From the NCBI GenBank assembly GCA_937930025.1, contig CALGJW010000371.1, forward strand, positions 1 to 37,152: a DNA stretch of 37,152 nt, given 5' to 3'. This stretch comes from an uncultured Saprospiraceae bacterium. GTDB lineage: Bacteria > Bacteroidota > Bacteroidia > Chitinophagales > Saprospiraceae. The position numbers were made by a program, and so were the translations under genes. Shown here one piece after another: positions 1-37,152 of the stretch (the stretch's first letter is position 1; every line of letters starts with the position of its first letter). Below the pieces are notes generated by a model. That model made no database searches. It was not told the DNA's origin and saw only the letters and a list, made by a program, of their open reading frames with translations.

Positions 1-773
1 AAGTCATTATAGGAAAGGTCCAATAAACTTAAATTAAGATTATCTTCAAAGGAAGGAATAGTTCCTTTCAGTTGATTTTCACATAAAATAAATTGAGTTA
101 ATTCCATCAAATGATCGAATCGTTCTGGACATTCATTCAATTGATTATGATCGATGTAAATTTGCTTTAAGGATAATGAATTTGAAAATTCAGGAACGGG
201 ACCCAAAAAGTTGTTGTGGCCTAGATAGAGCGAAGCCAAAGATGGCAAATTTTCGAAATCTGGAATTATTCCTGAGAGAGAATTATATTCTAAATCTAGT
301 TTTACTAAATTTCTTAAATTTTCAAAATCAGGAATTGAACCCTCTAACCTATTAGCGCTCAATTGCAAAGTTCTCAAATAGGGCGTTCCAGAAAAATTAG
401 GAATTTCACCATCCAATTTATTGCTGCTTAAAAATAAATGCTCCAGAAAAGGCAGTTGCCAATCAGGTAAATTGCCATGCAAATGATTACCTCCATATCT
501 CATTGCGCTGCAATTGGGATCGCCATCGAGATCTATACAAAAAACCCTTCCCTCAGCATTTAATTCTACTCCATACCAGGTCGAAATTGGTGTATTGAAA
601 TCCCATTTATTTTTCCATAATTCTCCCTGTGTAGAAAGGTTAAACTCAACCAATGCCATCGAATCAGAAGCAATACTTCCGATTTCAAAATTATATTTAG
701 AAACACCGTTCTGGGCAAAAGCGTCCAACTGGCAAAACAATAAAAATATTATAATTGTAAATCTATTTTTCAT
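1..773 (-). CDS. Leucine-rich-repeat secreted/surface protein, C-terminus truncated by window edge
   Basis: Open frame on minus strand from ATG at 773 running off the left edge; absent from the ORF track because incomplete. Translation begins MKNRFTIIIFLLFCQLDAFAQNGVSK (signal peptide), followed by LRRs such as LPFLEHLFLSSNKLDGEIPNFSGTPYLRTLQLSANRLEGSIPDFENLRNLVKLDLEYNSLSGIIPDFENLPSLASLYLGHNNF. Confidence 0.88.
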   Translation of the reverse strand, partial: MKNRFTIIIFLLFCQLDAFAQNGVSKYNFEIGSIASDSMALVEFNLSTQGELWKNKWDFNTPISTWYGVELNAEGRVFCIDLDGDPNCSAMRYGGNHLHGNLPDWQLPFLEHLFLSSNKLDGEIPNFSGTPYLRTLQLSANRLEGSIPDFENLRNLVKLDLEYNSLSGIIPDFENLPSLASLYLGHNNFLGPVPEFSNSLSLKQIYIDHNQLNECPERFDHLMELTQFILCENQLKGTIPSFEDNLNLSLLDLSYND

Positions 774-784
774 GGCAATACATT

Positions 785-2035
785 TTAAGCACCAATACTT
801 TGACTTGGTTTATATTTCATATTAACTGTAACACTTTTTGGATAGACATCTACCGTAGTATTAGAACCCGTTTTTTCAAATCCAGCTACATGACTGCAAA
901 CTTTTTTCTTAATTGGCAAGTTTTCATAATCCGGCTTTACTCCAGACAACACATCAGAATACTTCTTTGAAATAACTTTCCAAGTATATTTTCCTTTCGC
1001 ATAATTCTGCATGCTATATGCCACCTTTTGAAGCGGCAAATCATCCAACTCATTTAATAATTCTTTAAGATCTTCCGCCTTTTCAAAATATAGACATTGA
1101 TTATTGGTTGTTACTCGATTGTAAATAACATCTAGTGAAAGAATAGGTAGCCCTAAGTGCATAGCTTCCACCAAGGAAGGATTTGTACCGCCGGCACTAT
1201 GTCCGTGAATATAAACTTTGGCATTCGATCTCAATAGATTGAGCGCAGTAGTATCATAAATCGGATCTAATAAATGAATGTGTGCGTATTCAGAATAATA
1301 CGTTCTGAGTTTTTTCCCGTATTCACTATTGTTCCAATTTCCAACAATAACTATCGGCAATTCGGCGAACTCTTCAAACGCTTCCAAAATTGTATGTAAA
1401 TTATTTTCCGGTTCAATTCTAGCAACCTTAAATGCATAGTCTTTGTTCAAAAAAGAATATTGTTCCAAATCACTAGCCACCACTTCTACGTGATGAACAT
1501 GATCAGCTCCATACTCGATCAAGTTGCCTTCAATGTTATATCGGATTTTTACATACTCCTTTAGAATGCGATTATCTGTGATAATTTCATCCGCATATTT
1601 GCAAGCAATTTTTTCACTTAATAATAAAAAACGTCTTGCAAATTTATTCCACTTCGGTCTTCTCCACTCCAGACCATCAATGTTTACAATGACTTTCTTC
1701 TTGGAAAATAATTTCACAATAGGTAAGAACAAACATCCTGACACTCCTAAGATTAGCAGTACATCCATGAAAATAATAGCATGAATTATTGACCAAATAT
1801 CATAAGCAATACTTTGGATTCCATTAGCTTCCAATGGAATATAATGGAGCTTTGCTCCTTTCCAAGCCTTGAGCTGCTTGTCCTTTGGATAAGTTTTAGC
1901 GCTACAATATACAGTAGCCTCAAAATTACTTTTGATGTTTGGAAGCAAATAATGTACTAAAGTTTCAAACCCCCCATAGCAAGCAGGAACGCCAACCGTC
2001 CCGATAACACCTACTTTTATTTTATTATTTTCCAT
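785..2035 (-). CDS. Glycosyltransferase, DUF1972 / GT4 rhamnosyltransferase-like
   Basis: N-terminal KVGVIGTVGVPACYGGFETLVHYLL is typical of DUF1972 glycosyltransferases; C-terminal GHSAGGTNPSLVEAMHLGLPIL is the GT4 donor-binding region. Confidence 0.88.
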   Translation of the reverse strand: MENNKIKVGVIGTVGVPACYGGFETLVHYLLPNIKSNFEATVYCSAKTYPKDKQLKAWKGAKLHYIPLEANGIQSIAYDIWSIIHAIIFMDVLLILGVSGCLFLPIVKLFSKKKVIVNIDGLEWRRPKWNKFARRFLLLSEKIACKYADEIITDNRILKEYVKIRYNIEGNLIEYGADHVHHVEVVASDLEQYSFLNKDYAFKVARIEPENNLHTILEAFEEFAELPIVIVGNWNNSEYGKKLRTYYSEYAHIHLLDPIYDTTALNLLRSNAKVYIHGHSAGGTNPSLVEAMHLGLPILSLDVIYNRVTTNNQCLYFEKAEDLKELLNELDDLPLQKVAYSMQNYAKGKYTWKVISKKYSDVLSGVKPDYENLPIKKKVCSHVAGFEKTGSNTTVDVYPKSVTVNMKYKPSQSIGA

Positions 2036-2115
2036 TGCTAATGCTTTATTTAATTGGATTGCAAAAAATAAATTGAAAATTTAGCGGGGGTGACTACCTA
2101 TTCTATTTTTTAATA

Positions 2116-3189
2116 TTAATGAAGTATTCCAAGTTGCCTTCTCTCTTGTTCCATTGATTTAATTTCAGACAAATCTTGACTAATATTGATGACCTTGACG
2201 AACAAACCGAAAGTCAGTATAATGACTCCAATAATTGTAATTGGGCTAAATGTATTTTCTAAAGAACTGCCAAGTAGATACAATGAGATTTGAAAAATCA
2301 GAATTACAATGCACACTGTTTTATGGGAATCATAACGCTTTAAAAGAACATGATGTATATGCGTCTGATCCGCGTAAAAAGGGGATAACCCTTTCTGAAT
2401 CCTTCCGATACTTACTCTTAGTAAATCTAATATAGGAATAGACAAAAGGCTTAAACCTTGAACTACACTTTGGGTTGAAGTAAATTGTTGTGCAGGCAAA
2501 TTAATATATCGCAAGAAAAATATTGCGGCGAACAATCCCAAAATAGTTGAGCCATTATCGCCAAGAAAAATACTTGCCTTTCCAAAGTTGAAATTCAAAA
2601 ATCCCAAAAGCGATCCGCTTAATATCAAAGCTACAGTAGACCATGTTTGATTCCCAGCCACACTAAATAAATAAGCGAACACCAAAGAAACTACAAGTCC
2701 CAATCCTCCAGCTAAACCATTCACTCCGTCTATAAGATTAAAGGCATTAATTACTAACACAATAAAAAATAGTGATGTAATAATTTGAAAGGCAGCGGAG
2801 AAATTTCCGATTCCAAGTATTCCATAATCTAATTGAAAAGAATAGCCGGCAGCGACACAAAGTCCTGCGCAAATAAACTGAACAATAAGGCGCTTTTTTG
2901 CAGACATGGTTTTTACATCATCTATCAATCCTGTAGCAAATAGAATCAAAGTTCCAGCGAAAAGATAAACTGCACCAGCTATATTCAAATTCATTTTAGA
3001 ACAAACGATAGAAATCATAAAAGAAATAAAAATTGCTACACCACCCAACGCAGGAATAGGTTGCACATGTAGTTTTCGATCAGATGGAATATCATACAGT
3101 TTTAAATTCTTAGCTATTAGCTTGACTACTGGAATCAAACTATATGCAATTGAAAATGATATGAGAAAAAAAATGATTTCGTATTTCAT
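2116..3189 (-). CDS. Undecaprenyl-phosphate sugar-1-phosphate transferase, WecA/MraY-like
   Basis: Multi-TM protein with LHVQPIPALGGVAIF, LIDDVKTMSAKKR, NAFNLIDGVNGLAGG, FLGDNGSTILG and HIHHVLLKR motifs. Confidence 0.93.
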   Translation of the reverse strand: MKYEIIFFLISFSIAYSLIPVVKLIAKNLKLYDIPSDRKLHVQPIPALGGVAIFISFMISIVCSKMNLNIAGAVYLFAGTLILFATGLIDDVKTMSAKKRLIVQFICAGLCVAAGYSFQLDYGILGIGNFSAAFQIITSLFFIVLVINAFNLIDGVNGLAGGLGLVVSLVFAYLFSVAGNQTWSTVALILSGSLLGFLNFNFGKASIFLGDNGSTILGLFAAIFFLRYINLPAQQFTSTQSVVQGLSLLSIPILDLLRVSIGRIQKGLSPFYADQTHIHHVLLKRYDSHKTVCIVILIFQISLYLLGSSLENTFSPITIIGVIILTFGLFVKVINISQDLSEIKSMEQERRQLGILH

Positions 3190-3263
3190 GGCTAATAATT
3201 ATGAATAGTTGTGAACTAATTACTATTCAAATTTCAGCCAAATAGAAGTGTAAAAAGGTAAAT

Positions 3264-3296
3264 TTCGGAGTTTGGTATATATCTCGCGGAAATTGG
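3264..3296 (-). promoter_or_regulatory. 21-bp-period direct-repeat array D upstream of WecA-like gene
   Basis: Minus strand: CCAATTTCCGCGAGATATATA | CCAAACTCCGAA; repeats exactly 21 bp apart; GAAATTTG -7-like element ends at 3228. Confidence 0.65.
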
Positions 3297-3341
3297 TAAA
3301 ATGAGCGGTTTTAAGTGAAAATTATTAAAGCGGGAAAAGCA

Positions 3342-4463
3342 TTAATTCGGATATAATTCTTTCCGGACCTCTTTGAACATAGTAAAAATAATTAGCAACA
3401 CAACGATGAAAATCCCGCCAGAAAATCCTCCTTTCGCAGCTGCCAATTTATGATCTGGACGAAAGGGCACAATAGGGCTTATGCTTCGTTCCAACTCCTC
3501 TATGGTAATCGCACTTTGATCTCTATCAAGTTGTGCAATCTTCTGATGCTCTAAGGCGGCAAGGTAACCCGTTTTACTAATTTCGGCGTCAACCGAAAGT
3601 CTGTGTATCTTTTTTTCTATATAATTTATTGCTGAAATTTGCTTTGCCGTTAAAGGCTTTTCATCTGACCCTAATTCCAAAAGACGACCTCTTTTATCTT
3701 TATATTTATTTAATACTAAATATGTTTTCTTATAATGATTTGATAAGGAATCCGTTTCAGTTGACAAGGCAGAAAATGCTGATTGATTAGCAAACGAGAA
3801 TTTATTTAAAAGCAATTTATTGATCTCACTATATATTTCATCTATTAATAATATGGATAATTTTTCCGACGGACTAGAAACATTAATAGTTATAAATCCA
3901 AATTTGAAATCACCTGATATACTTATAAAACCATCTGAAAAATCAGAAATAGGAGTACTCACTTTAGCAATAACATCGTTGAGCACCTGACGCTCCGCTC
4001 TATCCATTTTATCTACTTCGTTATTTTTAAATTGAAAGTTATTAGGAATTTTACTAGGTAAACCTGATGGATTCAACTCAAAATAGTTTGCTAAATAAGT
4101 ATTGATTACGGAAGAGGTTGGATCATTCTCAACTTGAGGTTTTAGGAACACTCTAAACAACAATTGTTGATTGTTCATAAGCTTAGAAAAAACTTCTGTC
4201 ATGATCGCGTTATTTTTATCCACCTTAGGAAAGTTTACAAACACCTTAATACTTGCTGGATAAGTATCCACTAATTTATAAGTAGTATAAAAAAAGTAAC
4301 TCCCTAAAAGCAAACTACCCAGAGCTACCCAGTACCACGATTTTATAATCAACTGTAGATAGGTGATAAGCTTTAACAATAGCTTTCGTACAGAGATTTC
4401 ATCTACTCTATTTTCCGATATTATTGGTTCTGTTAATTGATTCATGTTGCTGTATTTAATCAA
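3342..4463 (-). CDS. Wzz-like chain-length determinant / polysaccharide co-polymerase
   Basis: Two terminal TM segments flanking a coiled-coil periplasmic region; proline-rich segment before TM2 (SPIVPFRPDHKLAAAKGGFSGGIFIVVLLIIF). Confidence 0.75.
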   Translation of the reverse strand: MIKYSNMNQLTEPIISENRVDEISVRKLLLKLITYLQLIIKSWYWVALGSLLLGSYFFYTTYKLVDTYPASIKVFVNFPKVDKNNAIMTEVFSKLMNNQQLLFRVFLKPQVENDPTSSVINTYLANYFELNPSGLPSKIPNNFQFKNNEVDKMDRAERQVLNDVIAKVSTPISDFSDGFISISGDFKFGFITINVSSPSEKLSILLIDEIYSEINKLLLNKFSFANQSAFSALSTETDSLSNHYKKTYLVLNKYKDKRGRLLELGSDEKPLTAKQISAINYIEKKIHRLSVDAEISKTGYLAALEHQKIAQLDRDQSAITIEELERSISPIVPFRPDHKLAAAKGGFSGGIFIVVLLIIFTMFKEVRKELYPN

Positions 4464-4521
4464 GTCAATCCAGCAATAATGAGTCCATTTATTCTCATAA
4501 TCAATTGAATATCAGACATCG

Positions 4522-4600
4522 ACGAAAACCGAACAGCTCAAAAACCAAAGTCCGAAAGCCTGGTTCCAAAAACCGAAGGATTCCTACCAAAAGGCGAAGA
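4522..4600 (+). promoter_or_regulatory. 21-bp-period direct-repeat array A upstream of the acyltransferase-wzx operon
   Basis: CCAAAGTCCGAAAGCCTGGTT (4545) | CCAAAAACCGAAGGATTCCTA (4566) | CCAAAAGGCGAAG (4587); extra upstream copy ACGAAAACCGAACAG at 4522. Confidence 0.8.
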
Positions 4601-4662
4601 AAAAAATGTTTTCTCTTTCTTGATCATAGCTTGTATTCAGAAATACCTAGAACAAAAGATCA

Positions 4663-5394
4663 ATGAAACCATATTTAACCGCAGCCATTTCCTTTTTCCT
4701 ACCAAGCTATCTGGCCATTAGAATATTAAGACTATTAGGCCATAACGTCTCAAACGAAGCATACATCGGATTCTCTTGGATCCAATGTGAAAAGCTTTTC
4801 CTAGATAAAAAGGCAAGCATTGGACACTTCAACTTAATTCGAATTGACAAGATTCAGATTGGAAAAGAAGGTTCAATAAGATCCTATAATCGGTTGAAGG
4901 GGCCCTTCGATTTGATCATGGGAGAAAAAGCAGCCATTGGTAATTCTAACAGTATATATCGTGGTCCATTTCCAATTACATGTGGAAGCGCAGCATTTAC
5001 ACTAGGAAAATTAACTATTGTCACAAGTAAGCATCAAATAGACTGTACAAAATCTATCAGCATTGGAGATTTCTCAACAATAAGTGGGTTTGGAACTCAA
5101 ATATGGACGCATGGATTTTACCATGCTGATCACGGCCCCTATCGTATTCGAATTGATGGGGAGATTATCATTGGTAAAAATGTTTCTATAGGCTCTCGTT
5201 GCTTATTGAATCCTGGCATACAAATCGTCGATGCTATCAATGTTGGAGGAAATGCCTGCGTTTCAAAATCTTTAATTGCTCCTGGCATGTATGTTTCACA
5301 TGCCTTGCGTCACATTCCCAATGATATAAAAACAATAAAAAGAAAACTTACTAGGAATCAAACCAACAAATATGTTGAAGTCTATGAAAAGTAA
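4663..5394 (+). CDS. Left-handed beta-helix (hexapeptide) acyltransferase
   Basis: Hexapeptide-like repeats (ISIGDFSTISGFGTQIWTHGFYHADHGPY, IIIGKNVSIGSRCLLNPGIQI) in a polysaccharide locus. Confidence 0.8.
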   Translation: MKPYLTAAISFFLPSYLAIRILRLLGHNVSNEAYIGFSWIQCEKLFLDKKASIGHFNLIRIDKIQIGKEGSIRSYNRLKGPFDLIMGEKAAIGNSNSIYRGPFPITCGSAAFTLGKLTIVTSKHQIDCTKSISIGDFSTISGFGTQIWTHGFYHADHGPYRIRIDGEIIIGKNVSIGSRCLLNPGIQIVDAINVGGNACVSKSLIAPGMYVSHALRHIPNDIKTIKRKLTRNQTNKYVEVYEK

Positions 5395-6694
5395 ATTCCA
5401 AACTTTAGCATTCAAGCAAAATTTTTCTTTCCAAGAAGTAAAAAGAATTTCTCTTTTTACATTGAACTTTGGTGGATTAAAATTAAATGCGATTTCTGCG
5501 GCCTTAATCTTATCCAATTTTTTTACAACACTAGAAGAATTTGGCAGCTTTGAATATGCTCTTTCATTAGGGCTGATGTTTACCGTTCCTTTTAATCTCG
5601 GATTGCATGGAGCTATTCCCTACTTTTTCCTAAAACAAAATAAGAAAGATTATGATTCGGTTTTCTATTTCCACGGGATCATACTCCTAATACTTTTCAT
5701 ATTTGCAAGTAGCACATACTTCTTATTAGTTGGTTTTCAAATCTCTTGGATTGGCCTCTCCATTACAATTGCCATTATTTTCTCGTTACAAATATTAGCC
5801 TCTGTAATTTCTAAAACAAATGGTCGCATTTACCAATCCGTATGGCTAGACAGCACTTTCTTTTTATTGCTAAACGGATACAATCTTTATTTGTTTATCT
5901 TTTCTACCACCGCTTCATTAGCCGTTATTCAAGTTTTACTTTTAATCCAGCTTACTTTACTCTCCATATATTATTGCCTTCGATTTTACATCCATAGTGC
6001 TGAATTTAGCTGGAAAAAATATTTTACAGCCATTGAATTTGGAAAACCATTAGTTGTAAGTTCATTACTAATTATTGGATTAACGGGAAGTGGCAGAATA
6101 TTTATTGAATATTTCTTTGATCTTTCTGCAGTAGCTATTTATGGAATCTATTTTCGACTAGCAATGGTCGTTGTGCTATTTCATCAAATAGTCAATATCG
6201 CATACTTTAAAAAGATATATGCCAGCGAAAGCAAGAAGCTAGATCCATGGATCCAATATTTTTTGATAGCGATTATCATTCTTAGTTTGTTTATACATTT
6301 ATTAATTCCCTCTTTAGCACAGATCATCTTTGAAAGTGTTCGACTGAGTTGGCAAGTTTCCAAATCATTATTTATAGCATTAAGTTTTCAAATGTTCTTT
6401 TGGATTTGCCTTTCCTTATTTGAAAACATTATTGCAAGAGAAAATTTAGCATCGGCATTCAATAAAATTATTATCTACCTAATTATACTAATGATCTCCA
6501 TTTTTACAATAAGCAATCATCTATATTTTTTAACCATAACAAATCTCGTATTAATAAATTCTTTCACTATCTATTTAGCAATTGAATCGCAATTGAAATT
6601 ATTAAATAATAACAATATTTATTTTCCGAAATCAAGGTTTTTAGTTCGGGCAGTCTCCTTAACACAAATCATTTTTCTATGTTTTTTAAAATAA
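5372..6694 (+). CDS. Wzx-like polysaccharide flippase (multi-TM)
   Basis: 440-aa protein with about 12 hydrophobic segments between glycan genes; overlaps the upstream gene by 23 bp (alternative ATG at 5387). Confidence 0.72.
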   Translation: MLKSMKSKFQTLAFKQNFSFQEVKRISLFTLNFGGLKLNAISAALILSNFFTTLEEFGSFEYALSLGLMFTVPFNLGLHGAIPYFFLKQNKKDYDSVFYFHGIILLILFIFASSTYFLLVGFQISWIGLSITIAIIFSLQILASVISKTNGRIYQSVWLDSTFFLLLNGYNLYLFIFSTTASLAVIQVLLLIQLTLLSIYYCLRFYIHSAEFSWKKYFTAIEFGKPLVVSSLLIIGLTGSGRIFIEYFFDLSAVAIYGIYFRLAMVVVLFHQIVNIAYFKKIYASESKKLDPWIQYFLIAIIILSLFIHLLIPSLAQIIFESVRLSWQVSKSLFIALSFQMFFWICLSLFENIIARENLASAFNKIIIYLIILMISIFTISNHLYFLTITNLVLINSFTIYLAIESQLKLLNNNNIYFPKSRFLVRAVSLTQIIFLCFLK

Positions 6695-6701
6695 TCTAAT
6701 C

Positions 6702-8060
6702 ATGAATATTTGCTTTATTTCGAATTTCAGTAAAACGATTCTTTTAACTTCGGTTGCCAAATCCTTACGCAAAAAAGGGATCAAAGTTTATTGGATAGCA
6801 TGCAATCAAAAACGCTACCATCAACTATGCGAAGATTTTGGAACGACCCAAGTACTACTAATTAATCGATCGAACATTGGTAAAGCGAACAACATAGTCG
6901 GGGATTTCAAAATAAATGAATTAGTATTTGGTGATCGTGTATTGCGACATGATTTCAAAAGCGGTGTTGAATTTTTGAAAAATATTCAAAGACCAATTTT
7001 TGGCTTCTTAAGTGAAAATAAGATTGAAAAAGTCTATGGTGAAGTGACCTGGGCGCATGAGTTACTTATACATAGAATGTGTAGTCAAATGAAATCGCTT
7101 AACTGCCAATTTCTAAACCCTCATGTCGTTCGAATTCCCAATCAACGCTTTGCCTTCTTTACAGATGAAAAACAAAGTCAATTATTAGAACAAAATAAAC
7201 TATGGGACTCAAACACAAAAACAATAGTCCCAAAACCCCCAAATTATTTAAAAATAAATCATAAAATTCTTAGAAGAGCAAGTTCTTGGAAAGGTAAGTT
7301 TTCTAGGATAAAAAGATTTTTCACTAATGAAAATATGGATCATCTTGATCCAACACTTATTGCGAATTCAAAAATTCGTATAAAAATTAGTGCCAAAGAA
7401 GAATGGCGCAGATGGCAATATAAAAATGTCAAGACAATTAAAGATTTAGAGTTGAAAAATCTAAATTATTTATTCTTAGGGCTTCATAAACAACCAGAAG
7501 CATCTGTAGATGTCTTAGGTCGATACTATGAAGATCAATATCAGAATATCATTAATCTCTGGAGAGCCTTACCAGAAGGATGGTCTTTTGTTATAAAAGA
7601 ACATTCAATTGCCATTGGAGATAGAGCGTTGGCCTTCTATAAAAAAATACAAGCATTGCCAGGGATAATACTTGTCAATGAACAAATGCCTTCTTATGAA
7701 TTAATTAAGCACGCTCAACTTGTGGCAACCGTATCTGGAACGATTGCATACGAAGCTGCATTGATGGGAATTCCCGCCATCACCTTCGCACCTTGCTTTT
7801 TCAATCGTTTGAATTGTTGCACAAATGTTGGGCTAGAAGATCTTGATAAAAACAATTTGGTACAGATCGCTAACAGTTTGTCACAAAATCCAAATAATGT
7901 AAAAAGCTTCTCAAAATATTTGTATACCAATTCATTTATTGGAAACGTACTTGATCCAATTTCTGATCCTAATGTACTGAACGAAGAAAATATAGAACTG
8001 TTAACCAACGCTTTTCTCCAAACCCTCATTAGTGTTGAAATAAATATCGCCGTTTTATGA
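6702..8060 (+). CDS. Capsule polysaccharide biosynthesis-like protein (Capsule_synth / KpsC-KpsS-like), putative glycosyltransferase
   Basis: FLGLHKQPEAS, LPEGWSFVIKEHSIAIGDRALAFYKKIQALPGIILVNE and VATVSGTIAYEAALMGIPAITFAPCFF resemble the Capsule_synth family core. Confidence 0.65.
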   Translation: MNICFISNFSKTILLTSVAKSLRKKGIKVYWIACNQKRYHQLCEDFGTTQVLLINRSNIGKANNIVGDFKINELVFGDRVLRHDFKSGVEFLKNIQRPIFGFLSENKIEKVYGEVTWAHELLIHRMCSQMKSLNCQFLNPHVVRIPNQRFAFFTDEKQSQLLEQNKLWDSNTKTIVPKPPNYLKINHKILRRASSWKGKFSRIKRFFTNENMDHLDPTLIANSKIRIKISAKEEWRRWQYKNVKTIKDLELKNLNYLFLGLHKQPEASVDVLGRYYEDQYQNIINLWRALPEGWSFVIKEHSIAIGDRALAFYKKIQALPGIILVNEQMPSYELIKHAQLVATVSGTIAYEAALMGIPAITFAPCFFNRLNCCTNVGLEDLDKNNLVQIANSLSQNPNNVKSFSKYLYTNSFIGNVLDPISDPNVLNEENIELLTNAFLQTLISVEINIAVL

Positions 8061-9334
8061 ACAGCTTAACAATTTCAAATCCAAGTAGTTTTTCTTCCTT
8101 TAGCAATAAAGAGAAATGGAACGTTGTGCTTTTAATTCTGCTTTCTTTTTCAGGCATAAGTGTGCTTACCATTGGGAAGGCCATACTTACCCCCTTTCAT
8201 TTATTAATAGGCTTCCACATAGTTTATGGGTTTTTGGCAAGTAATAAATTGGAGAAAAATATATCTATTCCTCTTTTACTTTTTATGCTTTATGTGCTTG
8301 GAATAAATCTCTTACAATACGATAGCATTCGGCCAACTTCTGTACTATATACTTTAATATTCTGTGTTGAAGCCACCATTTTTTTCAACTTACTAAAGAA
8401 CTGCAGAATTTCGGCCATTATCTATGCGCTAAAATTAATTATCATTTTATATTTCATAAATATATTCTTCGGTTTTTGCTTTGATCTTATCCAATTCAAA
8501 AGCGAATTTGTTTTAAAATTCATTAAAGTATATTATGAAAAAGGAATCTCTAATGGAAGACCAATGGGTTTTTCATCAGAACCTTCCTATGCATCATTTA
8601 TTTTAAGCGTTTCATTTCTTTGTTATAGTCACCTTACAAATCACAAACAAAATCGAAAATCTTTTTTTCTCTTTGGCTCAATTGTAGGGTCAATTATTCT
8701 TAGCAAATCTGCCTACGGTTTTATTTTCTTATCTGTCATTGCATTGGACTGGGCTTTGGTTTTTTATCGCACAGGAGACAAATTATTTAGGCTAATATTT
8801 CCACTTATTACAATACTAGCTTTTGCTGGCATTATTTTTTTTCTTTCCAATTCCGGCAATGAAGGAGTCCAGCGGCTTTTCAAATTCAGTTCTGCTTTGG
8901 TAGACAATTCCGTTGATGGCAAAGCAAAGCTTATAAAGCTCCAAGAAGCTGATGGATCTGCCTTTGCTCGAATCGCACCGACCTACTTATTATTTAATAG
9001 TGCTCCTGAAAACAATTTCAACTTCCTACTAGGAGAAGGTGCCGGAGCTTCAGGTACTTTTTTAAGTACCTTCCTAACAGGCATATTAGTAGACGAAGGA
9101 CGTGAGTCTGTAGACACGGGAATCATGCCAGCGTTGATATTTGACTATGGCGTTATTGGAAGCTTTTTGTTTCTACTCTTTCTCATTTTCACCTTTAAAT
9201 ATTTATCCTTTTCCTTTTGGCTCCTTTTCCTACTAATAATACCCAATGCAAACATTAATACGCAATTGATCTGGTTTGCAATCATTTGTTACTCATTTGT
9301 TTCCATTGCAACACCGTCCTTAAGAAAGAATTAA
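8057..9334 (+). CDS. O-antigen polymerase/ligase-like membrane protein (Wzy/WaaL type)
   Basis: Multi-TM, with large loop and GRPMGFSSEPSYASFIL / LLGEGAGASGTF motifs; ATGA overlap with upstream gene. Confidence 0.72.
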   Translation: MNSLTISNPSSFSSFSNKEKWNVVLLILLSFSGISVLTIGKAILTPFHLLIGFHIVYGFLASNKLEKNISIPLLLFMLYVLGINLLQYDSIRPTSVLYTLIFCVEATIFFNLLKNCRISAIIYALKLIIILYFINIFFGFCFDLIQFKSEFVLKFIKVYYEKGISNGRPMGFSSEPSYASFILSVSFLCYSHLTNHKQNRKSFFLFGSIVGSIILSKSAYGFIFLSVIALDWALVFYRTGDKLFRLIFPLITILAFAGIIFFLSNSGNEGVQRLFKFSSALVDNSVDGKAKLIKLQEADGSAFARIAPTYLLFNSAPENNFNFLLGEGAGASGTFLSTFLTGILVDEGRESVDTGIMPALIFDYGVIGSFLFLLFLIFTFKYLSFSFWLLFLLIIPNANINTQLIWFAIICYSFVSIATPSLRKN

Positions 9335-9339
9335 AATCG

Positions 9340-9381
9340 CCAAAAATCGAATGATAATGGTCAAAAATCGAACTATAATTT
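9340..9381 (+). promoter_or_regulatory. 21-bp-period direct-repeat array C upstream of the GT4 gene
   Basis: CCAAAAATCGAATGATAATGG (9340) | TCAAAAATCGAACTATAATTT (9361); TAATTTG ends at 9407. Confidence 0.75.
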
Positions 9382-9427
9382 TTGGCACTGATTTATTCAA
9401 TAATTTGAACAGGTAATATTAAATATT

Positions 9428-10552
9428 ATGGAAAAGAAAAAAATACTAATAGATGCTCGATGCATCGGAGGGGAAGGTCAGGGAATGATGACATACATCG
9501 TAGGGTTATACAATGAGATGTTTTACAATTTTGGAAACCGCTATGAGTTCTATTTCGCGGGTTATAACTACAAAGAGTTTCGAGCCAATTTTCCTTGGTT
9601 AAAGCAATCGAATTTTATTCAAATCCGAACTTCATCAAAATGGTCTCTTTTCACAAAGGTATTTCCAAAAATTATAAAAGATTATAAAATTGAGTATGCA
9701 CATTTTCAATACGTTACGCCATTTATCAAAAAATGCAAGCAAATCGTAACTACTCATGATGTGCTGTTTCTTGATTTCCCAGAGGAGTTCTCTTTAGCTT
9801 ATAGGCTAAAACGAAAATTTTTATTTAAACTTTCTCTACTTCGCTCTGAAATTCGCTTGACTGTTTCGAATTATTCTAGAAATAAAATCGCTGATCATTT
9901 TTCTCTGATGCCAAGCACCATCTCCATCACCCCAAATGCAGTAAACGAGAACTTTTTAAAATCTTACGATAAGTCCCTAGCTCAAAAGGAAGTAGAGCAG
10001 ATATTCGGAATCAAAAAATACATCCTTTATGTCAGTCGAATTGAACAGAGAAAAAATCAGCTTGGGCTTCTAAAAGCATATGAAAAATTAAACCTAGCTA
10101 CCAAAGGCTATCAGCTTCTTCTAATAGGAAATGACACGCTAGGCGAAAAGTCCATTTCAAAAGAAATCCTTCAGTTTCAAAAAACTTATCCCAATCAAGT
10201 TCATTGGTTAAAAAATTTGACAGAAGAAGATTTGATTAAAATCTATCAAGGCGCTGAGATCTTTGTTTATCCTTCTAAAGCTGAAGGGTTTGGTATTCCA
10301 CCGATAGAAGCAGCAGCACTAGGAATCAATACTCTTTGCGCTTCGAATACAGCAATGCAAGATTTTTCTTTTTTCGGTAGTAATCTTTATAACGATTCCA
10401 AAATAGAAAATCTCCATAGCGTATTAGATAAAAATCTCCAACAACCTCCCAGTCCCATCAAATTAAAAAGCATATCGAATCAGATAAAAGAGCATTATTC
10501 CTGGCTTAAAGCAGCCCAAGTCCTAGATGGCGAGATTATGAAGGCCCAGTAA
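9428..10552 (+). CDS. GT4 family glycosyltransferase
   Basis: ILYVSRIEQRKNQLGLLKAYEKL and FVYPSKAEGFGIPPIEAAALG motifs. Confidence 0.9.
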   Translation: MEKKKILIDARCIGGEGQGMMTYIVGLYNEMFYNFGNRYEFYFAGYNYKEFRANFPWLKQSNFIQIRTSSKWSLFTKVFPKIIKDYKIEYAHFQYVTPFIKKCKQIVTTHDVLFLDFPEEFSLAYRLKRKFLFKLSLLRSEIRLTVSNYSRNKIADHFSLMPSTISITPNAVNENFLKSYDKSLAQKEVEQIFGIKKYILYVSRIEQRKNQLGLLKAYEKLNLATKGYQLLLIGNDTLGEKSISKEILQFQKTYPNQVHWLKNLTEEDLIKIYQGAEIFVYPSKAEGFGIPPIEAAALGINTLCASNTAMQDFSFFGSNLYNDSKIENLHSVLDKNLQQPPSPIKLKSISNQIKEHYSWLKAAQVLDGEIMKAQ

Positions 10553-10565
10553 ATAAAGGACTTTT

Positions 10566-10621
10566 ATCAAATCCGAAAGGAATCTACCAAAAGCCGAAGC
10601 AAACCTACCGAAAGCCGAAAA
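10566..10621 (+). promoter_or_regulatory. 21-bp-period direct-repeat array B upstream of pseB
   Basis: ATCAAATCCGAAAGGAATCTA (10566) | CCAAAAGCCGAAGCAAACCTA (10587) | CCGAAAGCCGAAAA (10608); CATCTTTG ends at 10656. Confidence 0.8.
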
Positions 10622-10701
10622 CCTCCCGTTTTTCCTTCTAATCACCTGCATCTTTGAGTTATAATTAACAACAAATTATCAATTCAGTAAAAAAATAAAC
10701 C

Positions 10702-11757
10702 ATGTTAAATTTAAATGGCCAGTCAATTTTAGTAACAGGAGGAACAGGATCTTTCGGAAAAAAATTCATTGAAAATGTACTTACTCGTTTTCCAAAAGTA
10801 AAGCGAGTTGTTGTCTACAGTCGGGACGAATTAAAGCAATACGAAATGATGCAAAAATTTTCTCCAGCGAAGTATCCTGCAATGCGTTATTTCATCGGTG
10901 ACGTTAGAGACCTAGATCGACTAAAGCAAGCTTGTCAAGGAATCGATTATATCATTCATGCTGCAGCGTTAAAACAAGTTCCAGCTGCTGAATACAATCC
11001 TACCGAATGTATTAAAACGAATGTAGGAGGATCACAGAATATCATTGAAGCTGCACTAGCAACTAATGTTAAAAAAGTTGTTGCGCTTTCTACAGATAAA
11101 GCAGCAGCTCCAATCAACCTATATGGTGCAACTAAGCTTTGTTCAGATAAACTATTTGTTTCTGGAAACAATATGAGAGGGGATCGGGATTTAAGTTTTT
11201 CCGTTGTTCGATACGGAAATGTTGCGGGCTCCCGAGGATCTGTAATGCCATTTTTTCTAGAAAAAAGAAAAGAAGGATTCTTACCTATCACACATAAAGA
11301 AATGACGCGATTCAACATCTCCTTACAAGGTGGAGTTGACTTAGTTTTCTTTGCACTAAACAAAGCCATCGGAGGAGAAATATATGTATCTAAACTTCCT
11401 TCTTATAACCTCGGTACGCTGGCAACCGCTATTGCTCCTGATTGTGAGCAACGAGTAGTAGGTATTCGACCAGGCGAAAAGCTTCACGAAGAGATGATTA
11501 CTCCATCTGATAGTTTCAACACCATCGAACTAGACGAGCATTATATCATCTGCCCAACGAATCTCAATTTTCAAGGAATTGACAAGAACACATATCTAGC
11601 GCATTACACAGCGCAAAACGCCAAATGCGTTCCAGTTGGATTTAGTTACAACTCTGGAGAAAATGAGGACTGGTTGAATATAGAAGATATTCGAAAGATT
11701 GTGAAAGAAGAAGTGGATCCTTCCTTTCAAATTAAAGCTGCTTCCCTAGCCGCATAA
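10702..11757 (+). CDS. pseB: UDP-N-acetylglucosamine 4,6-dehydratase (inverting)
   Basis: NGQSILVTGGTGSFGKKFIENVL, STDKAAAPINLYGATKLCSDKLF and GIRPGEKLHEEMI; followed by pseC/F/I homologues. Confidence 0.95.
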   Translation: MLNLNGQSILVTGGTGSFGKKFIENVLTRFPKVKRVVVYSRDELKQYEMMQKFSPAKYPAMRYFIGDVRDLDRLKQACQGIDYIIHAAALKQVPAAEYNPTECIKTNVGGSQNIIEAALATNVKKVVALSTDKAAAPINLYGATKLCSDKLFVSGNNMRGDRDLSFSVVRYGNVAGSRGSVMPFFLEKRKEGFLPITHKEMTRFNISLQGGVDLVFFALNKAIGGEIYVSKLPSYNLGTLATAIAPDCEQRVVGIRPGEKLHEEMITPSDSFNTIELDEHYIICPTNLNFQGIDKNTYLAHYTAQNAKCVPVGFSYNSGENEDWLNIEDIRKIVKEEVDPSFQIKAASLAA

Positions 11758-11780
11758 TCAATCATAAAAATAAATTAACC

Positions 11781-12980
11781 ATGCATATTCCTTATGGCCG
11801 ACAGAATATAACAGCGGAAGATATTTCAGCAGTTGTAAAGGCCTTAAAATCGGATTACTTAACACAAGGACCACTAGTCAAACAATTCGAAGAAAAATTT
11901 GCTAACTACGTTGGATCAAAATATGCGATAGCTGTTTCCAATGGTACCACCGCGCTACACTTAGCTGCGAAAGTTTTAGGAACAAAAAAAGGATCAAAAG
12001 TAATTACAACTCCCTTGACTTTTGCCGCGACAGCTAATTGTATTGAATACTGCGAAGGAGAAGTACACTTTACTGATATTGATCCCGATACACTTACGCT
12101 TGACATCAATAAAGTTCGAAAATTATTGAGCGAAAACCCTAGAGGAACCTTTAGCGGCATCATCCCAGTAAGTTTTGCAGGTTACCCAGTAGATCTAGAG
12201 GCATTTAGAAAATTAGCTGACGAATATGGTTTGTGGATAATTGAAGATGCATGTCATTCTCCAGGCGCTAGATTTTTAGATTCGAGTAACACTTGGCAAA
12301 AGTGTGGAAATGGACAGTATGCTGACTTGAGTGTTTTTTCTTTTCATCCCGTCAAACATATTGCTTGTGGAGAAGGAGGTATGCTTACTTGTAATGATGA
12401 AAAATTGTATAAGCTATTGTTGGAGTTAAGAACGCATGGCATTACCAAAGACCCTTCACTTCTTTTAGAAAACCACGGTGGATGGTACTACGAAATGCAA
12501 ACATTAGGATACAATTACCGCCTCACAGACATCGCAAGTGCGTTAGGCATTTCACAACTAGATCGTGCAGAGAACGGTGTCCAAAGGCGCAAGGAAATTG
12601 CGAGAATTTATGATGAAGCTTTTGCAGATACAACTATCAAAAGTGTTTTTGTACCCAATGATATTGAGCACGCCTATCACTTGTATGTAATTCAGGTCAA
12701 GGATAGAAAATCACTCTATGATTATCTGATCTCAAAGGGAATAGGCGTTCAAGTACATTACTACCCTGTTCATTTAATGCCTTACTATAAAATCAAAGGA
12801 TGGCGAAAAGGAGATTGTCCTGTTGCCGAAAACTATTATGAGCAATGTTTGAGTATTCCAATGTTCCCCACTTTAAGTTCTGACGAACAAGTAACCATTA
12901 TTAATCTAATCAAATCTTTTTACAATGAGAAAGTTAGCTATAATACCAGCAAGAGGCGGAAGCAAGAGATTACCGCGTAA
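11781..12980 (+). CDS. pseC: UDP-4-amino-4,6-dideoxy-N-acetyl-beta-L-altrosamine transaminase
   Basis: IPYGRQNITAEDISAVVKALKSDYLTQGP and PLP-lysine motif FSFHPVKHIACGEGGM. Confidence 0.95.
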   Translation: MHIPYGRQNITAEDISAVVKALKSDYLTQGPLVKQFEEKFANYVGSKYAIAVSNGTTALHLAAKVLGTKKGSKVITTPLTFAATANCIEYCEGEVHFTDIDPDTLTLDINKVRKLLSENPRGTFSGIIPVSFAGYPVDLEAFRKLADEYGLWIIEDACHSPGARFLDSSNTWQKCGNGQYADLSVFSFHPVKHIACGEGGMLTCNDEKLYKLLLELRTHGITKDPSLLLENHGGWYYEMQTLGYNYRLTDIASALGISQLDRAENGVQRRKEIARIYDEAFADTTIKSVFVPNDIEHAYHLYVIQVKDRKSLYDYLISKGIGVQVHYYPVHLMPYYKIKGWRKGDCPVAENYYEQCLSIPMFPTLSSDEQVTIINLIKSFYNEKVSYNTSKRRKQEITA

Positions 12981-13635
12981 AAATATCAAAAATTTCATGG
13001 GTCAACCAGTCATCGGTTATCCTATCAGAGCAGCCTTCCAATCAAAATTATTTGACGAGGTAATGATCTCTACAGATGATGATGAAATTGCTGACATCGG
13101 AAAATTAATGGGTGCCTCTATACCATTTTATCGCTCTGGTGAAAATTCTTCAGATGTAGCAACAACTGTAGATGTCCTCTTAGAAGTTATCGAGTATTAT
13201 CAAAAAAAGGGAATTAGATTCTCTCATGCTTGTTGTATCTATCCAACTTCACCGCTACTATCAGTTTATGATCTTAGAGCAGCTTACAACAAAATGATTC
13301 AACAAAATTTCGACACAGTGGTGCCAGTTACAAAGTTTTCCTATCCAATTCAACGATCGCTTTCGTTGGACCCTGGGAAACGCTTACAAATGGCTTTACC
13401 AGAATTCAAAAATACTCGAACACAAGATCTAGCAGATAGTTATCACGATGCCGGTCAATTTTACTGGTTTGATGTAAAAAAAATGCAAAAAAATAAATCT
13501 CTTTTCACCGGTAACACTGGCGCAATCATTCTTCCTGAACAAAATGTTCAAGACATTGATACAGAAGATGATTGGAAATTAGCAGAAATGAAATACAAAC
13601 TTTTAAATCCATATCATGAAATTTCTACTATATAA
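12925..13635 (+). CDS. pseF: Pseudaminic acid cytidylyltransferase
   Basis: N-terminal MRKLAIIPARGGSKRLPRKNIKNFMGQPVIGYPI CMP-sialate-synthetase signature; 56-bp overlap with pseC. Confidence 0.93.
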   Translation: MRKLAIIPARGGSKRLPRKNIKNFMGQPVIGYPIRAAFQSKLFDEVMISTDDDEIADIGKLMGASIPFYRSGENSSDVATTVDVLLEVIEYYQKKGIRFSHACCIYPTSPLLSVYDLRAAYNKMIQQNFDTVVPVTKFSYPIQRSLSLDPGKRLQMALPEFKNTRTQDLADSYHDAGQFYWFDVKKMQKNKSLFTGNTGAIILPEQNVQDIDTEDDWKLAEMKYKLLNPYHEISTI

Positions 13636-14170
13636 TTCGAAATATTGGGCAAAGGAAAATTCACTTTCCGTTCAACCCACCAGTTATATACAAAACTTAA
13701 CATTCAATTTTCGACTAGCAACCCATAGGAATATTTATCAATATTTTTTCTGGACTAATGACCCTGGAACACGAAAGCAGTCTTTTAATTCAAAGCGAAT
13801 TTCCTTTGCCGAACATTGTAAATGGTTTAATTACCAAATGGAAAACAAAGAAACTGTGATGATTATTATGTATTCGGGGAAACAAAATATAGGTCAAATA
13901 AGGTTTCAACTCAAAGACAATATTGCCAAGATCAATTACTCACTTGACAACAAATTTCGAGGAAATGGCCTAGCTACTAAACTAATTACAGGTGGTATAA
14001 AACATCTACTCACCCTTAAACCTGACATTCAACAAATTGAAGGATTTGTCAAATTGAACAACTATCCTTCGATTAAAACATTTCGAAGAATTGGCTTTGA
14101 AGAGTGTCTTCTTTTAAAGCACAATAACACCATTAAATTTAAAATTGATCAACCAAAAAATTTATCATGA
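13616..14170 (+). CDS. GNAT N-acetyltransferase, PseH-like by context
   Basis: GNAT-like elements (SLDNKFRGNGLATKLITGGIKHL, NNYPSIKTFRRIGFEE); between pseF and pseI with overlapping ends. Confidence 0.75.
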   Translation: MKFLLYNSKYWAKENSLSVQPTSYIQNLTFNFRLATHRNIYQYFFWTNDPGTRKQSFNSKRISFAEHCKWFNYQMENKETVMIIMYSGKQNIGQIRFQLKDNIAKINYSLDNKFRGNGLATKLITGGIKHLLTLKPDIQQIEGFVKLNNYPSIKTFRRIGFEECLLLKHNNTIKFKIDQPKNLS

Positions 14171-15210
14171 AAGAAATTAACATAGCAGGAAGAAAAATCG
14201 GACCAGATCACAAACCTTTTATCATAGCGGAAATGTCTGGAAATCATAATCAATCTCTTGACAGAGCTTTGGAAATTGTAGAGGCGGCTTCTAAAGCAGG
14301 AGCGGATGCAATTAAATTGCAAACCTATACTGCCGAAACGATGACCATTCGTGGAGCACATACAATTGAAGACTCCGAATCACTTTGGAAAGGTCAAGAA
14401 TTATTTGAATTGTATGAAATGGCACATACTCCATGGGAATGGCATCAGGCTATATTCAACCGAGCTAAGGAATTAGGAATGATCGCCTTTAGTTCACCTT
14501 TTGATGCAAGTGCCGTCGATTTCTTAGAAAGTCTGGATGTCCCAGCTTACAAAGTAGCATCTTTCGAAAATACAGATCATCCACTTCTTAAAAAAATTGC
14601 TCAAACCGGAAAACCAGTCATCATGTCTACTGGAGTTAGTTCCTTAACCGACATTGATGAAGCCGTAGGCGTTTTAAAATCAAATGGCTGTAAAGAACTA
14701 GTTCTTCTAAAGTGTACCAGTACTTATCCCGCTAGTCCATCAACTTGCAACATTGCTACATTACCACATTTAGCTCAATTATTTGAAAATACGCTTGTCG
14801 GTCTTTCTGATCATACCATGGGATTGGCAGTGCCCATTACAGCCGTTTCATTAGGAGCTTGTGTCATAGAAAAACATTTTACTTTAAGCCGCGCAGACGG
14901 CGGTGTAGACAGTGCGTTCTCAATGGAACCTGAAGAACTTCGTCAATTAGTTATCGAAACTGAAAGAGCTTCATTGGCATTAGGAAAGGTTCAATACGGG
15001 GTTCAAAAGTCTGAAGAAAAAAGCAAGAATTTTAAACGGTCCATTTATGTAGTCAAAGAAATCCTTCCTGGTGAAAAATTAACAGAAAAAAACACGCGGA
15101 TTATTCGTCCAGGATTCGGTTTGGAACCCAAACGATATGATGAAATTCTTGGAAGAACGGCCACTCAAAAAATTGCAGCTGGCACTCCCCTACATTGGCA
15201 ATTCATATAA
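14167..15210 (+). CDS. pseI: Pseudaminic acid synthase
   Basis: PFIIAEMSGNHNQSLDRALEIVEAASKAGADAIKLQTYTAETMTI, GLSDHTMGLAVPITAVSLGACVIEKHFTLSR; C-terminal SAF domain. Confidence 0.95.
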   Translation: MKEINIAGRKIGPDHKPFIIAEMSGNHNQSLDRALEIVEAASKAGADAIKLQTYTAETMTIRGAHTIEDSESLWKGQELFELYEMAHTPWEWHQAIFNRAKELGMIAFSSPFDASAVDFLESLDVPAYKVASFENTDHPLLKKIAQTGKPVIMSTGVSSLTDIDEAVGVLKSNGCKELVLLKCTSTYPASPSTCNIATLPHLAQLFENTLVGLSDHTMGLAVPITAVSLGACVIEKHFTLSRADGGVDSAFSMEPEELRQLVIETERASLALGKVQYGVQKSEEKSKNFKRSIYVVKEILPGEKLTEKNTRIIRPGFGLEPKRYDEILGRTATQKIAAGTPLHWQFI

Positions 15211-15299
15211 GCCCCTTAAAGCATTAGGATTAGCACGATTTTTGTTCTATAAAAGGGTATTCATTGTTTTAAAATATACTTAAACAAAAACCCGAACAA

Positions 15300-15839
15300 A
15301 TGAAAGGCATTGTATTCACAGAATTCCTAGAAATGGTTGAAAATCAGCATGGTTATGAATTGGTAGATACTATTATTGAAGAGTCCGATTTACCGTCAAA
15401 AGGCATATACACTGCAGTTGGTACATATCCTCACCAAGAGATGGTTCAGCTACTTATGAGTCTCAGCTCAAAAACGTCTACGCCGGTTCCAAATCTATTG
15501 AGGTCATTTGGCCACTATTTGTTCAACACTTTTCTTAAATCTTATCCAGGGTTTTTCGAATCGGCGCCTACTGGGTTTCATTTTTTAGAATCCATCGAGA
15601 ATCACATTCATGTGGAGGTAAAAAAATTGTATCCCGATGCTCAACTCCCAAATTTCGAAACGCAGCGATTAGACCATAATACATTGGAAATGATCTATAA
15701 GTCTGATCGCCATATGTCAGATTTTGCGCTTGGGCTTATTGAGAAAACCATGGAGCACTATCAAGAGACTGCAAACATAGAAGTACAGGGAGATCCAAGC
15801 AATAGAAGTTCCGTAACCTTTATCATCAAAAAAGTGTAG
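15300..15839 (+). CDS. H-NOX haem NO-binding sensor protein
   Basis: MKGIVFTEFLEMVENQHGYELVD N-terminus, proximal-His region ENHIHVEVKKLYPDAQLP (His104) and YxSxR motif Y133-KSD-R137. Confidence 0.94.
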   Translation: MKGIVFTEFLEMVENQHGYELVDTIIEESDLPSKGIYTAVGTYPHQEMVQLLMSLSSKTSTPVPNLLRSFGHYLFNTFLKSYPGFFESAPTGFHFLESIENHIHVEVKKLYPDAQLPNFETQRLDHNTLEMIYKSDRHMSDFALGLIEKTMEHYQETANIEVQGDPSNRSSVTFIIKKV

Positions 15840-17965
15840 TGAAGGAAATTGATTTATTAAAGAAGAAAATAGCACGAGAGAAAAGTGCACGTAAAGCAGC
15901 TGAACGCATTCTTGAAGAACGTGCCCTGCAGCTTTATGAATCAAATGAAAAACTTAGGAAACTTAATATTGAGCTTGAAATAAAAGTCGAAAAGCGAGCC
16001 AAACAGTTAATCAAAAGTGAAGAAAAATATAGAGGCATTATTGAAAACATGGAACTTGGTCTCCTAGAAGTTGATAATGATCAAATGATAATTAAAGCCT
16101 ATAAATGGTTTTGTGATATGACCGGTTATCGAGAAGATGAGTTAATCGGGAAAAATGCTCAAACCGTATTTCTAAGTAAAACAAGACATCATACAATAAT
16201 TAGCCAAGAGCAAACAAAACGAATTAAGGGCCAGGCTGGAGTTTATGAAATTCAAATTAAACATAAACAGGGACATTTAATTTGGGTAATGATTAGTGGT
16301 TGCCCTGTCTATGATGCAGATGGAAATGTCTGTGGATCAATGGGTATACACTACGATATCACTCGTCAAAAGAAACTACAAAAAGCTTTACTAGAAGCCA
16401 AAAAGGTAGCAGAAAATGCACAAAAAGCAGAGCAATTATTTTTAGCTAAAATGAGTCATGAAATACGAACTCCTTTAAATGCGATAATAGGAATGACTCA
16501 TCTACTGAATGCAACCAAGCCGAGTGAAGAACAAAAAGACTATTTAAAAATATTAAGAGATTCTTCTGGGATTTTAAAATTACTGATTTCAGATATTCTT
16601 GATTTCTCAAAAATACAGGCAGGAGAATTAGAAGTTCAAAAAAGTGAATTCAATCTTTCTATTTTAATTTCCAGATTACTAAAAGCAGTTCAGTCTCAAA
16701 TTGATGGAAAAGATATTAAGGTAAAATCAAACATAGATCCTAATCTGAAAAACCTAATCATAGGAGACGAACTTTTGCTTAATCAAATATTAATAAATCT
16801 TTTAAGCAATGCAGTAAAGTTTACGAAAAAAGGAAGCATTATTCTAAATGTGGTTATTTCAAGCCAATCCGAATCTGAAATTTCTGTTGAATTTCAAATT
16901 TGCGATACAGGTAGAGGAATCGAAAAAGGAAAAACGGATCTTATTTTCCAAAAATTCAAACAAGTTTCTAGCACGGATAAAGATAAATACAATGGAACAG
17001 GATTAGGCCTTGCCATAACAAAGCAGTTAGTAGAACTCCAAAATGGAACAATCGAGTTAACCTCCAAGAAAAATAAAGGATCAACTTTTTCTGTATTCCT
17101 AAATTATGAAAAAGGTGGGCTACAAACAGACGAAGATGATTTGATTCCTAATAAATATTTAGAACAAAAATTTAACAAGCAAAAAATCCTAGTTGTTGAG
17201 GACAACTACATGAATCGTAAATATATTTTAACACTACTTTCTAAATGGAATTTAGACTACGAAGTGGCTGTAGACGGGATGGAAGCAATAGCAATTACAA
17301 AAACCAAAAAATTCGATTTAATCTTCATGGACATTTCAATGCCTATTCTTAACGGATACGAGGCTACCAAAAAGATTCGAAAAATATCCAATCCTAATCA
17401 AGAGACAACTATCATTGCACTATCAGCTTCTGCATTTGTAACAAAAAAAGAGAAAGCTATCTCTATCGGGATGACTGATTTCCTCTGCAAACCCTTCGAC
17501 CCTCAAAGTTTGTTTAGACTACTTGTCCAATATCTTAATCCTCAAATAGAAAATATTTCTTCTGAAAACAAACCCCAAAGCAACATTTTTCCATTGCCAA
17601 TTAACGCACAACAAATAGAATTGTTATATGGCGATAATTGGTCTATGGCGTTTGAAATGTTTAACATATTCCTGAAAAACAGCCTTCCTAGTTTCGAAAA
17701 ATTCAAGCGGCTGGCTGATTCGGAAAATTTTGTAGCGGTAAAAAATTTAGCCCACAAATTAGCACCAAATTTAGCAATGGTTGGCTTAATGAAAACCCAA
17801 GACCGTTTATTAAATCTTGAATCCATGGCCCATCAACCAACAGATAAAGAAGGCATACGAAAACTCATTGACGAAATAATAAATGATTTGCAATTGGCTA
17901 AACCTATAGTAGAAAAATGTTTGATTGCTCTCCAAGAACAATCAAAACTTACACAAACAACTTAA
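15839..17965 (+). CDS. Soluble hybrid histidine kinase: coiled coil-PAS-HisKA-HATPase-REC-Hpt
   Basis: GTG start overlapping H-NOX stop (TAGTG). PAS region; MSHEIRTPLNAIIGMTHLL H-box; GTGLGLAITKQLVELQNG; REC DLIFMDISMPILNGYEATKKIR; Hpt LAHKLAPNLAMVGL. No obvious TM segment. Confidence 0.93.
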   Translation: MKEIDLLKKKIAREKSARKAAERILEERALQLYESNEKLRKLNIELEIKVEKRAKQLIKSEEKYRGIIENMELGLLEVDNDQMIIKAYKWFCDMTGYREDELIGKNAQTVFLSKTRHHTIISQEQTKRIKGQAGVYEIQIKHKQGHLIWVMISGCPVYDADGNVCGSMGIHYDITRQKKLQKALLEAKKVAENAQKAEQLFLAKMSHEIRTPLNAIIGMTHLLNATKPSEEQKDYLKILRDSSGILKLLISDILDFSKIQAGELEVQKSEFNLSILISRLLKAVQSQIDGKDIKVKSNIDPNLKNLIIGDELLLNQILINLLSNAVKFTKKGSIILNVVISSQSESEISVEFQICDTGRGIEKGKTDLIFQKFKQVSSTDKDKYNGTGLGLAITKQLVELQNGTIELTSKKNKGSTFSVFLNYEKGGLQTDEDDLIPNKYLEQKFNKQKILVVEDNYMNRKYILTLLSKWNLDYEVAVDGMEAIAITKTKKFDLIFMDISMPILNGYEATKKIRKISNPNQETTIIALSASAFVTKKEKAISIGMTDFLCKPFDPQSLFRLLVQYLNPQIENISSENKPQSNIFPLPINAQQIELLYGDNWSMAFEMFNIFLKNSLPSFEKFKRLADSENFVAVKNLAHKLAPNLAMVGLMKTQDRLLNLESMAHQPTDKEGIRKLIDEIINDLQLAKPIVEKCLIALQEQSKLTQTT

Positions 17966-17975
17966 ATCCAAAAAA

Positions 17976-18671
17976 ATGAAATGTATCATTGTAGATGACG
18001 ACTTGATGGCTCGAAAATCTTTGGAGCATCTTTGCAATAAGGTAGACTTTCTATCTGTAGAACGATTATGTGAAAATGGTGATGAGGCGCTCAAGGCTTT
18101 AAGTGAATGCCAACCTGATTTAGTTTTTCTAGACATGGAAATGCCTGAAGTAACTGGAATAGAATTTCTGGAAGCCGCGCCAGTCCTTCCGCAAGTAATT
18201 TTCTTTACAGCGAAAAAAGAATTTGCCCTCCAAGCATTTGATTATGACGTCACTGACTTTTTACAAAAACCAACAAACTTTCCAAGGTTTAAAAAAGCTG
18301 TTGATAAAGCATACCAAATATATTTATCGGAAGCCCCAAAAATGACATCTATTGCTGAACAAAAAGACATTTATATTCGCGAGGAAGGAAAATTATGTCG
18401 AATCAACCAAGATGACATTCTTTATTTCGAAAACATAGGAGACTACATAAGGATTAAAACCGTTTCCAAAGCACACCTCATTCACGGTACGCTAAAAAGT
18501 TTACTCTTAAAACTAAAAAATCCAAATTTCATCAAAGTCCACCGATCTTATGTTATTAATTTGAACAAGATTGAAGACATTGAGGATAACAGTTTATTAA
18601 TCGGCAAGAAAGTCATTCCAATAAGCAGGGTGAATAAACCGCTGTTATTGCAACAATTGAATTTACTTTAA
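17976..18671 (+). CDS. LytTR-family response regulator
   Basis: REC (MKCIIVDDDLMARKSLEHL, DLVFLDMEMPEVTGIEFLE) plus LytTR (DDILYFENIGDYIRIKT, FIKVHRSYVINLNKIEDIE). ORF track starts at 17925, but the REC domain starts at the ATG at 17976. Confidence 0.94.
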   Translation: MKCIIVDDDLMARKSLEHLCNKVDFLSVERLCENGDEALKALSECQPDLVFLDMEMPEVTGIEFLEAAPVLPQVIFFTAKKEFALQAFDYDVTDFLQKPTNFPRFKKAVDKAYQIYLSEAPKMTSIAEQKDIYIREEGKLCRINQDDILYFENIGDYIRIKTVSKAHLIHGTLKSLLLKLKNPNFIKVHRSYVINLNKIEDIEDNSLLIGKKVIPISRVNKPLLLQQLNLL

Positions 18672-18864
18672 ATCCTTTTTCAACCCAAATTTTGGAAAAA
18701 CAGTTACTCCTTACTATTAGCTATAAATGATAGCGGCTGGTGTCATCGCAACGTGCGGCCGAAGTAAGCATGTCGACGACTAAAAATGTTTTAAGCCATA
18801 TACCATTTAATATTAATTATTGATTCACTCTCTTTTGATAATAGTTCCGGCTATTTAAATATTT

Positions 18865-19527
18865 TTAATTCTGACCAATAATTTTTACACATCTAACAAC
18901 AAATTTTCGTCTCTTTTTATTCTTTCTAGTTATTACATGATGTTTATGAGAATGGTTCCCGTACTCATTTTGAGTAATATGTAGATGATATTTGGAATCA
19001 TTTAAATTATCTTTTCTTGACCAAAAATTCATTGCCTGATCGAATATAAGTTTCCCACCTTGAGTCATCCCACTTTTTTGCAAATTCAAAGGGTTGGAAT
19101 CTTCAAAATAATTAAAAGTATCGTTAAGGATTCTAAATGAAGTACCAGTAACTTTTCTACTTGAAAAAGAAGAATGTTTGGTTGAAGATTCTGGAATATT
19201 TTTAATTTTAAGAATGAAGTCTACATATTCTTTCCAATGAGCTTCTTTTGGGATTTCAAATCCGCTTGGACAAACTTCATCTGATTCATTATAAGGATAA
19301 TAATAGCCATCTGTTTCAATACCTAAGTCATTCTCTAAAATTATATCTGAATTCTCAGTTTTAAATTTCATATTCTCAGCTATCCAAATAGTATTATTGA
19401 TTTGAACAGTCTTATATATTCTTCCATCTCTATCATCTGTGATTTTGCTTTTTGAAAATAATTCTTGGCATTCAGATGTAAAACCAACACCCAAAAGGCA
19501 AATCGTGATAATTAATTTAATTTTCAT
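18865..19527 (-). CDS. FISUMP-type (Fibrobacter succinogenes major paralogous domain) secreted protein
   Basis: Signal peptide; DRDGRIYKTVQINNTIWIAENMKF, EVCPSGFEIPKEAHWKEYV, C-terminal RRKFVVRCVK. Confidence 0.82.
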   Translation of the reverse strand: MKIKLIITICLLGVGFTSECQELFSKSKITDDRDGRIYKTVQINNTIWIAENMKFKTENSDIILENDLGIETDGYYYPYNESDEVCPSGFEIPKEAHWKEYVDFILKIKNIPESSTKHSSFSSRKVTGTSFRILNDTFNYFEDSNPLNLQKSGMTQGGKLIFDQAMNFWSRKDNLNDSKYHLHITQNEYGNHSHKHHVITRKNKKRRKFVVRCVKIIGQN

Positions 19528-19548
19528 ATTTTTTTCCCTTGTTGATAC

Positions 19549-20070
19549 CTAGGTTTTCAATATTCCAAATCGCCAAACATCTACGAGTTTCCCCTCCTTC
19601 ACTACTCCACCTTTGGAGCAGCCTTCATATTGAAATCCGCTTTTTTCCAAAACTCGTTTAGAAGCTGGATTATATTCATAAACACTTGCTTCTATTCTCT
19701 GTATCCCTAATTCTAAAAAAGCATGATTCACGACAGTCGGAACTACTTCAGAAATAATTCCTCGCCCCCAATATGCTTCGCCTAACCAAAAACCAATTTC
19801 CATTTGATGGGCATAATTCGCACCAGCCATCTTATGTAACCCAACCGCTCCAACTGCTTTTTCATCAACTTCTATAGCAAATCGTTCCAGGGGGAATTCA
19901 TTTTCACATAGGCTCACCCAATTTTTTGCAGCGTCTAAAGTATAAGGACTTGGAAATTCATCTCTGACATTTCGCCATATTTTTATATTATCGGCTTGTT
20001 CGGAAAATGAAACTTCATCTCCCTTAGCGAAAGAGCGAAGCACACAGTTGTTGAGGGTAAATTTTTTCAT
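19549..20070 (-). CDS. GNAT N-acetyltransferase (RimJ/RimL type)
   Basis: IGFWLGEAYWGRGIISEVVPTVVNHAFLELGIQRIEASVYEYNPASKRVLEKSGFQYEG. Confidence 0.92.
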   Translation of the reverse strand: MKKFTLNNCVLRSFAKGDEVSFSEQADNIKIWRNVRDEFPSPYTLDAAKNWVSLCENEFPLERFAIEVDEKAVGAVGLHKMAGANYAHQMEIGFWLGEAYWGRGIISEVVPTVVNHAFLELGIQRIEASVYEYNPASKRVLEKSGFQYEGCSKGGVVKEGKLVDVWRFGILKT

Positions 20071-20092
20071 GCTACTTTTTTGATAATAACCG

Positions 20093-21262
20093 TTAGCGTT
20101 CTGCTAAAAGTTCCAGCAGCCGATTAATTTCTTCTTCGGAGTTATAATAATGCAAAGATGCTCTTACCAAGAAGTCTAAATTTCTTTTATTAGAATCTAA
20201 TAAGGTTCCTGATGGAAAGCTTACAGAAGTATATACTCCTTTATTAAACAGATGCGTTTTAATCTCTTCAGCAGGAATTCCCTCTTTTCTAAAAGTAATT
20301 ATTCCACATTGCTCCTCTCCAATATCTGTGCATTCTAAACCAGAAATATTTGTCAATCCGGACCTCAATTTTTGGGCTAACATTTTTATCCGTTCATAAC
20401 ATTGATTGGGTCCTAATTCTAAATAGTTTTCTACTGCTTTACCTAAACCCAATTGAAGTGCTTTGTTGTTTTCAAATAATTCAAATCTCCTGGCTCCAGC
20501 CTCTAATTTGTATTTACTATCAGATAACCAATTCGCGGAATACAAATCTAGTATTGTAGGATCCATTTGATCTATTACATTTTCACTTACAAACAGGAAT
20601 CCAGTCCCTCTTGGCGCGCGTAAATATTTTCTTCCTGTTACTGCCAAGAAATCACAACCAATAACTTTTACATCAATGGGCATTTGTCCAACTGATTGAC
20701 AGGCGTCTAAGAGATAAAGGCAATTATGCTTTTTAGCAATTTTTCCAATTTCCGCAGCCGGGTTAACCAATCCTCCGTTGGTCGGAACGTGGGTAATCGC
20801 AATTAACTTCACATTGGGATTCATCATTTCTTCGAGGCGATCAACATCTAGGCAACCTTTAGGTGTCGATGGCACAACTCGAATATTAATCCCGGATGAT
20901 TTTTGCTTACGCAATAAATTGAGGTAGTTTGATCCGTATTCGACTTCTGAACATAGAATTTCATCGCCTTCAGAAAATTCCAAGGCATTGAAAGCTCCTG
21001 CCCATGCAGCAGTGGCAGATTGAAACAAAGCGATTTCGTTTCGAGAAGCATTGATCATCTTTGCAATAGAATGATAAACTTTTTCAAGACTTTCATGCCT
21101 TTCGGCCATTAGTTCATAACCACCGACAATGGATTCTGTAGAAAGGTATTCGTTTACTGTATCTAAAACACTTTGATCTGGAAGAGAAGCTCCAGCATTA
21201 TTAAAATGAATGTGATGGTTGCACCCGGGAGTGGTAGCTCGAATGGAAGATAAATTTAGCAT
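20093..21262 (-). CDS. Class V aminotransferase (cysteine desulfurase-like fold)
   Basis: HFNNAGASLPDQSVLDTV, LLDACQSVGQMPIDVKVIGCDFLAVTGRKYLRAPRGTGFLFV (PLP lysine region). Confidence 0.92.
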   Translation of the reverse strand: MLNLSSIRATTPGCNHHIHFNNAGASLPDQSVLDTVNEYLSTESIVGGYELMAERHESLEKVYHSIAKMINASRNEIALFQSATAAWAGAFNALEFSEGDEILCSEVEYGSNYLNLLRKQKSSGINIRVVPSTPKGCLDVDRLEEMMNPNVKLIAITHVPTNGGLVNPAAEIGKIAKKHNCLYLLDACQSVGQMPIDVKVIGCDFLAVTGRKYLRAPRGTGFLFVSENVIDQMDPTILDLYSANWLSDSKYKLEAGARRFELFENNKALQLGLGKAVENYLELGPNQCYERIKMLAQKLRSGLTNISGLECTDIGEEQCGIITFRKEGIPAEEIKTHLFNKGVYTSVSFPSGTLLDSNKRNLDFLVRASLHYYNSEEEINRLLELLAER

Positions 21263-21265
21263 GGG

Positions 21266-21338
21266 TTAAACATTGGCTCTTATGAGAAATAATTTTATGC
21301 AAGGTAAAAATGTTCCTGCAATAAAAGCCAATGTTTAA
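21266..21338. repeat. 73-bp intergenic element bounded by perfect 13-bp inverted repeats
   Basis: TTAAACATTGGCT (21266-21278) and AGCCAATGTTTAA (21326-21338), between rng and the class V aminotransferase gene. Confidence 0.75.
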
Positions 21339-21347
21339 TTATAGCGA

Positions 21348-22898
21348 TTAGTTCAATCTAATCTCATCATCGTTATGGTCGTAAAAATTATATTGTGTAA
21401 GCTGATATTCTGGCTCAGAAATAATTGTTACCCAACGATAGAATTTAAAGTACCATTTCATCGGTTGATTATACCATCCTTTTTTCATATAGGATTCAAC
21501 ATATGGGTGTACTTTCAGATGTAGTCTTGCATTAGGTCTGGATTGCATAATGAATTCCAAATCCCTTTGAATATCATCGGTCAATAAAATTGAAGGGGTG
21601 ACTTTACCCGTACCCTTACAAGATGGGCAAATCTCTGCTGTATTAATATTTACTTCAGGTCTAACTCTTTGTCTAGTGATTTGCATCAAACCAAACTTAC
21701 TTAAAGGGAGAATAGTATGCTGTGCTCTATCAGTGCGCATATATTCTCGCATTTTCTGGACCAGCGCTTTTTTGTGATCCGGAACACGCATATCAATAAA
21801 ATCAATGATGATTATTCCACCGATATCTCTTAGCCTCATTTGCCTAGCAATTTCTTTGGCAGATTCTAAATTAACAGCAAGAATAGCCTCAGCTTGGTCA
21901 CCATGTGTAACTTTGTGACCAGAGTTCACATCAATGACATGCATGGCTTCGGTATGTTCGATAACCAAATAAGCTCCACTTGGCATAGTGGCTGTTTTTC
22001 CGAAGCTAGATTTAATTTGGCGATTGACACCATAGGCTTCAAAAATTGGCCTTCCGGTTTTATGCTGCTTTACGATCTTTACTTGCTCAGGAGAAATGGA
22101 ACCCATAAATTCCTTTACATTCGAATAAAGCTCTCGATCATTGACCACAATTTTATTAAAAGAGTCATTTAAGACATCTCTTAAGATGGAAGAAGCTTTA
22201 TCTAATTCAGAAAGTAACTTTAAAGGAGGCTCAGATTGCTTGAGTTGGTCATGGACCTGTTCCCACTTTGCCATCATACCATTCATTTCTTCATGCAGAT
22301 CAGCTACTTTTTTACCTTCCGCGGCTGTACGAACAATTATTCCAAAATTTTTCGGTCGAATCGATTCGATGACTTTTCTGAGTCTTTCCCTTTCATCTTC
22401 ATTGCTGATCTTTTTCGAAACGGCAACCATATCGTTAAAAGGAGTAAGTACAATGTATCTTCCCGGGATGGTGACTTCACAACTTAATCTGGGCCCTTTT
22501 GTGCTAATAGGTTCCTTCAGGATTTGAACTAAGATATTTTGTCTTTTATCTAATACCTGATCAATTTTTCCAGTCTTTATGATATCCCCTTCAATCTTGA
22601 AGCGATCCAATGAATGGGAATTCTGAGTCCCATCAATTGAACCCTGCGTATATTTTAGCAGAGATTTAAGTTTAGGACCTAGATCAGTGTAGTGAAGAAA
22701 TGCATCCTTTTTATGCCCAATATCTACAAAAGCAGCATTGAGGCCAGGCATCAATTTCTTGACTCTTCCTAGGAAGATATCTCCAACGGTAAAATTGGTA
22801 TTGGTTTTTTGATAATGAATTTCAACCAGCTTGGAATCTTCCAGCAAGGCTATTTCAACATCCGTGGGTGTTGAATTAATGATTAATTCTTTTTCCAC
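21348..22898 (-). CDS. rng: Ribonuclease G/E family protein (GTG start)
   Basis: MEKELIINSTPTDVEIALLEDSKLVEIHYQ, FLGRVKKLMPGLNAAFVDIGHKKDAFLHYTDL (S1-like), GGIIIIDFIDMR, CPSCKGTGKV. Confidence 0.95.
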   Translation of the reverse strand: MEKELIINSTPTDVEIALLEDSKLVEIHYQKTNTNFTVGDIFLGRVKKLMPGLNAAFVDIGHKKDAFLHYTDLGPKLKSLLKYTQGSIDGTQNSHSLDRFKIEGDIIKTGKIDQVLDKRQNILVQILKEPISTKGPRLSCEVTIPGRYIVLTPFNDMVAVSKKISNEDERERLRKVIESIRPKNFGIIVRTAAEGKKVADLHEEMNGMMAKWEQVHDQLKQSEPPLKLLSELDKASSILRDVLNDSFNKIVVNDRELYSNVKEFMGSISPEQVKIVKQHKTGRPIFEAYGVNRQIKSSFGKTATMPSGAYLVIEHTEAMHVIDVNSGHKVTHGDQAEAILAVNLESAKEIARQMRLRDIGGIIIIDFIDMRVPDHKKALVQKMREYMRTDRAQHTILPLSKFGLMQITRQRVRPEVNINTAEICPSCKGTGKVTPSILLTDDIQRDLEFIMQSRPNARLHLKVHPYVESYMKKGWYNQPMKWYFKFYRWVTIISEPEYQLTQYNFYDHNDDEIRLN

Positions 22899-23141
22899 TA
22901 TTTTGGCTTGGGAGCCGTCCAGGGTCGTATGTGAACTACTATATACCTCCGGTCAAAGGAATTTTTCAATTCTAGGAATGCGGAATAGGTATATTAATAC
23001 TCACCCGTCCATCGGTAAGTCTCAGATAGGTATCAGACGAAAAAGACGGGTGCTACAAAAAGTGAATGCCGGTACACTAAAAGCATACCGGCTAATTACC
23101 TTTAAATAGCGAAAATCAAGGCCCTGAATGGCCAAATTTAC

Positions 23142-23237
23142 CTATCTGTTTTTCTTCTTATGTCGGTTCTTGCGTAGTCTTTTCTTACGCTTGTGCGTTG
23201 AAATCTTATGACGTTTACGCTTTTTTCCACATGGCAT
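23142..23237 (-). CDS. 31-aa AURKAIP1/COX24 (DUF1713) domain protein, small basic ribosome-associated type
   Basis: Below the ORF-track length cutoff. Minus-strand ATG at 23237: MPCGKKRKRHKISTHKRKKRLRKNRHKKKNR*, matching the small basic protein common in Bacteroidota. Confidence 0.88.
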   Translation of the reverse strand: MPCGKKRKRHKISTHKRKKRLRKNRHKKKNR

Positions 23238-23315
23238 AATCTAAATCTTTTTAAAGTCTTTTATAATATTTTGAAGGATACGACCACCTATTAAATAGTC
23301 TTCCTTTTTAAGTTC

Positions 23316-24095
23316 TTATGAATTGCATTTTTGAGCGGCCTTCAAAGCCAGTTCATTTTGTTGATTAGCTTCATACACTTTTACCAACAAACAATCTATC
23401 TCCTTGTCATCTGGTGCAAGCCCTTTCGCCTTGATTAATCGATCTAGCGCTTTGTCCATTTGACCTGTTTGAATTCCCAAGCGAGCGAGTGCCTTTATTA
23501 CAGTCACATTTTCAGGATTCTCTCTGTTCATGCCAAGCAAAATTTGAATTCCTTTCATCGGTTGATCTTCCGGAGGATTATCAACATAAACCAATGCCAG
23601 GTTCAACTTATGAGCATTTTCAGAGGGATTCAAGGAAATCGCATTTTCAAAAGACTGAATTGCACGTTTAGTACAAAAGTCTTTTTCAGCATCGTCTTTT
23701 GAACGCTTCAAACAAAGTGCAAAAGTAGTTCCGGCAATACTCCACGCGTCTTCAGAATTTTCAAGTTCAGCAACTTGCATGGCAAAATGCCCCGCAATAG
23801 CTGGCTTTTTCAATTCATACCAACGTCCAGAAAGTCTTTTGCCAATCGCAGACTTCGAAGAATCTCCAACAGCCACAACAAACTCCTGTTCCATTAGTTC
23901 CAGGCTCGACACATCTGAGGGTTCTAAACTTTCCTTAGCAAGCTTAATCAAAACGCCTGCAGATGTTTTTTCAGCAGACAAAGTTCTTGTCTTTTCAAGA
24001 GCTTCTATATTTTTTGGCTTAGAATCCAAACCAAAATAAAGCAGCATAAATAAACCAATGGCCCCAAAAATTGATATCCATTGCATTCTATTCAT
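23316..24095 (-). CDS. TPR-containing protein with N-terminal membrane anchor
   Basis: N-terminal TM (MQWISIFGAIGLFMLLYFGL), TPR-like helices (AIQSFENAISLNPSENAHKLNLALVY); starts 2 nt after the HU gene stop. Confidence 0.82.
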   Translation of the reverse strand: MNRMQWISIFGAIGLFMLLYFGLDSKPKNIEALEKTRTLSAEKTSAGVLIKLAKESLEPSDVSSLELMEQEFVVAVGDSSKSAIGKRLSGRWYELKKPAIAGHFAMQVAELENSEDAWSIAGTTFALCLKRSKDDAEKDFCTKRAIQSFENAISLNPSENAHKLNLALVYVDNPPEDQPMKGIQILLGMNRENPENVTVIKALARLGIQTGQMDKALDRLIKAKGLAPDDKEIDCLLVKVYEANQQNELALKAAQKCNS

Positions 24096-24097
24096 TA

Positions 24098-24421
24098 CTA
24101 ACTATTGCTTTCGTTGTCAGAGTCGTCTTTAGGAAGTGAATTCACATTCTGCTTCACATGCTCAATAAAAATCTTTGCTGGCTTGAAAGCAGGAATATAA
24201 TGTTCCGGAATCTCAATGGCAACGTTATTTTTTATATGACGACCTATTTTCTTTGCTCGTTTCTTAATGATAAAACTTCCAAATCCTCTGACGTACACAT
24301 TTTCGCCAGATGACAATGTGCTCTTCACCTCTTTAAAAAATGTTTCTAGGGAAACTAGTACATCTACTTTAGGGACTCCTGTCTTCTCAGAAATTGCTGC
24401 TACTAAATCAGCTTTTCTCAT
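24098..24421 (-). CDS. HU/IHF family DNA-binding protein
   Basis: MRKADLVAAISEKTGVPKVDVLVSLETFF, VYVRGFGSFIIKKRAKKIGRHIKNN, PAFKPAKIF. Confidence 0.95.
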   Translation of the reverse strand: MRKADLVAAISEKTGVPKVDVLVSLETFFKEVKSTLSSGENVYVRGFGSFIIKKRAKKIGRHIKNNVAIEIPEHYIPAFKPAKIFIEHVKQNVNSLPKDDSDNESNS

Positions 24422-24662
24422 CGTTATTCTTTGGTTTACAAAAAGTTATATAATTTAATTTTGGACCCCAATAAGGCGGGGCAAATGTCGCAATTTATTC
24501 CCTCAAAAGAAAGGGTAAACACTAAAAAACTTCAAAAATAGGAAGAATTTTTAAAGCTATCTGTCTGAGCATCATTTAATTACTATACGAATTAGGTTAA
24601 TTTCTGTTACCTACAGGGTATTCAGAACTAGTCAAATTGTAAGCCCACCCTTAGTTTTTGAC

Positions 24663-24670
24663 TATATTTG
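24663..24670 (+). promoter_or_regulatory. Candidate Bacteroidota-type -7 element (TATATTTG) for yicC-gmk
   Basis: Exact match to TAnnTTTG, about 30 nt before yicC ATG; TTG at 24637-24639 is a possible -33 (23-nt spacer). Confidence 0.45.
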
Positions 24671-24699
24671 CGACTTAAATCACTAGTAAAATACCTTAT

Positions 24700-25575
24700 A
24701 TGCTGCTCTCAATGACTGGCTTTGGAAGAGCCAAAGGAAATTACCAAGATAAGACCATATCTATTGAGCTCCGGTCATTGAATTCAAAGTTTACAGATCT
24801 AAGATTTAAGCTTCCTCAAAATTACAAGGAAAAGGAGGCAGATTTACGTAAAGTAATTACCGAAGCACTGGAAAGAGGGAAGATAGAAATGACCATAGAT
24901 ATGGTATCCATGAAGGGAGATGGCGAGTTCGGTCTGAATAAAGCGCTTTACAAGAAATATTTTCAAGAGATTAAGGACTTGAACGATGAGCTTGGAATCG
25001 AATCCGGAGACATCAGCCAGACGATTATTAGACTTCCCAATGTTGTTTCTGCAGCAGCAAATACTATTGACGAGGAAGAGTGGAAGTCTGTACAACAAAT
25101 TCTAAAGGAAGCTATTGACAATTTTACAACCTTTAGAAAAACGGAAGGAGCTGCAATGAATAAGGATTGCGAGCTACGAATAAAAAATATCTCCGACTAT
25201 TTAGAACAAGTGGATCCATTTGAAACGAATCGTGTTGATAAGTTAAAGGCACGTATGTTGAAAAATATGGAGGAGTATGTGGGCAAAGAAAAAATTGATG
25301 CCAATCGATTCGAACAGGAGATTTTATATTATTTAGAAAAGATAGATATCACGGAAGAAAAAGTTCGTTTATCTCAACATTGCAAATATTTTCTAGAAAT
25401 TTTAAATGAGGATACCACCCTTAAAGGACGAAAATTAGGTTTCATCGCTCAAGAAATTGGTAGAGAGATCAATACCTTGGGATCAAAGGCCAATAGTTCA
25501 GAAATCCAACGTTTCGTAGTAAAGATGAAAGATGAATTGGAAAAAATAAAAGAGCAAGTCGCTAACACCCTTTAA
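24700..25575 (+). CDS. yicC: YicC family endoribonuclease
   Basis: MLLSMTGFGRAKGNYQDKTISIELRSLNSKFTDLRFKLP and C-terminal GFIAQEIGREINTLGSKANSSEIQ..VVKMKDELEKIKEQVANTL. Confidence 0.96.
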   Translation: MLLSMTGFGRAKGNYQDKTISIELRSLNSKFTDLRFKLPQNYKEKEADLRKVITEALERGKIEMTIDMVSMKGDGEFGLNKALYKKYFQEIKDLNDELGIESGDISQTIIRLPNVVSAAANTIDEEEWKSVQQILKEAIDNFTTFRKTEGAAMNKDCELRIKNISDYLEQVDPFETNRVDKLKARMLKNMEEYVGKEKIDANRFEQEILYYLEKIDITEEKVRLSQHCKYFLEILNEDTTLKGRKLGFIAQEIGREINTLGSKANSSEIQRFVVKMKDELEKIKEQVANTL

Positions 25576-25594
25576 AGTTTTTGCTGGATTCGAG

Positions 25595-26212
25595 ATGATC
25601 AAGTTACCATTTACCTTAAACAAAGAGCCAGGAATCGTAATTTTTACTGCCCCTTCAGGTGCGGGAAAAACAACGATTGTTCGTCATTTACTTTCTACGT
25701 TTAAAGAGTTAGGGTTTTCTGTATCGGCCACCAATCGTCCAGCCCGACCTCATGAAGTCGATGGCAAAGACTATTATTTTTATCGAACGCGAGAGTTTTT
25801 GAGAGAAGTAAAGAGCGGTTCTTTCTTGGAATGGGAAGAAGTCTATGACGATCAATTCTATGGAACATTAGGTTCTGAAGTAGATCGTATCTGGTCAAAT
25901 AATAAGCACATTTTGTTTGATATCGAAGTGAATGGCGCCTCGAATCTTAAAGAAAAATATGGGGAAAGAGCATTAGCCGTTTTCATTAAACCGCCGAGTA
26001 AAGAGATTCTTTTTCAACGACTAAAAAAGCGTAAAACGGAGACAGAGGCAAGCTTAAAAAAGAGAATTGCCCGAGCAGGAAAGGAGTTAACTTTTGAGGA
26101 TAAATTTGATTATGTCCTCCTAAATGATGACTTGGCTACAGCTTTTCGAGAGGCAGAGGCAATTGTTGAAGCCTTTTTAGGCATTACGAAAACTAGAGAA
26201 ACCTCAGAATAA
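25595..26212 (+). CDS. gmk: Guanylate kinase
   Basis: GIVIFTAPSGAGKTTIVRHLL P-loop, SVSATNRPARPHEVDGKDYYFY, FDYVLLNDDL. Confidence 0.96.
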   Translation: MIKLPFTLNKEPGIVIFTAPSGAGKTTIVRHLLSTFKELGFSVSATNRPARPHEVDGKDYYFYRTREFLREVKSGSFLEWEEVYDDQFYGTLGSEVDRIWSNNKHILFDIEVNGASNLKEKYGERALAVFIKPPSKEILFQRLKKRKTETEASLKKRIARAGKELTFEDKFDYVLLNDDLATAFREAEAIVEAFLGITKTRETSE

Positions 26213-26359
26213 CTAGAATTTTTGGCATTACCTCTCCGTATTTTCCACAAAATTTAGGTCTAAGATTGACAAATCCCCTTGAATTACCGAAATTGCGCAG
26301 TATAATAGCATATCGATATATCGCCAATTGGCTTTAAATTAGATTGTCAAACACCAACC

Positions 26360-26746
26360 ATGGAGACGCTTATAACAAATGGAATTCAAATTTCAGTCAA
26401 TACATTTTATCGCAAAGATCAATCTGATCCTTATGCTTTTCAATTCATTTTTGGCTACCATGTTACAATAGAAAATTTAGGTGATCAGCCAGTTCAATTA
26501 CTTTCCAGACATTGGACAATTTATGATTCAATTGGATCTACCAGGGAAGTGAATGGAGATGGAATAGTAGGGCTTCAACCAGTTTTAAATCCTGGGGAAA
26601 GTCATAAATACCAAAGTTGGTGTCCATTAACAAGTGACATGGGTTATATGAGTGGATCTTATCTCATGCAAAATCTCCAAGATAATACCACATTTAGAGC
26701 CGCTATCCCTAAATTCAATTTGATCGCCCCTTACAAGTACAGCTAA
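26360..26746 (+). CDS. apaG: ApaG-domain protein
   Basis: YHVTIENLGDQPVQLLSRHWTIYDS, VNGDGIVGLQPVLNPGESHKYQSWCPLTSDMGYMSGSYLM. Confidence 0.93.
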   Translation: METLITNGIQISVNTFYRKDQSDPYAFQFIFGYHVTIENLGDQPVQLLSRHWTIYDSIGSTREVNGDGIVGLQPVLNPGESHKYQSWCPLTSDMGYMSGSYLMQNLQDNTTFRAAIPKFNLIAPYKYS

Positions 26747-26770
26747 TCAGTTCTATCCTTAACCCTCTTC

Positions 26771-27652
26771 TTAAAATTTGAAAGAAGGCATTTCCATAAT
26801 GTCGTATTGAGCTGTATTGAATATTGCTGTGTCGTATGTTCCTATTTTAATATCAGAATATTTCATTACCAATTTACTTTTTCCGTTTTTGGTTATGGTA
26901 GTTGTCATAATTGGAAAGCCATCTATCTTTTTGAGGGATTCCGCAAAACTTTGCTTGCTTGCTTTCGAGAAATAAAATAAATTTTCCATCATTTTCTTTG
27001 AATCCAATCCCAATTCTTTGGTAACCCAAGTTGTGGTAACGCCATCATCTGAAGTGATTTCATATTCTTCGCAAGAATAGCCATCGATTGTTTTCGAGTT
27101 GCCCGTCTTTCGTGCTTCATAGGTTTCCATACCCCAATCCTTGGTCATCATTCTAGAGATATCAGTTTTGATCGCCTGCTTTTCTTCCATATCGATTACC
27201 ATTATCATGCTCTCCTCATTTATATCAATAATCATTACACTGGTTGGTTTACCATCGGATGTCATTTTCATGGCCATATCTTCAGGACCAAAGTGATATT
27301 CAACTAACATAGGTGAAAACTTGTCCATCTTGTCTTTGGTATAAGATTCCAAGGTGGCGTTGAATGAACCCACGAAATAATTCTTATGTGGAACACTTGA
27401 TTTGCGTTCGCTAGCTTCTTTTTCTGATGAAGTAGCTTTTTCTTTGGATTCCGGTCGATCAGTAGAATTTTTGGGCTTTTTATTAAACAGTTTCTCAAGA
27501 GACTCAAGGCCTTTGTTTGCTGCCTCTTCCAATTCTTCTTCTAATGATTTATCAGGCTTCTCAGTAGGAGTAGGAGCATTTTCAGGTGTGGTTTGGGTAA
27601 ATCCAATTGAAAAATTCAATAAAATTATCGCAATAGTTAATAAGGCCTTCAT
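26771..27652 (-). CDS. DUF4412 domain secreted protein
   Basis: Signal peptide MKALLTIAIILLNFSIGFTQ beginning at the internal ATG (27652) rather than the longest-ORF start 27718; DGYSCEEYEITSDDGVTTTWVTKELG typical of DUF4412. Confidence 0.82.
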   Translation of the reverse strand: MKALLTIAIILLNFSIGFTQTTPENAPTPTEKPDKSLEEELEEAANKGLESLEKLFNKKPKNSTDRPESKEKATSSEKEASERKSSVPHKNYFVGSFNATLESYTKDKMDKFSPMLVEYHFGPEDMAMKMTSDGKPTSVMIIDINEESMIMVIDMEEKQAIKTDISRMMTKDWGMETYEARKTGNSKTIDGYSCEEYEITSDDGVTTTWVTKELGLDSKKMMENLFYFSKASKQSFAESLKKIDGFPIMTTTITKNGKSKLVMKYSDIKIGTYDTAIFNTAQYDIMEMPSFKF

Positions 27653-27730
27653 AACAAGTAATTTTGATAGGAAAAGAATGCCTTCAAATATAGAAAGTTG
27701 AAAAGAGAAATTCTTCAAGTTTAAATTTGT

Positions 27731-27771
27731 CTAAAAGAAAAACCGGTTAATTGTTGGGACAATAACCGGTT
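27731..27771 (-). terminator. Intrinsic terminator of the ECF sigma gene
   Basis: Minus strand AACCGGTTATTGT-CCCA-ACAATTAACCGGTT (13-bp stem with one bulge, 4-nt loop) followed by TTTCTTTTAG; begins 25 nt after the sigma gene stop. Confidence 0.82.
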
Positions 27772-27795
27772 GCTCATATATTTTAAGACAATAAT

Positions 27796-28323
27796 TTAAC
27801 CTCGGAATTGATTCATCTTTGGATAACGAATCGCTATTTTCTTTTTAAGCTCTTTTCGGGCAAAAAAGATTCTAGATTTCACTGTTCCTAATGGCAGACC
27901 CATATGTTCAGAAATCTCATGATACTTATACCCTTTGTAATGCATTAAAAAGGGAATTTTAAAACCATCTTGAAGCAAGTCAATCATTCCAGTCAACTCT
28001 TTGATAAGAATGTTAGCTTCCCCTTCATTAACCTCCGTCTTCGCTCCGGAGTCAATGAAGTAGTTGTTATCGGTCGAATCAGAAAAAGTGTTCCGCTTAA
28101 TCTTTTTTCGATAATCATTAATAAAGATATTCTTCATAATGGTCATCAACCAAGCTTTGAAATTAGTTCCAGGCTGAAACTTTTCTTTGTTCTTTATCGC
28201 TCTAAAGGCAGTCTCTTGGAATAAGTCCTTAGCATCATCCCTATTCTTTGTTAGATTATATGCGAAGGCATTCAACAAAGAAGTTGTCTGGTTGAACTTT
28301 TCTTGGAATTCAAATGTAGACAT
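27796..28323 (-). CDS. ECF-type RNA polymerase sigma-70 factor
   Basis: AYNLTKNRDDAKDLFQETAFRAI (region 2), MTIMKNIFINDYRKKIK, and YHEISEHMGLPLGTVKSRIFFARKELKK (region 4). Confidence 0.95.
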   Translation of the reverse strand: MSTFEFQEKFNQTTSLLNAFAYNLTKNRDDAKDLFQETAFRAIKNKEKFQPGTNFKAWLMTIMKNIFINDYRKKIKRNTFSDSTDNNYFIDSGAKTEVNEGEANILIKELTGMIDLLQDGFKIPFLMHYKGYKYHEISEHMGLPLGTVKSRIFFARKELKKKIAIRYPKMNQFRG

Positions 28324-28652
28324 GATGGCTATTTTGTTTAAGTAAATGAGGCTATTTTCATGATAACCTTAAACAAACCTAGTGATTTTGTCTAACTTTT
28401 CCTAATAAAAGATTAAACAAAATAGAAAATTTTTGGCCAAATTATCTCATTTCTTTACCAAGCATTCCACTTACTAACTGATTATCAATTACTTACGAAA
28501 TGTTATCAATATTAATACTTCTTTAAAAAAGTGAAAATTAAACTAGATGCAACAGCAATTCGTTTGAATTGCTCCTTGAATCAATCAAATTAATCCGTTC
28601 GAATTGAACAAACAAGCCTACTCAAAGAGATCACTTTTACTATTTTTACCAA

Positions 28653-28904
28653 ATGGAAACTCCTCAAATTCAGGGCCCAGACCCCGAGTTATTAAAAGAT
28701 CTTGTTCGAGTAAGAATGCCATTTGGTAAACACAAAGGAAAGTTGATCGCCGACATTCCAGAGGCCTATTTGCTCTGGTTCAACAGTAAAGGATTCCCTC
28801 CTGGAAAATTAGGTATGCTTATGAGCACCTGTTATGAAATGAAGTTGAATGGCATGGATAATATGCTTTATGAACTAAAGCAGATGTTTGGTGATAAAAA
28901 ATAA
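28653..28904 (+). CDS. DUF3820 family small protein
   Basis: RMPFGKHKGKLIADIPEAYLLWFNSKGFPPGKLGMLM. Confidence 0.88.
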   Translation: METPQIQGPDPELLKDLVRVRMPFGKHKGKLIADIPEAYLLWFNSKGFPPGKLGMLMSTCYEMKLNGMDNMLYELKQMFGDKK

Positions 28905-29050
28905 TGATCATTCACCTTTGAATCAATTTCATTTTTCTTATTCTATTTATTTCAGAAATCGTTTGTGTTTTTAGGTATGGTTATTGATTATGATGGACTT
29001 AAGCATTAATGTTTTTTAACATATAGACAGACTAAGTGCTTATTTGCCCA

Positions 29051-29084
29051 AAATGAATAAACGATCAATAATTATTATTCATTT
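29051..29084. promoter_or_regulatory. Candidate TetR-type operator
   Basis: Perfect 10-bp inverted repeat AAATGAATAA (29051-29060) / TTATTCATTT (29075-29084), ending 17 nt before the TetR gene ATG. Confidence 0.45.
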
Positions 29085-29101
29085 ACCGAACACAAACCTT
29101 A

Positions 29102-29686
29102 ATGGCAAGACCTAAATCTTTTGACCCTGATGTTGCATTGGAAAAAGCAATGCATGTTTTTTGGAAAAATGGCTTTCAAGGCGCCTCTATGCCCCTTTTG
29201 ACGAAATCTATGGGCATTCATCCTGGCAATCTCTATTCTAACTATGGAAATAAAGAGAACCTCTTTTTCCGAAGTATCCAACTATACCAAAAAAACCAAA
29301 GGCTCGAGATGATACATTTCATCAAAGCTAATTCCCTTGATCCATTGTCTTGTTTGAAGGGCTTATTAAGTCAGATGATGCAAGCAGTAAAATTAGATGA
29401 AGAAAACAAAGGTTGCTTAATGATTAATGCCTTTTTAGAAATACACATTTTCAATGCTAAGATTAAAGAAAAAATTACGGCTCACTTTTCTGATATGAGA
29501 AGGATTTTTGAAAATCTAATTAATGAAGCAAAGGACTATGGTCAGATTTCGAAATATCGCGATACGGAAGGAATGGCGTCCATGATATTAAATAGCCTAG
29601 TTGGCGTTCATGTTTTTCAAAGACATCCTACTACTATTGATCAATCGGAAATTTTATATGCAGAATTAATAGAAAATTTAAGGTAG
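29102..29686 (+). CDS. TetR/AcrR family transcriptional regulator
   Basis: MARPKSFDPDVALEKAMHVFWKNGFQGASMPLLTKSMGIHPGNLYSNYGNKENLFF HTH. Confidence 0.94.
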   Translation: MARPKSFDPDVALEKAMHVFWKNGFQGASMPLLTKSMGIHPGNLYSNYGNKENLFFRSIQLYQKNQRLEMIHFIKANSLDPLSCLKGLLSQMMQAVKLDEENKGCLMINAFLEIHIFNAKIKEKITAHFSDMRRIFENLINEAKDYGQISKYRDTEGMASMILNSLVGVHVFQRHPTTIDQSEILYAELIENLR

Positions 29687-29737
29687 ATTTTAAAAATGGC
29701 CTCAATGCAATTGATAGATTGCTTTACAATAAGTAGA

Positions 29738-30133
29738 TCAACCGCCAATTTCGCATTCCAATGTCACTAGGCATTTGTCCACCTTTTTACCCTTATCTTT
29801 CTTGTAGTCATAGTAGGTCGCCAAATAAGCTTCGTTATCACACTCCCCTTTACCATAGTAAATCACATAAGCAAATTCAGTATCAATCTTGTGGTACTTA
29901 ACCACACCACCAATGATGCAATTTCCGCATTCCTCGCTGGTGACAATTGGTTCTACTACATATTCTGCCCAAATAGCGGGGTCTGAAACTTCAGAAGCAT
30001 CCCATTTACAATCTTTAACAATCTCTTCTTTTTTGTCTTTTTGGTAATCCTTCTTATCGAGATCATCCTTCGCACAAGAACCTAAAGTAAATAGTATCAA
30101 TAGAACAAAACTTATTTTCGCTGCGCTCATCAT
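29738..30133 (-). CDS. Small lipoprotein of unknown function
   Basis: Lipobox signal peptide ISFVLLILFTLGSC|AKDD; cysteine-containing body. Confidence 0.75.
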   Translation of the reverse strand: MMSAAKISFVLLILFTLGSCAKDDLDKKDYQKDKKEEIVKDCKWDASEVSDPAIWAEYVVEPIVTSEECGNCIIGGVVKYHKIDTEFAYVIYYGKGECDNEAYLATYYDYKKDKGKKVDKCLVTLECEIGG

Positions 30134-30183
30134 TAGAAATTTAATTAGACTAAAAGTAAATAAATTCTAATAAAGGTGGAAGA

Positions 30184-33100
30184 TTAATATTTGACAATTT
30201 TTGTTTGCCATTGCTGATGCCCATTGATTAATGTAAGTATATAAACCCCAGCATTCAATTTTGACAAATCCAGTTCTTGGTTTTGAAAGGCCGGATTATC
30301 AATCAGGGTACGTCCCAATTTATCCTGCAACTTTAAATCAAAAGAAAAATCTTTGCTGGTAAGAATAACAACTTTTTCACTTGTTGGATTAGGATAAATT
30401 TGAATTTTTCCAAACGGATTTAATTCTTCAATACCATCAATAAGATTTACAGTAATATTGGTGACCACCATGCTGTCGCACATTCCAGTTATTGGATAAT
30501 TAGTCGTAATAGTTGTATCCGTTGTGTAAATATTTCCCATATAGGGTTCGTTTGAATTGACCGTAACGTTTAACTCTGTAAGAATTTGAGCTTGCACATC
30601 AAAGTAAGTAGTTATCAAGCTATCGTAAGCCGCATACTCCGTCGTGAGTGTGATGAATGTATCTTGAAAAATTTCAATTCCATTAAATTCATCCCCAAAG
30701 CACCATGTCAATTCTTGACTACCAAATCGCCTTGGCTTTTCGATCGTATGAATAGAATATTCTGTAATGACGGGATCATTGAAATCAAAATAAATGGCCG
30801 CTCGATTTTGAATAACTGTGCCAGGAAAATTGCCTTCTTTCTGCTTTATTTTAAATTTAACAAATCCATTTGAGCCGAGATCATCTAGCGACTGATAGGG
30901 TAATTGAATATCAGAGAATTCAAATTCGATAATTCCGTTGCCACTTAGATTATAATTATAGTTATGGCTACTTGCTCCTAATCGAATAGTCGCGGGATCT
31001 AATGTACCGGGTAATGTGTCGATGATAACTACACGAAAAGCGTAGTCCGTTCCAGTATTTTGAAAACGAATTTGATAATCTATTTCTTGGTCGGCTGCAA
31101 TAAAATTTTCGTTTCCATAGCCGAGTGGATAGCCAATTTTATCATTGGGATCGTAAGATCCTCGGTTTCTTTGACAATCTATGGAAATGAAAGGATTGCT
31201 ATCGTTTTCGCCAAAGACTGATACAAAGCCAAGATTAAAATTTCCTGGATCTATGCTACATCCTTCAATTGCAATACTCGGATAATCGTTCCCAGGATGG
31301 CCTTGTTCTTGCTGTGCAATCATCCGGACGGTTGAGCCTCCAGCATATTCATCAACGGTCATAGATTGCTGTGGGTCCAACTCAAAATTACCCACTCGAA
31401 GAATTACGTCATCCACGATAATCACGTAGTCCAGTGCTTCATCCATGGGACCTGTCCCAACATTTTCAATCGTAAACTGTACAGTATCTCCGATACATTC
31501 CGCATTCAATTCTACCCGTGCACCTGACCATGAAGGGTCCTCTTGAAAACAAAGTGAATCAGGGAATATTTGAGCTTGCACGCAATGGTTCTGTCCTAAG
31601 ACCGTTGAATCGCAATCTAATGTTGCATAAATATGAAAGGAACCGCAATCCCCAACTCCAACGTCACCAATATCAAATATTTGAATTCTTCCATTTTGAC
31701 CAGTGATAGGAATGGAGGTGGAATCTATTGTTAAAAACAGATCTAAGATGACTTCAACATAAGCATCCTGAGCCCCAATAGTTCCGAGGTTACAATATCG
31801 CACCGTGTAATCATTCTGAAAACAACGACGAAGTACCGGCGTGGAAATATCAACTTCGAGTAATGGACAATCTATCAGCGGCTGAATGCCAAAATCAAAT
31901 TGTACAGTATTGGAACCTGTGCTTAAATCCACATTGAAAGTATCGCAAGCTCCCCAGTAAGCATTGGGCAACTGAACGGCTAGCGTATAATTTTCTTCAA
32001 AAGTATTGAGATCATAAACGCCGTTCTCATCAGTTGAACCGTAGAAGTCTTCAGAAGGACCATCAGCGATCACTGTCCAGTTTTCTAAGGCTGTATAATT
32101 TTGATCAATCGTACAATCCAAGTCTTCATCTTCAAATACGGTTCCTGCAATATGACTATTGAAGATGCAGCCGTTTTCATCAAATCTCGCAACAAATAAG
32201 TTTGTAAAAACGGGTACCCCAAATAAATTTTGAGTAAAGCCTGTTCCAATAAATTCATCCCCGTTTCTAATTATATTCTTCAAACGAACATCTACACTAT
32301 TGGGAATAATATTTTCCTTTCTGGAAATAAAATTTCCGCTTAGGTTAATTGTATATACTTGAATCTGATTGAAAGTCTGAAGGCAATCTGAAGCGGAATT
32401 AGTAAATATTTTAAAATGATTTGATTCTTCAAAGATATGAGTTGCTAATTGTCCCCTACAATTTTCTGGGTCGCCTTCTACCGAGTTGGACCAAAGTAAT
32501 GTACCAGTTTGACTATAATTTCGATAATTAATTCTATCAAAACCGTTACCTGATGCCACCAATAAATTGCCACTAGAGGTACGCATCATTGTTGATCCAA
32601 AAGTTAGCGTCCAGTTCAGGTTTTCAGCAAATATTACCGAACCCGTCAAGTTTACTTTGGACAGAAAAACTTTTGAAGGGCTAAGCGTTCCATTAGCATC
32701 GGCAACCCATGAGATACCGAAGAAAACATAACCATCACTTTCGATATGAAATTGCTTTGGACGTTCTTCCCGAGGTATACTTTGTCCAGTTGTCGGGACA
32801 TCAATAAAATTGAAGTCATATTGAGCAGCGATAGCTCCACTGTTAGTAATTTTAGTAAGAAAAGATTCTTGAACTCCTTTACTTCCAACTGCAATAAATT
32901 CACCACTTGAATCTTCCTGAACGTCAGATACGAAATAATTAAAATTAGGATCTGCAATGGTTTGGGTCCAAAGAGTTGTTCCGATGTTATCAACTTTTGT
33001 AACTACACCTTGGTATCTCCCATTGAGATCTACTTTTCCGTAATAAAAAATAGTATTTCCGTCGCTTGTGGGAAGTACCCCTGGAGTTAAGGGTTGCGAT

Positions 33101-33492
33101 GGGGCAAATCCAGCATCTGCATTTACCTCCCATATCATTGTTCCATTTGCATCAAATGCTGCATAAAAGATATTCCGAAATGAACCTCCCTTGGAGCCGA
33201 TGGTAAAAATATTTCCGTTTGCGGCTTGATAATAATTAAACATTGTTTTATAACCATTTCCAGCCAGCCATTTCACCTTTCCGAATTCGTCGATTTTCAT
33301 TAACCAATTGTCAAGTTTTCCAGCAATAGATATATCGCCCAGCACTAGATGACCAGGCTCGTTCGTCTTAATAATTTTATCGCCTTGATTTACAATGCCA
33401 TCACCATACATTTCCAATCTCTTTTGTCCGTTGCCAACTCCTTGGGTGGCGATAAGAAAGATTGCGATAAGGACTATTTGTAAATTCTTCAT
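30184..33492 (-). CDS. Large secreted T9SS type A sorting-domain protein with DUF11/DUF7619-like module
   Basis: Signal peptide; FDPNDKIGYPLGYGNENFIAADQEIDYQIRFQNTGTDYAFRVVIIDTLPGTLDP..; C-terminal IQIYPNPTSEKVVI..LNAGVYILTLINGHQQWQTKIVKY. Confidence 0.92.
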   Translation of the reverse strand: MKNLQIVLIAIFLIATQGVGNGQKRLEMYGDGIVNQGDKIIKTNEPGHLVLGDISIAGKLDNWLMKIDEFGKVKWLAGNGYKTMFNYYQAANGNIFTIGSKGGSFRNIFYAAFDANGTMIWEVNADAGFAPSQPLTPGVLPTSDGNTIFYYGKVDLNGRYQGVVTKVDNIGTTLWTQTIADPNFNYFVSDVQEDSSGEFIAVGSKGVQESFLTKITNSGAIAAQYDFNFIDVPTTGQSIPREERPKQFHIESDGYVFFGISWVADANGTLSPSKVFLSKVNLTGSVIFAENLNWTLTFGSTMMRTSSGNLLVASGNGFDRINYRNYSQTGTLLWSNSVEGDPENCRGQLATHIFEESNHFKIFTNSASDCLQTFNQIQVYTINLSGNFISRKENIIPNSVDVRLKNIIRNGDEFIGTGFTQNLFGVPVFTNLFVARFDENGCIFNSHIAGTVFEDEDLDCTIDQNYTALENWTVIADGPSEDFYGSTDENGVYDLNTFEENYTLAVQLPNAYWGACDTFNVDLSTGSNTVQFDFGIQPLIDCPLLEVDISTPVLRRCFQNDYTVRYCNLGTIGAQDAYVEVILDLFLTIDSTSIPITGQNGRIQIFDIGDVGVGDCGSFHIYATLDCDSTVLGQNHCVQAQIFPDSLCFQEDPSWSGARVELNAECIGDTVQFTIENVGTGPMDEALDYVIIVDDVILRVGNFELDPQQSMTVDEYAGGSTVRMIAQQEQGHPGNDYPSIAIEGCSIDPGNFNLGFVSVFGENDSNPFISIDCQRNRGSYDPNDKIGYPLGYGNENFIAADQEIDYQIRFQNTGTDYAFRVVIIDTLPGTLDPATIRLGASSHNYNYNLSGNGIIEFEFSDIQLPYQSLDDLGSNGFVKFKIKQKEGNFPGTVIQNRAAIYFDFNDPVITEYSIHTIEKPRRFGSQELTWCFGDEFNGIEIFQDTFITLTTEYAAYDSLITTYFDVQAQILTELNVTVNSNEPYMGNIYTTDTTITTNYPITGMCDSMVVTNITVNLIDGIEELNPFGKIQIYPNPTSEKVVILTSKDFSFDLKLQDKLGRTLIDNPAFQNQELDLSKLNAGVYILTLINGHQQWQTKIVKY

Positions 33493-33650
33493 GAGTTAAT
33501 GTTTTCGAAGTCATCTAAATATACTGCTAATATCCTTTGACAATAGGCCTAAAACAAGTACATTTTTCGTATTTTATCAATCGATTATTTACAATATTTG
33601 TTCGTATCTTATTGATATTCAATCATTTTTATACATTTTGATCAATTGAA

Positions 33651-35066
33651 TTGATGTACAATAGCCAACTTCATCAAGTGTTTTTATCACTTTCCTTTCA
33701 CGATTTAAGAGAAATGGGGAAAATTGTTCAATCTCCTTATTTCAATCAACGAGCCGATGTCATTCGGCTATTCGAGTATTTGATGGGGTTAAAAAAAATC
33801 GATCGCGACAATTGGCACCGAGAAAAGATTTTCACTGCAATTTATCCTGCTGAAGAATTTGAGGTTAAAAAACTGCGCCATCTAAGTTCCTTTTTATTAA
33901 ACCTAATAAAAACGTACTTCAAATTAATTGAACATAAGCTGCATCCGATTGCCGAACAAATGACGCTTTGTCAATCCCTTCGAAATCGAGGATTGCTTCC
34001 CAGTTATGAGATACAATGGAATAAACTAACCAAGCTAGTCAAAGCTAATCCACACCAAAACATGACCGCCCATTTAGATCAATTCAACTACTATTTTCAA
34101 CAGGAAGATTTTAACAATAATCAAAGAATAAAAAGAACGGGATATACCTTTTTATCGGAAACTTCTTTTCACTTAAATGCATTTTTTGCAACTGGAATTT
34201 TGCGGCAAGCCTGCATGCAGCTTTCCACTATTCGGCAAAATAAATTACAAGAGCGCAATCCGTTTTTAAAAACTATAATCGAAGAAATTGAATCTGGAAA
34301 TCTGAATCAGAGCATTTCAGTACAAATTTATTACCATGCTTATATTGCACTTTCAAAACCGGAAGACGAGGCCAACTTTAGTGTCTTGCGAAATCAAATT
34401 CAAGAACATTGGAAATCATTCCCACCCAAAGAAATTCGAGATATCTATTTAATAGCCATAAACTTTTGCATCCGACGGTTAAATAAAGGCCATCGGAATT
34501 ATATAAAAGAAGCTTTAGATTTATATAAACAGGGCTTGGCTGACGAAGTATTGATTGAAGATGGAAAGCTTTCAGGGTTTGACTATAAGAACACACTTCG
34601 GCTTAGTTTGGCTTTAAAAGAATTTGATTGGGCCGAAAAATTCCTAGAAATTTATACGCAATATCTTCCGAAAGGGGAACGAGAAAACACTCACCGCTAC
34701 AATCTCGCTTTTTTTTATTTCAACAAGCCGGACTATGAAAAAGCGATGGATTTATTACGGCATGTAGAATTCAACGATGTATTCAATAACCTAGATGCTA
34801 GACGAATGTTGCTCTGCATGTATTATGAACTCAAGGAATATGATGCACTTGAATCATTGCTGGATAGTTTTACGGTGTTTATTCATCGACAAAAAAACAT
34901 TGGCTATCATCGGAATAATTATCTGAACTTGATAAAATTCATGCGTCGAATTCTTAAGGGAGACTTATTGAATCCAACCAAAAGAAAATTATTAGCGGAT
35001 AAAATTTTCGAAACGGAATCTGTAGCTGAAAAAGACTGGCTCTTAAAACAAGTTGCTACTAGCTAG
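33651..35066 (+). CDS. Hypothetical helical (TPR-like) protein
   Basis: Long ORF on an otherwise free stretch; helical repeat-like composition; no family recognised. Confidence 0.72.
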   Translation: MMYNSQLHQVFLSLSFHDLREMGKIVQSPYFNQRADVIRLFEYLMGLKKIDRDNWHREKIFTAIYPAEEFEVKKLRHLSSFLLNLIKTYFKLIEHKLHPIAEQMTLCQSLRNRGLLPSYEIQWNKLTKLVKANPHQNMTAHLDQFNYYFQQEDFNNNQRIKRTGYTFLSETSFHLNAFFATGILRQACMQLSTIRQNKLQERNPFLKTIIEEIESGNLNQSISVQIYYHAYIALSKPEDEANFSVLRNQIQEHWKSFPPKEIRDIYLIAINFCIRRLNKGHRNYIKEALDLYKQGLADEVLIEDGKLSGFDYKNTLRLSLALKEFDWAEKFLEIYTQYLPKGERENTHRYNLAFFYFNKPDYEKAMDLLRHVEFNDVFNNLDARRMLLCMYYELKEYDALESLLDSFTVFIHRQKNIGYHRNNYLNLIKFMRRILKGDLLNPTKRKLLADKIFETESVAEKDWLLKQVATS

Positions 35067-35091
35067 CCACCGTCAGAATTAAATCAACTCC

Positions 35092-35598
35092 CTATCTATT
35101 GGCATCCTTGAACGCTTGGTTCAGCATTTTAAAATCCAAGGCGCCATTGTTTTCTTTTAAAAAATCTAGAATGACAATTGCTTTATTCAAGCGGGTTTCA
35201 GCTCGTTTAGGCTTAGCAATAATGTAAATCAAACTCCTTTGTTTTCCCATTGTGAGGCTATGGAAAATTTTTTCTCCTTCTGGATCTTGATAGAGTAATT
35301 CTGTAAATTCTTCAGGTACCGGGAGGCCGTACTTACTATTATCTTTAGTTAACTTTAATACGCATTGGTCTCCAACTTTCAGGTTTAGCTTTGTGCGAAT
35401 TTCTTTGTTAACATTAATGAAATAACCTTTGGCTTTGTTAGGCATCAGGGCGCATTGAAATTCAACCGTTCCGTTTAACTGGCAGATCACCCGACGGTTG
35501 TCACCTTCGCAGAATTTTTCACCGATGTCTTTAGGCACTGAGAAATGATGTCCCCAGAGATTTGAATTGAAATCGTCAAGTATGCTTTTAAATTCCAT
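35092..35598 (-). CDS. DUF1905 + YdeI/OmpD-associated family protein
   Basis: HHFSVPKDIGEKF..ICQLNGTVEFQCALMPNKAKGYFINVNKEIRTKLNLKVGDQCVLKLTKD, then LTMGKQRSLIYIIAKPKRAETRLNKAIVILDFLKE. Confidence 0.87.
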   Translation of the reverse strand: MEFKSILDDFNSNLWGHHFSVPKDIGEKFCEGDNRRVICQLNGTVEFQCALMPNKAKGYFINVNKEIRTKLNLKVGDQCVLKLTKDNSKYGLPVPEEFTELLYQDPEGEKIFHSLTMGKQRSLIYIIAKPKRAETRLNKAIVILDFLKENNGALDFKMLNQAFKDANR

Positions 35599-35613
35599 AA
35601 TAAGAGAGTAGAA

Positions 35614-36249
35614 CTATATTTTCGCAGGCTGCACACAGCGCACTACGAATTGTCGAATTTTTCTTTTCTTATCCTCGATATGATGCTTGTGATTATGCTT
35701 AACTACACCGACATGTCCGAAATGAACATGAAAGTTAGAATCACCATTAGAAAGCCACATGGTCATATTTTCTCTATCGCCCAACTTTTTTCCTTGCACC
35801 CAATTGCTAGAAGAAAAATTTAATTTGTTTTCAGGATCAAATAAATCTAGTTTTTTAGTTTCATCTTGATACCAAGCTTGGCTGTCGACGTTGTCTTCCT
35901 TGTCCATTGTGTCTAACTTAATTTCTCCTTTCAGTTTTATCCGTTGCTTATAATACCAAGCGAAAAATTCATCCCATTGACTTTCCGATGGAATATTCCA
36001 TCCTTCGGGACAAACCTCAGACAAATCTTGTTTTGGATAAAAATTATATTGCTGGCAGATTTCATCTTTTGGTTTGATTGCCTTGCAATAAGAATTGGGA
36101 GAAAGATATCTTAAATTTTCTGTCATCCAATTGAGGCCATTCGCTTGATGATAGCTGTATACCTGCTGATCACGAATATCAACAAAAGTATTTTGGGAAA
36201 ATAATTGGAAGGAGGAAAAAAGGAATGTTAAATAAATTAGGCTCTTCAT
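35614..36249 (-). CDS. FISUMP-type secreted protein (paralogue of 18865..19527)
   Basis: Signal peptide; VDIRDQQVYSYHQANGLNWMTENLRY, EVCPEGWNIPSESQWDEFF, C-terminal IRQFVVRCVQ. Confidence 0.82.
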   Translation of the reverse strand: MKSLIYLTFLFSSFQLFSQNTFVDIRDQQVYSYHQANGLNWMTENLRYLSPNSYCKAIKPKDEICQQYNFYPKQDLSEVCPEGWNIPSESQWDEFFAWYYKQRIKLKGEIKLDTMDKEDNVDSQAWYQDETKKLDLFDPENKLNFSSSNWVQGKKLGDRENMTMWLSNGDSNFHVHFGHVGVVKHNHKHHIEDKKRKIRQFVVRCVQPAKI

Positions 36250-36275
36250 TTAATTATAACTTTAAAAATGAAAAT

Positions 36276-36869
36276 TTATTTTGATTTATCCTCTCTTCTA
36301 AAGTCAATAAAAAGATCGTCGAAATAGATAGGGTCTTCTCCCTCGTGGATACAGAATATATCAATAGGTTGATTTTTCGATCCTAATGGAATATATGCCC
36401 GAATGAATAATTTTTCCCATCCTGAATCTTGCCTTTCCTTGACTTCGCCAGACTCTTCATAGTATTGTCCGGACTTACAAGCCAAGCGACCCACTTGCTT
36501 TCCTTCGGGGTTATATCGCCAGACAGATATCCAAAGATCCTCATCTCCATCAGCAGCTGGAATTTTATAACTAAGTCCGAATTTATTGGAAGCATCTAAT
36601 TTGACACTATGTTGATGGGAATGCGCGAAGTCCGTGGATTGTAATTTTCCGCCGCCGAATCTTCGATCACGGTCCCAGAGGTATTGCTTCCCTTGATATT
36701 GCACGACTTTCTCAGCATTACATCGAATATCTTGTTGTTTGGTCTTATGAAATCCTCCAAAAAGATAAATCACACCAACAATCAAGGAGAATGCTACGAT
36801 ACTTCCCAGCATTTTTCTTACCGTTTTATAAAATCCTTGACGTTGTTCCTCATTTTGAAAGCTATTCAT
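36276..36869 (-). CDS. Membrane-anchored protein of unknown function
   Basis: Single TM (MLGSIVAFSLIVGVIYLFGGF). Start set at internal ATG 36869 (MNSFQNEEQRQ) because the longest ORF (36947) would overlap the divergent MBOAT gene. Confidence 0.65.
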   Translation of the reverse strand: MNSFQNEEQRQGFYKTVRKMLGSIVAFSLIVGVIYLFGGFHKTKQQDIRCNAEKVVQYQGKQYLWDRDRRFGGGKLQSTDFAHSHQHSVKLDASNKFGLSYKIPAADGDEDLWISVWRYNPEGKQVGRLACKSGQYYEESGEVKERQDSGWEKLFIRAYIPLGSKNQPIDIFCIHEGEDPIYFDDLFIDFRREDKSK

Positions 36870-36926
36870 TGATTCCTTCTTTAGGGAAAACGAATTTATA
36901 TCTTTAGGGCCAGAAGAAAAAACGCA

Positions 36927-37152
36927 ATGGTATTTAGTAGTATTCATTTCCTACTTTATTTTTTACCGATCTTTTTAGTGATCTATTTTTTCCTGCCGAA
37001 GTCTGGGAAAAATGGGTTCGCCTTATTGGCTTCTATCTTGTTTTATGCTTGGGGCGCACCAACCTTCATCGTACTCATTCTCTTTTCAATTCTAATCGAC
37101 TTCTACTTGGTTAAGTTATTTGATCAATCCATTGGAAAACTACGTCGAGGAC
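36927..37152 (+). CDS. MBOAT family O-acyltransferase (AlgI-like), N-terminus only
   Basis: Runs off the right edge; not in ORF track. MVFSSIHFLLYFLPIFLVIYFFLPKSGKNGFALLASILFYAWGAPTFIVLILFSILIDFYLVKLFDQSIGKLRRG. Confidence 0.85.
   Translation, partial: MVFSSIHFLLYFLPIFLVIYFFLPKSGKNGFALLASILFYAWGAPTFIVLILFSILIDFYLVKLFDQSIGKLRRG

Follow-up and report, generated by a model that had tools for sequence, protein, structure and literature searches.

The window, by which we mean the whole analyzed stretch of 37,152 nucleotides, is one entire contig of a 5.0-Mb Saprospiraceae MAG (637 contigs, about 74% complete). From the left, genes encoding a glycosyltransferase, a wecA-like transferase and a chain-length-type protein are followed by an acyltransferase-like/flippase-like/glycosyltransferase-like/polymerase-like group. 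Next come a glycosyltransferase gene, pseB-C-F-H-I and, 3' of these pseudaminic acid genes, an operon (15300-18671) whose products are H-NOX, a hybrid histidine kinase and a response regulator of the LytTR type. The relevant genes are as follows.

2116-3189, minus strand: wecA-like glycosyl-1-phosphate transferase gene (PF00953), putative target of array D
4663-9334, plus strand: putative operon behind array A, its gene order kept in relatives
4663-5394, plus strand: acyltransferase-like gene of the array A operon
5372-6694, plus strand: flippase-like gene of the array A operon (position and hydrophobicity only)
6702-8060, plus strand: glycosyltransferase-like gene of the array A operon
8057-9334, plus strand: polymerase-like gene of the array A operon (position and hydrophobicity only)
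9428-10552, plus strand: glycosyltransferase gene (PF00534), putative target of array C
10702-15210, plus strand: pseudaminic acid genes pseB, pseC-like, pseF-like, pseH-like and pseI-like, putative target of array B
10702-11757, plus strand: pseB (equivalog-level match)
15300-15839, plus strand: H-NOX haem gas-sensor gene (PF07700)
15839-17965, plus strand: hybrid histidine kinase gene (PAS-HisKA-HATPase-REC, weak Hpt match)
17961-18671, plus strand: LytTR response regulator gene (REC and LytTR domains), proposed array-binding protein

The gene assignments of the original prediction were retained for the acyltransferase group, GT4, pseB and the wecA-like gene, the identity of pseB being given by an equivalog score of 491.7 bits against a cut-off of 407.8. 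The flippase and polymerase calls are kept at the level indicated in the list; neither of these two ORFs had a Pfam match. With the earliest TTG start, the ORF of the LytTR regulator would begin at 17925.

Four arrays of TACCAAAAnnCGAA-like units, arranged as direct repeats with a period of exactly 21 bp, are present in the window. All of them are intergenic, and each is oriented towards the gene behind it. The arrays and the promoter-like strings downstream of them are:

3264-3298, minus strand: array D, a pair of units (TACCAATTTCCGCG and TACCAAACTCCGAA) with a period of 21 bp, ahead of the wecA-like gene
4520-4533, plus strand: degenerate further unit of array A
4543-4598, plus strand: array A, three units at 21 bp (4543, 4564, 4585)
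9338-9372, plus strand: array C, two units at 21 bp
10564-10619, plus strand: array B, three units at 21 bp (10564, 10585, 10606), upstream of pseB
3228-3235, minus strand: -7-like element GAAATTTG, 28 nt past the last unit of D
4626-4633, plus strand: weak -7-like string ATAGCTTG, 27 nt past the last unit of A
9400-9407, plus strand: -7-like element ATAATTTG, 27 nt past the last unit of C
10649-10656, plus strand: -7 element CATCTTTG, 29 nt past the last unit of B

The CGAA cores lie exactly where they had been placed by the original prediction, at 4553/4574/4595, 9348/9369, 10574/10595/10616 and, on the minus strand, 3288/3267. The distal unit of array D is weak (CGCG core), and the extra degenerate unit of array A, at 4530, is spaced at 23 bp. 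The -7-like strings likewise end at the predicted positions (4633, 9407, 10656 and, on the minus strand, 3228), 38-40 nt past the last core. With at most one mismatch, only those of arrays B and D fit the Bacteroidota TAnnTTTG box; A has three mismatches and C two.

The original prediction had named as refuting a genome scan in which the spaced motif was no commoner ahead of polysaccharide genes than in random intergenic or coding DNA. A PWM built from the units found 6 pairs in the window, as compared with 0.5 per window in Markov-simulated sequences. In the 5.0-Mb assembly, a pair pattern allowing up to 3 mismatches matched 5 pairs, all of them inside the window, while the reversed-pattern control matched 0. 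Patterns extended by the downstream TTTG recovered A, B, C and D, and their other matches in the assembly were only heptanucleotide repeats and isolated chance-like matches. The pair is restricted to the polysaccharide locus in this assembly, and the prediction thus survived the scan. The regulon of the MAG appears to be limited to the locus in the window; as the MAG is 74% complete and so lacks roughly one quarter of the genome, further targets may exist and may have been missed.

A second species of the genus and members of two other genera also have the locus. An array precedes pseB in 8/8 readable loci from three genera, which likewise favours the original proposal. In the alignment of these pseB upstream regions, conservation is mainly limited to the two units and the TTT of the -7 box, most of the other intergenic DNA having diverged. 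Moreover, arrays occur in the relatives also ahead of the wecA-like, acyltransferase-like and glycosyltransferase genes.

To follow the arrays across the family, we surveyed 295 Saprospiraceae genomes, counting as LytTR orthologues the proteins that scored 200 bits or more. Since a first, looser pattern matched heptanucleotide repeats as well, we adopted a stricter pair pattern in which T-A is required at the unit start, which removes nearly all such matches. The strict pattern matched 92 pairs in 46 of the 295 genomes, and its reversed control had matches in 12. Arrays were found in 36 of the 81 genomes with the LytTR orthologue but in only 10 of the 214 without it (p = 3e-15), and in 39/118 genomes with H-NOX as compared with 7/177 without (p = 2e-11); as the genomes are related, these p-values overstate independence. 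The reversed-control matches in the same genomes were associated neither with the LytTR orthologue nor with H-NOX. At the genus level, arrays were present in 25/40 genera with the orthologue and 4/72 without it, and in 22/37 and 4/72, respectively, when the three pse-bearing genera were left out.

The pairs also lie close to the regulator. Of the 83 pairs in genomes with the LytTR orthologue, 42 lie no more than 15 kb from it (0.46 expected), in 24/37 genomes, and H-NOX is encoded within 6 kb of it in 55/83 genomes. Genera without the polysaccharide locus have pairs near the regulator too, and in two species of another genus (L084 and L085) the H-NOX/kinase/LytTR operon sits amid unrelated genes and is still flanked by arrays. 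When ORF families were counted over 23 array-bearing loci, the kinase was present in 23, the LytTR regulator in 21 and H-NOX in 21, and the next family in 12. Strict arrays occur in fewer than half of the regulator-bearing genomes, and degenerate ones in many others: 20 regulator neighbourhoods, most of them missed by the strict pattern, contained 17 degenerate pairs as compared with 2 for the reversed control, most of the degenerate pairs having a -7-like element at the right distance. These results support the original proposal that one LytTR-family regulator serves all arrays, and the H-NOX-linked protein encoded at 17961-18671, with which the pair co-occurs and co-localises, is its predicted binder.

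LytTR paralogues of array-bearing genomes were considered as alternative partners and rejected, as none of 13, counted by hand, had arrays nearby. Beyond the family, in 199 genomes of the order, the only matches outside Saprospiraceae had 3 mismatches and did not exceed the control, and the operator is therefore treated as family-specific.

The predicted fixed distance between array and Bacteroidota -7 box was upheld by the geometry of 95 arrays. TAnnTTTG with at most one mismatch begins 28-29 nt past the last unit in 59 of them, in 22/24 genera, the mean at any other offset being 0.7; 28/95 arrays have no TTG at the expected position. Good units are spaced at 21 bp in 90 cases, at 20 bp in one and at 42 bp in 14. 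The conserved core comprises 12-14 bp and the linker 7-9 bp, and no conserved -33 element was detected among the aligned arrays. In Flavobacterium psychrophilum, TAnnTTTG maps to -12 to -5 (PMC9723704). If the same applies here, the last unit would lie at about -55 to -42, with the pair centre near -59. For AgrA, the repeats nearest the promoter have their centre near -60 (PMC4227749). LytTR operators consist of repeats of 9-11 nt with 11-13 nt between them (PMC4847170); they share no sequence, only the layout of direct repeats at a distance of two turns (PMC4847170, PMC11347149). The period of the arrays fits, but their core of 12-14 bp is longer and their linker of 7-9 bp shorter than these values. 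Because the arrays end at about -42 and the -33 element is not conserved, their predicted geometry is that of an activator, and it matches the two-turn layout of LytTR operators.

The LytTR regulator of the operon contains a clear receiver domain (PF00072, 8.5e-20) and a clear LytTR domain (PF04397, 1e-18), and its residues H194 and R195 are invariant in 34 relatives. A PDB sequence search with this protein returned mainly receiver domains. More was learned from a fold search with its AlphaFold2 model (mean pLDDT 83.7), in which full-length ComE took all of the first five places. The H-NOX product matches PF07700 at 1.5e-43, the proximal haem histidine in HVEVKKLYP aligns with that of solved H-NOX proteins, and the YxSxR motif is present as YKSDR. 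Its closest solved structures are 6BDD/6BDE, 6BDD being the H-NOX of Kordia algicida (PMC7356049).

Taken together, these results make it very likely that the arrays are operators of the LytTR regulator encoded at 17961-18671, which would activate the polysaccharide and related genes in response to H-NOX. Under the control of this sensor, the hybrid kinase would pass phosphate to the LytTR protein by way of a REC-Hpt relay. The period of 21 bp, equal to two helical turns, places the units on one face of the DNA. The regulator would sit on two or three of them, between about -76 and -42, and the occupied units would replace a recognisable -33 element, the regulator recruiting RNA polymerase. 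In this way the wecA-like initiating transferase, the export/polymerisation group, the glycosyltransferase and the pseudaminic acid genes could be switched on jointly. By analogy, the H-NOX ligand is probably nitric oxide, and NO would most likely be what gates the kinase through H-NOX. In Shewanella and Vibrio fischeri, NO-bound H-NOX inhibits the kinase (PMC6769237), and with this precedent in other bacteria the regulon may be turned down when NO is bound.

The same regulator could occupy the arrays with a different wiring, acting as a repressor, or with an H-NOX that senses oxygen or redox state, or with NO raising rather than lowering the activity. LytTR proteins can indeed repress when the site overlaps -35, as does CoxC (PMC11347149), and H-NOX proteins vary in ligand and effect (PMC8738867, PMC6769237). 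Nevertheless, the activator geometry of the arrays speaks against repression, and the kinase-linked H-NOX proteins studied to date respond to NO (PMC8738867), so that we consider a different wiring unlikely.

Still less probable is the binding of another regulator, for example of the AraC type, the link to the H-NOX operon then reflecting co-regulated targets and not the binding protein. AraC-type direct repeats share the spacing of about 21 bp, which is also that of the AraC I1-I2 half-sites, and the H-NOX operon itself usually has no array in front of it. Yet H-NOX, the kinase and the LytTR protein are the only families common to nearly all of the array loci compared, with no other regulator family among them, and AraC-family genes were absent from the 30 window ORFs scanned. 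It is very improbable that the arrays have no regulatory role and represent repetitive DNA or A-rich repeats that arose by chance. Several Saprospiraceae genomes, including the host, do contain tandem heptanucleotide repeats (CCGAAAT/TCGAATG) to which loose patterns partly respond. The arrays, however, comprise two or three copies, almost always lie between genes and point towards one, stand at a fixed distance from the -7 box, persist at orthologous promoters amid diverged flanks, and track one regulator.

With binding by the H-NOX-linked LytTR regulator as the preferred explanation, the genes behind the arrays delineate its candidate targets. Outside the host genus, the regulon is not confined to polysaccharide genes. 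The first genes behind arrays there encode glycosyltransferases, an acyltransferase, single receiver domains and TPR proteins, as well as STAS-domain proteins, followed by polysaccharide flippases, and T9SS-sorted DUF4114 or GEVED proteins; the theme of these predicted targets is the cell surface together with signalling. Some arrays have no ORF behind them but a short stretch that ends in an intrinsic-terminator-like hairpin, and in one genome five copies of such a stretch lie beside the regulator. Their structure suggests that they are small RNAs; they had no Rfam match. We tentatively propose, as a real possibility, a gas-gated H-NOX/LytTR regulon conserved across Saprospiraceae. A single two-turn operator, set at a rigid distance from a Bacteroidota -7 box, would control polysaccharide genes, STAS and receiver-only proteins and cargo of the T9SS, to which several genera would add small RNAs (including the five-copy tandem cassette beside the regulator). 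Such a regulon could be the LytTR equivalent of the circuits of LuxO-Qrr and HnoC.

Little is known about operators and regulons in Bacteroidota, and Saprospiraceae are represented mostly by MAGs. For the circuit described here, sequences from about 25 genera show the sensor, kinase and regulator together with the operator, the promoter geometry and the targets, and as the switch and its predicted docking sites travel together through these genera, the whole circuit is now open to testing. It would link a haem gas sensor to the synthesis of surface polysaccharide, including pseudaminic acid, by direct transcriptional control and not by cyclic-di-GMP. Our literature search returned no description of an H-NOX-linked LytTR output or of pseudaminic acid in Saprospiraceae.

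Coordinated control of a surface-polysaccharide locus in Bacteroidota is known from the capsular polysaccharide loci of Bacteroides, which use invertible promoters and UpxY/UpxZ, whereas the locus in the window appears to be controlled at several internal promoters by an activator operator that is fixed. The arrays resemble the operators of AgrA, ComE and YpdB, and the triplets of RcoM1/CoxC, in being direct repeats two turns apart, in two or three copies upstream of the core promoter, with a predicted pair centre near -60 and a REC and LytTR protein of ComE-like fold as the candidate binder. They differ from them in the unit sequence, TACCAAAAnnCGAA, which is unlike the classical LytTR consensus (derived from Firmicutes), in the longer conserved core (12-14 bp) and in the rigid coupling to the Bacteroidota TAnnTTTG box. 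The input differs as well, since those LytTR systems are fed by peptide- or metabolite-sensing LytS-type kinases and this one would be fed by H-NOX and a hybrid kinase. In that respect it is like Shewanella HnoX-HnoK (with HnoB/HnoD and the transcription factor HnoC) and Vibrio H-NOX-HqsK/HahK, in which a stand-alone H-NOX also lies beside a kinase and a response regulator and the output is also tied to surface or biofilm functions. Those circuits, however, act mainly via c-di-GMP enzymes or quorum sensing (PMC6769237, PMC8738867), while the output predicted here is a DNA-binding LytTR regulator with a family-wide operator. LytTR operators and H-NOX circuits are each known, and the proposed H-NOX-to-LytTR arrangement would be a variant of both.

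In genome G116, a relative within the Saprospiraceae, the operator is repeated in a series of cassettes adjoining the gene of the LytTR response regulator that is proposed to bind it:

L194:6546-7730, minus strand: five tandem cassettes of ~285 bp each, directly 3' of the LytTR gene

Each cassette comprises an operator pair at 21-bp spacing, the -7 element TCTTTG 29 nt downstream of this pair, ~180 nt that hold no convincing ORF, and a hairpin resembling an intrinsic terminator (AACGGGCAAGTCACATAATGTGGCTTGCCCGTTTTC). An Rfam search with these cassettes gave no match. Judged by their sequence, they look like five tandem candidate small-RNA genes, all under the same operator. Arrays without an ORF behind them, followed by a short stretch closing in a terminator-like hairpin, were also found at further loci:

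L208:6806 and L209:6135 (minus strand): ORF-less arrays
L210:3567, minus strand: ORF-less array
L188:17520, plus strand: ORF-less array

As the stretch CAAGTGGTTAAGTTTAGGTCATGATTATT is common to L208 and L209 behind these arrays, it suggests a putative small RNA conserved in their genus.

In the two large genomes G045 and G196 (L201-L206, L213-L215), the operator is scattered over six or seven sites, and therefore regulon size varies strongly among genera. Several of these sites precede genes for secreted-looking proteins.

Tandem repeats of the heptanucleotide TCGAATG/CCGAAAT partially match loose operator patterns, but their period is 7 bp. They occur in several other Saprospiraceae (G075, G093, G246) and in the window's own genome:

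G000, contig C6:4160, C393:3637 and C599:628: heptanucleotide tandem repeats

The -7 box itself varies at four arrays, which precede single-receiver-domain genes and a gene for a T9SS-sorted protein:

L084:8727, L085:12772, L086:8961 and L192:7435: arrays with a variant -7 box

Here, CATCTTGC replaces TAnnTTTG at an unchanged distance, and resembles SM5 (TAnnTTGY), a Flavobacterium psychrophilum box credited to an alternative sigma factor (PMC9723704).
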